Below the pieces are notes generated by a model that was given only the letters and a program-made list of their open reading frames with translations, was not told where the DNA came from and ran no database searches. 64,000 nt of DNA from Nitzschia sp. pyKryTriq1 (lineage: Eukaryota; Bacillariophyta; Bacillariophyceae; Bacillariales; Bacillariaceae), in NCBI GenBank assembly GCA_956465555.1, contig OY101122.1, forward strand, positions 1,065,001-1,129,000, given 5' to 3'. Positions 1 to 64,000 of the stretch are shown one piece after another. The first letter of the stretch is position 1, and every line of letters begins with the position of its first letter. The position numbers were made by a program, and so were the translations under genes.

Positions 1-499
1 TCAAAGGTAAGTTGGCGAATCGAACAATATGAGAATACCGAAGGAGGGTTTCTTGAGACGGTAGATGCGAGGTTGGTTCCCATATTATTTCAGCCTTGGA
101 GTGCGGTGCATGTGTCATTGCCGTCGCATGGACAAAGTCCACAAATATGAGCCCAAAATCACCGGGTGGGTACAGCACCCCGACAGTTTTTGGTGCAATG
201 TGATCTTCTCCTAGGCAATCTTCCACACATGAAGTCAAAGATGATGCAAACTCGGGGTCATTGTAATCGCTGGGCCAGATATCCTGCAAAATGCTGTCTG
301 CCATGTCTGGTTCGACCAATGCATGTGGTGACACCACATTCGAATTCGCCTTTGGGTTCGAACCTTCAATGGTAGCATGAGACCACAGGCTGAACCCGAA
401 TAGCCAAAGCGATGCCCCAACCGAAGCAGCTGCCACCACCGAAGATAGCCGCCATTGTCTACGCTTGATCTTTCGATTCATCGACCTCGATCGTTCCAT
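1..499 (-). CDS. Partial type II membrane protein, N-terminal part
   Basis: An open frame runs from an ATG at 499 off the left edge of the window, giving about 166 residues without a stop. An in-frame TAG lies just upstream of this ATG, so it is the first possible start. The N-terminus is short and basic (RKIKRRQWR) and is followed by a single hydrophobic stretch at about residues 18-38 (containing VGASLWLFGFSLW). This is the layout of a signal anchor or type II membrane protein. The rest is soluble in character, with a Cys pair around residues 89-93 (SCVEDC). I do not recognise the family. A Golgi or ER luminal enzyme is possible from topology alone, but nothing in the visible part proves it. 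The 3' end and any introns lie outside the window. Confidence 0.6.
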   Translation of the reverse strand, partial: MERSRSMNRKIKRRQWRLSSVVAAASVGASLWLFGFSLWSHATIEGSNPKANSNVVSPHALVEPDMADSILQDIWPSDYNDPEFASSLTSCVEDCLGEDHIAPKTVGVLYPPGDFGLIFVDFVHATAMTHAPHSKAEIIWEPTSHLPSQETLLRYSHIVRFANLPL

Positions 500-896
500 A
501 CTTATTTCTGGTGCATGCTAGATCTACAAGCAAGGGATGCATGACTTTGTGTTTGTCTTGACTTGAGACACGAGCGAGAGATTCTTCTATGAAAGAACCC
601 ACGAATATTTTGGATCTTTTTGTTTGACCCTCGTCTGCTTTGACCCTTCGGACTAAAAATGGGTTTCGTCGCGGAGTTTCACACCACCCTCTCTCGCGTC
701 GCATCGCGTCGCAACGTCAGTCATCTTGGAATAATCTGCAACGTGTGTGAGCTCTTTTGTTGCTTGATCTTCGTTGGCGCCAAGGATCCGACCACTGACC
801 ACTACTCGTCCTGACCATGAAACCCACATTCTGATGAATCTTCCTACCGGTACGCTGTAGTTTAGGTTGGTTGGATTGCTTCCCCCGTCTATCACC
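500..896. other. Divergent intergenic region
   Basis: This is the spacer between two divergently transcribed genes and should hold both promoters. It contains one perfect TACCGGTA palindrome at 845-852, about 45 bp before the start of the right-hand gene. The short frames present read through TTG starts and show no family resemblance. Confidence 0.5.
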
Positions 897-1835
897 ATGA
901 TGCTGCTACGACTGTCTCTCTTCTTCCAGGTGGTTGCGGCTTTTGTGCGACCTGCCCCGCGATTTTCCTTTTCGTCATCGGTGTCCCTCGGAGCGACGGC
1001 CGCCGATGCTATTGCGACATTCGAAAGCTCGCAAGCTGCCAGTGTGAATTCAATCGCTACGGCGATTCCTGACTTGGCGTCCAAACCTGACTTTACCTGG
1101 TCGGCTGCCGATGGCATTTCTGTGGGAAGTTCCCCTGTCACCTTGGATGCACGAGATGCCCCAGGACCAGCCAACATTGCTTGGCTCAGTTCCCTCACTG
1201 TAGCATCCAAACTATGTTCCTTGACCATTTTCAACGGACCATTGACGGATGTTCCTCATTTGGTATCCCGGGTTGCTATCAACGGAGACTCGCTCCACTT
1301 CACTTTGGACTTTCGTCCACGAGCCTATGGAGCCTACGAAATGCGACGACCTGACGGCAGCTACCCAGGACCGGATGAGTTGGGTCGCAAGAGTTTCGAA
1401 TATTCGGGCGCCCGTCTGAGTTTTGACAACAAATTTGGGACTGAGGAAGTCAAGAATTGGCTGTTCTCCACCATCAGCTCACTGGAAGGTGCTTCTCCCT
1501 ACGATCAGAATCCAATTGACTTGGATCTGTTGACTCGTGGACCACTCTACACCTCTGTCAGCATGCCCTTGACCGATGGTAATGTGGCGACCATTACTGC
1601 GGCGCGAGAACAAGCAGTAAAATATTGGTTGTCGTGGGTCATGGATGGGCAGAATGAACACCGACCGGGAGCGCCCGTCAATACGCAATACGTGTATGAC
1701 ACGAAATTCAAGCAAAATTCATATGGGGCTCTGTTGAATGAATACAGCGCGGTATTTGGTCCTGGTGACGGGTCCAAGTTGGCAGTGGGAGACTCGGGTC
1801 CACTCGATGAGGCTTACGTGGGTGGTGGTAGCTAG
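897..1835 (+). CDS. Red chlorophyll catabolite reductase-like plastid protein
   Basis: A 312-residue protein starting at ATG 897; the frame opens earlier only from a TTG. The N-terminus (MMLLRLSLFFQVVAAFVRP) is a signal peptide with Phe right after the predicted cleavage site, the ASAFAP-type plastid signal. The order of segments resembles plant RCCR and the bilin-reductase fold: an early block NGPLTDVPHLVSRV followed by a strand SLHFTLDFRPRAYGAYE, then a late block GPLYTSVSMPL ahead of a helix ending in KYWLSWV. A C-terminal DTKFKQNSYGALL matches the RCCR position before its last helix. Known RCCR opens the red chlorophyll catabolite during chlorophyll breakdown using ferredoxin. The assignment rests on pattern and order by eye, so it could be another ferredoxin-dependent bilin reductase relative. 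No intron is needed. Confidence 0.5.
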   Translation: MMLLRLSLFFQVVAAFVRPAPRFSFSSSVSLGATAADAIATFESSQAASVNSIATAIPDLASKPDFTWSAADGISVGSSPVTLDARDAPGPANIAWLSSLTVASKLCSLTIFNGPLTDVPHLVSRVAINGDSLHFTLDFRPRAYGAYEMRRPDGSYPGPDELGRKSFEYSGARLSFDNKFGTEEVKNWLFSTISSLEGASPYDQNPIDLDLLTRGPLYTSVSMPLTDGNVATITAAREQAVKYWLSWVMDGQNEHRPGAPVNTQYVYDTKFKQNSYGALLNEYSAVFGPGDGSKLAVGDSGPLDEAYVGGGS

Positions 1836-2297
1836 AACGCTAGGGTAATCAGTTCAGTATACTGTGAAGCCGTTATTGGTAGCGCACTGTACTCTCTACT
1901 GTAGTGAGCAAAACGTATTGCGTATTGCCTGAAGGGAGAGCTTCGCGACAAATGCTTCAACCCTCATCCAAGAGGCTTTCGCCCCTCTTCACTTCCAACT
2001 CCTAGCTATAGTGACCAGTAGCTCTCTTTCCATCACGCAGCTGATAGATCCAAGGTTTCCGTCAAAGAAAGATCCAGCCACAAACTCCAGACCTCAACGA
2101 GTCCGTTTTCCACGGTATTTTTCTGTATTAAGATCCCATCATTGTAATCACTTCCACCCCCAAAGGATGTTCGACAAGTACATCTGACGGTACATGTACT
2201 GCGTCGCTCCAGTACGTAGGTCGCGATGAGAGGTATTGCTAGATTTTCCCGAGAATAACTTTAGAGACGCCGGCCCAACTGACAAATGAATTCTTTT
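1836..2297. other. Convergent intergenic region, no gene seen
   Basis: This is the spacer between two converging genes. I see no open frame with family resemblance and no RNA gene. It should hold the two 3' untranslated regions and poly(A) signals. Confidence 0.5.
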
Positions 2298-3749
2298 TTA
2301 GAGCCCACGCGCCTTCTTGTTATTGGCAGGATTTTTAGAGCCCTTAGAGCCCATGGTGGACAACGATGACCTCTTGTTGCCCGACACGGTCACGGCCCGC
2401 AACGTGGCCGTAGGGAACTGTCGCGGTGTCCGTTCTGCGGATGCCCCTTCCACTAGGAGACGGACAGGAACAAAGGGGGACTGATCGGCCACCGAAGATG
2501 GCGACTCTCGTGGCTCGGTACTAGTAGTGTCGTCACCGGTCAATAGGGCACGGACCTTTTTATAATCTGCCGTTTCAATCGACATAATGGCGTTCTTGGG
2601 GATGCTGCCAGCCTGCTGCTGTTTGGTGTCCTTACCCTTGACGGTCCAGGAGATCCAATGGGGACAAATCTCGACAATTTGATGTAATACAGTAGAAAGT
2701 TGTGGTCGATTGTAGCCCGTCAAGGCTTCGGCCAGACTTGAAAAAGGAATCTTGCACTGCGTTGACGTTTTGGTCGGTCGGGTACAAGTATGAAAACGGC
2801 TGCCTCCCTGTTTTCGTTGCCGCAGCACTTTGCGGGCATGACTGTATATGGCATCCGCTACGGCGATACGATCGTCCTGTTGCCCCGTGGTCTTCGCATG
2901 CTTGTCAGCATGTTCCATATGACGAAGTCGTTCCTGGGCCTTGGCCCGCACACGTTCCTCCAGGGCTTGAAGACTCTGGGGTTCGTAGGACGTCTGTTTG
3001 CCTGCTTTCGACAACTCCATCTTGTCTACTAGAGTAGAAGTTGTTGTTTCTTCGTTGCTGCTGCTACTTCCCGTTTTCGCATTCAGAACTTGTTCACGGC
3101 GGATCTTGTCTTGTTGCAACCAGTCCAAAATCTTGACCGACAATTGTTGTCGGACACCATTCGTTTTTGACTGTTGGAGCAGACGCCGGAGTTCCTGTGG
3201 ACGATTCGCATGATACACCATCTGCAGTTGCAAGACGGTCTTTTTGCTACTATCCGTTTGGCGGCGTTCTACCAGAGTATACAATCGAGGAACGGTCACA
3301 CATGCAAAATCATGCCACAATCGTTCTTCTGTGGAAAGCCCTTGTAGCTCGGGGACTATCACACTACTGTCGGCGGGGGATGGCGGCGTGTCCTTGGAAT
3401 CAACAACGACGTGATCACTGTCATCGTCGTCATTAAGAGTTGTTACGGGTGCTGACGACCGCACTACCAGGACTAGCTTCGGGATCAAGGTGCAGAGATT
3501 GGCGTAGGATAGACTTGATTTTTTGTTTTGGTAGAGGTAGATCTGCAAAGCGCTTTCCAACTGCACAATCCACTTCTCATTCAAGGGAACCCTCAAGCGG
3601 TCGCTGCTGACGGTGTCTGCTCTGGTTGTTGTTGGTCGTGGTGGTGGTGGTTGTTCCAGACAGTCTCCCACAAACTCGGATTTCATCGGAGACGATGCTG
3701 CTGCTGGTGGTGACGCGGTGGAGAAGGAAGGGATTGGGATCTTGCTCAT
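2298..3749 (-). CDS. CDT1-like DNA replication licensing factor (tentative)
   Basis: A 483-residue intronless frame. The N-terminus is Ser/Pro-rich and disordered. A helical region follows (LNEKWIVQLESALQIYLYQNKK at about residues 57-78, then RLYTLVERRQ) that resembles the geminin/MCM-binding winged helix of CDT1. A charged linker (ALEERVRAKAQERLRHMEHA) comes next. The C-terminal helix-turn pattern (PFSSLAEAL, then VLHQIVEICPHWISW, then SIETADYKKVRALL) matches the last CDT1 winged helix, where a ...PxWIS... block precedes a short strand and helix. CDT1 loads MCM2-7 onto origins in G1. I made the call from fold order and the PHWIS-type motif only; similarity is weak in the N-terminal half. The 5' leader just upstream of the ATG is a GGC/GGT-repeat tract. 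Confidence 0.4.
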   Translation of the reverse strand: MSKIPIPSFSTASPPAAASSPMKSEFVGDCLEQPPPPRPTTTRADTVSSDRLRVPLNEKWIVQLESALQIYLYQNKKSSLSYANLCTLIPKLVLVVRSSAPVTTLNDDDDSDHVVVDSKDTPPSPADSSVIVPELQGLSTEERLWHDFACVTVPRLYTLVERRQTDSSKKTVLQLQMVYHANRPQELRRLLQQSKTNGVRQQLSVKILDWLQQDKIRREQVLNAKTGSSSSNEETTTSTLVDKMELSKAGKQTSYEPQSLQALEERVRAKAQERLRHMEHADKHAKTTGQQDDRIAVADAIYSHARKVLRQRKQGGSRFHTCTRPTKTSTQCKIPFSSLAEALTGYNRPQLSTVLHQIVEICPHWISWTVKGKDTKQQQAGSIPKNAIMSIETADYKKVRALLTGDDTTSTEPRESPSSVADQSPFVPVRLLVEGASAERTPRQFPTATLRAVTVSGNKRSSLSTMGSKGSKNPANNKKARGL

Positions 3750-4300
3750 GGCGGCGGCGGCGGCGGTGGCGGTGGCGGTGTAAGGTTCAAAACAGTATCA
3801 CTGATCACAGATGCACCAAGATGGCAAATAATAGCACTGACTATGAGTAATAAAATGCGTACCCGTAACGTACGACGACGAGAATGAAACCCGCACAGCA
3901 ATGCCAATTGCCAATGCTCATCGTCGCGTCAATTAATCTATCTCCGTGTCGCTACCGGTACGTTCTCCTGTAAGCGATAAAAAACCGCGAGGGAATCACG
4001 CTATGTTTATTTCCCCCGTAGGCACTTGTACTAAGTCTACTGAGATCGAAAACAAGTCGACGAACACGGTCCCCGGGGGAATCCCCCCTGTAGAACTTTA
4101 TTGTAGCCCTCGTACAAACGTGAATCACGAGCTGAGAGTACCTCAGACAAGTCCCGCGTGTTATTATTATTTTTCTCTTAGTGGAAGAATCAGGGATTGC
4201 CGCGGACAACGATCACGATTGGTTCAACTCTCGCAGTTTGGTCGTCATGTCGTGCTCCTGGAGACGTAGACGAGAAATTTAGATATAGGATATTACGTAA
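3750..4300. other. Intergenic region with GGC/GGT repeat and one TACCGGTA
   Basis: It begins with a (GGC)n/(GGT)n triplet tract (about 3750-3780), probably 5' leader of the minus-strand gene. A perfect TACCGGTA lies at 3953-3960. The short frames here show no recognisable product. Confidence 0.5.
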
Positions 4301-5031
4301 GTGACCAATTTAGCCATACAATTTATCGATTCGGTCGACGCAACCGTCACGGAATTCGTGGATTTCTGCGAGCGTATGGAATCCATCGAACACGCAGATA
4401 ACGCAGAAAACAAAAAAGAGCCTGGAAAACCCAACGATCGCAAAAATCGTAAACAAAATCCAAGCAACAAGCGCGCCAGGAACGGCGAGGACCATTTCTG
4501 CCTTCTCCACGGCAAAAACAAGAAAGCCGACATAAAACAAGTGGCCTCCGTCACAAAAGGGTTGGCAGAAGCAACAACAATGGCAGCAGTAGCAGCAGTG
4601 GTAGTGGCGGCGGCGGCAGGGGCAGGGGCAGGGGCAGCGACAACGACAACGACAACAACGGGAGCAACAACAATGGGAAATGCGGCAACAACAACAGCAC
4701 CAGCTGCTGCAATTGAACTGCAGTGCAGCCTTCTGAGTCTGAACCGGCACCACATATTTCTAGGAAACAGAAGGAGCAAAAGCTCTCAGGACTTTTGCGG
4801 GAGGAGGCGGTAGATGCCATCAATGCCAAAAATGCCGAAAGAAAGAAAACCGACCAAGAAATCCAAAGCAAGGGCATCCTGTGGCATAAAGGCATGTCTG
4901 ATTTTGTGCCACCAAACAAAATCAGTAACATTCCGAACTCATGGAAAGAATTCTACGGCTATGACTATTTCACCTGGAGACCCCAAAAGCAGAAGTTCTA
5001 TTCCATGTCAGGAACTAATGTAGACCTTTGA
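4301..5031 (+). mobile_element. Gag-like fragment of an LTR retroelement (fossil)
   Basis: The start of this stretch encodes a segment typical of gag polyproteins of diatom LTR retrotransposons: a helix with TEFVDFCERMESIE, a basic linker, and a zinc-knuckle-like start CLLHGKN. It runs into a low-complexity Ala/Thr tract made of GCA, GGC and ACA triplets, then a short Lys/Glu-rich frame. No protease, integrase, reverse transcriptase or terminal repeat was seen within reach, so it looks like a broken, isolated remnant. The family (Copia versus Gypsy) cannot be decided. Its age is probably not very recent, because the simple-sequence tract has grown inside it. An unrelated host gene cannot be fully excluded. 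Confidence 0.4.
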
Positions 5032-5369
5032 CGGACAAAAACGAACAAATAAGACCACTTTTGTCAATTTTTTTCGGTTGCCGCCCTCACGCACTTTGAC
5101 TTTTTGCTGTTTTGGATTGCCGATTGCCGACAAAACAATGGACGATGGACATCTGCCCATGTGATACAGTACTTGTACCGGATTTTATCACATCGCCTCT
5201 CTAAAAGTCTATTCAGTCTATTAGATCAGAAGACCATTGATCCGACTTACCTCTAGGCCTTTCGTGTCGATGGGCGAACATCTTTCGTACGATTGAGAAG
5301 CGACGTGTTTCCGTTCTGGAAGAATCCCCCAACAACATACAGCCAGCCGATTTCAACCGCTCATCCACC
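5032..5369. other. Spacer upstream of the RGP1-like gene, no gene seen
   Basis: No recognisable coding or RNA feature. It probably holds the promoter and 5' leader of the gene to its right. A partial palindrome GTACCGG occurs near 5176. Confidence 0.45.
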
Positions 5370-6794
5370 ATGAATGGAAAACCGCCTCTCAATACCTCCG
5401 CGGCCATGCCCGACGTCCAAGTGTTTTTGTCTCGCCCTGCCTATCCCCTCGGAAGCGTCATTGTTGGAACGATACTTATTCGACCAGCATCGCCCAATAA
5501 TAATGTGAAGGGCGCTGTGAATACGCAAGAATCTCTTCGGAGTGCGTTGAAATCGGTCGTTGTGTATGTGGCAGGATATTGTCGGATAGATTCTCGATGG
5601 CATGGTGTTGCCGACTACACCAAGATTTATGGTCAAGTCCATCCTTTTTTACAATTACTCTATCAAGACTTTGATTCGGATTTGCTATTACCACCTGCTG
5701 CCGAAGAAACTGTTTGCTTTTGGGCCACCAATGGTTTGGAACTCTTGGAATTGAAGGAACGACAATCGGGGGCAGTGTTTACTAACAATACCAGCAACAA
5801 TGACAAGGTACATAATCATGATGCTTCTCCTTTATTGGCCTTTACTTTTCGAGTCGATATCCCCATGGACCTTCCACATTCCATCAATGCGACAACCTGT
5901 CGATATCATTACAGTGCCGATGTCTTGATCCGAACGAGCACGAAACAACGAGTCATCAAGACTCCCTTTGCCGTCTGGACCAATCCTCAAGAGCCTCCAC
6001 GAATACCACGATCACAACAACAACGAAATAACATTGTCATTCCGGGCGCCCGCGTCAAATTTGGAACCTGCCAAGGGATGGCCCATTCCAACGGGTGGCC
6101 GTGCCACCTGTCCGCTACCGAAATACATCGCCCGAAAGGACAAATGACGGTCGCATTGGCTCGCTCTTCACGAGAAGATGTTCAGACACTGCGAGTATCC
6201 AATACCAAAGGACAGCCTGTCTGTGTCATGACGGTAGTTGGCGCTGCGAAATTAACACCCGGCTCTCGGATTCAGTTGCAGTGGGATTTTCCCGAACGCA
6301 TCTCCGCAAGCAAGTCATGGATTCCCTGTCATCAAGTCGCAGCATGTTTGGAAGGGGAAGAGTTGGCTATCTACGAAGATGGAAAGAGGACCCGGACACA
6401 ATCCTATGTCTTTGATACTTGCCACGAATGGGTCGATCCAGGCGTAACCCATCGGGTTTCCAAAACCTTGCTGTTATCGATGGATGCTCCCTGCAATCTG
6501 TACACCGATGTCATGGAATTGTTTATTCGTTGTCAGATTGATATCACGGTAAAGGAAAATGGAGAGTACACGAATCTGCGATTGGAGTTACCCTGTCATG
6601 TCGTCCATAGTCTCGGGGAAGAGACGAGTATGCTGGACGAGGATGAGGAACAACAGGTGTTACCATTGTCCGAGCTACTAGGCAAAAAAGTCGATCCAAG
6701 AGATGAATTCCCGACGAACGACATCACATCAGACCTCAAAATACTCGCATTGCAAATGGAGCAAAGACTCCAAACTGCCAAGCCGACCAAGTAG
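5370..6794 (+). CDS. RGP1: RGP1 homologue (RIC1-RGP1 Rab6 exchange factor subunit)
   Basis: A 474-residue protein with the arrestin-like two-sandwich layout of the Rgp1 family. An N-terminal strand region (VQVFLSRPAYPLGSVIVGT) is followed by a long middle, a second domain (QPVCVMTVVGAAKLTPGSRI, then QLQWDFPE), and a late block IPCHQVAACLEGEE with ELFIRCQIDITV. The motif in which a property of ...G..I...WDF... precedes a cytoskeletal-like strand pair is what Rgp1 shows. With RIC1 it forms the GEF that activates Rab6/Ypt6 at the Golgi for retrograde traffic. The C-terminal tail is acidic (LDEDEEQQ) and ends in a helix. It is a single exon and starts at the first ATG. It converges with the lumen protein gene 88 bp downstream. 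Confidence 0.65.
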   Translation: MNGKPPLNTSAAMPDVQVFLSRPAYPLGSVIVGTILIRPASPNNNVKGAVNTQESLRSALKSVVVYVAGYCRIDSRWHGVADYTKIYGQVHPFLQLLYQDFDSDLLLPPAAEETVCFWATNGLELLELKERQSGAVFTNNTSNNDKVHNHDASPLLAFTFRVDIPMDLPHSINATTCRYHYSADVLIRTSTKQRVIKTPFAVWTNPQEPPRIPRSQQQRNNIVIPGARVKFGTCQGMAHSNGWPCHLSATEIHRPKGQMTVALARSSREDVQTLRVSNTKGQPVCVMTVVGAAKLTPGSRIQLQWDFPERISASKSWIPCHQVAACLEGEELAIYEDGKRTRTQSYVFDTCHEWVDPGVTHRVSKTLLLSMDAPCNLYTDVMELFIRCQIDITVKENGEYTNLRLELPCHVVHSLGEETSMLDEDEEQQVLPLSELLGKKVDPRDEFPTNDITSDLKILALQMEQRLQTAKPTK

Positions 6795-6882
6795 AAGATT
6801 TTAATCTCTAGCTAATCTTACTTCGGAAAGCTGCTGTATCTTAGCTACTTGTAGGCCACCCCATTCTTCTGGCAGGAAACTT

Positions 6883-7446
6883 TTACTTGTTCAACTTGGC
6901 CAAGGCGGGAACAGTAAACTTGTAGGGCACACCGGCATTTTTGACCGCTCGGACACAAAACATGGGGCTGGAGTAGCCGTCGTGTTGCTCTGTTGGGTAT
7001 CCTTCACCAATGCGGATCGGCGACCCCATGCCTCCCTCCTTAGACTTGAAAGTAACGTATGCAGCATCACCATCAGGAGCCATGAATTCGACGAATTCCA
7101 CTTCACCTGCCTTGAGTCGTTGATTGAATTCGGCATAGCTGACACTGGGCTCATTCAATGTCGCCGGGTCCAACCCATTGTACTCTCCACCCCGATAGTT
7201 AAAAATTAGACCATTGAAGGCGTTCACCTCGATTCCTTGACGAAATTCCTTTTCTTGATCAGCAAATGCTGCATTGGCGACCCCAAACCCCGAGAGGGTA
7301 GCGACGCCGGCAAGAAAGGCTCTCCGATCCGTAGTGGCACATAGTGCAGTTGGTCGGTGAGCGCTCATCGATGCTCCAGGAGCAAACGATTCGGCATTGC
7401 CGACCAGAAGAGCCAAAGCTATCAACTCACGCGAAAGTTTGAACAT
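6883..7446 (-). CDS. Thylakoid-lumen protein with FtsH-ectodomain-like region
   Basis: A 187-residue protein. The start at 7446 (MFKLSRELIALALL) is preferred over an upstream non-ATG start because it gives a clean signal peptide ending AES before FAP, the diatom plastid signal. A twin-arginine lumen signal follows (DRRAFLAGVATL, then VANAAFA), which points to Tat export into the thylakoid lumen. The mature part contains SVSYAEFNQRLKAGEVEFVEF, the pattern of the N-terminal extracellular domain of FtsH proteases (Y-x-E-F-x-x-x-v-x-x-g-x-V). No AAA or peptidase domain is attached. The C-terminus (IRIGEGYP, then GVPYKFTVPALAK) resembles lumen proteins of plants and algae annotated for that domain. 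The function is unknown; a role as partner or decoy for thylakoid FtsH in PSII repair is only inference. Confidence 0.65.
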   Translation of the reverse strand: MFKLSRELIALALLVGNAESFAPGASMSAHRPTALCATTDRRAFLAGVATLSGFGVANAAFADQEKEFRQGIEVNAFNGLIFNYRGGEYNGLDPATLNEPSVSYAEFNQRLKAGEVEFVEFMAPDGDAAYVTFKSKEGGMGSPIRIGEGYPTEQHDGYSSPMFCVRAVKNAGVPYKFTVPALAKLNK

Positions 7447-7860
7447 TTTAATTGTTTCAGAACGGTCTTTGAACCCGATCGTATCTGGTAAATTGTACCG
7501 GTAGAAACATTTTGGGTGTCTTGAGAGGATACTGTACAACTAGCGGACGAAAGGGGAGAGAGAGAAGAAGGCACCAGCTGGTTATTATTGTCATCGTCGA
7601 TACCGGTAGCAGGCGGTATCTTTGTGGTTGGATGCACACACAAAAAAACGCGCAACCAACACGTCAGCAACAACTCCAAAAATCCCCTTTATCAATACCG
7701 GAATTGTCATCTCCCCCAATATAAATCCCCCCGCTTGTCCAGCGTTGACGAGAGTGTTGACGACTGCGATCCATTTCGATTTTTTGACGAAGGCGATGAA
7801 CGAAAGCATCATGCATGTCTTCAGAAAAGCCCATTTGATTTTGCACATTCCAGTGAAGAC
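7447..7860. promoter_or_regulatory. Shared divergent promoter region with two TACCGGTA palindromes
   Basis: A 414-bp spacer separates the starts of two divergent genes. It carries perfect TACCGGTA palindromes at 7496-7503, about 50 bp from the left gene's ATG, and at 7601-7608. The promoter role is inferred from position; no TATA box is claimed. Confidence 0.4.
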
Positions 7861-8305
7861 ATGACGGAAGAGAGGCAGCCAAAAAGAGTAAAACTTTGCA
7901 CGGCTGAATTGGAACAGAGGAATAAAATGCTCCAGAAGCTGCAGGAGACGGGGGATTTTGAACGGTGAGTTCAATGTACATACCGGGTACAATACGAAGT
8001 GTCCACGATAAACGATACGTACAATAACAAAGCCGCACCTCTTCTAACTTCTAACGTCTGCCTCTTTTTTATCGACTCGAAATAGATTGCGAAGATCCTT
8101 CTACGCTCAGCTGGTATTACAAGAAACGTGGCGGGATGAAATGAAGGAAAGCACTAGGCTGGCCGTCAAGGAGAGTGGGGGTATAATGGAGATCACAATG
8201 GACGAACTAGTGTGGAAACTGCTTCCCACTGCGAAAATCAACGTGGCACTTTCGATTGAGTCCGACATGAAGAGAGAAATCAGGGCAGCGTGTAATGAGA
8301 AATAG
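7861..8305 (+). CDS. ENY2: ENY2/Sus1, SAGA and TREX-2 subunit
   Basis: Two exons, 7861-7964 and 8086-8305, joined across a 121-nt GTGAGT..TAG intron, give 107 residues. ENY2/Sus1 proteins are about 100 residues. The joined sequence reads LQETGDFERLRRSFYAQLV, then W-x-D-x-M/L, then EITMDELVWKLLPTA. This matches the family's helix order: L-x-E-T-G-x-x-x-R-L-K-x-L-L, then W, then (V/I)T-x-D-x-L-V-x-x-[IL]-x-P-x-A. The splice restores the Arg codon in frame, which supports the intron. The ATG at 7861 gives the family's usual length; the open frame extends upstream only without an ATG. Known role: a small helical subunit of the SAGA deubiquitinase module and of the TREX-2 mRNA export complex at nuclear pores. 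It converges with the mTERF gene after only 45 bp. Confidence 0.85.
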
Positions 8306-8350
8306 AGGTGTATCAATTAGGGATGGGAAAATTCACAATGCTTCTCTAGT

Positions 8351-10168
8351 CTACTGGGGGCGCCGTGGCCGTGTCCAATGTATTATTCTTCCACCATCTT
8401 GTTCTTCGGTTTGTTTGGATATGCGATCATGTGCTGATGATTCCTCCTCTCCTTTACTGGTTTCTCGTGTACTTTTCTTTTGCAAGGAAACACTTCGCTC
8501 CGCCTTTCGAACTCGAGCAGCTAGCCAGGCAAGGAAGTCCTTTTCACTTTTAGGCATTCCAACAGTCAAGCTTCCGCCGTCCACACCCGCATCTAGGATC
8601 ATTTCCAACCGAGGTTTTATTCTATTCTCTAGTGAATAGGCCAACAGATTTGGTAGCCGATCTAGAGCCTGGCACAGCTCTTCGCTTCCAAGGCGCGAAC
8701 GTAGGTATTCAACCTTAGGTTCCAAATTCTTCTCGATGTTTAGGTACAACAAACTTGGCATTCCCACAATCAACTTTCGCAAGATCTTGGTAGAATCCTC
8801 ATCCCCCCGGATCGCTCCCGGAGCCACTACCTGCATCAGAAAATCGACCTTACTTTCCAAATTGGCAGTGGCCAAGCTCAAAATTTGTGGGGCTTGATAG
8901 AGAATCCTCCGTACACCATCTGCCTCTAGGCCCAATTCGAATCGCAGATACCCCACCACATGCTTGATTTTAACCAGGGAGTTGGTAACGAGGCGCGGAA
9001 ATTTCAGTAACATGTTTCCAATCTCGACGGTAGAAACATCCAAACTCAGAAAGTAACGCGTTATTGGAAGGATATGATTATCCAGATTGTAGTTCAAAAT
9101 ACCTGGAAACTTGAGTAAGATCTTCCGAACGTCGTTCGGAGTGAGCATAAGGGTCATTATCATGAAGAAAATCAATTTGGGCTGGAGGTTCTTGTCGACG
9201 CTCATGAGCAATATTCTCGGGTTCTTTTGAACAATCGTTCGAATGTCGTCTCGTGGTATCTCCAACTCATTGCGCAAGAACCGATAGCGTGACAGCAGCC
9301 CTTCCTGCGCACTGCTGGCCATTAGCTTCGGTTCCTTGAGAAGTAGTTTGCGTGTTTCTTCTAATGTGCATCCCAACGTGTTCTGGAAGTATTCCAGCTT
9401 CTTCTGAAGGTTCTGGATTGAGTATGTAAGTAAGGAAGGACACCCCAGTACTAGTACACGAAGATCCTTGGTTCCCAAGTCAAGTTGCCGAATCAAGAAA
9501 AGGATGGTGGGAGAAAGGTTCTTGTTAGCGCTCAGTTGCAGCAGACTCGGCATTGAAGACAGCAGTTGTCTCAATTCATCATCCGACAGCTTGATAGTAT
9601 TTCGAAGCAAATCCACCTTGGCGCGTATGTTCGATACTTTCATTCCGAGCACAGATCCCGCACTGTTTGTAATCTTCCACATGATATCTTCGCCAAGCCC
9701 CAGTTCATCTCGTAGGTAGAAGTAGGAAACGTCCGACGAGAGACGACTACTGAGATCTTGCAGGGACATAATTTGTGGTGCTGCGCTACTTTCACGTGAT
9801 GGTTTATCGTCACCGGTATCTTGCGCAAGGGCAGGAATATTGATGTCGTACAACAGAGAAAGATCTTCGTCGCTAAGGAAGGCATCTGGTTCTTCCGCGT
9901 CGTCAAAGACGAGCTCATCGAGGGGGTCGTCCAGCCACAGATCGTCGAGATCTAGCACCGTTCCAGGATCTATGTTGTCTTCTTCACCGGATGGATAAAT
10001 AGAAAAGAGAGGATCCGGAGAGTATCTTTTATTGTCCTTTGATATCCTCCTTATAAGCTGCTGCGTTGGCGGAAGAAGAATCGTCCAGGATTGACAAGGT
10101 ACCGGTACGACGATGCTGCTAACGAGCATGAATACGACGCCCACCAAAAGCGGTACCGGTGAGATCAT
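8351..10168 (-). CDS. mTERF-domain organellar nucleic acid-binding protein
   Basis: A 605-residue single-exon protein. From about residue 150 onward it is an array of roughly 35-residue helical mTERF repeats, each with the L-x-x-x-P-x-(L/I)-L signature: MPSLLQLS, CPSLLTYS, EPKLMASS, NPRILLMS, FPGILNYN, FPRLVTNS, APQILSLA, MPSLLYLN, LPNLLAYS. Such proteins fold as a superhelix that binds organellar DNA or RNA and act in transcription, splicing or ribosome assembly in plastids and mitochondria. The N-terminus begins with a hydrophobic signal-like segment (VPLLVGVVFMLVSSIVV) followed by a basic region, which suggests plastid rather than plain mitochondrial import. An acidic stretch (LDLDDLWLDDPLDELVFDD) precedes the repeats. 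The C-terminal tail is charged. Which nucleic acid it binds cannot be read from the sequence. Confidence 0.85.
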   Translation of the reverse strand: MISPVPLLVGVVFMLVSSIVVPVPCQSWTILLPPTQQLIRRISKDNKRYSPDPLFSIYPSGEEDNIDPGTVLDLDDLWLDDPLDELVFDDAEEPDAFLSDEDLSLLYDINIPALAQDTGDDKPSRESSAAPQIMSLQDLSSRLSSDVSYFYLRDELGLGEDIMWKITNSAGSVLGMKVSNIRAKVDLLRNTIKLSDDELRQLLSSMPSLLQLSANKNLSPTILFLIRQLDLGTKDLRVLVLGCPSLLTYSIQNLQKKLEYFQNTLGCTLEETRKLLLKEPKLMASSAQEGLLSRYRFLRNELEIPRDDIRTIVQKNPRILLMSVDKNLQPKLIFFMIMTLMLTPNDVRKILLKFPGILNYNLDNHILPITRYFLSLDVSTVEIGNMLLKFPRLVTNSLVKIKHVVGYLRFELGLEADGVRRILYQAPQILSLATANLESKVDFLMQVVAPGAIRGDEDSTKILRKLIVGMPSLLYLNIEKNLEPKVEYLRSRLGSEELCQALDRLPNLLAYSLENRIKPRLEMILDAGVDGGSLTVGMPKSEKDFLAWLAARVRKAERSVSLQKKSTRETSKGEEESSAHDRISKQTEEQDGGRIIHWTRPRRPQ

Positions 10169-10866
10169 CCTCTCATTTAGAAGGCACCATAATCATATTA
10201 GGGTACGAAGTACAAGACAAGTATTATTCGTATGCTCGTAGATAATATTATTATGATTATGATCGATACAGGCTGCAAGCCTCATCAACAAACTGGCAAG
10301 AGGAGTGAGTCGTCGTCAGAGGCAAGCCGGGGCCACACGCTCGGCTACGGGCCCGACCCCGAGCCGCCGATCGACCGCTTTTATCGCAATCTACAATTTT
10401 TCTTATCGTGACAGGTTTCACGTAAATAAAAGCCTGTCCAAAAGCCTCATTCTTGAGGCCTTCCGTGTATGTGCAAAGAGAACATAGTAGACTACTGTAT
10501 TAATACCGTAGCTAGTCTACAAATACACCATACTATATACACCATGTGCCCATCATCGGAGATCGGAGACCCCATTTTGCCATCCAAAGAAGGAATATCA
10601 AACCGGTACAAGTACAGTTTTGCGGATATGGTCCACTTTCCCCTGAAGAATCACGATAAAACAGGGAGAAATGATCAGCATCAGCATACAGCAGCAGACT
10701 CGTTGAGGAGAGAGCATCGTTGTCACATGCATCAAACCTTGCCAGACCCCTACCGATACGTTGCAGTCCATTTGTAGCTCTACTAGAGAGAGTAAGAGAG
10801 TGTGAGACATTAGGCTCTAAAGTAGAGACTAGAGAGAATGATCTAATAATTCTTCCCCTCGGTGTT
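10169..10866. other. Intergenic region, no gene supported
   Basis: This is 698 bp between two minus-strand genes. Frames of 60-100 codons exist but show no family resemblance or consistent composition. Short CTCTACTAGAGAGAG-type repeats lie at about 10778-10840, near the 3' end of the neighbouring gene. The promoter of the mTERF gene should lie at the left end. Confidence 0.45.
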
Positions 10867-12504
10867 TTACTTCAGTAAATCATCCAGTACACCTGCATTC
10901 AGATTTCGAGTTGGTTTGAATTTCTGCATCATTCGCTGACCAGTCTCTCTACGGATATCCAACTTTGTCCCTCCTCGTCCAATATTGCTGCGTGGTGAGA
11001 TAACATCGACAGAAGAACCTTGTCGCGCTGATAACACAGGAGCGTCTCTGTTTCTTTTATTGTCACCACCGACGATTCCACTTCCTCCGGTGCTACCAAA
11101 GAAGGATTGCACGCTTTCCCTGATTTCTGTGGCTACTCGTCGGCTATCCTTGCTGTCGTCAGCATGCAACCCCAAGGGTGTTCTACTCCTCCTCCTCCTA
11201 CTGCTGGTGGTGGCAGAAACCATAGTGCTGGTCTCTTGGTGCCTCGAAGATCGTTGTCGACGGTCACTACTAGAAGCAATCCGAAAGTCAGCATTCTTCA
11301 TTGTAATTGTCGTAGTATTTCCTTCAGTGCTGCGATCTTTGTAACGTGAAAGATCACCAGTGCTGGCGCGAGTCGAGCGTCGGCGACCAGTTGACGAAGC
11401 CCTCTTTTGTTCACGATCATTTTTCATAATTGCAGTATTTCCTTCACTGCTACCATCTCTGTAGTAACGTGAAAGATCACCGGTACTAGAACGAGGAGTC
11501 GAACGTCTGCGACCAGCGGAAGAAGCCCTCTTCCGCTCAGGTCTCTCTCGGCTGTATAGCTGCGAACGCCCTATCTGAGCGCTACCAGCATCTTTGTCCC
11601 TATCCTCGTCTTCTGCTCCTATCGAATGCCCATCTTCTTGGCGAGGGCCGTTTCGAGTGCTGGCCATACGTTTTACCGTCCCTCGTCCCTGCTTACAACG
11701 TTCATCAGAAGATGGTATGTGCTCACTCTGGCTTAGTTCTGATGGACTGCGTCCTCTGGTAGCTCGCACCATACCTTGCACTTGAGAGGAACGAGAGGCA
11801 GATCCGTACAAGTCTTGTCTGGAATGGCGCCTTGCTGTTGCCATGCCACTCCTCCTCGTAGCACTGTGTAAACTTTGTGACAGGGAAGAATCTCCACGAC
11901 TGGTCTTCCTTTTGGTACTGGTGGTACTCGGAGAATCTTTTCTCAGCGCTTCCTCATAGTCTTGCTCTTTCGCAGAAGGAGACATGCCGCTTGATGCAGT
12001 TCGTCTCCCGCTCTGCTTTGCTTCAACTGTGTCTTCTTGCGACTCTGGAGGAGCCACAGGGTTTTCTTCCTGCTCTTCATCGTAGAGACTCCGTAGTGAA
12101 TTGGACTTTTGAAGGAGTAATTGTCGCTGGGACGATTTCCGACGAAGTTTCGAAGGTGACAGCTCCTTCCCTTTGCGGCGGATCGGTGACTTGTTTGCTT
12201 CCGAAGTGGCGATAGGAGTGGAGCTTCGAATGGCGGGTTTCTGCTGCATAGCTGCCTCAAGTGTCCCAGCATACATTTGAACATTGTTATCCGGCAACGG
12301 ACCACCACGAGCCACTAGCTTTGTCGCAAAGTTCATGATGGAGTTTTGCAAGTCTAATAAGCTTTGGTCGTTATCATCCTCGGACGCAATCAATAGGTCA
12401 TCCAAGTCTTTGGAACTGTGGCCGAGAAACTTATCAAAGGATTTGAGGCGTGTCAAGATGTTATTGAAATCTGAGACAGAGGAGTCTTCCGAGAGAGTTA
12501 TCAT
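10867..12504 (-). CDS. Ser/Arg-rich repeat protein, unknown function
   Basis: A 545-residue protein from ATG 12504; the longer frame begins at a TTG. Only the first 90 residues look ordered: a helical acidic region with NNILTRLKSFDKFLG and DLQNSIMNFATKLVA that could form a short coiled coil. The rest is dominated by Ser, Arg, Thr and Glu and is almost certainly disordered. A unit of about 40 residues is repeated: KRASSAGRRRSTPRSSTGDL recurs as KRASSTGRRRSTRASTGDL, each followed by SRY, a D/R stretch and EGNT, with a third decayed copy. Many R-x-x-S sites suggest phosphorylation, and the composition suits a nuclear or cytoskeletal protein. It ends with TRNLNAGVLDDLLK, a short hydrophobic motif that could be a docking helix. 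I do not recognise a family. Confidence 0.6.
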   Translation of the reverse strand: MITLSEDSSVSDFNNILTRLKSFDKFLGHSSKDLDDLLIASEDDNDQSLLDLQNSIMNFATKLVARGGPLPDNNVQMYAGTLEAAMQQKPAIRSSTPIATSEANKSPIRRKGKELSPSKLRRKSSQRQLLLQKSNSLRSLYDEEQEENPVAPPESQEDTVEAKQSGRRTASSGMSPSAKEQDYEEALRKDSPSTTSTKRKTSRGDSSLSQSLHSATRRSGMATARRHSRQDLYGSASRSSQVQGMVRATRGRSPSELSQSEHIPSSDERCKQGRGTVKRMASTRNGPRQEDGHSIGAEDEDRDKDAGSAQIGRSQLYSRERPERKRASSAGRRRSTPRSSTGDLSRYYRDGSSEGNTAIMKNDREQKRASSTGRRRSTRASTGDLSRYKDRSTEGNTTTITMKNADFRIASSSDRRQRSSRHQETSTMVSATTSSRRRRSRTPLGLHADDSKDSRRVATEIRESVQSFFGSTGGSGIVGGDNKRNRDAPVLSARQGSSVDVISPRSNIGRGGTKLDIRRETGQRMMQKFKPTRNLNAGVLDDLLK

Positions 12505-13921
12505 GATTCTGCTCAGTAAAACTAAAACCGCGAGAGTCGAAGAAGAAACACCTGAGAAGCCTAATGAAATGTGGGTTGTTGGATGATCGATGATCCAAAG
12601 CAACAGCGAAGTGTATCTCGGTTTCGTCTCTGTTGTGATTGTGGGTTAAGGAGTGATGATGAGTTCATGACTGTATTTTGTCTGTTGTCCAGTGTCCCGC
12701 ATTTCGATTTTTCTGGTACTGGTATGTGTGTACTTACTGGCTGGTGCCGCTAGCAGATGAGAGATAGAAAAGCGCCCGAGAAAGGAAAAAGTGTTCGTAT
12801 GTATTTCGATTCCGTCGGAGAAATACAATATTGCCCCAGGTAGGCCACGTTTGCATAATATAAGCCCCAAGCAGAAAAGCTGAGAAAAATAGAAACTAAT
12901 GTTTACTGTATATGTCCGAACGGTTATCGGGAGAGTGGTGGCGTAAAGGAAGTGCGGGTTAATAGGTACGACCACCCGATGGCCGTGGGGATCCCAAGGA
13001 ATACATACACTGAAGACCGTCGGTCCTTCAGAGTGGATCCCCATGGTTGTCGTGAGACGACCAACGGTCTCTACTTCATTCGGACTTCAAGCTGAGCGAC
13101 ATCGGCTGGAAGGCCTGGGCGGGCGGGTAGGAATTAAATTAAATGAAAGGGATAAATCGCTTCGAAAAGTACGGAGTTGTTTGCCATGGTGATCGATGTG
13201 AATCTTAGTGGTTTGCGCCCACAATTGAGGTTGGGAGTGGGCCACTCCCAAGAGGTGGACGCATAACCCGTAGTACCCTTCCATGGTAGCGTAGATAATC
13301 CTCGGCAAAAGGCCAATATCGCAATAAGGTTCGGCGGAAGCGACTGTCCATCCGGCGCGGAAGATTAGGACTTCGTAGTTTTTTCAAAAACAATGATCTT
13401 GATTTGTGTCGAATATTTCGTTTCCAAGATTCATCATCATGAGCTATTTTATCTGTCTACTTTCTGCTTTTATGAATGTTTGAGATGGCCCCATGGGCGC
13501 GTTACACATGGTTTCCATGGGCCTTTAACTCATGCTTCGTTGGGCCCAGAGCTCTTGATCTACTGCTTCGTTGGGCCCAGAGCTCTTGATCTACTGGACG
13601 CATAGTCCTCGGTCTTGTAATAGTATTGAGTAACGAGTCGAGTCCTATATCGTCCGTACGTCGTTCATTGTACGTCATCATTGGAAAGTTTCTCAACATC
13701 ATGTTGGAGCAGGAGAAGAGAATTTCAGCGCGAAGAATTTCAGAAACTGAAAATGAGACGATAAATGCATGATGATGATGAGATGAAAAAAAACGTACGA
13801 GTATCAGGTACTTACTTGCAGCGGCAATTGCATTGACGACACACAAGTAAACTCGCTTAAAAGTCTTGTTGTCTCCCTCTGGACGTCGTCTTTTGAATAT
13901 CACCATCCAAGCTCTCCGAAA
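12505..13921. other. Long divergent intergenic region with a 31-bp tandem duplication and a hairpin
   Basis: This is 1.4 kb between two divergent genes. It holds an imperfect inverted repeat around 12975-13050 and a 31-bp direct duplication at 13533-13595. The longest frames (about 130-180 codons on the minus strand) start at non-ATG codons or overlap the next gene's promoter, and they resemble no family. I see no tRNA. Confidence 0.45.
13533..13595. repeat. 31-bp unit in tandem, two copies
   Basis: The unit begins TGCTTCGTTGGGCCCAGAGC and ends in CTCTTGATCTAC. The second copy follows the first directly and appears identical. It is a simple recent tandem duplication in non-coding DNA. Confidence 0.85.
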
Positions 13922-15157
13922 ATGACAGCCGCTTCTGCCAACCAGGCATCGCCGCTGGTCCATGCAATCGGGGGCTCTCTTGGCTCTGCATTGGCGTTGC
14001 TGCTGTTTTACCCGTTGGAACGGGCTCGCATCGAATTGCAGTCTCAGGCTTCTCGTCAATCAAAACAACAGGCGCATCAGCTAGACGATATTGCCAACGA
14101 AAAGAGACTTCTGGAATCATCGGTTCAGGTGGAAGTAGACCTGAATGGCACCTCTCCCTCATCGGACGATCACGGCGTTGACGCGGTATCCGCGTCCTCT
14201 TCGTGGTCCCCTGTCCACGGAGAAGCCTCCAGGACACCAGATATGACCACCAGTATAGAGGAAATATCACCATCATGGGACATGGAAAGCTCCTCGACAG
14301 CCAATTCAAAAGAGGAACCCAACGACCAAATAATTGCTCCAGCACCTGTCGAACAGTCGTCCCACTTGAGCTTAATGAAATGCTTGATGCAACTTCATGC
14401 TAGGGGTGCACTCTACCAAGGTGTTACGCCTGTGATTACTACAATCTTTGCCAGTCAATTTGTTTTCTTTTTTATCCATGCCTACATCAAAAATATCATG
14501 CAACAAATGCCATTCTTTCGTGGATCGGGATCGAATCGACCCTCTGCTTCTTCCAAAGCCATTCTTTCTCTAGCTTCTTCTTGCGTGGCGGGTATCGGTA
14601 ACGTGCTGATGACAAACCCCTTATGGGTCGCGAACATTTCCATAATCACTGGAGAGGCCAAAACAGGCTCGCTATTGAAAGAGTTGCTCAACATTTTTCG
14701 TGCAAAAGGGTTGAAGCACCTCTGGTCTGGCACAGGCGCTAGCATTTTATTGGTATCCAACCCGGTCATTCAGTTCTTTTCGTACGAGCAGCTAAAGCAG
14801 GCGAGATTCTCCTATCTAGGTCACAACATGGACACTACGGAACGCTTCGTACTACCACCTTTGGAGGCTTTTGTGGCTGGTGCTATGGCCAAGACCATTG
14901 CGACTGTCATGACATATCCGCTCCAATTGACGCAGACAGTATTGAGATTGGATAATAGCGCCTATTCTGGCATCATGGACTGTCTAATCAAGCTTTACAG
15001 ACGCGCGGGTTATAAGGAATGGTACACGGGGATGCGGGCAAAATTACTACAGACGGTGCTGACGGCCGCCTTTACCTTTTTGACGTATGAGCAAATACTG
15101 GGCACTGTACAGCTGGCGTTGGTAAGATCCGCTGGAATTCCTCAGACATCGCTATAA
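13922..15157 (+). CDS. Peroxisomal-type adenine nucleotide/NAD carrier (SLC25A17-like)
   Basis: A 411-residue mitochondrial-carrier-family protein with three repeats. The signature PX(D/E)XX(K/R) motifs appear as YPLERAR (about residue 37), NPLWVAN (about 232) and YPLQLTQT (about 334). The first and second repeats are separated by a long acidic, Ser-rich insertion (about residues 50-140) that is absent from animal homologues. The variant motifs, with NPLWV in repeat 2 and YPLQ in repeat 3, are those of the peroxisomal carriers PMP34, PXN and Ant1, which import ATP, NAD or CoA into peroxisomes for beta-oxidation. There is no N-terminal presequence, as expected. The substrate cannot be fixed by eye. 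It converges with the carbamate kinase gene. An acyl-CoA dehydrogenase lies 5 kb away, but no functional link is shown. Confidence 0.75.
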   Translation: MTAASANQASPLVHAIGGSLGSALALLLFYPLERARIELQSQASRQSKQQAHQLDDIANEKRLLESSVQVEVDLNGTSPSSDDHGVDAVSASSSWSPVHGEASRTPDMTTSIEEISPSWDMESSSTANSKEEPNDQIIAPAPVEQSSHLSLMKCLMQLHARGALYQGVTPVITTIFASQFVFFFIHAYIKNIMQQMPFFRGSGSNRPSASSKAILSLASSCVAGIGNVLMTNPLWVANISIITGEAKTGSLLKELLNIFRAKGLKHLWSGTGASILLVSNPVIQFFSYEQLKQARFSYLGHNMDTTERFVLPPLEAFVAGAMAKTIATVMTYPLQLTQTVLRLDNSAYSGIMDCLIKLYRRAGYKEWYTGMRAKLLQTVLTAAFTFLTYEQILGTVQLALVRSAGIPQTSL

Positions 15158-15587
15158 CTTGGAAAACGACGACCTTTCTGCGCCAAAAGATCCTGGGAGC
15201 ATGTGCATTCAGCAGGAGCCCTTCCTAATCCTAGGCGGCATGCCGTGGTACCATGCATGGCTTCACAGTACAACGTAATCACCCGATTGCGGTAGTCACA
15301 AATAAATCCGACGACTCATCGTACTCTGTAAGCCCGGGGATTGTTTACTAAGATGAACTTCTTCAATGGCATGACTTTTTTCATCGTAGTCTCCGTGGAA
15401 GTCAGTCTCTACTACAACCAATTACGCCATTGTTGCAGATAAAGTACTCCTCTCACCAAACTCTACTAAACCAAAGCACATCAATAACGGTAGTATTCAT
15501 GGTATTCATACTATTCATAGAACCATTACCAATAGAAGTTTACAATTTACATTTTTACATCTAAACACGGTGGCAGTAGCATCTCTG
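15158..15587. other. Convergent intergenic region, no gene seen
   Basis: A 430-bp spacer between converging genes. It is AT-richer toward the right, with no recognisable coding or RNA feature. Confidence 0.45.
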
Positions 15588-16820
15588 TTAAAAAGGAGGG
15601 GGGGATTTGGTCTCTTTTCTGGGCGGTCCTGTTCTGCCCTCTCGCCACTGAACTCCGTCCTTGACTTCCATCTTGATCACGGTACCTTCTTCACCCTTGA
15701 TGATCTTTTCGGTGTCCTTCAAGTCTCCGATTGCTGCAAAAGCTCCTGCTTTCTTGGAATTCTTCACAAAGTCGATGGCAGCCTGGATTTTCGGTCCCAT
15801 AGATCCAGGGAAGGCCTTACCAGCCTTGGTTCCCTCGAGGTATTCAGGAGTAGCCGCAGTCATCTCCCTCGCATTCGGCTTTCCAAAGTTCTCCCAAATA
15901 CCACCGCCATCGGTGAGAATAATGTAGGCATCTGCTTCAATCTCGGTAGCCAATTTGGCCCCACAAGCATCTTTGTCGATAACGGCTTCGACACCTTGTA
16001 GCGTCGTAGGATTGGCGGGGACCCGGGCAACTGGAACACCACCTCCACCGCATGCAATAGGAAGAACATCTGGACATTCCTTGAGCAATGTTTTGATTGC
16101 TTCAATCTGCAAAATTTCAAGAGGAAGTGGAGACGGCACGACACGACGGAAATATTCTCCGTCGGGTTTCATGATCCAGCCTAGACTTTGCGCCAAAGCT
16201 TGGGACTCGACGGCACCATAAATTGGCCCAACAAATTTGGTAGGGTCCTTAAAGGCATCCGAAAACTGATCCACCACAACTTGGGTCAAGATTGGAACAG
16301 CCGTAGTTCCCACCGATTGCATGGCTTGGGCCAGAACGTATCCGATCTGACCCATAGATTCTGCGCCAAGCACATCAAACGTCGCGGCAGCACGCTCGAG
16401 CGCCAATTCACCGACTTGAGGTCCATTGCCGTGTGTCAGCACTATAACATGATAACGAAAAAAGAAGAGCGCACATCCGTGTAAAAATTAGCGATGCTCG
16501 CAAAATAACGTTTTCAAGAAACATTCTTCCCGTACTGATATCTTCTCACCTAATTCGTGTTTCTTGCACAATTCAGACATGGTAGGAGCCATCACGGCTG
16601 CAGCCTTGAGCATGTTTTCAATGGTCAATCGGTCGCCTCGGCGCTGAAGAGCATTTCCTCCGACGGCTACCACAATTCGGAGTTTTTTGTCTTTATCCTC
16701 ATCCTTCTTGGTCGTCGTCGTTGAAGGCGACGAAGCAGCTGCAGATGAGACTGTCGCACTGGCAAACATGCGCCGGGTCAAGCCGACGGACCCGATGAGA
16801 GCTTGTCGTTGCATAAACAT
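15588..16820 (-). CDS. Carbamate kinase, mitochondrial, bacterial ArcC type
   Basis: Two exons, 16550-16820 and 15588-16441, are separated by a 108-nt intron (GTGAGA..TAG). The splice joins KKHEL to VLTHGNGPQVG and restores the family's central motif, for 374 residues in total. Other amino-acid-kinase motifs are IVVAVGGNALQRRGD near residue 50, AESMGQIGY, the glycine loop ACGGGGVPV, IDKDACGAKLA and ILTDGGG. The N-terminus (MFMQRQALIGSVGLTRRMFA) is basic and Ser/Ala-rich, a mitochondrial presequence. The enzyme interconverts carbamoyl phosphate plus ADP with carbamate plus ATP. In diatoms it is known alongside the mitochondrial urea cycle. A truncated inverted copy lies head-to-head about 0.65 kb away. 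The C-terminal tail (KETKSPPPF) extends past the bacterial end. Confidence 0.92.
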
Positions 16821-17476
16821 GGTTCTGAAGCCAAACCGGGAGGGAGAACTCTAAAACAAATGGACAATGAGCGAAGAAAATGGTGGTGGGTAGGGTTTCT
16901 TGTGCAGATTTTGTGCGATGCGGTAGTTTTGGATCTTGGATGTTGGATGGGAATTTTATCATAGAGAGTTAATGGTGCCGGTGGCGGCAGAATTTTGGAT
17001 GCGCTGTGTGGTGAAATTTCATCCCGCCGCGGACGCGCGTGGTGAGAAAATTTTCGTCTTTTGGTTTCGTGTTGTCTGACGGAATGCAAGACGAGATTGT
17101 GCCGTATGCACGAGGTAGTCGACAAGAATGATTGAAAGTGAAAATATTGAGCTATGATCGCTGTCGGATAGCCAGTTAGTGCTGCCTGGCTTGGGCGAGG
17201 ATGAGGACCGCCGGCTCGGAGTTGTCCGAGGGCACATCAAATAAATGGGATTTGTCCGTGACGTCATGGTCGTCTGTCCGTTGCTGGGAAATCCAGTCGG
17301 GCACTCGAACCATCAGACGGCTCCTCCTCGAACAACACTCTACGACGACGCGCGCCAAAAATAATTTAGTTTTCCTCCCCACATTTTTAGAAAGTTCAAC
17401 ATATCCTAATATGCCACTGCCGATCCCAATGACGGTATGTACAGTTTTGTAGAATCCTGTACATACCGGTACCAGT
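16821..17476. other. Spacer between carbamate kinase and its inverted copy
   Basis: A 656-bp spacer. Its left part is the carbamate kinase promoter; part of it (about 16826-16920) recurs inverted at the start of the truncated copy. A perfect TACCGGTA lies at 17464-17471, directly at the left edge of the copy. No independent gene is supported. Confidence 0.5.
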
Positions 17477-18063
17477 TTCGCAAAAATCTGCACAAGAAAC
17501 CCATCAGGAACAGATTGATGTCCTTTTTCCTTTTCTTCGTTCATTGTCCATTTGATTTAATTCTCCCTCCAGGCTTGGCTTCAAAAGCTGGTTTTTGCAG
17601 CGATAAGCTCTCATCCTGTCCTTCGGCTCGAATCTGCAGCTGCTTCTTCACCTTCTACAATGACGATGACCAACAAAGATGACGATAAAAACGAAAGACT
17701 CCGAATTGTGGTAGCCGTCGGAGGAAATGCTCTTCAGCGCCGAGGCGACCGATTGACCGTTGAAAACATGCTCAAGGCTGCAGCCATGATGGCTCCTACC
17801 ATGTCTGAATTGTGCAAGAAACACGAATTAGGTGAGAAGATACCAGTACGGGAAGAATGTTTCTTGAAAACGTTATTTTGCGAGCATCGCTAATATTGAT
17901 GCCGGTGTGCGCTTTTCTTCTTCATTTTCATGATGTAGTCTTGACACACGGCAACGGACCTCAAGTTGGAGCACTGGCGCTCGAGCGTACCTCCGCGACG
18001 TTTGATGTGCTTGGCGCAGAATCTATGGGCCAGATCGGCTACGTTCTGGCCCACATACTGTAG
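17477..18063 (+). pseudogene. Truncated inverted copy of the carbamate kinase gene
   Basis: This stretch repeats the upstream region, exon 1, the intron and the beginning of exon 2 of the neighbouring carbamate kinase, in opposite orientation. Exon 1 keeps VVAVGGNALQRRGDRLT and KKHEL, and the intron keeps its GTGAGA donor and TAG acceptor. Exon 2 keeps VLTHGNGPQVGALALER and MGQIGYVLA, then stops after three foreign residues at 18063. About two thirds of the enzyme, including the active-site glycine loop, is missing. The 5' part is also altered: the presequence start codon is absent and the first ATG falls at 17660. Differences from the parent are scattered and many look silent, so the duplication is not brand new. 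It might still be transcribed, since promoter sequence was copied too. GTAC-rich tracts abut both breakpoints. Confidence 0.88.
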
Positions 18064-18341
18064 CATACTGTATGTACCTGGGGTACCAGTACCTGTACCG
18101 TCACTCCCCTTTGCTTCATTCGAAGTAAGAAGGGGGCAAAATCGGGGGCCGTTTACCACCCCACATAACAAAAAGATCGCATCCCTGCCGGGTCCCGGTT
18201 CCCGATAGCAGATTATTTTGTGCGCTTGGGACTTGTTGCTACTGTAGCTATATGTAGCTTGAATAACATCCAATCTCATCACTCACCACGCACGTCTGTA
18301 GATGCAGCGAAGACAGGAAGCATCGTGAAGGCCATTTGACC

Positions 18342-19064
18342 ATGAGACCATTCTGGTTAATCTCTTTCGCCTCTTCCACTGGCATCCGACGATTTTCGAC
18401 CGTCTTCACCAATAACTCCCATAAGTTCAGCACAACCAGCATGTCAGCCGCATCCAAGCCCATGGTGGTGGATCCCTTTTGCTTCCGTCAATTTTCGGAG
18501 CACGAAGCAAGCAAAACATACAGTGGCACCGTCTTCAGTCAGTCCGTTGCCGAGTTTGAAGATATTGTCAATGCGCGATTCGATCAATCAAACTTGAAGG
18601 ACGGGTACGCTCCCTTTTGTAAGCACATCTTTCTTGTGAACGATTTTACCAACGCCAAGGTCAATGTACTTCCGTTGACCAAGGAAAACGAGCACCTAGT
18701 GAGAACCGAGTATGCAGCGCGTAACGAAAAAGAGGTGCCAATCCTTCAACGATTTATTCCGCTGGATCTTGTGGGAGGAACTGAGAAACTACCGGTTGCA
18801 AAATATTTGGATCTTATATTGTATTCCCGAGAACAAATTCAAAAGGAAAACGAAAGCATGGGAAAGGGAAAAGGCGAAGAGACGGCACCGTGGGGTATTG
18901 TGAGCATCAAAGCCCAAGATGTAGATTATGAGCTTCCTATGAATCCTATCACTGTAATGAGGAATTCGTTGGGCAAGGATCAGGGCGGTTCTGGGGTTCC
19001 TCTGGATCGCGACGCTTATATGGAGTCTATAAACTACTGGAAAGACAATGTTGTGGTCTCTTAG
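18342..19064 (+). CDS. DUF3228 family protein
   Basis: A 240-residue single-exon protein. It carries the family's chain of conserved blocks: DGYAPFCKHIFLVNDFTNAK, then LTKENEHL, then YAARNEKEVPILQRFIP, then YLDLILYSREQIQKEN, then WGIVSIKAQDVDYELPM, then NPITVMRNSLG and GGSGVPL near the C-terminus. DUF3228 proteins occur in algae, plants and bacteria and have no established biochemical role. The first ATG gives a basic, Ser-rich N-terminus (MRPFWLISFASSTGIRRFST) that could be an organelle presequence. A second ATG at 18441 (MSAASKP) would give a cytosolic form starting where the conserved part begins. Both starts are plausible. Confidence 0.85.
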   Translation: MRPFWLISFASSTGIRRFSTVFTNNSHKFSTTSMSAASKPMVVDPFCFRQFSEHEASKTYSGTVFSQSVAEFEDIVNARFDQSNLKDGYAPFCKHIFLVNDFTNAKVNVLPLTKENEHLVRTEYAARNEKEVPILQRFIPLDLVGGTEKLPVAKYLDLILYSREQIQKENESMGKGKGEETAPWGIVSIKAQDVDYELPMNPITVMRNSLGKDQGGSGVPLDRDAYMESINYWKDNVVVS

Positions 19065-19647
19065 TGTTGAAGCATTTAATCTAGAAACAAACAGAGAACT
19101 TCTAGCTAGACGCTTTACACTGCATTCGGTATTCTGTATCATATTTGTCTGTGGTTTGTGTAGACTAGGCTATCATGAGATGTCGGGTCGCCGCATCCAT
19201 CGTTCTAGTCTTCCAGATGAACCCAACATCGCTGTACAAGTTCGCTCATTTCCGAGTCTACAACTGCATCATGCCTTGCTTCTGAAGGGCTAGATAGTTC
19301 TTGCGTCGGTAATGGGGTACCAGTACCCATCATCATCTACTGTATACATGATTTTGTTAGTCCCTGCTCTGATGAGATAAATTGTTGATCGGGTCGGAGT
19401 GGAATTCAAGTCCAACTAGTCAAAGATATAGTTGTGCTTGCTGCATACATGCAAATTCCTACCCGGTCAAATAATAATATTTCAGTAGTATATTCTAGAG
19501 GGATCTCTCATCATGGAGAAACGTTCAACTATTGCAAAGAGTACAGTAGCAACACCTAAGATCACGCTATTAAAGTTTTTAAAAGTGACCAGATAACTGC
19601 TCTGCAAAATAGTACTCGTACAGAAAAAACTCTGTCTCACACCCTGT
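19065..19647. other. Convergent intergenic region, no gene seen
   Basis: A 583-bp spacer with a GTACCAGTACC motif near 19317. No coding or RNA gene is recognised. Confidence 0.45.
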
Positions 19648-21056
19648 CTACGACTTGTACTGCTTGATGACATCGGAGGCGATGACGAGGTGCTGAACCT
19701 CAGATGTTCCTGTGGATTGCCAGAATACAAAATAAAACGTGAGTGAGCAATGTGCGCATAGGTCCTTTCAGTATCTCCTTTTCCGGGGCCACCTACCTTC
19801 GTAAATTTCCGTGATGCGAGCGTCTCGGTAGTGTCGCTCCGCTGGCATTTCCGTCACATATCCCATACCGCCCAAAATTTGAATGGCCTGATGACTGCAC
19901 ATGGTCGCCGCCTCACTAGCGGCCAACTTTGCCATGGCAGCCTCGCGTGTGAACTTCTCTCCAGCGTCCTTCATTTGAGCGGCACGCCATGTCAATAGTC
20001 GGGCGCTGTCGCGGGCGACGGTCATTTGAGAAATTTTCATCTGGATCATCTGGAAATCAGCAATGGGCTTGCCAAAGGCCTGACGTTCCAAGGCATATTT
20101 GACGGCACAATCGATCGATGCGGAAGCAATACCAAGAGCTTGTCCAGCAACACCAATACGACCACCATCCAAAGTTTGCATGGCAATTTTGAACCCTTGA
20201 CCGAGCTCTCCCAAAAGGCAGTCTCCTGGAATTCGAACATTTTCCATAATCAAGTTGGCAGTAGACGAAGCCCGGATTCCAAGCTTGTCCTCCTTGGCAC
20301 CAAGACTGAAGCCTTCCGAGTCCATTGGAACAATAAAGGCGGAAATACCTTTGTGCCTGTGAAATTCCAGAAAAATGTTGGTCAGTCGGGTTTGGTCGTT
20401 GGTAATAAAATTAATACGGTGTACAGTACATACAGTAATGACAAAACTTACTTGAGCTTCTTGTCAGTAGTTGCAAAAACCACCGCGGCACTGGCTTCAT
20501 GAGCATTGGTGATCCAGGCTTTGGTTCCGTTAAGAATCCAATCATCGCCATCTTTGACGGCTGTCGTACTGGCCGCCCCGGCATCCGATCCATTACCAGG
20601 CTCCGAAAGTCCAAAGCAGCCCACCTTAAGCCCATCCACACCTGTAAAAGGAGTAATCCATTTCTCATGCTGCTCCGGCTTTCCGAACGTCTGGACGGGA
20701 TACATGTAAAGTGAGTTGTGAGCGCTCATAATGACTCCCACCGACGCACATCCACGGGAGATTTCTTCCATGGCAATGGCGTAACTTAAGGCATCCAAAC
20801 CGGATCCACCATTCTCTTCAGGGGTATTGATGCCCATGAGACCCAGCTCTGCGAGCTGATTCACGGCTTCGGTAGGAAACGAATGCTTTTGGTCCCACTT
20901 TCCGGCATTTGGAGCCAATTCGTTGTCGGCGAAGTTGCGGCACATTTCATAGATCATTTTGTGCTCTTCTGGGAGGTGAGAGTGCGTCGTGATGGATCGC
21001 ACCATCGTGGCGGTAGTGCGACGCGAAAGCGTAGAGGCAGCTCGGGAAAGCATCAT
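19648..21056 (-). CDS. Short-chain acyl-CoA dehydrogenase, mitochondrial
   Basis: Three exons (20452-21056, 19797-20356, 19648-19709) with introns of 95 and 87 nt give 408 residues, the usual SCAD length. The first splice gives [16 protein letters not shown]. The second joins ITEIYEG to [12 protein letters not shown], restoring the family's conserved C-terminal block with the catalytic Glu in IYEG. Other family motifs are [14 protein letters not shown] (FAD and substrate contacts), [27 protein letters not shown] and [21 protein letters not shown]. The start ATG at 21056 ([15 protein letters not shown]) opens a typical mitochondrial presequence; the frame extends upstream only to a TTG. It oxidises short acyl-CoA to enoyl-CoA and passes electrons to ETF in mitochondrial beta-oxidation or branched amino acid breakdown. 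Chain length preference cannot be read by eye. Confidence 0.92.
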
Positions 21057-21577
21057 GGTACTGTACAATCAATTGTTTTTTGGGTGGAGTAGTAGTGGTC
21101 GTCGTCGACGATATTGAATATTATGGTCGTCGGGTATCGGGTGGTATAATACTTGGATTATTGGGCGAAGAAAAACAATTCTCAAATGCAAAGAAGGCGG
21201 TCGTCAGGTTATGGTGCCGATCGAGCTGATGATGATGAAGATGCTCCATCGATGATGCGCCCGCTCTCGGCGAATTCTGGTGTCAGGATGGCGAACCCCA
21301 CGAAAAATGGGTCGCATTGGTCGATATGTCATCCAAAGTACGTCACTCATGACTGCAGTTCGGGATCTGAAACGACAAAGATCCCGATCAAGATCATGCG
21401 ACATCCATCGGTTTGAACGTTGGAGTTGGAGTGTCACGAATCTCTCGTCTTCTCCTCTTTCTTTGCCTGTCGCCTTCTTCCCTTCATCGTCGAGGTTGCT
21501 GAATGCCTTATTGTTTCTTGCCAGAAGGGCTGGTCTCGATTTGTTTTTAAAACGTACTAGTACTACGTCTTATAGTC
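21057..21577. other. Divergent intergenic region
   Basis: A 521-bp spacer between the divergent acyl-CoA dehydrogenase and MATE genes, and so the likely site of both promoters. Frames on both strands are short, Ser/Arg-rich and unsupported. Confidence 0.45.
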
Positions 21578-23427
21578 ATGAGAGTTTCAAAGTCGAAGGC
21601 TCTTGCCGGGCTCCTCGTAGCGTGGAGCTGCATGATGGTGGTTGGGGCGGACGCCTTTCACTCGCGCCATCCGATTGCCAGTCTCCCACGAAAAGACCTG
21701 CTACCGGTACCCTCGTCTTTGGCTAAACAACAAACAACTCCGAGTGATGAGAATGAGGCTGGCGAAGAGTCATCATCGTCATCGCCTGGAGAGATGATTC
21801 CTCGTGGTGGTGGTACCAGTATCAAGCAAACCCCTCCACCTCAACCGTCATTGGCTGAATTCCGGAAATTTGCTCTGCCGTGCCTGGGACTATGGGTCGC
21901 CCAGCCTCTTTTATCACTTGTTGACACAGCCTTTGTGGGTCTATCAGGAGAAGCATCGGCGTCGGCAAGTCAACTTGCAGCATTGGGCCCAGCCACGACC
22001 TTCTTTGACGGAGCGACGTATCTGTTTGCCTTTTTGAATGTTGCCACTACCAACTTGTATTCTTCGGCAAGGGCACAGCGTGGGGATCAGTCCGACAAGT
22101 CCGAAAGTGTGGTTCGCACAGCTTCCAGGGTGGCGACACGATGCGGGTTCGGAATCATGTTCTTTTTGTTGGCCTTTTCACGTCCCCTGTTGGCGCTCTA
22201 CATTGGTAGGTACATCGCACTTGTACCGTCTACAGTCTCGTCTGTCTAGTAGAGTCCGTTATGTCTGACCTCTCTTGAATTCTCAAAATACAATAATTAT
22301 TTTTTTATACAGGGAAGGAAGCAACGAACTCCCCTGGACTATTAGATTCGGCTGTCGAGTACGTCAAAATCCGAGCCTTTTCTTTGCCTACTTCCTTGTT
22401 TGGCGGCGTTGTTCAAGCAGCCTGCTTGGGAGGGCAAGACTCTGTGACACCACTGGTGGCTATCATTTGGTCGACTGTCATTAATGTAATTGGAGACTAT
22501 TTTCTAGTGAAACAACTCGGCATGGGATTGCGAGGGGCGGCGATTGCCACACTGGCTGCCCAGTTGGGTGGTACGGTTGCGTTGATAGGACCCGCCCGCA
22601 GGAAATTGGTGCGGGACGGAACCTTTGGACTAATCAAAAAGCCACTTCCGACAGCAGATTCGGTATCAGGAACGGTCTTCTTAAGTTTTGCGGCTCCAGT
22701 GCTAACCTTGATCCTCGGCAAGCTTGCCGCATTTGGATTTCTTACCAACAGTGCTGCTGGCGTACCCGGCCAACCCACTCCTTTGGCATCCCATCAGATC
22801 ATTCTGTCTTTGTTTTTCTTTGCAAGTCCATTTTTGGAAGTGATCAGCCAAACAGCTCAAAGCTTTATTCCTGGGTTTCTGGCCCCTGTCAATGATCACG
22901 TAGCAAAGATGAAAAGCAAGAATCCTAAATATGACGAGAGTACTGATCCCTTGGTGCTACCTTGGAAACAGTCCGCTTTCGACGTCGGAACTACGCTGTT
23001 AAAGCTTGGTTTTGTAAGCGGAAGCATCATCGCTTCACTCGCCGCGATGGTACCAGCCTTTCGAGGATCAATGCTAACTTCTGATCCTACTTTGCAAGCT
23101 GCCGTCAAGCCTCTTGCAAAGTACCTCTGGCTAGGAGCGTTTTTGACAGCTCCAGTCGCCGTGTCGGAAGGTTGTTTGCTAGCGAGACGGGAATTGAAAT
23201 TTTTGGCTTCTGTCTATCTCATCAGCACAGCGCTGCTTCCACCGGCTCTGTTGCGTGTGAAGCTCAGTGGTGGAAATGTAGAGCAAGTATGGGCATGCTT
23301 CGCCGTATTTCAGCTCTTCCGGGCTCTTTGCTTTGCAGGCCGTATATGGTCTGGACCCGTAGCCAGAAGAATTGGCGGTATGTTGGGGTTGTCGCAACCT
23401 TCGAAACAGCGAGGTACTTCAAGCTAA
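21578..23427 (+). CDS. MATE-family transporter, plastid-targeted
   Basis: Two exons (21578-22205, 22313-23427) with a 107-nt intron (GTAGGT..ACAG) give 580 residues. The N-terminus ([20 protein letters not shown]) is a signal peptide cleaved after ADA with Phe next, followed by a Ser-rich transit region, so the protein should lie in a plastid membrane. The membrane part starts near residue 90 with the MATE signature [20 protein letters not shown] and continues with about 12 hydrophobic segments, including [20 protein letters not shown] and, across the splice, [20 protein letters not shown], the second-half MATE repeat. Plant homologues of this DinF-like group include EDS5 and other chloroplast envelope exporters. 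Substrates are organic anions or phenolics in known cases; here the substrate is unknown. It converges with the DUF493 gene. Confidence 0.88.
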
Positions 23428-23599
23428 TTTTCGATGGCATTGTCAAAAGAGTGAGTGAGTGAGTGAATCAGTCTCCCCGCCATAACTTCCGATCTACCTA
23501 CAGCTAGCATGATGATTCGAGGAAGACATTAGATAGAAGACGACCACACAGATCAATAAAGGTCGGTCCTAATATGGATTATGATGATAGTTTCTTCAT

Positions 23600-24492
23600 T
23601 TAGAATTTGAATTTCACTCGTGGATCGAGATCAACCTAGAGTAGCAGGAACGATGCAAGTGATGACGACGATGTGAGTTCCATGAGCAGCAAGTTATTTT
23701 CGCTGGCTTCCAACTTTTCGAACACGAGATTATCCTCACCTTTTCATACAACATGTAAAGCATTTCAGAACTCTTCACTGGCGCTTGCACTGTCACACTA
23801 GTCCATTTTCCCACCACTTTGGTTCGATATGTGATATCGTCCACTTCAATTTCACAGGCCTCTGCGACAACTGACACTATTTCTTCCACAAAAAAACCCT
23901 CATTCTCGCCAACAATTTTCATCGTAAAATCACATGGATACTCCACGAGGGCCTCGAACACGCGGGATTTCTTCCCTGTCTGCTCGTCAGTGTATAGTGT
24001 GTAACCTTGGTCGTCGATTTCTGGTTTGGTTGGATCATTGATTACAGGGTCCTGGGGACCGATAGCGACAAATGGCTTCGAAGATCCCTTTGTCTCGGGA
24101 GGCTTCCCAAATCCTGGTACAAACTCACTGTTTAGAGTCGCGAAGATGAAGGTAATAATATCGAGAAGCTCCGATGCGATTTATGCAAAGACGATCCACT
24201 CACCTGTGGCTTGGGAGGTTGGAATACCATTGATTGTTGAAGGATTCGACGCTAGAGGAGGTTTCCGTCGTTGCCGCAAAAGTTCGGACAACTGATCATT
24301 TATATCGGTAGACTCTGTAGAAGAAATGTCATCTTTTCCATCTTCATCTGGCACCTGGTGGAAGAAACTACCAGCGGGACCATCCGTCATTCCGAGAAAG
24401 CTTGTTGGTCGTGCCATCACGATTTCGCCGGGGCAGAAAGCTTTTACGCCGGCCAATAAAATGATGCTTGTTGCTAGGGATACCTTTGCCAT
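23600..24492 (-). CDS. DUF493 (YbeD-like) plastid protein
   Basis: Three exons (24204-24492, 23740-24113, 23600-23635) with introns of 90 and 104 nt give 232 residues. The last exon is only 36 nt and supplies the conserved end VDLDPRVKFKF. The signal peptide MAKVSLATSIILLAGVKA is followed by FCPGE, a plastid signal. The middle is disordered (SSTESTDINDQLSELLRQRR). The C-terminal domain is DUF493/YbeD: EALVEYPCDFTMKIVGEN, then EEIVSVVAEACEI, then GKWTSVTVQAPV, then SSEMLYMLYEKV. The fold is a small ferredoxin-like ACT-type domain. In bacteria it is linked to lipoate metabolism and regulation; the plastid role is unknown. The tiny last exon was placed by the family's conserved C-terminus, so confidence in the model is high. 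Confidence 0.85.
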
Positions 24493-25584
24493 TTCGCCTC
24501 TTTATTGAAGGTTGTACGGGGTTCGATTTTGGTGTTAATATCCCAGATGTGACTACTTTTGAAAGAGACGAGCACCGATCATAATATGATCATCTTCGCT
24601 CACCCAACACCCAATAAAGTTCGACGTAGAGAACATCGTCAGAACAAAAAGCAGCTGAAATTCTGGAAGCAAAAGGAGCGCATGTAACGCGCAACTCCGA
24701 ACTAGGCACCGCAGTCTCACCTACCGGTACAGGGACCACACGGTGAACGGTGACCTGATGGTGACGTGGGTGAGATCCATTCACGATTAAGAATCCACGA
24801 TTGAAACGCACGACTTCTCCAAATTATCTACTAGTCTACTCTACTAGTAGTAGAGAGAAACTCGGAGAGAGCCTCAGACATTCCAGTTCTAAAAGAAAGA
24901 AACAGATATAGAAAGATCGCCACAGGCAACTTTTGAAGCATGCACATTAAAAGATGAGAACTATATCGGGATCAGTTCACTGGGGAAAAGCTCATTGACA
25001 GCCCGGGTACTGGTACAGTGCAAGTACAGTACAGGTACGGTCCTCCACGAGGGCCAAGAAATAATGCAGTACTGTACCGGTACGGATGGTCGTGTAGCGA
25101 ATAAATGAAAGCAAGCAGCTAGTAGTCTTCCTCTGAAAACTTTTACAGAAGTATATCTTGATTGATTGTTGTTTGTATGGATAGGTATGTACAGTACATG
25201 CAAAGTAAACCAGGTACTACGTCACTGTCGTCGTAGAAGGATGGTAGAAGTATATACTTTTAGTTGAGCTAAAGACAGTACTGGTACCGGTGGGGACAGA
25301 TCAGGGAACACTGGTCCAGTACAGATACTGTACGCACAAGCACTCAAACTCGATGGGGACAACTTCTACATCATGAGAGAGAGAGAGAGAGAGGAGGAGT
25401 CCCTACTGGTACTGCTCCTCGGCTCTCCGGGAGGCCCTGCAGTAGAAGCAGTACCTGCTGAGATCATCAACAATAGACTTCTGAACTGTTGCCATTACCC
25501 CACTATCCATCATGCTATATGTATGCTTTATATCTTTATCATCCAATGTAGTATAATTTACAAACAGTATGTTCTTGAAAGTCT
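24493..25584. other. Intergenic region rich in GTAC palindromes
   Basis: This is 1.1 kb without a supported gene. It contains perfect TACCGGTA at 24722-24729 and 25076-25083, a CTACTAGTCTACTCTACTAG tract near 24829, and many GTACTG/CAGTAC words between 24998 and 25340. A GA dinucleotide run lies at about 25375-25395. The left part includes the promoter of the DUF493 gene. Confidence 0.5.
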
Positions 25585-28500
25585 CTAATCATCTCCTCCT
25601 GCTGCGACTGTGGACTGTTGGGACCCAGGGGGCATGCATGACCTGGCAACACTCTCAAACACCTTTTCGATTTCGGTCGCGCAGCGAGTAAAGGGATAGT
25701 TCCAGAAACCATAGCGTTGATTTTTGATCAGCTCGATGAATGTAACCAGGAGTCCCCACGGGTGAGGCCTATGAAGGATCAACCTCTCCAGAAGGACTCG
25801 GGTTACCTGCTCTTTCACGGCAACATCCTTTGACTCGCTGAACAAGTAAAGCATCACACACGAGAAGTAGTGCGTGTGGCTCGAAGGGTATCGAAGCTGA
25901 TTTGCAATGGCGTTCAGGCAGATGTACCTCCCCTTGTCATCAAAGTCCATAAGTTTCTGGAGCACCTCCATTTCGGGGGTTCGCGACAACGATATCTGGG
26001 AATTCGGATTCCGAGAGAGGGCGTGGATCCCAACGTACAATACAAGTGAGCTAACCTTTGGCGCGTCCACTTCATTTGTCCCTTCCTTGAGCAGCAGCGC
26101 CGAGAGTCCCGAGATGAAGTTTCGGTTCTGACCGTCCTTTAAAAACGCATCTAGATGTGCCCTCAATGATTCGATCGGTCCCAGAACATTTGACAAGACA
26201 ACAGGGCTTTGAGTGATTTCGGGGAGGAGGTCAATCTTGAGGTTTGGAGTGAAAGGATCGGGTGGATGCATTCCCTTGGGACTAGCCGACAAGATCAAGT
26301 TTCGAAGCTGAACACACGAGTACGGAATCACATTGCAGAAAGACAAGTGGTAACCTGCCAAAAATGATGGGAAATCATGCAGGAGCACCAGGAACACGCG
26401 AAGAGTGCCCTCGTAAAGCGTCTTGACAGAAGGAGCCATTTCTCCGCGCTTGATGTGAGGTTCCAAGAAAAGAAAATGGTCAATTAGCAGTTGATGGGCA
26501 ATATTCCATCCTTTCTGTCCCTCGATCAGCAAAAGATTCGGAAGGAAGTGGCGATGCGAGACGAGCTCAAACCAGGAGAAGGCGAAAGCTGTACAGGAAC
26601 GTTTGTGAGATTTTTCAGGTCGACAGTGAGACAACGATGCCGGGGTGAAACTTACCTGGTAGTACCAAAGGCTGCGATACATGGAATGCCGCTCCGAACA
26701 CGCTCAACACACCCAATTTGATATTCTCCATTGCAGGATCCGGCTTGTTCACGTCGATGATGAGATTGAGAAAAAGACGGTACCACGGCCTCTGGTCCCA
26801 CTGAATACTTGCCTTCTTGGTTTTCTCAGCGTCCCACATCATGGTGCGCGTTGAAACTCCAAGAATTTTGTTCAGCATTCCCAGACGCCGCGCTTCGACT
26901 TGATCAGTGGTGCCACCAGAGTTGAGATGTTTGAACATTAGAACCAGCAGTTTGGTGTAGATATCGATAACGGCGTAGTTCTGAACAGCCCGTGTACCAT
27001 TACTTCCGCCAGATACCGCTTTTGTAGCTGCATCCATTACGATAAGCAGGGAAAGCCTGAGGAAACGTTCGGTATGTTCCTCAGCTTTGCCAACACCCAA
27101 CTGCTGCAAATATTGTAAGAACTGAGCGTACACTTTTTCGTTCCCGGGTGCCTCATTCTGAACACGAATCCAATTCTCCAAAAGAGTTGTAACTTGCTGC
27201 TTGGCACTTGGGGGGTCATTCCTGGCGAACCCTTCGGTTGCTTCCGCTACTTTCCTCGATGCAGAGGTCATCCGCATCAAAGAAGTTGGCGACAAGCTGC
27301 TCTCGGTCTCCGAGCTAGCTGGCGTTTGTTTATCGTCACTGCTCGTCGCCTTCTGGACGTCTGGTTGATTTTCTCCAGAAAGGGAAATGCCACGAGTCTC
27401 TTCAAGCATTCGGAGAATAGGCTTCCGGTAAGCCTGCAGGACCTGTGGACTTGCTTGGCTTCGTCCTTCCGAGATTCTAGTCATCAGATCCATCAATTTA
27501 GGGAACTCGGAAGGCGCGGAGATGCGCTCCATGAACGCTGTTCGCACAAACAGAAGCGAGAACTCGACCCAGATGGGGTTCCGGCCGTTGTCGGCCCTTG
27601 CCGCGAGAAAGCCGTCGAGGTCGGACACAGCCAAGAGCCGACTCCTGATTAGGAGCAAAAGTACAGTCCTGTGGAGCCGGCGCTGCTGCTCTGTGTTGGT
27701 TGGCGCATACGTTGCCCAAGTACCGATGTCCTTGCCAAGCTTTGGGCAAGAAACGTCAATATTTTCCAGGAGCGAAACCAAAGTCTCAAGTCTCAGTGGT
27801 TCGCTCAGATTTAGCTCATACAGCCGCTTGAAAATTCCTTGAGAGAAGGCAAGAACAGCCTCCTGTTCCGATGCGGCAAGATTGTGGGTCATGATCCCAC
27901 TTTGGTTGACGTTAGGAAGAACCTGTTTCACAGCCGCCAATAGCTGTCGGATCTGATGCTCCGGTGGAAGCATCAAAAGTTTGATTTCAGGTGCTCTAGG
28001 CCCAGCAGCACTAAGAAGTTGCGTAACTGCGCTATCGAGCTTCGCCGCAATAGCCGAGAGAGCCTCGATTCCGAGCTGCGGCTTCTGGCCTGGTGTCGAA
28101 TCCGTGTCGACCGAAACGTTTGAGGGGGACGGTGCAGTTCGGCCAGGCGCAAGCCCAGATTGCGGGCCACCTGCCGTCGGCACTCCCCCGGGACCAGGTG
28201 TCTGGCGAGGAAGCCGCTGAAAGCTTTCGTACAACTGGAAGTGCTCGCTGCGCAAACCTCCAGGTTTTGGACGAAGCTGTTCCGGAAGAGAAGTGGGATA
28301 GCGTTGGTTGACGTTGAAGATAGACATGTCATAGAAGGGCTGTCCAGTCTGTTCGCGGTGCTTGCGTCTAGCATTCAAAGATTGCGCGAGGGCTTCGTCC
28401 ACATCCCGAACTGCCTTCTCGGTGGCTGCCTTTTCGATCAGCATGCAACCAAGCTCCAAGTTGTCCGTGGCACAAATTTGAACGCATTGCTCAATGACGT

Positions 28501-31500
28501 TCTGCTCTTGCTCGGTCAATTTTTCGCTGCTGCCCGCATTGCTGATGAGCAACTGCCGGAGGTGAGTTGAGACGCTCGACCTTAGAGGTTCCCGACATGT
28601 TACGAGAGCGAGGCTGCCAGCAAGGTTTGCAACCATCAGCTGCCCTGCCTTCCTCATCTTGGTCTCGTCGCTTTCCATAGCGAAATCTTTTGTGACGATT
28701 TCTTTCGTAGTGATGCAAGCGATGGTGACGCTACGTTCAACCACAGGCTGGATGATCTCTCTGATGGCTCTGTCTACTGCAACTGGGACAGACCGCTTCA
28801 ACGATGCGCTGTTCAAAGAAGCCAGGACGGTGCTTCCACCTTGCGAAGCTTGTTGAAGAAGTTGGGCCAAGCTAGGGTTGACCGTAACGTAAGCTGCAAG
28901 ATTTGGGATGACCGTATCCTGGTCATCACCGCTGGAGGAACGCTCACCTGTAGCTGCAGAAGCTGCCATACCCAGAGCAGCCTTTGCATCCGGACTTCCA
29001 AGGATGCCAGCAGCTGAGGGCTGCCCAGGCGCAGGGGTAGATTTCTGAGACGCCTTGATGTTGAAATCCGGGTTTCGCTCCTTGACAGGGGCAACTCGCT
29101 TGGCAAGCTCCCCAGGCCTGAGAGGGATCTCTTCCAGTCTAAGACCAAGATTCTTGCAAAGGACCTCAACTTCGAATTTGATGTTCATCTTCAGCCCTTC
29201 CACGTCGTACACGGAGCGGAAGACACCAAGCAAACCCATGAGCCAAGGATTGGGGGGTCGAAAGACGATTGATCCTTTTGCCCCCTCGAGTGTTTTTGCT
29301 AAGAATGGGGCCACGGCGATGAGTTTTCCTGTCTCGTATCCTTGCAATAGGAGCTCCTTGCAGTCAAGCATGATTTGAAGGATAGGACGATTTCTTGCCA
29401 GAGTGATCTGTCCGAGCCAAATACCAAGATTCTTCAAGTAGCTGCGTTCCGATGAGGATGTTGTGATTTTTGGAGAGCGCAGAAGCTTTCCAATATTATG
29501 GTAGACACTTTCAAGAATCTTTTCTACCAGGCCCTTCCCATATTCACCTAGCTGATCGAGTAGAGTGAGGTACAATGAATGGTAATTTGCTTGGGTACTG
29601 ATTCGCTTGACAACAAGGAAATGCCCGAGCCAACCAAAGTATTTCGGGTCCAAAAGCACCTTCAGCTCCTTGGCTTTCGCCTCAACATTTGACGGAGCAA
29701 GATTGTTGATGAGAAACTGAACACGATCCAGCACCTTGTCTGGTGGGGTATCCTCTTCTTTTTCTTCGTCTTTGCCTTCTGTGACTGCTCGCCCCAAACC
29801 CGGGCCGAATTCGGCCACGCGCGGCTTCATGTCGAGAGGGATTACAGGGGTCGGGAGCTCAAGGGTCCCCCCAGACTTGCTGGACGAAGCAGGGGCTGCG
29901 CTGAAGCCCGCAGACTGGATAGGTTCCTTAGGCGGAGTTGCAGAGACAGAATTCGCTGCCTGAGAACCCGGCGTTCCCTGACCAGCCGCCCGATTCTGGC
30001 TATCGAGCATTGCAGCTTCGATCTCGGCTACCAACTCTGCGTACCCTTCTTTCAAATGTGGAATTTGAACAATATGAGAGCAGTATTGGGGCCATTCATG
30101 CAGACGTCCTTTGAACTGCTCTAAAGCAAACATGCCGAATTCAAACATCTTGCCACTGCTGGACGTAGAACCAGGAGGTGATGGTGGTTTTCGAAGGGCT
30201 TCGAGCACATATCTCAAAGCAATTCCAAGGGTGATACTGCTGACCAATTGCTCTTGAATAAGGGTTCCGAAAAGGATGCCAGTGATTCGTAGCTCCTTTT
30301 CGGGGTACTTGGAAAAGAATCGGTATTCATCAAATAGATTATGAACCATGCAGGCAAAAATTTCATTCTCTTTCGCATTCCCAGAAGTTTTGAAGCGCTT
30401 CAACATCTCAACAACCTCCCCAATGCTTTGCTCAGAAGTGTAGATCTTCTGAAAATACGCCGTAGCCATCTCTTCCACATCATCCGATGCCCCGGGTGGG
30501 GTTGGAGTAGATGCTCCGCTGTTATTCCCTTGGCCTGCTAGGCTTCCTCGGAGTGACGGATGGGCTGCAACGCATGCTTCCATCAGGGCCTTGAGGTTGT
30601 CGCCTAACGTAGAGCCAGTGATTTGGGAACCATCGGCAGTTGAAAAGGACTGTTTAAGGACGGAGGTATCCAAGGCTTTTAGAATCTGTAACGAGATAGC
30701 AATATTCTCCACACTAACGAGCGCAGCACCTGCGGCATCCCCGCCTCTGGGAGCCGCAGTCGAGTGTGCCTTGGCAAGGTAGGAAACAATAGCCGTCGCA
30801 AAAGCACCAACCGATGCCTTGTTGGATAGCTTTTCCACAAGCCACGGTTTTAGCTGTAGGTAGTCATTATCTGCCATGACAAAGGCGATCGCAATGCTGA
30901 ATTCCGGGTCCTTGCTGCCGTTCAAAAGAGATGCGATGGCGTCAGCAGGGGATGGTAGCAATCGTGCAATATTGATAATGTGCATGAGTGTCGCTAGGCG
31001 CATTTGTGGAGAATCGTTGACCGTGCTTCTCCATGCTTCGAAGCAAGCAGCTGTGACCGTGTTGGGCGAGATAGCATAGAGTCGTCGGAGCGCCGCGGGC
31101 CCATTTTGCACTCGGTGTTGGCCGTTCGGGCGGAAGAAAAGCGGAATAAGCTCTCTCATGATTTCAGTCTTTATCTGCATACCCGCCGTAGCGGGATTTT
31201 CTCTTCCAATTTGGGCAGGCTTGTTGGCTACAAGAAGCTGCAGCCGCACCAAAGAACACAAGAGAACCTCGGGGCAGCTTAGTAGTCCTTTCACGAATAT
31301 GTCACGAACTCGTCGATACAGTGCAGGCACATCCGAGAGAAAGAGAAGTCTTTGGAGAATGTCCATGGAAGCAAAAGATTGAGGATCAACGCCTGTTGCA
31401 CCAGGTGCTGCAGTCGAGGCATCCGCGAGTTCGTCTTCATTGAGGGGACAGACGTAGGCGCTCTGCGAAACAGCAACGATCGCTTCGATTACTGAAAGTT

Positions 31501-32661
31501 GCCCGGCCGTGTTTCTCCACTGCGTTGTGAAAGCTAGAAGAGGTGGGATACGCTTTGCTCCGGCCCGATACAAATCCACCAACGTCCGAAACTGATCCGT
31601 ATCTTTCACTAGGAAACCCGGAAAATCCCAATATGTTGCTACAGCATTCCAATCTCGCAGCGAATAATCTTGCTCCAGGACTTCCGCCACGGCATTCAGA
31701 TTCCAGCCATCTGCTGACACCTCGTTTCCTCTCCCCGGAATGAGACTCCCCAAGAGAGCCGATGATACTCCCATCAAAGCAGATCCGTCAGAGTCCCTTC
31801 CCTTGTCCGAAAAGAAAAAGAGAATCCGAGCAATTGAAGCCTCGTTGAGGATCGAATTGTTCGAGGTGATCTCAGCAAGGGTCTCCCGAAATATATTGGC
31901 GTTTCTCGTGCATGCAGGCCCTACATCCTGTAAGAGATTAGCAATGCCGATCGAAGACTCCGATCCATCGGACGGAGCCAAACGGTTGACCATTCCAGAG
32001 CCGAGACCACCGAGTGAAGACTCGCCGTTTCTGTTTGGATCCATCTTTATCGATACTCTCTCTGGTCCTTTTAGAAGTTCAACAAGCCTAGCAGTATCAA
32101 TATTTCTCTTTGAGTAGGCCTGTAGAAGTGGGAGAGACGAAGAAACGAGGTAAAAATCAAGACGTAAGTCGGGGAATGTGCAGTGTGCGTCGAATGATTA
32201 TTGTGGCTTACCGGGTGTGTTTGAAAAATGTCAATGACCTGCTCAGCCAAATTGCGTTCCAACTCAATCGGCTTCGACCTAGTTATAGTTTTGACAGCCT
32301 CGTAGAGATCCAGAGCCTCTTTGCTGGACGAAAGTGTTGTGTTTTCTGCTTGAAAAGAATGCACCTGTGGGGTTGCAATGCGGATGAACGTGAGCAAAAC
32401 TTGGTCGACGGTGCGCACGACAGACGCTCGAATACAGAAACTTACCAATTTCTTTGTCCAACTCGCCAGAACTTTACTAGGAGAAATCCCCCCTTTTCGT
32501 CCTTGGTAAGCCTGCAGGACGAGAGCCCCCGCTCGGGCTGTCCTGTTTGAAAGCCTCTGGACTGCGGATTCCTCTTCGTTTGTTGCTTCCGCCGTTTCGT
32601 TCGTGATAGGTAAGTTGATATTATTGTGCTGCTGTTCTTGTCTTTGCAATTCTTCGGTCAT
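25585..32661 (-). CDS. NOT1: NOT1, scaffold of the CCR4-NOT deadenylase complex
   Basis: Exons 32212-32661, 26656-32119 and 25585-26588 with introns of 92 and 67 nt give 2305 residues, close to animal CNOT1. The last splice joins PLVLP to AFAFSWFELVSHRHFLPNL, the conserved start of the NOT1 C-terminal domain. Seen in order: a helical N-terminal HEAT region; a MIF4G domain binding CAF1 at about 946-1153 (RVQFLINNLAPSNVEAKAKE onward); the CNOT9-binding DUF3819 region at about 1266-1345 (VDRAIREIIQPVVERSVTIA); and NOT1-C at about 1970-2290, with GWNIAHQLLIDHFLFLEPHI and [21 protein letters not shown]. It scaffolds mRNA deadenylation and decay in the cytoplasm. Inside the first exon a GTAAGT and a CCCACAG bound an 81-nt stretch (32365-32445) that is in frame and stop-free. 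If it is a real intron, the protein is 27 residues shorter. Confidence 0.93.
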
Positions 32662-33455
32662 GGGCCATGTTCACCCAAAGCTTCGTCTCGTTGAAAACTG
32701 AGTTTTCCCCCTTGTTTCTCTTACTTGCCATCGTGTCGGCGATCGATCCTCGATCCTCGATCCCAATCCACACGAGCGGGAACGCGGTCGGTGTCGATGG
32801 AAGAAGAATGTTTCCACGCGCGCGAGAGCGATCTGCATTCTGCATCTGATCGGAATGCGCCCGGTTGGAGGTTAGGCGATAGGCGATCCACAACCCACAG
32901 GTTATCTTTCACAGTACCAGTACAGTACTGTTACCTGTTACCGGCAGGTGGCAGCTTGCGCGTTGCTGGCTGCGTCGTCAGTCCGTCGTCCATACTTCTG
33001 CCATACCGTACCAGCGCGCTACATACCGGCACCGGTACGGTACCCCAGGTACGGTACCGCAACGTACGTACCGGCACAATACCGGTACACTCTGTACCGG
33101 TACTTATGTAGGATTAGTGACCACACTCGTGAGTAGATACAACTACCGTACCGGTACGAAGAACGAAGTAGACTACTCCGGAGTAAGAAAGAGATTGAAA
33201 AGCGACAGGGAAATAATGTTGCTATCAGCTACTCGTACCGCCACAATTTGTGGTAGCTGCACGCACATACTGGGAGTACACGTAGTCCATTTTGTCTTCG
33301 TCATGGGTGGCAAAAATAATTGACCAGGCCACCACAATGCACACGAAAGAAAGTGGCTCAAGTCTGACTGATAATAGCATTTAAAGTCTGAAAATCACCA
33401 CAGCACAGATCTAAAAATAATAATGAGTAGCAGAGACCACAAACTAATAGCTAGG
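32662..33455. repeat. Intergenic region with a dense GTAC/TACCGGTA cluster
   Basis: This is the spacer upstream of NOT1. From about 32915 to 33160 nearly every decamer contains GTAC, with perfect TACCGGTA at 33080-33087, 33095-33102 and 33149-33156 and near matches around them (ACCGGTACGGTACC). Frames through it are artefacts of the repeat. The left 250 bp should carry the NOT1 promoter. Confidence 0.7.
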
Positions 33456-34286
33456 CTACGATGATTGGCCGGCCAATCGAGCGTCTCGAGCCTTCACTTT
33501 TTGTTCGAAGGTTCGACCTTGGACCCGGCATGCAGCTCGACGAATTTCGTCAACACTGGGGATATCACCTCCTCCGTCGGGTCCAAGAAGCTTCCCAGCG
33601 GTACGGTAGCTCATGAGCGCCGAGGAAAGATCTTCGAGAGCCTTTGAACTCTTTTCTTGATCCTTTTTGCCAATCGCCTTGACCAACTGCTTTTGAGCCT
33701 TCTCAAAATCAGTGGCGGCCTGAGTCATGTCCTTTGCAAAAGCAACTTTCACATTGGTACCTCCTCCCAGAAGACTGGATGTGTACAGTTTCATCGGAAG
33801 AATGGTATCTTCAGCGATTTTCACGGCAAAAGTTTCAGCTCCTTCCCAGTCATTGGATCCGATCATGGCAGCAGCGTCAGGGATGGCATCATTGCATTTT
33901 TTAATCCTTGGCAAGTATCGCTTCTTGTTAGTGGGGTAGTAATAGTTGGATCTAAGGTTTGGTTCGTAGTTGGATTCAGCCTTCGCTTGGGCTACAGCAG
34001 CCTCCCTTGCTTTCTTTTCGGCCTCTGTGATTTTTGTTGGGTCAGTACCGTACTCATCCAAGAGTCCAGCGGAGGCACTGCCTGCCATAAATCCTTGGGC
34101 ACCAATCCCTACCACCAAGGCTGCTGCATTTTTCATGAAACTACGGCGGCAACTAATTTCAATGGTCGTCGGTTCGAAGTTCGAGCCTTGCATTTGCAAG
34201 ACGGACCGTTCGTGCACCCCAGACGACGGGTGGAAAGCCGACGCCGTCGATGCAGCAAGGATGGTGAGCGATGCTGCGAGCTTCAT
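33456..34286 (-). CDS. Thylakoid-lumen helical protein, PsbQ/MPH2-like (tentative)
   Basis: A 276-residue single-exon protein with a three-part targeting region. A signal peptide (MKLAASLTILAASTASA) precedes Phe-His, giving plastid import. A twin-arginine lumen signal (CRRSFMKNAAALVVGIG, then GSASA) follows, so the mature protein lies in the thylakoid lumen and begins GLLDEYG. The mature part of about 200 residues is predicted mostly helical and Lys/Ala-rich: KKRYLPRIKKCNDAIPDAAA, then ETFAVKIAEDTILPMKLYTS, then MTQAATDFEKAQKQLVKAIG, then ALEDLSSALMSYRTAGKLLG. Four such helices suggest a PsbQ-type bundle like PsbQ', Psb31 or plant MPH2, which stabilise photosystem II. The subfamily call is inference; the targeting is directly visible. 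Confidence 0.65.
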   Translation of the reverse strand: MKLAASLTILAASTASAFHPSSGVHERSVLQMQGSNFEPTTIEISCRRSFMKNAAALVVGIGAQGFMAGSASAGLLDEYGTDPTKITEAEKKAREAAVAQAKAESNYEPNLRSNYYYPTNKKRYLPRIKKCNDAIPDAAAMIGSNDWEGAETFAVKIAEDTILPMKLYTSSLLGGGTNVKVAFAKDMTQAATDFEKAQKQLVKAIGKKDQEKSSKALEDLSSALMSYRTAGKLLGPDGGGDIPSVDEIRRAACRVQGRTFEQKVKARDARLAGQSS

Positions 34287-34945
34287 AATATTTTACAGAG
34301 AGGGGGAAGACGATTTCCACACAAGATCTTGTCTCTAAGAAAAGTATATAGAAGTACCGTGGTCAGCAACGGAAAGTGGAACAGTCGTCTTTCTTTGTTT
34401 CGACAAGGTTTTACGTCATCGATTGTTTTCGTTTTCTATTCATCTAAAGTTCTCGAGGTTGTGCTTGCGTAGCTTGCCGACGGTCGATGAGGTGGCGCGA
34501 TTGTTTGCGGAGGGGAAAGTTTTAAAGTCGCCATGATGTCGTCGTCGGAATCCAAAAAATAGCACAAGCGCCATTTTTTGAAGATATGAAGTCAACGGCC
34601 TACTGATGACTGACGGACGTCACCGACAGCAGCACCCGCGCACTGTGCGGTACCAGGTACTGTTACCAGGTACCAGTACTGGTACCGTACAAGTACTCGT
34701 ACACACCAAAAACAAAAATCGAACAGCAAACTGAAAGAAACTGCAACCAGCAACAACCATCAACCATCCATCAAGCCGTTGACGAATAATAGAGGCCTCT
34801 GGCATATTATTATTATTATTATTATTATCGGATACCATGCACTCCACCCCTCTGCTTTACACTACCCTCGTTCTGGATAAGAAAATCGAGTTGACCATCT
34901 AAATTAAAAGCGTATTCTTCTTGTTTGACTGCCGGAGACTATCGG
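34287..34945. other. Divergent intergenic region with GTAC repeats and a TTA microsatellite
   Basis: It contains GTACCAGGTACTG-type palindromic words at about 34649-34702 and a TTA triplet run at about 34806-34829. It should hold the promoters of the lumen protein and TatD genes. No gene is seen in it. Confidence 0.55.
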
Positions 34946-36025
34946 ATGAAGATTCCGACCTGCCGACCCTTGATAATATCAGCTGCATTCCAAGTACGAC
35001 CAATGGACTTTGGGACCAAACTAATCACACCAGGAAGAATATCACAGCGATATCGGTGGCAGACAACCGCATTGAAGATGACCCCAGGGTTGATCGACGT
35101 AGATTGCAACTTGTGGCATCGGGATCTAAAGAGCTTGCAGAACAAAGAGGTCGGAGATGGCGAATGCTGGAATATCCTTGAAGAGGATGCCATTGAACAA
35201 GCAAATATCGTTGGCATGATATCACCATCCAGCACCATCAATGAGGCAAGGTGTGGTTTAGATCTCTTATCAAAAACGCCACCGCCCCTTCCGATCAAAA
35301 CAACGGTTGGCGTACACCCCTATCATGTCAATGACGAGGGAATCAAGGGATTTTCTCTGGAAAAACATCGGAAAGATATGATAAATATGATCAAGACCAG
35401 TCGCAACTTCATAGGCGCTGTGGGAGAATGCGGCCTCGACGCAAGTGAAGGATTTCCTCCTCTAGAGGATCAACTTCCATGGTTTCGACTCCAAGTAGAC
35501 ATTGCGAACGAATTGAACCTACCACTATTTGTGCACGAACGTCTTGCATTCGAACAGACAAAAGATATTCTGGACAATGCCAAGATCCCTGTCATCATCC
35601 ACTGTTTTACGGGGACGAAGGAGCAGTGCATCGCGTACGTTGAAAGAGGGTACTACATTTCGGTTTCGGGATATATTTTGAAAGAAACCAACGACAACTG
35701 CAAGGAGGTTATTTCGTGCTTGGAAGATCACATCGTTCCTCTTGAAAAGCTAATGATTGAAACAGATTCACCCTATATGGGTTTCACGGGATGCCGTCAG
35801 CTATATCTCGAGCATAACGAAGACTTTCTTTCAGACCTAAGCTCGAAAAAACGAAAACGCTTACAGCAATCAATTTATCCAAATGTGCCGAGCTCTCTCC
35901 CAGCAGTTTTGGACAAGGTCGTAGAGTGTTATCGGATTAAAGAGCCAAGTCTATCATTCGAGAACATTGCTGACACAACAACCCAAAATGCCAAACGCTT
36001 CTTCGGTCTGAATGTACCATTGTGA
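34946..36025 (+). CDS. TatD-family metal-dependent nuclease
   Basis: The first in-frame ATG (34946) gives 359 residues. A later ATG at 35075 (MTPGLIDVDCNLW) would start right at the conserved domain, so the first 43 residues may be a targeting extension or 5' leader. TatD motifs: LIDVDCNLWH at the first metal site, VGVHPYH, IGAVGECGLD with the bridging Glu, PLFVHER, VIIHCFTG, and the final METAL-type ETDSPYMG with the catalytic Asp. At the first site an Asn replaces the second His of the usual H-x-H. As I recall, E. coli TatD and eukaryotic TATDN1 also have Asn-Leu here, so activity need not be lost. The family has 3'-5' exonuclease and endonuclease activity in DNA repair and apoptosis. The C-terminal third (DLSSKKRKRLQQS) is longer than in bacteria. 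Confidence 0.85.
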   Translation: MKIPTCRPLIISAAFQVRPMDFGTKLITPGRISQRYRWQTTALKMTPGLIDVDCNLWHRDLKSLQNKEVGDGECWNILEEDAIEQANIVGMISPSSTINEARCGLDLLSKTPPPLPIKTTVGVHPYHVNDEGIKGFSLEKHRKDMINMIKTSRNFIGAVGECGLDASEGFPPLEDQLPWFRLQVDIANELNLPLFVHERLAFEQTKDILDNAKIPVIIHCFTGTKEQCIAYVERGYYISVSGYILKETNDNCKEVISCLEDHIVPLEKLMIETDSPYMGFTGCRQLYLEHNEDFLSDLSSKKRKRLQQSIYPNVPSSLPAVLDKVVECYRIKEPSLSFENIADTTTQNAKRFFGLNVPL

Positions 36026-37129
36026 TGGTCCTACTACCATAGTTCTGAAACAAATTGTAGGGGCCTCTATCCTTCATTCACGCGTGCTTCGCGTGAAAAA
36101 AGATTTTGCGCCGCCTTTTTTGCACTGCGCGTGCATACGAACTCGTCGTCTTTAAGTACTCTATACACTCTCTACTCTACTCTCTACTCTAGCTAGAGAG
36201 AGTAGAGTCTACTACTCTACTACTAGTAGAGAGCTAGTAGAGAGTAGAGTCTACTAGAGCTAGAGAGTAGAGTAGTAGAGAGAGAGAGTTACGTATTAGA
36301 AGTTCGCCTTCTTTTTATTACTCGTACCAGCAGGTACTCGCTCGCGAACTCTCCCCTCCACGGTATGTACGTCGGTCGATAGAGAGAGGCTGACGCATCA
36401 AAATTTCCCCTTGCTAGCTTGCAGATCACGCACGCACACGGCCGGCGGCGGATCCATCCTCCTTCCACCGCTGGCGCAGGCGCCAACCAGCCCTCAACTC
36501 TCTCGGACAGTATAGACCGATGAATGTTAGTGTAGTCTTTCAAAATTCGTTGGCCTAAGACCCTACTCGACTTCGAACTGCGTAGCGGTTCTCTGTCTTT
36601 CGGGTTACCCTTTGGTACATCACCTTGCCTCGTTTCAAGGTGTAAGGGATGGTGGGCGGGTTTTTTAAACTATTCTTACTGGTAACTCGAAGACGAAGCG
36701 ATGTTCGTTTGATCGATGATCTTGTGTGATCATCGGTCGTCTCTCGTCGGTCGGTTGGATATTATTTGGCGCGCTCTGGTCGACTTCTGGTCTGTCCGTC
36801 TCTCGTTGGGGGTGCGAACGACGACCGCCATGATAAAATATTACCCAAATCGGGATCACCGCCAGCATCCGCCCGGTACCGGGGTACATATGTGCTGTGC
36901 CAAGAACAGACCAGACCAAGTAATACGTTGTAGTAGCATCGTCACCCTCCTCGCTCGTCCTCCGATCGACGAACGTCGTTCCCACTACATGATTACTTGT
37001 ATGCCACTTGCCTTCTGACCGCAACCAGGTCTTGAGAGAGAAATCGAGGTATTGGAGGACCACGGAAGTTATTCATTTGACAATTTTCTTGACGCGTGAT
37101 TGAGTTTCAGAAGAACATTGTATCGGGCG
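36026..37129. other. Intergenic region with a CTCTACTAGTAG palindromic array
   Basis: From about 36160 to 36290 the sequence is an almost continuous array of CTCTACT and AGTAGAG blocks around CTAGCTAG and CTAGTAG centres, able to fold into long hairpins. The remaining 800 bp have frames up to 130 codons on both strands, but none resembles a known protein. The right end should hold the Hsp33 promoter. Confidence 0.55.
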
Positions 37130-38425
37130 ATGACTGTCGTGAAAGCCATCTCTCTAATAATGATGCAGATCGTGTTCACTCGCTCCTTTCCGATTCAAAA
37201 GCAGGGGATTGCGGGCCGATCGGCTACCCTCTGTCGATTCGGTGCACGATCCTTTGCTGCCACCAAGCTGCGAAACCAAAACGAAGCAAGCACTTCTAGC
37301 GGCGAGAGCAGTCCAGCCAAAAGTACAGATTTGCTCGAAGAATATCGAAACGAAAACAATGTAAGGGACCAGGTTTTTTCGGCAATCTCGGGAGACGGAA
37401 GCGTGAAGGTTACAGCATGTACAGCAAGAAACTTGGTAAATGAGTTCATGCTTGCACACACTCTAACAGCGACGCCTGCGGATGCCTTGGGAAGGGCCGT
37501 GATCTGCGCGCTAATGATGAGTAATGGAATGCAAGATGAGCAATCTGTCCAGCTTACATTCAATGGTGAGATTTGTAATGGGATGAATATCGCATATTGT
37601 TGGAAATGTGACCTCATTTATTTATATGTTCGTTTGACGTACTCAGCGGATGGACCGATCAGAGGTATCGTGGCCATTTCTACAGGTTTAGGAGAAGTTC
37701 GTGGCTACGTTGGAAGTCCCATGCTTGGGGAAATGACACTTTCGGAGGCGGTTGGTCTCGGCTCGGTGCAGGTTGTCAAAAATCACCCAGATTGGCCGAA
37801 CCCTTACAATGGAATCACTGCAGTTCGTCATGGGGATATTGATCGAGATATTGGTACGTATTTGCCGGAGTATTCAAATGGACTTCGTCACAACGTCAAC
37901 TAATCATTTTAACGAGCAGGTGCCTACTTGGCGGAGAGTGAACAGCGATCCTGCGCCTTGGCAGCAGGCGTTTCGGTTAATGGGATTCTCTGTACTGCTG
38001 CTGGAGGCTACCTAATCGAGCAACTGCCGGATGCGGATAGTGAAACGATGGAAAGGATCTCAAAGAACCTGGCTATTTTAGTGCAGAAAGATGGCGGTGA
38101 TACGTTACCTACCAATCTGCTTTCAAAGGGTGTGTCTCCTCTTGAAATTGCTGAAATCGTGCTCGATGGTCTTGGGCTTCAGCCTCTCCAGCAGATTGAA
38201 CCTACATTCAAGTGTCAATGCACATCTGATCGACTTATCCGGGCGTTGCGATTACTTTCACAAGATGATGTCGAAGAAATCCTCATCCAACAAGAAAAGA
38301 TTGAAGCCCGGTGCGACTTTTGCGGAAAAGTTTACAATATGACACCCGAGCAAGTCCGCGAAGAAATGGCGAGCGCTAAGGGAGATCCAGCGAAGGACTC
38401 GGATTTCTACGAATCGAAAGAGTAA
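37130..38425 (+). CDS. Hsp33 redox-regulated chaperone, plastid-targeted
   Basis: Exons 37130-37565, 37647-37853 and 37920-38425 with introns of 81 and 66 nt give 382 residues. The splices give QLTFNADGPIRGIVAIS and RDIGAYLAESEQRSCALA, both family blocks. The start ATG at 37130 follows a TTG-only extension. Its hydrophobic N-terminus (MTVVKAISLIMMQIVFTRSF) with Phe after the cleavage site suggests the plastid. The C-terminal zinc centre is complete: C313-x-C315 and C346-x-x-C349, spaced 30 residues, fitting CxC-X(27-32)-CxxC. In bacteria these cysteines bind zinc when reduced; oxidation releases zinc and switches on holdase activity against oxidative unfolding. The first intron is 81 nt, stop-free and in frame, so its retention would insert 27 residues including CWKC. 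Confidence 0.92.
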
Positions 38426-38472
38426 AGTTTCCTTTGACAATATTATTATCTAGAGCCTGACATTAGACGACA

Positions 38473-39147
38473 TCACCTTTCCTCTTTATTACTTGATCTC
38501 TTCCTCTCTTTACGGTGGCGTTTTTCGTTTCGCTTTCGCCGACGTCTTTCTTCTTCTGAGTCGCTGTCGTCACTACGTGAGCTATAGTCCCGGGATCGTT
38601 TTCGGTGTTTCTTCTTCTTTTTGTCCCTGCGGCGCTTGCGCCGTTCTTTACGGTCCTCGGAAGATTCGTCAGACGAAGAATCCTCACTATCACTGAAGGA
38701 GCTGCGTTTGCGCCGTTTTTTATGCGTCTTCTTGCCGCTGGACGAAGATTTTTTGCTGTCTTGCTTCTTCAAATCAACTTCAAGAAACTCGTCTTCGCTA
38801 CTGCTCGAAGGCGCCTCTAGCAGCTGCTGCAATTGTGGGTCGACAGCTTTCGCGGCTTGTGATGCATCTGCCCTACGCTGTTTCCCCCTCTTCAAACCTT
38901 GGTACATTTGCGCGGTGAAATTGTCACGTTTGGCGCCGTCGGTCAGGTTTTGACTTCGAGCCATTTCCATGACACTACGGGCTTTCTCCTTGTCAGCCTC
39001 CGTGACCGCCCCATCTTGTTTTTCCATCTCATTCGCGTAGGGATCATGGCCGATGGCAGTCTGCCAAATCGCATGAGTCTTCAGCGTAGCACTGGTGCTC
39101 ATGCGATTGTTGTGCGGCATGCGAACTCGTCCGGCGCTTGCAGGCAT
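38473..39147 (-). CDS. Lys/Ser-rich nuclear protein, unknown function
   Basis: A 224-residue protein from ATG 39147; the longer frame uses a TTG. The first 100 residues look conserved in style: MPASAGRVRMPHNNRMSTSA, then LKTHAIWQTAIGHDPYANE, then helical ARSVMEMARSQNL and FTAQMYQGLKRGKQRR. The rest is low complexity, with alternating acidic Ser (SFSDSEDSSSDESSEDR) and basic Lys/Arg blocks (KERRKRRRDKKKKKHRKR), typical of splicing-associated or nucleolar proteins. The composition gives strong nuclear localisation signals. I do not recognise a named family. It ends 47 bp from the convergent Hsp33 gene. Confidence 0.65.
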   Translation of the reverse strand: MPASAGRVRMPHNNRMSTSATLKTHAIWQTAIGHDPYANEMEKQDGAVTEADKEKARSVMEMARSQNLTDGAKRDNFTAQMYQGLKRGKQRRADASQAAKAVDPQLQQLLEAPSSSSEDEFLEVDLKKQDSKKSSSSGKKTHKKRRKRSSFSDSEDSSSDESSEDRKERRKRRRDKKKKKHRKRSRDYSSRSDDSDSEEERRRRKRNEKRHRKERKRSSNKEER

Positions 39148-40464
39148 CTTGATGATTATTTTATTTGGTGAGAATGTAGAATGCCAACTACTGTAGTAGA
39201 CGAGAGATTGATTCGCGATTCCCGACTTCAAGATCTTAGTTTACTAGTAGGGGGCTGCCTTTATTGAATGTCAAAGATGACGAAGTATGCCGTCACAAAT
39301 TCGAGAAGAATACCGTGGGATTGATTATGCACCGTGGAGAAAGAGGGCGAGAGGCGAGAGGGGAGCAGAATGAGAAAAAACAAGAGAGAAGGGAAGAGGC
39401 AGGGTCAAACACCAAAAAACACTCCTCCGTGCTCCGTGCGGCTGAACGCGTCGAATAAAAGACGGGACAGAGGGGAAGACGACAAAAAGAAGAAGTCCAA
39501 GTGGTCAACCTTCGACCAATAAGGATACAGACGACCGTCGACGTACAGTCTACACGTACAGATCGTTTTTGCATTTTCCGCACCGGTACTTACAGTACAG
39601 TACTGTACCTGGTACTTGTACCGTACGAGTACAGTAAACAGTACCGGTATGTAGTGGTACTGTACCGGTAGTGTACAGTACCGGTACAGTACGTACATAC
39701 TGGTACGAATAATAATTGGTGTCAACACGGTCGTCCCCAGCGCGGCGGGCAACAACGGGGTCTACCGGTACCACGTACCGGCACAGTACCTGGTACTTGT
39801 ACCGTACTGGGTACTTGTACTGTACCGGTCCCTACACGGCGCTCTGTGTACCGTACTGTGCATGTACTACTACTTACAGTACGAGTACCAAAAGGACTGG
39901 TACAGTAAATTACCTGGTACTGTGCTTTTAAACCTCATCGCACGACGCAAGAACTTTCGCTTCAAGCCAACTCCGAATTTCCCGCCAATTCTCGTTACGA
40001 ATCTGAAATGCATCTTTCACTCTACGAGTACTACAGAAACGTGAGATTTGTCTCTAGTAGAGAAAGTAGAGAGGGAAACCATCAATACTTCTTACTAGTT
40101 CGAGTAAGAGAGGTAGTGATGATGATTTTCGAGCTTGAGGGTGTCCGAATGAAGTTTCTACCGGTAGAGTAGTGGATAGGACTTCAAACGGCGACGGGAA
40201 AGTGGAATACTACAAGTAGTTTTCAGTCGATGCTAAGCAATAGCTAATATACACGACGCTTTTAATCTATCATATAATTCTCAGAGCTGGGAATGGACAG
40301 GGTGTTTTTTTCTTGATTGTTTGCAATCATCGCCAAGTCTTAAATTTCAACGGGACTTTAATAGCAGGGGTGCCCACAAAAAATGCTGTACGGTACGATA
40401 GCGATGCACGATACAGCGATGATGATACATGTAACACATGGACGGGAACGTCTCAGCAGGGGTA
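39148..40464. repeat. Intergenic region with the densest TACCGGTA cluster
   Basis: This is 1.3 kb without a supported gene. It starts with a purine-rich AGAGGGGA tract (about 39330-39500). From about 39580 to 39925 GTAC words follow one another, with perfect TACCGGTA at 39642, 39663, 39679 and 39763; another lies at 40159. Frames through the cluster are repeat artefacts. Confidence 0.65.
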
Positions 40465-40959
40465 TCACGAGCTAGACTTTCTCCCACTTCGATTCTTCAA
40501 TATCCATTTTGCTGCTCGACGAATTGGATTGGTCTGGATGCGCTGTTGATCCATATCTAGACTAATGACTTCCTCCTCCCCAGCAGACGGCCAATCGCTA
40601 CCTGCTGTCACGAAGCGGAACTCACTCGGCGCACTGCGGGTCGTGGATGGAAAGTAGAGAGAACAAAATGCAAGTGAGCCGATGCATATATCAGCGCATA
40701 AAGGCTTGTTGGAAAGGCCGTTGCTCTGAACTTACTCATCATAAATTGTTCTGCGTGCAGTTGGATTCTCCACAGTATTGTACCATGTACCCTTGAATGA
40801 GCTCAGGTTGTCGGGGAGGTCCAAAGACCAGGCCTTCAAAACAAAAGTAGTCCGCTGCCCCGTAGAAGGCACAGGAGTTGGAAATGCGTCGCAGCATTGG
40901 GTTCGCATTAGCAGTAAGACGAGTGCCGAAGCCAGGAAAAACTTGTTTGGTGATATCAT
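40465..40959 (-). CDS. Small plastid-targeted protein, two exons, unknown function
   Basis: Exons 40736-40959 and 40465-40633 joined across a 102-nt intron (GTAAGT..GCAG) give 130 residues. The N-terminus (MISPNKFFLASALVLLLMRT) is a signal peptide cleaved after CCDA with FPTP following, so plastid import is likely. The mature part contains FKGTWYNTVENPTARRTIYD in exon 1, then across the splice DAPSEFRFVTAGSDWPSAGE, and ends in a basic helix (NPIRRAAKWILKNRSGRK). The joined frame stays open for 56 codons after the splice, and both splice sites are canonical, so the model is fairly well supported. I do not recognise the family. The basic C-terminus could contact membrane or RNA. Confidence 0.6.
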
Positions 40960-42070
40960 TGTGGTAAAAGTGTTTCGCGCTTCGTGAAATTGAATCTGTA
41001 TAATCGAGACAAATATTTTTATGAGGACGTCGGATGGATGAGAAAGTGAAAAGTGGAGGGAGACTTCCAACGCTCAACTTACTTGACACCAATGGTTGAG
41101 TCTTGCGTTGACGGAAATAGAAATGCAATCGATTGGATGGAAACTCATATTTGGTGGTGCCGATTGAAATCACAGAACTTCTCGCAATTCCATCTCCTTG
41201 CTTGACACCTTCTCGCTACGTATTTGTTGGGCTTTCCACGCATTCTCGATTCAGATTGGTGCATGACAACCTTCTAAATCGCAGACGTGGACATCACGCC
41301 CTTCGGAGATTGCGCCTCATTATTCTTTTATTCTTAGGTTGAAATGTTGAAGTAAACACTTAATTTCGTCCGTAAAGCATACTATCTGCACCAGTATTTA
41401 AAGCAAGTACTAAGAACATTGCTTCTCATCGCCAAATATAGTTCCTTAAAGTGCGCAATTTTAATTTCTTCCATCTCCCACCAATCAGAAAGTCGTCCCC
41501 ATCGCGCAGGTTGTCAAGTTGCGAATACGCCAGAGACAGAAGACGTCTCATCATTTCACTCTGTTGGGGCCCTCCTGTCTTGCTCCTGTTTATTGGTCCC
41601 TGGCATTTCATTGGGAGTACAGAGGTCGTATGAGTCAAACACCATAGTCAAAGAAAGGTTTTTTTTTTAAAAAAGTTGCGCACAGTGTGTCGTGCGGGGC
41701 GTGTTTTGTGCTCTACCGGAAGTAGTGTAGTAGAAGGTCCCTCTACTACCGTACTACCGTACTACAGTACTACCGTGACGCCGTGCGCCAACCCAAACCT
41801 AACCCATTGTTTCACCTTTTGGATTGCTGACTTGCATAAGTCCAATGATCCCGATGAAGCAATTTTGGTTTAAGTGCCATTGGCTGGTTTCGCTGTGGAC
41901 GATAGTGTCGTCGCTGTCGGCATCCCCAAAGCAGCACACTAAATCATCTGCAATGTCACGACGCCGTTGGTTTCATCAAGGCGGCGTCCCTTTCTTTTGT
42001 CAGCGGAGCATCATTGGCCAAACCTTCTTCATCATTTGCATACGTGGATACCGGGGACAGTCGCTCCAGT
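40960..42070. other. Divergent intergenic region, possibly with a 5' exon of the hydrolase
   Basis: It holds the promoters of the flanking genes. Near its right end, from ATG 41845, a signal-peptide-like frame (MIPMKQFWFKCHWLVSLWTI) runs toward the hydrolase. An acceptor-like TTCTTTTGTCAG ends at 41999. This may be the true first exon of the hydrolase gene. GTACTACC repeats lie near 41740-41775. Confidence 0.45.
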
Positions 42071-43051
42071 ATGAAAATGCGCGATTCTTCTTCTTGTGAA
42101 GTCGCCTACAAGACGGTATCTTTGAATATTCCGGAATTTGGTGTCCAAGTTCCCATAGCCTGCTGGTTCCCCTCAGATATTTCTGCCAGTACAACCCCCT
42201 TCAGATTACGGCCCAAATATCAACATCGAATTTCCGTCCGCCGGATTGGTGAGCTGCTTGCTGGCTGGGACTTCATCCCAGAGTTTGCATCGAGAAATTT
42301 TGCTTTCTCACCCACGACGTCCTCGGGGGCCGTTTCTAACGGTGACAATTTGCCTTTTCCATCCGGCTCTATGGTGATTATTCTGTCCCATGGTTTCCTT
42401 GGGAGTCGCTTCGACTTGTCGCATATTGCCGAAGATCTTGCTGCCAAAGGTTTTGTTTGCGTCAGCCCCGAATACCCCGAGTCTTTGGCAGCATCCTATA
42501 CCCGAAAACCAGGTTTGGATAGGACAATTGTCAACAATAAACTCTTGAAATTCATCGACAACACAATACGACCCTCGGCGTATGGAGTGGTAGGTCATTC
42601 ACTCGGTTGTGGTGCGGCTCTTCGACTCGGGGACGCATCTTGGGCGAGAGTGCTCATTGCGGGACCACCTGCGCCAGAAGATAACCCATCACCGCTCTTA
42701 TTCATTTCTTCCCTAAATGATGGACTGGTTCGATCCCGTGGCTCGTTGACGCTTCCACCTACGTATTATCGTCTGCAAGAAGGCAATATTCCAGCCAGTC
42801 TACCCAGACGAGCAGCCCTCATTTTTGACCGGTCTGATGCACCCAATCACATTTCCTATCTCTCCGAGAACGTCAACGATGCAATGTTGAGCTTTCTCTC
42901 TCCCCTTTTACCGCTGGCTCAAGTCATGTCGATACCAGTGTTGGACTTTGATAAGTATCAAGTATCTCGCGACTCAAAGCCGACGGCAGCTATCATCAAG
43001 CCTCTAATATCGGACTTTCTCTTACAGCAAATGAAATCGACGACGGATTAA
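42071..43051 (+). CDS. Alpha/beta hydrolase, PAF-acetylhydrolase-like
   Basis: From the first in-frame ATG the protein has 326 residues. The open frame extends 19 codons upstream and could be joined to a signal-peptide exon beginning at 41845. The alpha/beta hydrolase core is clear: an oxyanion strand VIILSHGFLGSRFDLSHIAE, the order LAAKGFVCVSPEYPES, and a nucleophile elbow GVVGHSLGCGAA with catalytic Ser. A strand with the likely acid follows (LLFISSLNDGLVR), and the His is in APNHISYL. The HGxxGSR strand and the PEY position resemble platelet-activating-factor acetylhydrolases and dienelactone hydrolase-like lipases. An ester or short-chain lipid substrate is inference. If the upstream exon is real, the protein enters the secretory route. 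The exact 5' end is uncertain. Confidence 0.75.
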   Translation: MKMRDSSSCEVAYKTVSLNIPEFGVQVPIACWFPSDISASTTPFRLRPKYQHRISVRRIGELLAGWDFIPEFASRNFAFSPTTSSGAVSNGDNLPFPSGSMVIILSHGFLGSRFDLSHIAEDLAAKGFVCVSPEYPESLAASYTRKPGLDRTIVNNKLLKFIDNTIRPSAYGVVGHSLGCGAALRLGDASWARVLIAGPPAPEDNPSPLLFISSLNDGLVRSRGSLTLPPTYYRLQEGNIPASLPRRAALIFDRSDAPNHISYLSENVNDAMLSFLSPLLPLAQVMSIPVLDFDKYQVSRDSKPTAAIIKPLISDFLLQQMKSTTD

Positions 43052-44135
43052 TGATGAACAAAGGAAAGATGAAGAATCCACCATGGTCGTTCTATTCTCC
43101 TACTCTACTTTTGAATATTGGAAAAGGTGACAAGCGCTTCCCCTGGTTGGACTTTCTGCTACTAGTAGAAACTTACTGCGCATAACTCTCATTAGTAGAA
43201 ACGCCTACTACTATACTAGACTAGTAGAGAGTACTCGTACTAGATCGTTGGGGTTAGAAAGCTCTATGCATACTACTCCTCTCTACTAAGTAGAGACTAG
43301 TGTGTAGTTGATTTGTGACATTTAGCTAGTAGAGATAGAGTAGTAGCAACAACTGACCTCTACTAGCACTACTACTAGATATACTGGTAGTAGAGTAGAA
43401 GTAGAGCACACGAACCAAGATCTTCTCTATTAGAGTAGCTACTCAGTAGCTACAGGCGGTAGTAGTAGTGGTGGTACTACTCTACACTCTACTACTACTA
43501 GTAGTAGTATATCGTAAAGCAGCGACAAAGTGCAGTCTAATTTAGTTGCTTTCTTGACGGTCGAGAGCAAGTAGTAGAGCACACGAACCAAGATCTTCTC
43601 TATTAGAGTAGCCACTCGTCCAGTAGCTAGTCTACAGGCGGCTTCCTTTCGAAACATCTTGAACGATCGTGTCAAAGCCTCCAATCAGTGCATTCTAAAA
43701 TGGGAATCAATTTTGCACGATTTCTGTGATTTTTCGAAGAAACCCGAAGAAAATCGAAGAAAATTGTGAAATTGATTTTCTCCACGTGGCAAGAGTGAGG
43801 TCTCGAGCTCCCTAGATACTAAATGTGATTATCTTCGTGGAAATGCTAGCAAGATTCTACTGACAAATTTGAAAAGTTGGATCGTGGAGCTCGAACTCAT
43901 TTCGCCGCCCCTGATAGGCGCACTGACCAACTGCCACCTGCGTGGTGCGAGCGCAGAATTCTATTTATCGAACGAACGGTCGGGCAAAAGCAATGATCAG
44001 ATGGATGTTGCGATGGTGATGGGGATCGTATCATGAATGAATTTATGGCACCCCGACAACATCATAAATTGCACTCTTGTGCATTCGTAAATCCACCATA
44101 TATTTTGTGTTGCTTCGCATTCGCAAGAAACCATA
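43052..44135. repeat. Intergenic region with CTACTAG arrays and a direct repeat
   Basis: From about 43150 to 43520 it is an array of CTACTAG/CTAGTAG and TAGTAGAG words. A unit beginning GTAGAGCACACGAACCAAGA occurs at 43401-43457 and again at 43575-43641, with an insertion in the second copy. An imperfect inverted repeat lies at 43706-43776. The right part should hold the ClpB promoter. No gene is supported. Confidence 0.6.
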
Positions 44136-47100
44136 ATGATGATCTTATCTCGCCACCGTTCCTCGGTTCTAGCGATGCTCATCGGAGCAGCTAGCTTGGG
44201 AACTAATCCGACGGATGCTTTTGTTCCTTCCACCCCACGAAATGTGCTGTTGTCGCCTACGACCGCCGCCGCAAAGCGAAACCTCGGTGCCCCCTTCACC
44301 CCTATGGGTACCAACGCCCGTCTTTTCCAGAAGGCTGGCGTCCAGAGACAATCGCTGGCCCTCAAGATGGCGACGGAAGATTTCGACCAAATGAAGTACA
44401 CCGAGGCAGCTTGGGCCTGCGTTGCTGGTCTCACCAAGGTTGCTGATTACTATAATTCAAACAACGTCGAGAGCTGTCACTTGCTCGATATCATGCTCAA
44501 CCCCATCAAGCACGGCGGAGGGGATGATGCTGATGCCGCCAGGCGCGCCGTCGAAAAGACACTAGTTGGAGCCGGCATCGACTCTCAACAGTTCCGAAAA
44601 GATTTGGAGGAGTTCATGTCAAAGCAGGCGCGAATCGAGTCTGGTTCCACTCAGAAGAATATGGGGCAAACTCTAGGTAGGGTTTTGGAAGCAGCCAGGC
44701 AGATAAAGGCTACCTTAAGCGACAGCTTCGTGTCGACGGAGACACTTATGCTAGCATTGGCCAAGGAGGATACTCAGTTCACGGTCAATGCCTTGAAGAA
44801 ACAAGGCGTAACATACAACGACCTGATGAAGGCTGTCAAAGATATTCGAGGAAAGTCTGGTCCTGTTATCTCGAGAGCGACTGAAAATATGTATGATGCT
44901 TTGTTGAAGTATGGAATTGACTTTACGGAGAGGGCTGAAGAAGGCAAGCTGGATCCAGTCATCGGCCGTGACGACGAAATTCGACGAGGTAATTATTTTT
45001 TCTAAAATATAGAAGGACTTGAGTGTTGCGCGGCTATGGAGTTATTTTCTAACCCATATTTTCCCCATACTTTACTTTCGACTTTCAGCCATCCAAATTT
45101 TGAGTCGACGTACCAAGAATAACCCTGTCTTGATTGGAGATCCTGGTGTTGGAAAGACTGCCATTGCTGAAGGTATCGCACAGCGAATGGTCCAGGGTGA
45201 TGTTCCCGACAGCTTGAAGGGTTGCCGTCTCATTGGCTTGGATTTGGCCGCCTTGGTGGCTGGTGCTAGCATGCGAGGTGAATTCGAAGAGCGTCTCAAG
45301 GCTGTCGTGGAAGAAGTTACAAAAAGCGAAGGAGAAATCATTTTGTTCATTGATGAAATGCACACCGTTGTCGGTGCAGGGGTAAGTACTGCTTAGCCGG
45401 TCACTCTTCTTTATTTGGCTACGATACTTGTAATTCCTAACTTTCAACGCACTCGTTTTTAACAACAAACAGGCTGCTCAAGGATCGATGGATGCCTCCA
45501 ACTTGTTGAAGCCTGCACTTGCCCGAGGCCAACTTCGTTGCATTGGTGCCACTACCATTAATGAGTATCGTAAATACATCGAGAAGGACAAAGCCTTGGA
45601 GCGTCGTTTCCAACAAGTGATGATTGATCAGCCTTCTCCGGAAGATACTGTTTCGATTTTACGTGGTTTGAAGCCTCGTTATGAAGTTCACCACGGAGTC
45701 CGTATCCGAGACGAAGCTTTGCTAGCCGCCGCAAAACTGAGTCACAGATACATCCCGGACCGATTCTTGCCAGATAAGGCAATCGATCTTGTCGACGAGG
45801 CTTGCGCAAAATTGAAGAATGAATTGACCTCAAAGCCCGAATTGTTGGATGAAATTGATCGAAGAATCATCCAGTTGGAGATGGAACGTCTTTCTCTCAA
45901 ATCAGATGTTGAAAAATCCGACGATGATTCCAAAAATGCCCAGGTCGCCGCTGAACGTTTATATATAATTGAGACTGAGCTGCACCAGCTCCGTGGTCAA
46001 TCAGAGGAACTCAACATGAGGTGGATGGCCGAGAAGGGAGGTGTTGATCGTCTCAAGGGCATTAAAGAGGAGATTGCAGAGGTGAACCTCGAGATCGAAA
46101 AGTGCGAGCGTGAATTCGATTTGAACACTGCTGCCGAGCTAAAGTACTCCAGGTTGCCTGCTCTCGAAGCAGAGCTAGCTCAACTAGAGGCTATTACCGA
46201 AGCGTCGGAGAACGAGGGCGGAGAACGCATGTTGCGAGACGAAGTTGTTGCTGATGATATTGCTAATGTCGTCGCAATCTGGACCGGCATTCCACCCAAC
46301 AAGCTTCTTGAGACGGAGAAGGATCGCATCCTTAACATGGGGGACAACCTTAAGCAGAGAGTTATTGGTCAAGACGAGGCGATCGAAGTTGTCACCGAAG
46401 CTGTTCAGCGCTCTCGTGCTGGTCTCAACGATCCTTCGAAGCCAATCGCCTCTCTCATCTTCCTCGGTCCTACGGGTGTTGGTAAAACCGAATTGTGCAA
46501 GGCTTTGAGCGAATTTATGTTTGACGACGAAGAGGCTGTAAGTGGGAAAATTTCATATTGTGTGCAACAAATACCATTTCTGGACGGAGCGAACTCACCT
46601 TGCCGTTCTACAGCTTATTCGTTTTGATATGAGTGAATACATGGAAAAGCACACCGTGTCTCGATTGTTGGGTGCCCCTCCAGGTTATGTCGGATACGAC
46701 GAAGGTGGTCAGCTCACAGATGCTGTCCGACGCAAGCCATACTCAGTCCTGTTGTTCGATGAAATGGAGAAGGCCCACCCTGACGTTTTCAACATTATGC
46801 TCCAGCTTCTCGACGACGGACGTTTGACCGACAGTAAGGGCACTCAGGTGAACTTCCGCAATACGATTGTCATCTTCACCAGCAACATTGGAAGCCAAGA
46901 AATCCTTGATCTCAAAGGAAACGACGAGGAACAAAAGGCCGAAATGCGCGCGAAGGTAACTCAGGCCATGAAGGATTCATTCCGACCGGAATTCCTCAAT
47001 CGTATTGACGAACATGTTATCTTCAACAGTCTTGGTAGGAAGGATCTCCGTGAAATTGTCAAATTGGAAATCAAGCGCCTTGAAAAACGCATGGCAGAGC

Positions 47101-47393
47101 GGGATATTACTCTGAACTTGACCGAGGATGCACTCGATTTCTTGGCCGATGTTGGATTCGATCCTGTTTACGGTGCTCGTCCCTTGAAGCGCACCATCCA
47201 ACGTGAGCTTGAAACCGTTGTGGCGAGAGGCATCCTTGGAGGAGATTATGGTGATGGTGACTCCATCCTTGTTGATATTGTGAATGAAAGACTCTCCGTG
47301 CAGAAGATCATCTCTGCCACCGTCGACGGCGACAGCACAAGCGTGACTCCTCCTGAAGTTGGTGCGACTCCAAACGCCTATTCATTCGAGTAA
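44136..47393 (+). CDS. CLPB: ClpB/Hsp100 disaggregase, plastid form
   Basis: Exons 44136-44988, 45089-45381, 45473-46537 and 46614-47393 with introns of 100, 91 and 76 nt give 996 residues. The signal peptide ends PTDA with FVPS after it, a plastid signal. The Clp N-domain (two helical repeats) spans about residues 80-230. AAA-1 has Walker A GDPGVGKT at about 302-309 and Walker [10 protein letters not shown] middle coiled coil ([20 protein letters not shown] onward, about 490-620) identifies ClpB rather than ClpC. AAA-2 has GPTGVGKT at about 714-721, the pore loop GYVGYDEGG, Walker [14 protein letters not shown] and sensor-2 GARPLKR. It is a hexameric ATPase that threads aggregated proteins for refolding, usually with DnaK, in the plastid stroma. 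No ClpP-binding loop was seen. Confidence 0.95.
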
Positions 47394-47503
47394 ACAATGC
47401 TCGAGCGCCCACGCACACTCTCACCACCAACAACTAAGAAAATGCATACCAAGTAGAAACCACGCGGAATAATACTCTAGTAGAAAATGGTAGAAATCGA
47501 TTC

Positions 47504-48625
47504 TTACTCTAGCTGTGTCAGCGAAAGACCTGCACGATTTTCTATCGCCAACTTCTTTGCAATGCCGTTCCACCCAAGTTTCATCATCCGTTGTGTATTT
47601 TTCCGTTTGACGCGGGATACATCTCGAATAGGCAAGTGACCCAGGTCCTGATTATGTATTAAATGTATGGTTGGATAAGGAGACCGATGCATAGAATTAT
47701 CGGGTAGAACTGGCCCCAACACAACATCATCACTTCCACCAATGCTGTAATTCAACCATTCAGTAGGAATATACTGTTCCTTCCCATCATCGTGAAAACG
47801 AACTTTGATTTTCCGCCGCCCAAACATTCTATTACTCGTTTCCAAAAGTGTGGCTGGGAACGTGTGTGAACTCTTCTGGAAACCGCCAATTGCTTTTGGT
47901 GATTGAACGACACTTCCGACTTGGATTTCATCTGGCAGGCCACGCCACCTCAAAAATTCGGGGTGGAAGGATACCAGGGTTACCTGTTCCAGGAGTAGCC
48001 CTAAAGCAGACTCTTTTTCTTCGTCTTCACCACAATTTTTGATGTATGGTAGAGCACATTCTTTGAAATTTCGGATGAACTGATCAAAGATTTGAAAATC
48101 GCAGTTCCAAGAAGGCACGTTTGGGCAAATCACCAATGCAGTACTGAGTGGTCTATAATTCGTGTATTTTGGACCGCAAAGCAGCCTGACTTCTGACAGA
48201 ATAAATTCCACCGCGTCATCTATCCTTTCGCTTAGGCATGTTCTGTAACTCAAACGCCGCTTCAAGTGCGATTGGATGGCCCAAGGGCAAAGACCAAGAC
48301 CGATAGGAATTGTATTTGTCCAAGACTGCACTTCCGCGGCATGGTGGTCGATTTCTTTTCGTTCCTGCTGCACTACACACTCCTGGGAGCTATCGTAGCT
48401 ATTGCTGATAGAATTTGTGCTGCAACCGGAAGAATTACCATCCTCGTCATCGTCATCGTCATGGGAGCTGTCAGTACTACTGGTACTGCTCGTGGCTGCT
48501 GCGACCAGAGCATGACTCTCACAATCTCTCTGACTCTCGTCGCTGCTGGTATCATCGCTTGCACTCACAAAGGAGGATTGCTCTGTATTCTGCATTGTGA
48601 TGATCGTCCTGAATGTGGGTCTCAT
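47504..48625 (-). CDS. DUF1415 family protein with Ser/Asp-rich N-terminus
   Basis: A 373-residue single-exon protein. The first 85 residues are disordered and acidic (SSHDDDDDEDGNSSG). The DUF1415 domain begins with WTNTIPIGLGLCPWAIQSHL at about residue 101. It continues with STALVICPNVPSWNCDFQIF, the FHPEF block, and the C-terminal block SPYPTIHLIHNQDL. In bacteria this domain is about 180 residues; here two insertions of about 40-70 residues lengthen it, one before and one after the FHPEF block. The function is unknown throughout the family. The conserved Cys in CPWA and the two late His in HLIH could bind metal, but that is only inference. It lies 110 bp from the convergent ClpB gene. Its upstream region carries two TACCGGTA palindromes. 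Confidence 0.82.
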   Translation of the reverse strand: MRPTFRTIITMQNTEQSSFVSASDDTSSDESQRDCESHALVAAATSSTSSTDSSHDDDDDEDGNSSGCSTNSISNSYDSSQECVVQQERKEIDHHAAEVQSWTNTIPIGLGLCPWAIQSHLKRRLSYRTCLSERIDDAVEFILSEVRLLCGPKYTNYRPLSTALVICPNVPSWNCDFQIFDQFIRNFKECALPYIKNCGEDEEKESALGLLLEQVTLVSFHPEFLRWRGLPDEIQVGSVVQSPKAIGGFQKSSHTFPATLLETSNRMFGRRKIKVRFHDDGKEQYIPTEWLNYSIGGSDDVVLGPVLPDNSMHRSPYPTIHLIHNQDLGHLPIRDVSRVKRKNTQRMMKLGWNGIAKKLAIENRAGLSLTQLE

Positions 48626-49157
48626 CGATGTAAAAATGAATGCGTGCCAAGATACCGGTACGAACCGGTGGAGATCGAGAGTGTCGAGTGAGAGACATAG
48701 GGAGAGATACTCGTACGCGAGATACTTGTACCTGGTAGACTACCGGTATGATACTGTACTGGTAAAGTACCGCGGTACGAGATACTGTAGACAGCGACGA
48801 TCTGGCGCTTCTGGTTCGTTTGACTCAACCGAACACCCTTGGAGCTCATAACCTCTTTCAGGCGAACGGTTGATATTCGAACAGACGAATAACTCGACAG
48901 CCGCAACAGCCGACGATCTGATCGATGATGTTGTGTGTAGTGTTCGGGCTTCGGGGAGTTGATAACAATTTTCAATTTGTGCTCTTGTCATCATCATTCT
49001 ATTATAGGACCAGACCAAGAACGAATAAAGATCTCTTATAGTTGTTCCACCTCTCATTGGCTGGATTGCAGAGCACGCATCCAGTTTGGAACGGCGACGC
49101 GAAGTTGGCAGCGTCTACAGTAGTTTTCATCCCACCATCCATCCACCCATATAATAT
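48626..49157. promoter_or_regulatory. Divergent promoter region with two TACCGGTA palindromes
   Basis: A 532-bp spacer between divergent genes. Perfect TACCGGTA lies at 48653-48660 (28 bp before the left ATG) and 48741-48748, with related GGTACGAG and GTACTGG words between. The promoter role is inferred from position. Confidence 0.45.
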
Positions 49158-50180
49158 ATGTATACTATGCAGTTCTCTCTCACGATGATGCAAAGATCCG
49201 CTGGTATTTGCCGAAGAAGATTTTCTTCCATGGCCCACTACGAATCAGCATCTTTATCCATTTCGCACGTCGTTCCACACCAGGATTTGCGGCTGACCAC
49301 CTCCTCGATGCCGCTCACCACGCGGCGTACCTTTTCCTCCACTCCGCCCAGAGCCTCATTCGTCGTCGTCGATCACTCCGAGGCCTACGAGTCGGCCATG
49401 CAAGGTCCCCATGGGAAACAGCTGGCGTTGGCACGGCTCGAAGGTGCGGGAAAGGATGATCTTGTCTTTGATCCTTTCTCGGAGGAGGAGGGTGATGAAT
49501 TGTCTGCCCTCGACTTTGAGGATCACGTTGATGACGAGGTGGAAGATGACAACGTTCTAGAGGCAGAATACGTAGAAGACGATGAGGACGATTACGAAGA
49601 TGAGGAAGAGGAAGGGGAGCTGGACTCATTGTTCAATGCAGACGGATCGTTTCGACGAAAGAAATCCGTAATTGCGACATTGAGGGCAGGTTTTCCATCC
49701 GGCGGTCAGTTTGCGGTTGTGCAACTTGGTGGAACCCAGTTCAAGGTGACTACTGATGATGTGATTGTTGTCAACCGGCTCAAGCCGGTGGAAGAGTACA
49801 AAATCGGGTCTGTGCATACCCTTACCGATGTGATGTTGGTAGGGTCTTCACACCTGACTCTTGTTGGGGTGCCTTATGTGACCGGTGCCCAAGTAGATGT
49901 AATGGTGGAGGAAATCACTCGGGATGCAAAAGTGATTGTCTTCAAGAAGCGTCGCAGAAAGAACTCTCAACGAAAGAATGGATTCCGTAGAGATGTTACT
50001 CTTTTGCGGGTCCTTGACATTCGAATGCCTGAAGAATATCGTGACCACACGCACATTGGACGAGAGATTGTTGATTCCTTGGACGAACACTTTGAGTTGC
50101 AGCAATCTTCTTTCAATAAAGAAACCCAAACGATGGCAGGCGAAGGCATACAAAAGCTTCAATCCGAGAACGCAATATGA
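49158..50180 (+). CDS. Mitochondrial ribosomal protein bL21m
   Basis: A 340-residue single-exon protein. The bL21 domain lies at about residues 183-293: FAVVQLGGTQFKVTTDDVIV, then LVGSSHLTLVGVPYV, then the basic hairpin IVFKKRRRKNSQRKNGFRRD, ending TLLRVLDI. This is the family's 23S rRNA-binding barrel and tail. The N-terminus (MQRSAGICRRRFSSMA and later TTRRTFSSTPPRA) is rich in Arg and Ser without acids, a mitochondrial presequence, and there is no plastid signal. An unusual acidic run (about residues 107-153, with YVEDDEDDYEDEEEEGE) separates the presequence from the domain. A C-terminal extension of about 45 residues follows. Bacterial L21 is about 103 residues, so both extensions are additions. 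Confidence 0.88.
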   Translation: MYTMQFSLTMMQRSAGICRRRFSSMAHYESASLSISHVVPHQDLRLTTSSMPLTTRRTFSSTPPRASFVVVDHSEAYESAMQGPHGKQLALARLEGAGKDDLVFDPFSEEEGDELSALDFEDHVDDEVEDDNVLEAEYVEDDEDDYEDEEEEGELDSLFNADGSFRRKKSVIATLRAGFPSGGQFAVVQLGGTQFKVTTDDVIVVNRLKPVEEYKIGSVHTLTDVMLVGSSHLTLVGVPYVTGAQVDVMVEEITRDAKVIVFKKRRRKNSQRKNGFRRDVTLLRVLDIRMPEEYRDHTHIGREIVDSLDEHFELQQSSFNKETQTMAGEGIQKLQSENAI

Positions 50181-50557
50181 GCAGAATAATTCGAATTTTA
50201 AAAGAATAGGAATAAATCAACCTCACAGCGTGGTATTGAGGCACAAATCTATAACGAACTCCGCCTCGATAGTACATATTATCAAACAAGGGTCTACAGC
50301 TGACATCCTGGGATTGCGAGAACCAAAGCTACAGTTTTAGTATGTTGAGTACAGTAGCTGTGATGAGAAAAATGAGCCAGCCGCACACATTGTAGCGGGC
50401 TCAGCACCGCCTCAAATGATATATTCGTTATTGCCATCTTCAAAATTCCTGGTAGGCGGACCGAAATGCAAAACCATTCTTTGTAACCAACATTTACCCC
50501 TAAGTAGCTACGTACGTATTCAGAGAATTATTTGATCTGCCGAAGCCAAAATCGCGC
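50181..50557. other. Convergent intergenic region, no gene seen
   Basis: A 377-bp spacer between the converging bL21m and SKP1 genes. Only a short frame reads through it, continuing from shadows of the upstream gene. Confidence 0.45.
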
Positions 50558-51270
50558 TTACGAATCTTCAAAGATCCACTTGTGGTCTTCGCGAGCCTGG
50601 GCCTCTTCCTCCGGTGTCAATTCGGGGAGACGAAGGATTTGTCGAATCTAACACAGAAAACAAAGTGAGATGTTGGCCTTGAATCATAATTCTCCTTCTA
50701 CTTCACCTTCCCTCTCAAATAATCTCTTTACTCACCTCTTCAGCGTTCTTGCCAGTCAGTTGGAAAGTAACTTTGAGGCAGGTAAGATCGAGCAAAGGTT
50801 TGATGCCCATGAAATTGGCTGCTGTCAACAAATCAAAAAGCATGTCGCGGTCCAAATTCTCATCTGACACAAAGTTTTGGTACCACTCTTGATCCATAAC
50901 CTGACAACAAGAACATAAGTTAGTCGCCAGATGCGAGGGGAATCGTCACATTAGCGACGTCGGCAATGACGAGTCGTGCCGGCCAAAGTTTGGCGGCGGC
51001 AAACCTTCTCACCTCGTTGAAAGTGGATCCGCCAAGGGGCGTCGGGATCTCCTTCATCTTTTCTACGGCATAGTGCTTCATGAAGTCAACAACCTTCCCT
51101 AGGCATTCGGGACCGACTCTTGCGATGACGATCTCGGCCTCTTCGTCGTCGTTCTCGTCCGTCGCGTCTAGGATTAACTGCGCGATTTTGCCTTCCTTTG
51201 CGGTGATCTCGAAGACCGTGTCGTCCTTCGACATCAGGCGGATCTTCTTGTTTCCTTCGTCAACGTCCAT
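50558..51270 (-). CDS. SKP1: SKP1, SCF ubiquitin ligase adaptor
   Basis: Exons 51013-51270, 50736-50900 and 50558-50647 with introns of 112 and 88 nt give 170 residues, the usual SKP1 size. The BTB/POZ fold occupies exon 1: KKIRLMSKDDTVFEITAKEG, then CLGKVVDFMKHYA. The F-box binding tail follows: DQEWYQNFVSDENLDRDML, then FDLLTAANFMGIKPLLDLTC, and the last exon IRQILRLPELTPEEEAQARE and DHKWIFED. The WxxxF and ANFMxIKPLLDLTC blocks are SKP1 hallmarks. All three exons are in phase 0. It links F-box substrate receptors to cullin-1. The start at MDVDEGNKK is preferred; the frame extends upstream but resembles nothing there. Confidence 0.93.
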
Positions 51271-52183
51271 AGTAGCTGGGTGTGATAGAAGATGTGATAG
51301 ATTCGAGCTTGTGAAAAGAACCGAGGGTAGCTTGGCAATGTTGGAGCGCCTGTTTTGAATTGAAGTCAGGGATGAATGACAGCAAACGCAATGGGTGGGT
51401 CTTTCGGAAACGGGACGCGGATGAAGAAAGTATCGATGTCCGCCGTCCGCCCTGAAAAAGTCTCGCGGAATAAGCATACCACGGCACGGCGCCGCGTGGG
51501 CGGGTTTTGCGATGTTCCCTCCAACGCCGCTATGATACTGTACTGTAAGTACAGCGCAACGGTTCGCGCATTCATTCACCGTCCTAGTAGAATTTCTACA
51601 GTATGTACGTCCTCGTAGAATTTCTTTAGGACAGCACGAGTGAGTAATACGTTAGATCATGACGCGCCGGCCGGGTCTCGCGTCGAGCAAGGACGGACTT
51701 GCATTCGTCTCGAGTCCTTGTGGTCGTCTATGTACTCGCGGTCTCATAATCTATCCATACCATACTTCACTGTTCTATCGTACGAGTACAGGGTACTCTC
51801 GACAGACTACACGTATAGCTCAACGAGATCGAGAGAGATTATTAATACTACGACCGGTAGAGAGCTATCAGACGGAGTGGATCAATCCCGGGATATTCTC
51901 TCTCTCTCTCTGCTCTAAAAGAGCTGAGAAACCAAAATAGTGCTACGAACAAAGTGGAGTTTGCTACGGCGCTAAAGCTTTAGCAGGATCACCAGCAAAG
52001 GTGAAGAAATATCACATACATACGTTTTAACAACTGCACTGCTGTAAGCGCATACGTGTATATTTAGGTGAAAAAAGAAACACCCATGAACCATGAACCC
52101 GAGCAGGGAAAAGAGTCCTGGAGGACAGTTGTTTCATTCTGACAACAGTTTCGGTCCACATGCTAGCCACTCGCATCAGACAT
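51271..52183. other. Intergenic region with a CT run, no gene supported
   Basis: A 913-bp spacer. A CT dinucleotide run lies at about 51895-51911. A CTCGTAGAATTTCT word occurs twice around 51585-51628. No gene is recognised. Confidence 0.45.
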
Positions 52184-53504
52184 CTATGAACTAGTTTGCG
52201 TTTTCATTTGTTCCCATACACTTGGTGCCATCACAGCCTCGCTCTTTACCCATGGGTGATCCATAACTTCGTCCAACGAGTACCGTTTCTTCGGGTCGGC
52301 CTGCAACATTGTCTCTAGCAAGACAACCAGCTCGTCACTCAACACAATCTCGTCCCTCTTTGTTGAATTCACAAATTTTTTAACGCAATCGGTAACATTT
52401 CCTTTCACGCAAAGCTCCACAAACGTCTTGTCTTCCTGCACGGGCGCCATAAATAGGGCCTCGCTACTCACTACCATGCTGTAAAGCATCAAGCCACTAG
52501 CCCACAGATCCGCTGCAAATCCATCCCACCCGACAGTCAGACTACCAAAATATTCTGGAGCCACGAATTGAGAGCAGCTACCACCAGGAATAGGGGCGGT
52601 TTTGTCTTCATCAATTGGATCATTCTTGTTGAAACGCATGCTCCAGTCCAGTCGATCGATTGCTATGTGGTCACCGTGCAACTTCACGGCATCCGGTGAC
52701 AAGTTCCGATGACACAAACCAGCGTTCTGAAGTGATTTCAATCCCTTCGAATCATCATAAAGTATGGCATATTAGTTTTTCCTCAATGTTGAAGCTTATC
52801 AAGCTTTCGGACCTTACCTTCAAAATTTGTTTGAAAAAAAATCGTGCAACCGGTTCCTTCAGGTTCCCTTCGTTCATACAGTATTGCATTAGCGTACCAT
52901 CGGGATAATACGGTAAGACTGCGTACAAAAAAGATGGACATGCCCCCAGAAGATCAGCACCAACAACATGCGCTTCACTTGTATTGTTGGCTTGAGCTAT
53001 CATTTGAAGCGCACTTAAGTTGTCCAAAGGACTTTGCACTTCAGGGTTGTCGTTTTTCATGTCAAGAACGCTGCTGTGCATTATCAGAATTCTTACGAGA
53101 AAAGGTTCACCAGCTTCGTCCAAATCCAATTCCCAGGCTTGGGAAGAGTCTTTAAAGTCTGGTTGGCTATGCCGCCGTAACTTGTATCCCAGTCGAATGT
53201 CCCCATACGAAGGCTTGTCGATCTTCCGCTGCAACCAGAAGGCCTGTGGGGGCTCTCCGTCTGGCTCGAAAACAATGATATTTCCAGCCATTGTCTTTTC
53301 TCTTTTCAAATGCGTCGGCCCGGCTAAGGATACCGCTTTGCTATCAGGTGAAGATATGTCATCAGACGACCCGTTTCCGGCAATGAAGGATGCTCTCCCG
53401 TTCCATGATTCCTTGACAGCATTTCTAGCCTCTGGAATATGCACGAAGCCAGTGCAACGCCTCGCTGTCAAAAGCTGTGGGGGATCGAATGGGATGCTAG
53501 TCAT
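52184..53504 (-). CDS. Protein kinase-fold protein, predicted pseudokinase
   Basis: Exons 52818-53504 and 52184-52744 with a 73-nt intron (GTAAGG..GAAG) give 415 residues. The splice joins FFKQILK to GLKSLQNAGLCHRNLSPDAV, the usual kinase helix E and catalytic loop. The fold is clear: that loop, the APE block FVAPEYF, WDGFAADLWASGLMLYSMVV (helix F) and MLQADPKKRYSLDEVMDHPW (helix I). Yet the HRD Asp is Asn (N243), the DFG position reads LDW (261-263), and the N-lobe VAIK strand appears as FLVRILIMH without an evident Lys. No glycine-rich loop is seen. Loss of all these points to a catalytically dead scaffold or allosteric kinase-like protein. The first 60 residues are disordered and Ser-rich. 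Diatom-specific kinase-like families of this kind are possible; the partner is unknown. Confidence 0.8.
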
Positions 53505-54420
53505 TCTTAAAAATCGAGGGCGAAAGCGGCTATTTCAATATGACGGTGTGGTCAGTGTTGTGTGCAACAAAGAATGCGGAGGCAGACGGGAGACCCAATA
53601 CTTGTACTGGTTCAACTTTCAACTGTTTTATCACACTATGACCAGCCGCCTGCCGCCGCTCTCGCGAAGATTGATTTTTTGATGCCCGGTTTTCCCTGTA
53701 CCGGTAATACACGTACAAGTACTCGTACTGTACGTTGTGATCATTGTGATCGGCTGTACCCGTACAGTACCAGTACTATATAATACAGTACAGTTCTGGA
53801 CAGTCATTTTTATAATGCAAGTGTAGAAAGCTATGTACTGCGAGCAGGAGTACTTGATACAGTAGTATTAAAAAACAACCGAAAGTCATAGATGATTATT
53901 CAATTCTTGACTAGTAGGTAGTACCTGGTACAGGTACGATTACGGTACAAGTACTTGAACTGTACAGGTATGGTACTTATAGTCCCTTCGCCATCAGGCT
54001 TTCAAGCATAAGTATCTACCTGGTACAAAGAATGTGCAGCTTTCTGATGGTCGACGACTCGTACCTGGTAGTTGGACATCCTACCCCTGCCTCTACTATT
54101 AATATATTGGAAGGGTTACTTTGTTGCGGCCTGTAGGGGTCGTTCTAGAGACAGACAGAGAGAGAGAGAGAGAGAGGATAATCTATACCTGTACGAATAC
54201 GAGTAGTCTCTTATAGCAAGAAGTAGTAGTCTACACTTCCATACTAGTAGTACGTTGTTTCGGAGCATGTATCATAACGACCGATTGCTTGATGTTTCAA
54301 ACGAGGCCTTGTATGCGCTCCTGCGTATTCAGAGCTATGGGAATAAAGTGCAATGAATCTTAAATTACACGCAACGCCCCAAAATTGTCGGAAGGTAGAA
54401 TTGTCACCGCGAATGAAGAA
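53505..54420. repeat. Intergenic region with GTAC repeats and a GA run
   Basis: A 916-bp spacer. GTAC words cluster at 53695-53790, with perfect TACCGGTA at 53699-53706, and at 53925-53985. A GA dinucleotide run lies at about 54150-54176. No gene is supported. Confidence 0.55.
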
Positions 54421-56529
54421 CTAAGCTATCTCGAGTGGCCATCCAACTTCTTTGAGTTTGGAAGTCAGTTTTCCTTCTTCGTACAGTCTTTTGGTTTGCA
54501 CAAAACCGCCAAAGAACTCTCCACCAATATAAAGGTTGGGAACGCTACGTCTCCCGTCTCTAGTCATCATATGCTGGCGTATATCTTGAGAAATCGGTTT
54601 GTAGTCGTCGAGATCAATAATGTGAGGTGTCTTGGCGCCAATGTTTCGCAGCAATTCCAGTGTCCGTTTGCATTCTGGGCACCACGCAAGGGAGAACATC
54701 ACAACTGGATGCTTTTGAATAATTTGTTCAATACATGACTGCTCGGCCAGGTTACACGATTCGCCGTTTCCTTCTGTTTCCTCGGCATTGGTCGATGGCT
54801 TTTCCAGGGCTCCCGCTTCAATCAGGAGCGGAACCAACGCACCCTTAGCTTGCAAGCCAGCAGTTTCGTCTCCTCCACCGATGCTTTTTCCACCCACAAA
54901 GACATTCGGCACCGTCCTGCGTTTTGTCATTGATTTAAGCACTTCTTGTACTTCCCGTGTTTGGGGGTTACTTGTAAGGTCCACGATGAATGGGTCCGGA
55001 ACACCAGCTGCGCTCAGTGCTTCGAGGGCTTTACGACAGTAGGGACACCAGGACTTGGAGAATACTACAACTGGGTGACTGTTCACAATGCGAGTGATGC
55101 AATCCTCTTTTGTTAGATCACAGTTTCTGTCAGAGTCTGCGAGGATTCGCTCTTCTTCTTTCTTCACTTCCGGTTGTGGGTTTGTTTTTGTTCCTAACAC
55201 CTTTGGAGCGTGAGGAACGGCAACGTGCTTGTGCACTCCGTGCGTTTCTCTGAGCCACCGTTCAGCGTCAATGGCAGCCTGTGCCCCAGCTGCGGATGCA
55301 GTGATGGCCTGTTTGTAGATATTGTCCGATACTTCGCCGACCGCAAAAATGCCAGAGACTGACGTTTGCGTCGCGCCTTCCAGTTGGACAAAACCCTCAA
55401 GATCCAGATGGATGCTGTTCCTCAACCAGTCAGTATTTGGGGTCGCACCAATCATGACGAAGGCACCATCTATGGATAGAACTTGTTCGTCGTTCTTATT
55501 GTTCGTGTTCTGTATCCGCACTCCTCTAAGCTGATGTTCTGAATCAAGTTCCCACTGCTCGACTGCATAGGGCAACAGAATTTGAATATTGACAGTGCTT
55601 CGCGCCACATCCACTGCTGCCTGGTTTTTGCCAGAAAGCTGCGTCCGTCTATGTACCAAATACACTTGTTTGGCATAGCGTGCCAACAAAATGGCAGCAT
55701 CCATCGCTGAATCGCCACCTCCCACGACCAAGACCGTCTTATCCAGGTACAGATGACCGTCACATATCGCGCAGTTGTGCAATGTCTTCCCCCATAGCAA
55801 ATCTTCCTTGGGTAGACCCAAGTGACGAGGCGTGGCGCCACTTGCTACAATAACAGACCAAGCATGAATTTGCTTTTCTCGAGAATTCACTGAAGTAGTG
55901 GTCAGAGTGAAGAGTCCTGTCTCCTGAACAACGGGTGTTCTTTGAAGTTCAGTTGCCAACACTCCAGGCGTTGCGAATTTGGCGCCAAAATGAAGAGCCT
56001 GTTGTTTGGTGGCTTTCAGCCAAGCAGGACCATTTCCTTCTGTATAGCTAGGAAAATTGTCTAGATGTTGCGTTTCGGACAAAAGACCTGTCTCCGACCC
56101 CAGAACGACAACATCGAGGCCAGCCCGAGCCCCGAACAACGCGGCAGTTAACCCGGCCGGACCGGAACCAGCTATCACGATATCGTGGATAGGTCCATTC
56201 ACACCCAGCGCTGCGTAGTCCACAGCGGCTGCATCCAACAACGTCCTACCGCTACGTCGATCTGAAGCAGGTTTATTATGCGAGCCGCGAAATCGAAAAA
56301 ACAATCCGCCTACTAGTCCAGTCAAGACAAGTGAGATGGAGGCAAATATGACAGCCCGTCCCCGCTGCGCTTTGTTACGTGTTGTAAATACCCTTGAAAT
56401 TGATGGTGCCCCTGACGAGCTGTGCAGCGGCAACGTTGTCTGTTTGTCGCTGTTGATGGACCCGTTGCCATGTTGGCTGGTGCCACCTCGGCGACTCCGA
56501 AGAAGTGTCGTCGTACCGGTATGGCTCAT
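54421..56529 (-). CDS. Membrane-anchored thioredoxin reductase fused to two glutaredoxin domains
   Basis: A 702-residue single-exon protein. A cytosolic-looking Ser-rich tail is followed by one hydrophobic segment at about 59-80 (AVIFASISLVLTGLVGGLFF). The low-molecular-weight NADPH-thioredoxin reductase part spans about 115-430: FAD motif IAGSGPAG (119-126), redox pair C253-A-I-C256-D, NADPH motif VVGGGDSA with HRR at 293-295, and the second FAD motif GIFAVGEV, where Glu replaces the usual Asp. Two glutaredoxin domains follow: Grx1 with CPYC at 495-498, TVPNVFVGG and GGGDE; Grx2 with CPEC at 617-620, SVPNLYIGG and EFFGG. Each Grx is preceded by an extra C-x6-C pair (C470/C477 and C592/C599). 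It may shuttle electrons from NADPH through the Cys pairs to the Grx sites. This domain order is unusual. It is neither plant NTRC, which has a thioredoxin domain, nor animal TGR, where Grx is N-terminal on a different reductase class. Confidence 0.9.
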   Translation of the reverse strand: MSHTGTTTLLRSRRGGTSQHGNGSINSDKQTTLPLHSSSGAPSISRVFTTRNKAQRGRAVIFASISLVLTGLVGGLFFRFRGSHNKPASDRRSGRTLLDAAAVDYAALGVNGPIHDIVIAGSGPAGLTAALFGARAGLDVVVLGSETGLLSETQHLDNFPSYTEGNGPAWLKATKQQALHFGAKFATPGVLATELQRTPVVQETGLFTLTTTSVNSREKQIHAWSVIVASGATPRHLGLPKEDLLWGKTLHNCAICDGHLYLDKTVLVVGGGDSAMDAAILLARYAKQVYLVHRRTQLSGKNQAAVDVARSTVNIQILLPYAVEQWELDSEHQLRGVRIQNTNNKNDEQVLSIDGAFVMIGATPNTDWLRNSIHLDLEGFVQLEGATQTSVSGIFAVGEVSDNIYKQAITASAAGAQAAIDAERWLRETHGVHKHVAVPHAPKVLGTKTNPQPEVKKEEERILADSDRNCDLTKEDCITRIVNSHPVVVFSKSWCPYCRKALEALSAAGVPDPFIVDLTSNPQTREVQEVLKSMTKRRTVPNVFVGGKSIGGGDETAGLQAKGALVPLLIEAGALEKPSTNAEETEGNGESCNLAEQSCIEQIIQKHPVVMFSLAWCPECKRTLELLRNIGAKTPHIIDLDDYKPISQDIRQHMMTRDGRRSVPNLYIGGEFFGGFVQTKRLYEEGKLTSKLKEVGWPLEIA

Positions 56530-57219
56530 GGAGGCAAACTGTTTGCTCTGCCGTTTACCGTGATGATGAAACGTGCTCGTACTGTATCAAGTATGATTCA
56601 TATGGTCCCCTTGAAACGATAGTGGAAGGTCTTGTCTACTTTTTGCTTTACTGCTTTTGCTCTTTGCTCTTTGCTCTTTGCACTTTGCACTTTGCTCTTT
56701 GCTCTTTGCTCTTTGCTTCATCATCATCATCATCATCATCATGCATCAATCATCATGCACTTTTGCGTGTTCCCTCATCACATCTCTTTGTTCTTTATTA
56801 CAGTACTACTCTCTTTTAGGACTATGTTTGTACTTAAGTTAGCGATAAAAGCTACCGCGGTGGTACCTTGATGGCTACGTACCGGTACTTGCTGTACCGT
56901 ACGGCAGTGGTTCGCTCTCCGCGTCTGACGCCGACGACTCCTCCTCTTTTAGGTTTTTCGCTGCTTTAAGATATACCTACCGGTAGTGTAATACTAGTAA
57001 TCGACCCTGGGCTAGAGAGGAGTGGTTTGCTTTGGAAATAGCCAGACGATTGTTCTTGTGAGGTTGCACAATGCACAATTCAAAAGAATGGTTCGATAGC
57101 ATGCGAGACAGGCAGTATTATCGCATGCACCACAATGAAGGAAAGAAAAAGCTTGCAATCATAACTACCTGAGAATACCCAGTTGAAAAATGAACGATAT
57201 GGGATGGACAATGCAATAT
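56530..57219. repeat. Intergenic region with a heptamer repeat and ATC/CAT run
   Basis: A tandem heptamer GCTCTTT/GCACTTT runs from about 56656 to 56717 (about 9 copies) and passes directly into a CAT triplet run to about 56742. Perfect TACCGGTA lies at 56880-56887 and 56978-56985. Frames through the heptamers (LCSLLFAL-type) are artefacts. Confidence 0.75.
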
Positions 57220-58140
57220 CTAGAAGTCGTCCAGATTATCTGTAAAGTCGTCCATGACCCTTTTGACAACATCAAACATCTTCTTGTTGGACTTGTATGT
57301 TTGCAGAACCTGGCTCGCCCCGTACTTGACAAGCTCCTTGGCTACCAATTCTTCGTGTTCGTCCACATCCTTCTTACCGGTTGCGGCCGATTCTTCCAGG
57401 TATTGGTTCGCCACAGCTACCAATCCAAATTGAGCCCGTACATTGGACGAATCTAGCTCCAAAGATTGTGACATGTGCTTTCGAGCCAAGCTCAAGTTTT
57501 CCAGTCCTCCAATAGTAGCATACACTTCCGCCAAAAGTATGTGCATCTCTGAGTCGAGGGGACTTCCCAGAACAACTTGCTCTAGAGCAAAGGCGGCACC
57601 TTTGAAGTCGCAGAGTGACATTCTCAGTTGGGCCATTTCGTACCACCCACTAACATCCATCATATTCTGGCCCAAGTACTCGTTCAGTGCCGCAATCACT
57701 TTCTCGGGTTCTTGTTTCAAAGCCCGCGCGATGCAGTACTTGCGTTGCAACGCTACTAGATTCGCTGGGTTGTCCTTGAGTAGCGCGTCGTAAATCGCCC
57801 CAGCGCCGTCGTAGTCACCCGCCGCCTCGAGGCATCGTGCCAACAGGCGTCGAAAGCGCACGGAATCCTTCTCCACGCCGTTCTTCCGCAGTTGGTCTAG
57901 GCATTTGTCGGCGACATCATGATTGCCCAGATCGAGAGCTGCCAGACAGATCTGCTCCAAGGCCGCAAGTCGTGTTTCATCGTCACCCATGCCCTTGGAC
58001 AAATCCTTGCCGAGGAGAATTTGCCCGTGCTCAAACACCAGCTTTGGTTCCCGCAATTCATGTGCTCTTACATATCGCAAAACTCCTAAATGATCTTTTC
58101 GCGCAACAAGTGTTGGCAGATCGTCACCTGGGCCCATCAT
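57220..58140 (-). CDS. EMC2: EMC2, TPR subunit of the ER membrane complex
   Basis: With the start at ATG 58140 (MMGPGDDLPTLVARKDH) the protein has 306 residues, the usual EMC2 length. An upstream ATG adds 48 Arg/Cys-rich residues with no family likeness. TPR-like repeats fill the protein: RLLARCLEAAGDYDGAGAIY, then DALLKDNPANLVALQRKYCI, then VIAALNEYLGQNMMDVSGWY, then EMAQLRMSLCDFKGAAFALE, and the family hallmark ATIGGLENLSLARKHMSQSL. EMC2 is the soluble cytosolic subunit that organises the EMC insertase for tail-anchored and multipass membrane proteins. The C-terminus is charged (DEHEELVAKELVKYG), with a helix ending in DDFTDNLDDF. No intron is needed. Confidence 0.88.
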   Translation of the reverse strand: MMGPGDDLPTLVARKDHLGVLRYVRAHELREPKLVFEHGQILLGKDLSKGMGDDETRLAALEQICLAALDLGNHDVADKCLDQLRKNGVEKDSVRFRRLLARCLEAAGDYDGAGAIYDALLKDNPANLVALQRKYCIARALKQEPEKVIAALNEYLGQNMMDVSGWYEMAQLRMSLCDFKGAAFALEQVVLGSPLDSEMHILLAEVYATIGGLENLSLARKHMSQSLELDSSNVRAQFGLVAVANQYLEESAATGKKDVDEHEELVAKELVKYGASQVLQTYKSNKKMFDVVKRVMDDFTDNLDDF

Positions 58141-58643
58141 TATGGATTGGGTTTTGCGGGTCTGATTCCTTCTACAGTACCGCTTTTGTGGCGGTGGTCT
58201 TCTGTGACAATGACAAGCTGCAGAGGCTGGTGCGGCTCCTCTATCAGTAGTCAGTACGAGAACTGGTACCTGTAGACTATCCATTATCCATTATCATCGC
58301 CGCCACTCGCGCCGCCGCATCGTCGATTTTGATAGTGAGACGCGCGCTGCAAGATTGTGTGAGATTGGACAAAGGGCAGACTTACAATCCAATGAGTCGT
58401 CGTCGTCACATCTGCAACAATCTATATCTTACTACGTATGCATGCGCAATACCGGTACCGGTACGTAGCAACAGTCACACAAGCACACAAAGATCTGCAA
58501 CGTAACAGAGAGGACAGAAGGACGTCGCGATTCTTCCCAATTCGTGATGACGATAGACGAATCATCGCAACAAAAAGCAGAACCAAAGAAGGTCTTATTC
58601 ACTTTGCCCGGTTGATACCTTTATCCTGAAACTGTCAATCGAA
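58141..58643. promoter_or_regulatory. Divergent promoter region with overlapping TACCGGTA palindromes
   Basis: A 503-bp spacer between divergent genes. Two perfect TACCGGTA palindromes overlap at 58450-58463. The promoter role is inferred from position. Confidence 0.4.
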
Positions 58644-61600
58644 ATGAGTTCGTCACTGCTAGGCACAAGCACTTTTAACTCTGTGGTTGATCCGTCGACT
58701 ATTCCCGACGAAGAGTCTTCGTTGTCTCTGCAATCGAGAACTACCAGCAGCAATGAGCCGACTATCCGGAGCGAAATGACTCGGACCAACCCGCAAAGAG
58801 AACAGGAAGGCGGCTTGTCGTCCTACGTGGCGCCAGAAAACTCCACAGGGCGTAAATTGAGCGCTTTCGAGAATACACTCAGCATCAGTAAATTGCGCTT
58901 TGACAAGTTGGAATTCTACGGGCGGCAGGAGGAAAAGAAAGTGCTACAGGAGAGCATCAAAAGAATAACGACCCCGATACGAAAGGCTGATGGCGATGGT
59001 GATGATTCTTCTGTTGGGCGCAACGAAATGGTACTCATTTCGGGTATTTCTGGTTGCGGGAAAACGACGTTGGCCAACCATGTGGCCAAATCTGTGAAAA
59101 GAGCAAACGGTATGTTCGTTCATGGCAAATGTGATATGAATTCGACTGGTGGGCCGTACTCAAGTATCAAAGCGGCATGCTTGCAAATATGCGGGGAGCT
59201 GTTGCATTTGAAGAATTCCGACAACCCGCGCTTCTCCGAGATCCAGAGTGAAATTACGGAAGTCCTGGGCGCTGAATTGAAGCAACTGATTGGTTTGCTA
59301 CCAGAGCTTCAAGATGTCGTTGGCGAGAAAGCTCCCTCTGAAGATCTCTCTTTCACGTTGGGGTCACCAGATACGAAGGGTCTGACGGAAGCGTCGGAGC
59401 TTTGTCTTCATCAAGTCTTTCGTAGGTTCATGCAAATTATTTCCTCTCGCTTTTCACCCTTTGTGATGGTCCTCGACGACTTTCAAAGAGCTGATAATGC
59501 GTCACTAAAATTGATGCATTCAGTGATAAGTGATCCAGACAATCGTTCTGGGCTTGTCCTGGTTGTCACTTATAGGTCCGATGAAGTAGACGAGACACAT
59601 ATCCTTTCTGACTTTATCGAAGGTGTCAAAATGATTGCCGAGAAGGAATCGTCAGGGTTGGCATCTGTCAAAGAAATCAAGTTGGAAAACTTCACAGTGG
59701 ACGATCTGGTTCAAATTTTGTTGATTTTGCTGAACATGGATGATAGAGAGGCGATTGCTTCGCTGGCGGAAATCTGTCATAAGCGCACACTGGGGAACAT
59801 GTTCTACTTCAGTTGTTTTTTGATGACCCTAAAAGAGGAAAATTTGCTACAGTTCAGTGTCAGCTCGTACAAGTGGGTCTGGGATGAAAAGACCATTCTC
59901 TCAGCAACGGCAGCAGCAGGAAATGTGGTAGATTTGATTCGAAATCGTTTGATGGAATTGACTAAAGCTGTTCAAAAGCGGTTATCGTTCGCTGCCTGCC
60001 TTGGCTCGTCCTTCGATACGGAAACGGAGGGGGTAGTTTGGGAGCAAATATCAAAAGTTCTCACTAACACTGGGGATACCGATGGATGGCTGGAAGTGTC
60101 AGAGAAAAATGGTATTTTGGAAAGAATCACCGAAAAAGAGTATCGGTGGCCCCATGACCAAGTTCAGGAGGCGGTATTATCCTTGCTATCAGAGGAAGAT
60201 TTACCTGGCTTCCAAAACCTCGTGGGGGAAGCTCTCCTGCATGGCCTTCCAGACAGCAAGCGTGAAGCTTCCCTTTTTACCATTGTTGACTTGCTAAACG
60301 CTGGAAATTTGTCTCCTAGGAAAGTGCCGAGATTGGAAATGGCAGAACTACACAAATTGGCCGTTGACAAAGCATATCGACAAGTTGCGTTGGATTCCAT
60401 GAGTCAGTATGCAAAGATTGGCGTGGAGTACCTACCCGTGGATGCGTGGCAAACTCATTATCATCTGACGTTGGAGCTGCATTCACGAGGGGCGGAAGCT
60501 GCGAATCTTCTTGGAGAGAAGGAGCTGTTGAGAATGCATGCTGGTGAAGTCCTTAAGCAAAAGGACCGGCCACTAGCAGACAAACTTCGGGCCTACAACG
60601 CGATGATTGATAGCCTAGGTCGCGAGCAAGACTCAGCAGCGATCTCAGAAGCTCTAGAAATGCTACTTGATCTTTTGTCGAAACTTGGGTGCAAATTTCC
60701 TAAAGGGAAATTCAGTCAGCTGTGCTCAACTGTGAAATCTCTAGTGAAGGTGAAGCGAAAAGTAAAGACACTAAAAGAGAAAGATATTGTCGCTATGACT
60801 CAAATGGCTGAGTCGTCGAATCAGCTTTTTGCCATGGCGCTGATGCAAAGTCACATGAACATCATTTTCCTATCTTCTCCCGATCTTCTAGGGTTGTGGT
60901 TCCTGAGATTCGCAGAGCTCACCCTGGAGTATGGAATCTGCGAATACTCACCTGCCGCTTTTGCTCAACTGGGACATTTGTTTCTCATTATGAACGATTT
61001 CACTACTGCCATGAAGTGCGGGGGTTTTGCAGAAAAGCTAGTGAAAAGCTTCGACTCCAAGACCTCCAGAAACGCCCTTGCTGTTTATCAGATATACGGT
61101 TTCTCGCTTGCTTTCAAGAGGCCTTATCATCAACTTATGCCCGCTCTCTTGGATGGATACCGAGATGGGCTTGCTGTTGGTGACCAGAATAGTATAGGAT
61201 CGGTAGGTACAACTTGCGGGCGACGGTTTTGACTGCGGGTGAAAAGAGAATCACTAATTTTGCGCAGTGTATTGTTTTCTATGTTTACATGAGTTTCGCA
61301 GCTGGGAAACACTTAAGAACAGTGGAAGCTGATTGTCGCAGGTATCATAATCAGGCGAAAGAGCTCAAAAATGAACAGGCGGCTACAAACTTGAGAACAT
61401 TGTGGCAATGTGCGTTGAACCTATTAGGGCGCTCCGAAAACACGTGCATCCTGACCGGAGAAGCGATACTAGATATTGACAGCTTTACAGCGTCAATCAA
61501 TGTAGAAGCCGAGTTGTGTCTCGTGCGCTACGTACAATGTTATCTCTGTGCCATCTTCGGTTTATTCGAGACGGGTTCCGCTATGGCACTGGAAGATGAA

Positions 61601-62089
61601 GGCCGCTTCAATAAAGCGGGTCCGGGCATTTTCATGAACATGCATGAAACGTTTGTTAGAGGGCTTTGCCTTTTCGGTATGGCAAGGAAATCGAAGCAAT
61701 CAAAGTACAAAAAGGCGGGAAAGAGGGTTCTATCTACTATCAGAAAATGGGTACGGAACGACAACCCCAACGTCCTTCATTACGAGAAGCTGTTTGAGGC
61801 AGAACTTCGTGCACTAGAAGGGAAGTTGGACGCTGCTGAGTTGCTGTATCACCAGGCGCTCAGTCTGGCTGCCCGATCTGGATTTATCCAAGATGCTGCC
61901 ATTATAAACGAACGTTGTGGTGACTTTTTCTTGCGTAAAAGGAAATCGCCCGACGATGCCATGTATAAAATGAAAGAAGCATGTAAGCTATACGAGGAAT
62001 GGGGCTGTCGAAAAAAGGTTGAGATGATTCGAAAGGAGTTCAGGTCACTAAAGGAGGCACCATCTGGTGTGATCACAGTAAGGAGATGA
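58644..62089 (+). CDS. STAND/AAA-type ATPase with TPR-like helical C-terminus
   Basis: Exons 58644-61202 and 61268-62089 with a 65-nt intron (GTAGGT..GCAG) give 1126 residues. The first 85 residues are Ser-rich and disordered. The ATPase domain starts at FYGRQEEKKVLQES, with Walker A GISGCGKTT at 134-142 and Walker B FVMVLDDFQRAD, and VLVVTYRSDE carries the sensor Arg. A winged-helix-like stretch follows (YRWPHDQVQEAVLSLLSEED). The C-terminal 550 residues are helical repeats (AELHKLAVDKAYRQVALDSM; AKQLG-type TPR pairs), ending with KMKEACKLYEEWGCRKKVEM, typical of the TPR tail in AAA_16 predicted ATPases. In bacteria and diatoms this module often precedes a kinase or cyclase; none is attached here. 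It is probably a signalling ATPase that assembles on a ligand, but this is inference. Confidence 0.82.
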
Positions 62090-62202
62090 GATCTAATAGC
62101 CGTCATTGGAATAGGCGGTCATTCTTGCTACAGCTATATATCCCGTAATATTTTTAAAAGTGCAAGCGACATACAAGGATTTCTTGCTAACACCACCAAT
62201 CA

Positions 62203-63072
62203 TCAACCGAAAGAAAAAAAAGATTTCTCCGGCGCCTTTGCCGCTGGCTCTTCTCCAGTTTTTCCCGAGGAGTCGTCATTCGGCTTTCCCCCGGTGAACA
62301 AAGTCACGAAATCACTCAAAAGACCTTTGATATTTTTCACCAACTCTTCGTTCTGAGCACCCAACACGATTCCGAATCCGCTAGATGCCACCAACGCTCG
62401 ACGAGCAGTGGTGATGGCTTGAGAGGCAGCATAGAAAGGGTTGCTGGCACCCGAGCCGAACCATTGGGCAGCTCTTGTGTACCAATCAAGGCTGCACAAC
62501 AGCGCCTCCAGCTCTGCAATCTGGAAATACCGTGCTTCCACATACAAATCACGCACAGCCTCCTTCTTCTCTGGAAGTTGAATGAGGACATCCTTTTTCC
62601 TAAAAATTGTCTTCGCCCTGTCTGGCATGGCCCTGGAAAATATCGCGTACTTATTAGAGGACTGAAAGCTGCGAGGGTAGTGCATCATATCTGCTCGGTT
62701 TCGTAGGTGTTGGAGAATGAGGTGGAAATACGTTGGATCTCGGTCGATAAAGACAGCACCTTTGGTGAATTCTTGATTGGCTTCTGCTTGCAAGACTCGG
62801 TTGTACAGTACTTGATTGTCCTGAATGGTCGACCTCAAGGTAATGAACTCCTTACCCCCTACATTGAGAGTGATGACACCATCTCCTTCTCCGTGGCGTG
62901 GCACGAGGATTTTCTCCTCTGCCTTGATAATTGATTCTCTCGCTGCCTCGATTTCGGACGACGACAGTAGGCGACGGCCGGCAGCATATCTTTGTTTTCC
63001 AGTGGACAGCCGAGGTGCACAGCAACTGTACGCCCGCAACGCCAAGTTCGACGCGGCTCGGTGAAGACTCAT
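62203..63072 (-). CDS. BTB/T1-domain (KCTD-like) protein, mitochondrial presequence
   Basis: The start ATG at 63072 gives 289 residues and opens a classic mitochondrial presequence (MSLHRAASNLALRAYSCCAP, then RRLLSSS). An earlier in-frame ATG would add 42 residues of hydrophobic leader. The T1/BTB domain lies at about residues 66-135: ITLNVGGKEFITLRSTIQDN, then GAVFIDRDPTYFHLILQHLR, with the NVGGxxF signature of potassium-channel tetramerisation domains. A long insertion (RADMMHYPRSFQSSNK to VRDLY) precedes EARYFQIAELEALLCSLD, the last BTB helix. No cullin-binding or channel domain follows; the rest is a helical tail (ITTARRALVASSGFGIVLG). T1 domains form tetramers or pentamers. A mitochondrial member is unusual. 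It converges with the STAND ATPase, 113 bp apart. Confidence 0.8.
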   Translation of the reverse strand: MSLHRAASNLALRAYSCCAPRLSTGKQRYAAGRRLLSSSEIEAARESIIKAEEKILVPRHGEGDGVITLNVGGKEFITLRSTIQDNQVLYNRVLQAEANQEFTKGAVFIDRDPTYFHLILQHLRNRADMMHYPRSFQSSNKYAIFSRAMPDRAKTIFRKKDVLIQLPEKKEAVRDLYVEARYFQIAELEALLCSLDWYTRAAQWFGSGASNPFYAASQAITTARRALVASSGFGIVLGAQNEELVKNIKGLLSDFVTLFTGGKPNDDSSGKTGEEPAAKAPEKSFFSFG

Positions 63073-63507
63073 TTTCTGTTTTGATCGTCGGGTGCGTAGC
63101 GGTACCGTAGTGAGACTGGCTAGACTGGAAACAAACAAAAAATGATGAAACTGCTGGGAAAGAGAACAGAGAACAAAAATAGGATGGATGTTATGCATTA
63201 ATCACTACGGTAGAGTACTAGTAGTGGTATGGACAACAGACAAGTGACAACGCCCAACGCGGGACACGGCAACAAAAGATCCCCGCATTCGAATTCTGTT
63301 CTCATCGCCTTCTCGCCGCGGGAGCGCCCGGGCACCCCACCCCCTATGTTACACGCACGTACAGTACGATGTACTCTACCGGTACTCTACGGTAGTAGTA
63401 CAGCACAGTACAGTAAGCAGTGACGTCAGATTTCTTGTCGTCACTGCTCGACTCATTTGACTTCTCCTGCCAAGATCTAATCTCTCTCTACTACTAAGTG
63501 CATACTG

Positions 63508-63542
<35 letters not shown>

Positions 63543-63755
63543 TAAGATGTAGACCTGTTCTTCTACTATTTTTCCAAAACTATATGATGTTAGTGTATTT
63601 GTTTGTTCAAAAGGCCGATGTCTTAATATAAATCATGTGCAGAGTCCGTGAACTGTTGCGATCTAGCGAAGCTACGGCTGCTCCTCTTCTGCGGGCCATT
63701 CAAATCAGGGCTGTCTCTCGTGCCGCCGATAAGGATGCTTTTGGTCCATGTTTCT
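63073..63755. other. Intergenic region with a GTAC cluster and GA run
   Basis: TACCGGTA lies at 63376-63383 inside GTAC-rich DNA (63359-63420), and a GA run spans about 63510-63539. The left end should hold the BTB gene promoter. No gene is seen. Confidence 0.5.
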
Positions 63756-64000
63756 TTAGATCATGAACCGGGTGGCTTCAACGGAGTCGCTTCGGGAATG
63801 TTCACTGCCGTACGAGCGACGATCCGACGTGCGTTCTTGCCTGGCGGAATTGGATAGGTGCTGCTCATGCATCTGCTTTCGTTCAGAAAGCCTTCTCAAC
63901 TTCTTCGTCAGCTTCTCCACTTCAAATTTCAGCGACGCGTTGCGGTCGCGAAGCACCTGCATCGACTTGGAGGAACCCTTGTCCGTGACAATATCACGCA
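63756..64000 (-). CDS. Partial coiled-coil protein, C-terminal end
   Basis: The frame is open from the right edge (first codons read RDIVTDKGSSKS) to a stop at 63756, about 81 residues. A heptad-like helix (LKFEVEKLTKKLRRLSERKQ) is followed by a Ser/Arg-rich tail (RQERTSDRRSYGSEHSRSDS). Only the C-terminus of the gene is in the window, so the family cannot be named. The leucine spacing suggests a coiled coil, for example the dimer helix of a bZIP or a structural protein; no basic DNA-binding region is visible here. Confidence 0.5.
   Translation of the reverse strand, partial: RDIVTDKGSSKSMQVLRDRNASLKFEVEKLTKKLRRLSERKQMHEQHLSNSARQERTSDRRSYGSEHSRSDSVEATRFMI

Follow-up and report, generated by a model that had tools for sequence, protein, structure and literature searches.

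A single reading frame in the window, the whole stretch of 64,000 nucleotides that was analysed, encodes a protein (P0001) in which a basic tail, a predicted membrane segment, a low-Mr thioredoxin reductase (NTR) with a CAIC site, a glutaredoxin (Grx) with a CPYC site and a second glutaredoxin with a CPEC site follow one another, and such NTR-Grx-Grx proteins make up a conserved diatom family rather than a single oddity. Fusions of an NTR with a redoxin are known as a kind; the diatom NTR-Grx-Grx form is apparently new. We put at about 0.5 the probability that P0001 is an endoplasmic reticulum (ER)-resident type II relay enzyme, which would carry electrons on the luminal side from NADPH through FAD and CAIC to Grx1 and Grx2. 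More tentatively, we suggest that diatoms may have a dedicated NADPH-dependent TrxR/Grx system in the ER lumen, or in the ER-derived plastid envelope space, in the form of one membrane-tethered relay.

The coding sequence occupies positions 54421..56529 of the minus strand, stop codon included, and all features given below lie on that strand. It runs uninterrupted from an ATG for 702 aa, and the start codon is backed by the like beginnings of relatives (MSH...LLRSRR in P0001, P0004 and P0006). Pfam recognises Pyr_redox_2 at residues 115-415 and Glutaredoxin in two stretches (108.6 bits, above the cut-off), and the NCBIfam model TIGR02180 GRX_euk also matches two stretches, at 145.2 bits (cut-off 87.25). 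The ten cysteines of P0001 all fall into five pairs, C253/C256, C470/C477, C495/C498, C592/C599 and C617/C620, an economy that is not family-wide: among the 99 relatives counted, 56 carry one or more cysteines outside the pairs. The AF2 model (pTM 0.65) has no readable inter-domain geometry and a linker (residues 432-469; 55123..55236) that is partly disordered, with pLDDT below 50 at 440-461; matches in the viral structure library were to single domains.

A database search with P0001 matched 193 proteins, 120 of which were listed. Among the matches listed, relatives that share the arrangement of parts over their full length reach E = 0, which excludes a chance origin of the architecture. From these we took a family set of 115 proteins (P0001 and P0003-P0116), omitting from the counts P0002, a 99% identical copy, and, as other kinds, P0117-P0121. 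A recognisable Grx unit is present in 108 of the 115 (one in 28 proteins, two in 78 and three in 2), and the idea of a unique fusion was rejected. All 14 organism-named family entries among the matches listed are diatoms (Bacillariophyta), and it is on these 14 that the label 'diatom' rests, nine genera having been looked up and 'Bacillariaceae sp.' taken by name. Open reading frames from transcriptome collections hold the NTR together with two Grx units (P0015, P0045, P0063) or with one (P0083, P0107), which for the relatives places the NTR-Grx junction within one transcribed frame and speaks against a split gene. That adjoining NTR and Grx genes were read as one, through an error of gene model or assembly, has an almost negligible probability, given the unbroken frame and the same order of parts in relatives on many contigs and in the first three of these transcriptome entries. 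The sequence-only reading had claimed one frame with an NTR and two Grx units and no described family of this kind: the frame, the domain matches and the relatives confirm the former, while its suggested search of protein databases for NTR followed by Grx domains yielded a family spread over diatoms in one-, two- and three-Grx forms. On the latter claim, no paper on a family with NTR-Grx-Grx architecture was found in the full-text literature, as far as the available parts of the texts extend, and the family is apparently undescribed so far.

The reductase domain, with its FAD and NADPH sites, spans residues 114-431 (55237..56190) according to Pfam, NCBIfam, PDB fold matches (VIA-align took in this domain only) and an AF2 model with pLDDT mostly above 90. 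The FAD motif GxGxxG, the NADPH motif GGGDS/A, HRR and CxxC show little or no variation across 69 aligned proteins: both cysteines of the CAIC redox disulfide C253/C256 (55762..55773) are kept in 69/69, and in HRR 293-295 (55645..55653), presumably the NADPH 2'-phosphate site, R294 is found in 69/69 and R295 in 60/69. The sole departure is GE at residues 398-399 (55333..55338), which we take to stand at the position, and in the role, of the FAD 'GD' motif; the glutamate is family-wide (68/69), and of the 115 free-standing NTRs examined (P0122-P0236; bacterial where named) 101 showed the motif, always with aspartate. TIGR01292, the model for low-Mr TrxR, matches residues 115-426 at 261.2 bits, below its cut-off of 343.45, and by its sequence the domain is a divergent relative of low-Mr TrxR and not an equivalog. 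It had been called a bacterial/plant-type NTR; the bacterial half of that label holds, with 216 bits and about 40% identity to Mycobacterium smegmatis TrxR, whereas plant NTRs are more distant (Arabidopsis 1vdc, 143 bits; barley 2whd, 150 bits). Sequons are scarce in the family NTR domains (103 seen against 218.6 expected; in free-standing NTRs, 61 against 89.6), which lends slight support to the luminal relay proposed below; Asn runs that some relatives contain make the expected counts too high.

The first Grx unit covers residues 470-575 (54805..55122; Pfam stretch 487-550, Grx fold in the AF2 model) and the second residues 592-700 (54430..54756; Pfam, alignment and fold matches). Their active sites are CPYC at C495/C498 (55036..55047) and CPEC at C617/C620 (54670..54681), and each is preceded by a C-x6-C pair, C470/C477 (55099..55122) and C592/C599 (54733..54756), whose second cysteine lies 18 and whose first lies 25 residues ahead of the active-site cysteine, and which is kept in the corresponding units of relatives. 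Such a pair (C-x6-C, at times C-x7-C) stands ahead of 188 of the 190 family Grx units counted, and C617, C620, C592 and C599 are cysteine in 69/69 aligned proteins. Among the matches P0237-P0327 the pair is found in 36 of 89 units, the others being cut, partial (P0239, P0267, P0276, P0281) or without it, and no non-family unit with both pair cysteines in place was seen there; in the Grx frames read from the same genome the pair is absent wherever its positions were readable. No clear free-standing Grx donor with the pair was seen among 25 short matches read, and these were rejected as a source of the units: most of them include the end of an NTR domain or of a further Grx unit, as fragments of genes would.

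In sequence the Grx units differ from each other, the first keeping and the CPEC unit having lost the putative glutathione contacts. Unit 1 of P0001 holds a CPYC-type site, Lys at -3, TVP and GG..D, and the residues that we take to bind glutathione recur in first units of the family (Lys(-3) in 79/80, Thr of TVP in 77/80, GG in 80/80 and Asp in 74/80). CPEC units have Lys(-3) in 1/60 and the Asp in 3/60, and unit 2 of P0001 has L614 and V677 at glutathione-site positions, with Pfam and fold matches to glutaredoxin persisting. In a Grx tree every family unit falls on one side of a branch that separates it from 21 other Grx (100/99), all CPEC units group in a single nested clade (41 rows; 100/98) together with three units that have CPYC, CAEC or CPWC, and the CPYC-CPYC forms come from separate duplications; a length filter dropped second units near the C-termini and contaminated the 'single' label, and the clade results alone are used here. 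By this phylogeny the CPEC unit arose through duplication of a Grx unit inside the family, which, with the pair ahead of nearly all units, supports the earlier claim that a unit was duplicated along with its own thiols. A single non-CPEC unit occurs in 26 proteins, with Lys at -3 in 26/26, although P0074, P0078 and P0113 among them show traces of another unit. Since an NTR with one CPYC-type Grx is the smallest form, the NTR probably has the CPYC Grx as its direct partner, the CPEC unit having joined the chain end later; counter to a strict NTR-CPYC-CPEC order, the CPEC unit stands alone in P0086 and, according to its gene model, in P0051.

The N-terminus would tether this chain to a membrane. 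A predicted signal anchor at residues 60-78 (56296..56352), a 19-mer with a mean Kyte-Doolittle hydropathy of 2.29, is modelled by AF2 as a helix at 62-74 with low confidence, and ahead of it lies a basic tail (residues 1-59; 56353..56529) that is predicted to be cytosolic and carries an ER-retention-like di-arginine cluster, RSRR (RR, RXR, RXXR), at residues 11-14 (56488..56499). The tails of relatives also show N-terminal arginines and a motif of the LPL[HY] type: of the 70 of 115 tails that passed the filters, which are related sequences and hence not independent counts, 52 have R-x(0-2)-R among their first 16 residues (mean 23.2 and maximum 37 in 2000 shuffles; 200 of 1255 internal 16-mers of the same tails), and 43 have LP[LIMVSTA][HYFT] (LPLH/LPxY-like; shuffle mean 1.21, maximum 6). 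Hydropathy predicts the membrane segment in 80 of the 88 N-termini that passed among the 115 proteins, bearing out the anchor of the sequence-only reading as a predicted segment, and the net charge ahead of it exceeds that after it in 59 of the 80, with 13 reversed and 8 equal. A looser first count had given 84 segments in 95 proteins and the charge bias in 60 of the 84, and was made stricter because, in P0082 and P0111 at least, the segment counted among the 84 was an FAD-binding stretch. A type II protein can be held in the plant ER by N-terminal di-arginine signals alone, according to the available part of one study (PMC2799409), and with its di-Arg tail, predicted segment and positive-inside bias the N-terminal anatomy of the family resembles that of an ER-resident type II protein. 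No KDEL-like sequence was seen among the commonest family C-termini listed. A cleavable signal or a bipartite plastid presequence appears disfavoured, as the hydrophobic stretch of P0001 begins only at residue 60.

In the relay that we propose, the catalytic part of P0001 would lie on the luminal side of the ER, held by the N-terminal anchor. NADPH would reduce the FAD, the FAD would reduce C253/C256, the CAIC dithiol would reduce C495/C498 of Grx1, and Grx1 would in turn reduce C617/C620 of Grx2, from which electrons would reach luminal substrates, either PDI-like proteins or those Trx h and Grx of diatoms for which an ER/periplastid location is predicted. In this account we infer for P0001 the catalytic activity, the order of electron transfer, the luminal placement, the residence in the ER and the substrates. 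The sequence-only reading had envisaged a relay that bypasses glutathione reductase. A need for this is not evident genome-wide, as a pair of GR-like genes and a high-Mr TrxR-like gene in two copies are present, all under the curated cut-offs, and a compartment-specific role is likelier than a general bypass. A search of the genome with G6PD_C, the one means used, found no H6PD-type luminal NADPH source; it brought up two G6PDH loci, on C9 a gene split over two frames (its N-terminus lies outside the frames read) and on C15 a G6PDH-6PGDH fusion, of which neither resembles H6PD or has an ER signal in the frames read.

The route of protein-disulfide reduction inside the ER is an open question. 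Two reviews of mostly mammalian work, in the portions available, state that the ER has no known glutathione or thioredoxin reductases (PMC9114485) and that NADPH is present, TrxR not identified and GR undetectable or minimal (PMC12781119); as other routes they give glutathione, or cytosolic Trx/TrxR acting via an unknown membrane protein. The family protein may bring reducing power to a compartment without such a known enzyme and, if our reading is true, the family would be the reducing arm that these reviews, within the same limits, find missing. With an NADPH reductase joined to Grx units behind an ER-type anchor, a conserved family of this kind would open the question to direct tests in a group of major primary producers and would offer engineers an NADPH-to-disulfide module ready for use, and the family illustrates how a Grx may duplicate, lose its glutathione site and become a relay step.

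The same relay enzyme might instead face the cytosol or work at the Golgi/plasma membrane, in the periplastid space or in the mitochondrial intermembrane space, as a membrane-tethered NTR-Grx system for which NADPH supply would be less of a problem. We regard this as possible, if doubtful: it agrees with the equal or reversed charge bias in 21/80, with the failure of the G6PD_C search to find a luminal NADPH source and with diatom redoxins being predicted also for ER/periplastid routes (PMC2173943, in the part available), but it sits less well with the recurrence in relatives of an N-terminal di-arginine and a tail motif distant from the membrane, with five cysteine pairs and no further cysteine in P0001, with an extra pair ahead of nearly every Grx unit, and with a hydrophobic stretch placed unlike that of a cleavable signal or bipartite plastid presequence.

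It is unlikely that the two Grx units work side by side, in which case Grx1, regenerated by the NTR, would be a deglutathionylase that depends on glutathione, and the CPEC unit would bind substrates or sense redox state, or be reduced directly by the NTR. The four invariant cysteines of the second unit suggest a redox duty, and a Synechocystis relay reportedly passes two Grx in series (PMC10295655, seen in part); a division of labour would nevertheless fit the putative glutathione residues kept in Grx1 and absent from the CPEC unit, the lone CPEC unit of P0086, and the CPYC-CPYC forms, whose separate duplications show that two units of one kind occur. As for the C-x6-C pairs, the role that the sequence-only reading implied, as working thiols and electron shuttles between the NTR and the active sites of the Grx units, is improbable. 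It gains from their near-universal presence in the family and from the lack of any non-family unit with both cysteines among the units surveyed above, but this conservation also fits a structural disulfide, and in the models the first cysteine is part of a coil and the second belongs to the initial turn of the helix that opens the Grx; the pairs are most likely local structural disulfides at the start of that helix.

Like P0001, NTRC joins a low-Mr NTR to a C-terminal redoxin in one chain, and an entry titled NTRC (9vv4) is the top fold match of the P0001 NTR domain. NTRC has one thioredoxin and is soluble, plastidial or cyanobacterial, whereas P0001 has two glutaredoxins, a membrane segment and the extra cysteine pairs, and is without a C-terminal thioredoxin domain (Thioredoxin PF00085, 17.9 bits, below the 23.5 cut-off). 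TGR likewise unites a reductase with a Grx in a single chain, and the tandem Grx model matches TGR entries, but in TGR an N-terminal Grx precedes a high-Mr, GR-like TrxR, whereas the reductase of P0001 is low-Mr (TIGR01438 matches only marginally, at 24.7 bits against a cut-off of 475.85) and its Grx units are C-terminal. P0118, P0119 and P0121, probably bacterial, likewise combine a Grx with a low-Mr NTR; they differ in having CATC and one N-terminal Grx unit, with CPYC at residue 12, which leaves no room for a cysteine pair. Yeast Grx6 (3l4n, 5j3r), a membrane protein of the secretory route, is among the fold matches of P0001 and is monothiol, by its entry title, and without a reductase fusion. 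Plant alpha-glucosidase I, in the part of its study available, belongs to the type II proteins of the ER and bears di-arginine signals at its N-terminus, again without a reductase fusion (PMC2799409). Finally, the Synechocystis NTR-Grx1-Grx2-Fed7 relay, as far as the accessible text describes it, resembles the relay proposed for P0001 in leading from an NTR through two Grx in series, and differs in that these are separate proteins (PMC10295655); which redoxins the Synechocystis NTR reduces is, in the available part of another paper, a matter of controversy (PMC3816324).

The coding frame for the NTR-Grx-Grx protein (54421-56529, minus strand) is open over 702 residues, and lies on the same strand as a kinase-like gene on one flank (52184-52741) and an EMC2-like TPR gene on the other (57220-58284), with an AAA/STAND-type ATPase gene farther out than the latter. 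In its product, P0001, Pfam assigns residues 115-415 to Pyr_redox_2 and recognises Glutaredoxin in two stretches; among the NCBIfam models, thioredoxin-disulfide reductase matches 115-426 under its cut-off and GRX_euk matches above its own. The CAIC, CPYC and CPEC sites and the extra Cys-pair positions claimed in the sequence-only reading were all confirmed, and the protein holds exactly ten cysteines in five pairs (253/256, 470/477, 495/498, 592/599 and 617/620). AF2 modelled an NTR fold with confidence, followed by two Grx folds, and left the tail and linker disordered (mean pLDDT 80.3, pTM 0.65; 91.9 and 0.58 for the Grx tandem alone). Among PDB folds, the first part matched low-Mr TrxR, and the tandem matched dithiol Grx from plants, algae and animals.

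The protein search returned 193 matches to P0001, and all 14 organism-named entries among the 120 listed are from diatoms: Nitzschia inconspicua (3), Cylindrotheca (2), Bacillariaceae sp. (2), and one each from Corethron pennatum (identified by taxid), Seminavis, Epithemia, Fistulifera, Odontella, Stephanocyclus and Cyclotella. The transcriptome entry P0103 may lie outside the diatoms. A single transcriptome ORF holds NTR and Grx in the relatives P0015, P0045, P0063, P0083 and P0107, which speaks against a split into two mRNAs in these relatives alone. When P0001 was aligned with 68 long relatives, the CxxC cysteines, C477, C592 and C599 were invariant across the 69 proteins, and the C470 position was Cys in 65 as aligned.

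Recognisable Grx units were found in 108 of 115 family proteins among the matches listed, 190 in total, with one unit in 28 proteins, two in 78 and three in P0019 and P0028. The Cys pair accompanies 188 of these units, with one Cys 18 residues before the active-site Cys (-18) and the other at -25 (C-x6-C, 164 units) or -26 (C-x7-C, 24 units); only two units depart from this, the pairless middle one of P0019 and the second one of P0061, with Cys at -28/-18. A Grx-only search found the pair in 36 of 89 units, the remainder being N-terminally cut, partial (P0239, P0267, P0276 and P0281) or without it, and the pair was absent from the Grx frames read in the source genome wherever the positions were readable. 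Two short Grx matches from sequence assemblies, P0281 and P0286, have a Lys-rich N-terminus, one of them with a lone Cys at -18; the oomycete Grx matches P0250 and P0279 are from Aphanomyces, P0250 carrying a cyclophilin-type PPIase domain. A tree was built from 170 Grx domains; with 116 columns for 170 rows, many of its forks are open. In it, the family units all fell on one side of a branch from 21 other Grx (support 100/99). A single nested clade (41 rows, 100/98) takes in every CPEC unit plus three others, with CPYC, CAEC and CPWC; CPYC-CPYC pairs originate separately. The tree and the near-constant Cys pair thus support the earlier proposal that the unit was duplicated together with its extra thiols.

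The two units are unlike. First units have Lys(-3) in 79 of 80, the TVP Thr in 77 and Asp after GG in 74, residues that we take to be glutathione contacts in dithiol Grx. Among 60 CPEC units, 1 has Lys(-3) and 3 have the Asp; of the remaining 24 non-first units, 21 and 12 have them, respectively. With both Lys(-3) and the Asp mostly gone, the CPEC unit probably does not act as a glutathione enzyme. Lys(-3) is kept wherever a lone non-CPEC unit was detected (26 proteins, three with traces of another unit), and for this reason NTR plus a CPYC-type Grx looks like the core of the family, with CPEC as an added terminal step. The CPEC unit stands alone in P0086 and in P0051, which looks incomplete, and this counts against a strict NTR-CPYC-CPEC rule.

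The NTR domain is nearer bacterial enzymes than plant ones. Cysteines beyond the pairs, of which P0001 has none, number at least one in 56 of 99 relatives counted, mostly within this domain, where the mean is 0.70 further Cys compared with 1.71 in 115 free-standing NTRs. R294 is conserved in 69 of 69 aligned proteins and R295 in 60. The FAD motif GD reads GE in 68 of 69, with one Gln (residue 399; 55333-55335), whereas the 101 of 115 free-standing NTRs in which the motif was found all have Asp.

A hydrophobic segment precedes the NTR domain in 80 of 88 testable N-termini (84 of 95 by a looser count), and net charge falls across it in 59 of 80, stays the same in 8 and rises in 13 (60, 8 and 16 of 84). 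R-x(0-2)-R occurs in the first 16 residues of 52 of 70 tails (shuffled mean 23.2, maximum 37 in 2000 shuffles), and 200 of the 1255 16-mers taken from inside those tails contain it; an LPL[HY]-like motif occurs in 43 of 70 (shuffled 1.21, maximum 6), although these counts are not independent trials because the proteins are related. In plants, an RR/RXR/RXXR cluster at the N-terminus is reported to suffice for ER retention of type II proteins, and to be unnecessary in the full-length protein (PMC2799409). Sequons in the NTR domain stand at 0.47 of expectation versus 0.68 in free-standing NTRs, a depletion that would be weakly compatible with a luminal site. A search of the source genome for a luminal NADPH source, made through the G6PD_C domain, identified none, which counts against a luminal relay. 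The evidence favours the bolder, luminal reading, without proving it.

The source genome (40.65 Mb, 20 contigs) contains one full-length match to P0001, one Trx-NTR fusion and one divergent NTR. It also has two GR-like genes and a high-Mr TrxR-like gene in two copies, these four scoring below curated cut-offs; Grx-domain matches number 23, including two of the window gene. Since these GR-like and TrxR-like genes and Grx matches are present, glutathione reduction does not look to be missing genome-wide. The TrxR-like copies (C1:4149298-4150898 and C3:3013724-3015324) have identical scores and TGA and TAA within the C-terminal match, and likely represent a recently duplicated selenocysteine enzyme. 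The divergent NTR on C1 (about 235271-236212; L003, reverse strand 1060-2470) has CATC and reads GMNLE for the NADPH motif GGGDS, and is perhaps a reductase no longer using NADPH. Near-identical 354-residue frames on C3 and C7 (L008, L009) have a Grx domain followed by a hydrophobic C-terminal part that probably spans the membrane, and L006 and L011 look similar. On C15, a multi-exon gene (about 1182943-1184391 and on; L026-L028) joins G6PDH to 6-phosphogluconate dehydrogenase sequence, the latter part by eye. The genome's second NTR-redoxin fusion, on C12 (about 1299803-1301704; L002 742-2643, plus strand), has an N-terminal Trx-like part (CGPC, by eye) and a low-Mr NTR (CATC) in one frame, the reverse of the order in NTRC.

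As a mechanism, the sequence evidence best supports a membrane-tethered NADPH-to-Grx relay, in which electrons from NADPH would pass through the NTR to the Grx units. According to one review, the ER has no known glutathione or thioredoxin reductase (PMC9114485), and according to another, TrxR is not identified there, GR is undetectable or minimal and NADPH is present (PMC12781119); both name as ER reduction sources glutathione and cytosolic TrxR acting via an unknown membrane protein. A Trx h and a Grx of Phaeodactylum, predicted to be routed to the ER/periplastid space (PMC2173943), are possible partners of the relay. NTR-Grx-Grx entries among the matches listed bear only names like "thioredoxin reductase". 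No paper on such a protein was found by titles and abstract starts in a search of mostly open-access literature, an absence that is no proof of novelty. The targets of the Synechocystis NTR are termed controversial (PMC3816324), and a relay NTR-Grx1-Grx2-Fed7 is reported in that organism (PMC10295655). The order of this relay is the same as that proposed for P0001, but its parts are separate proteins.
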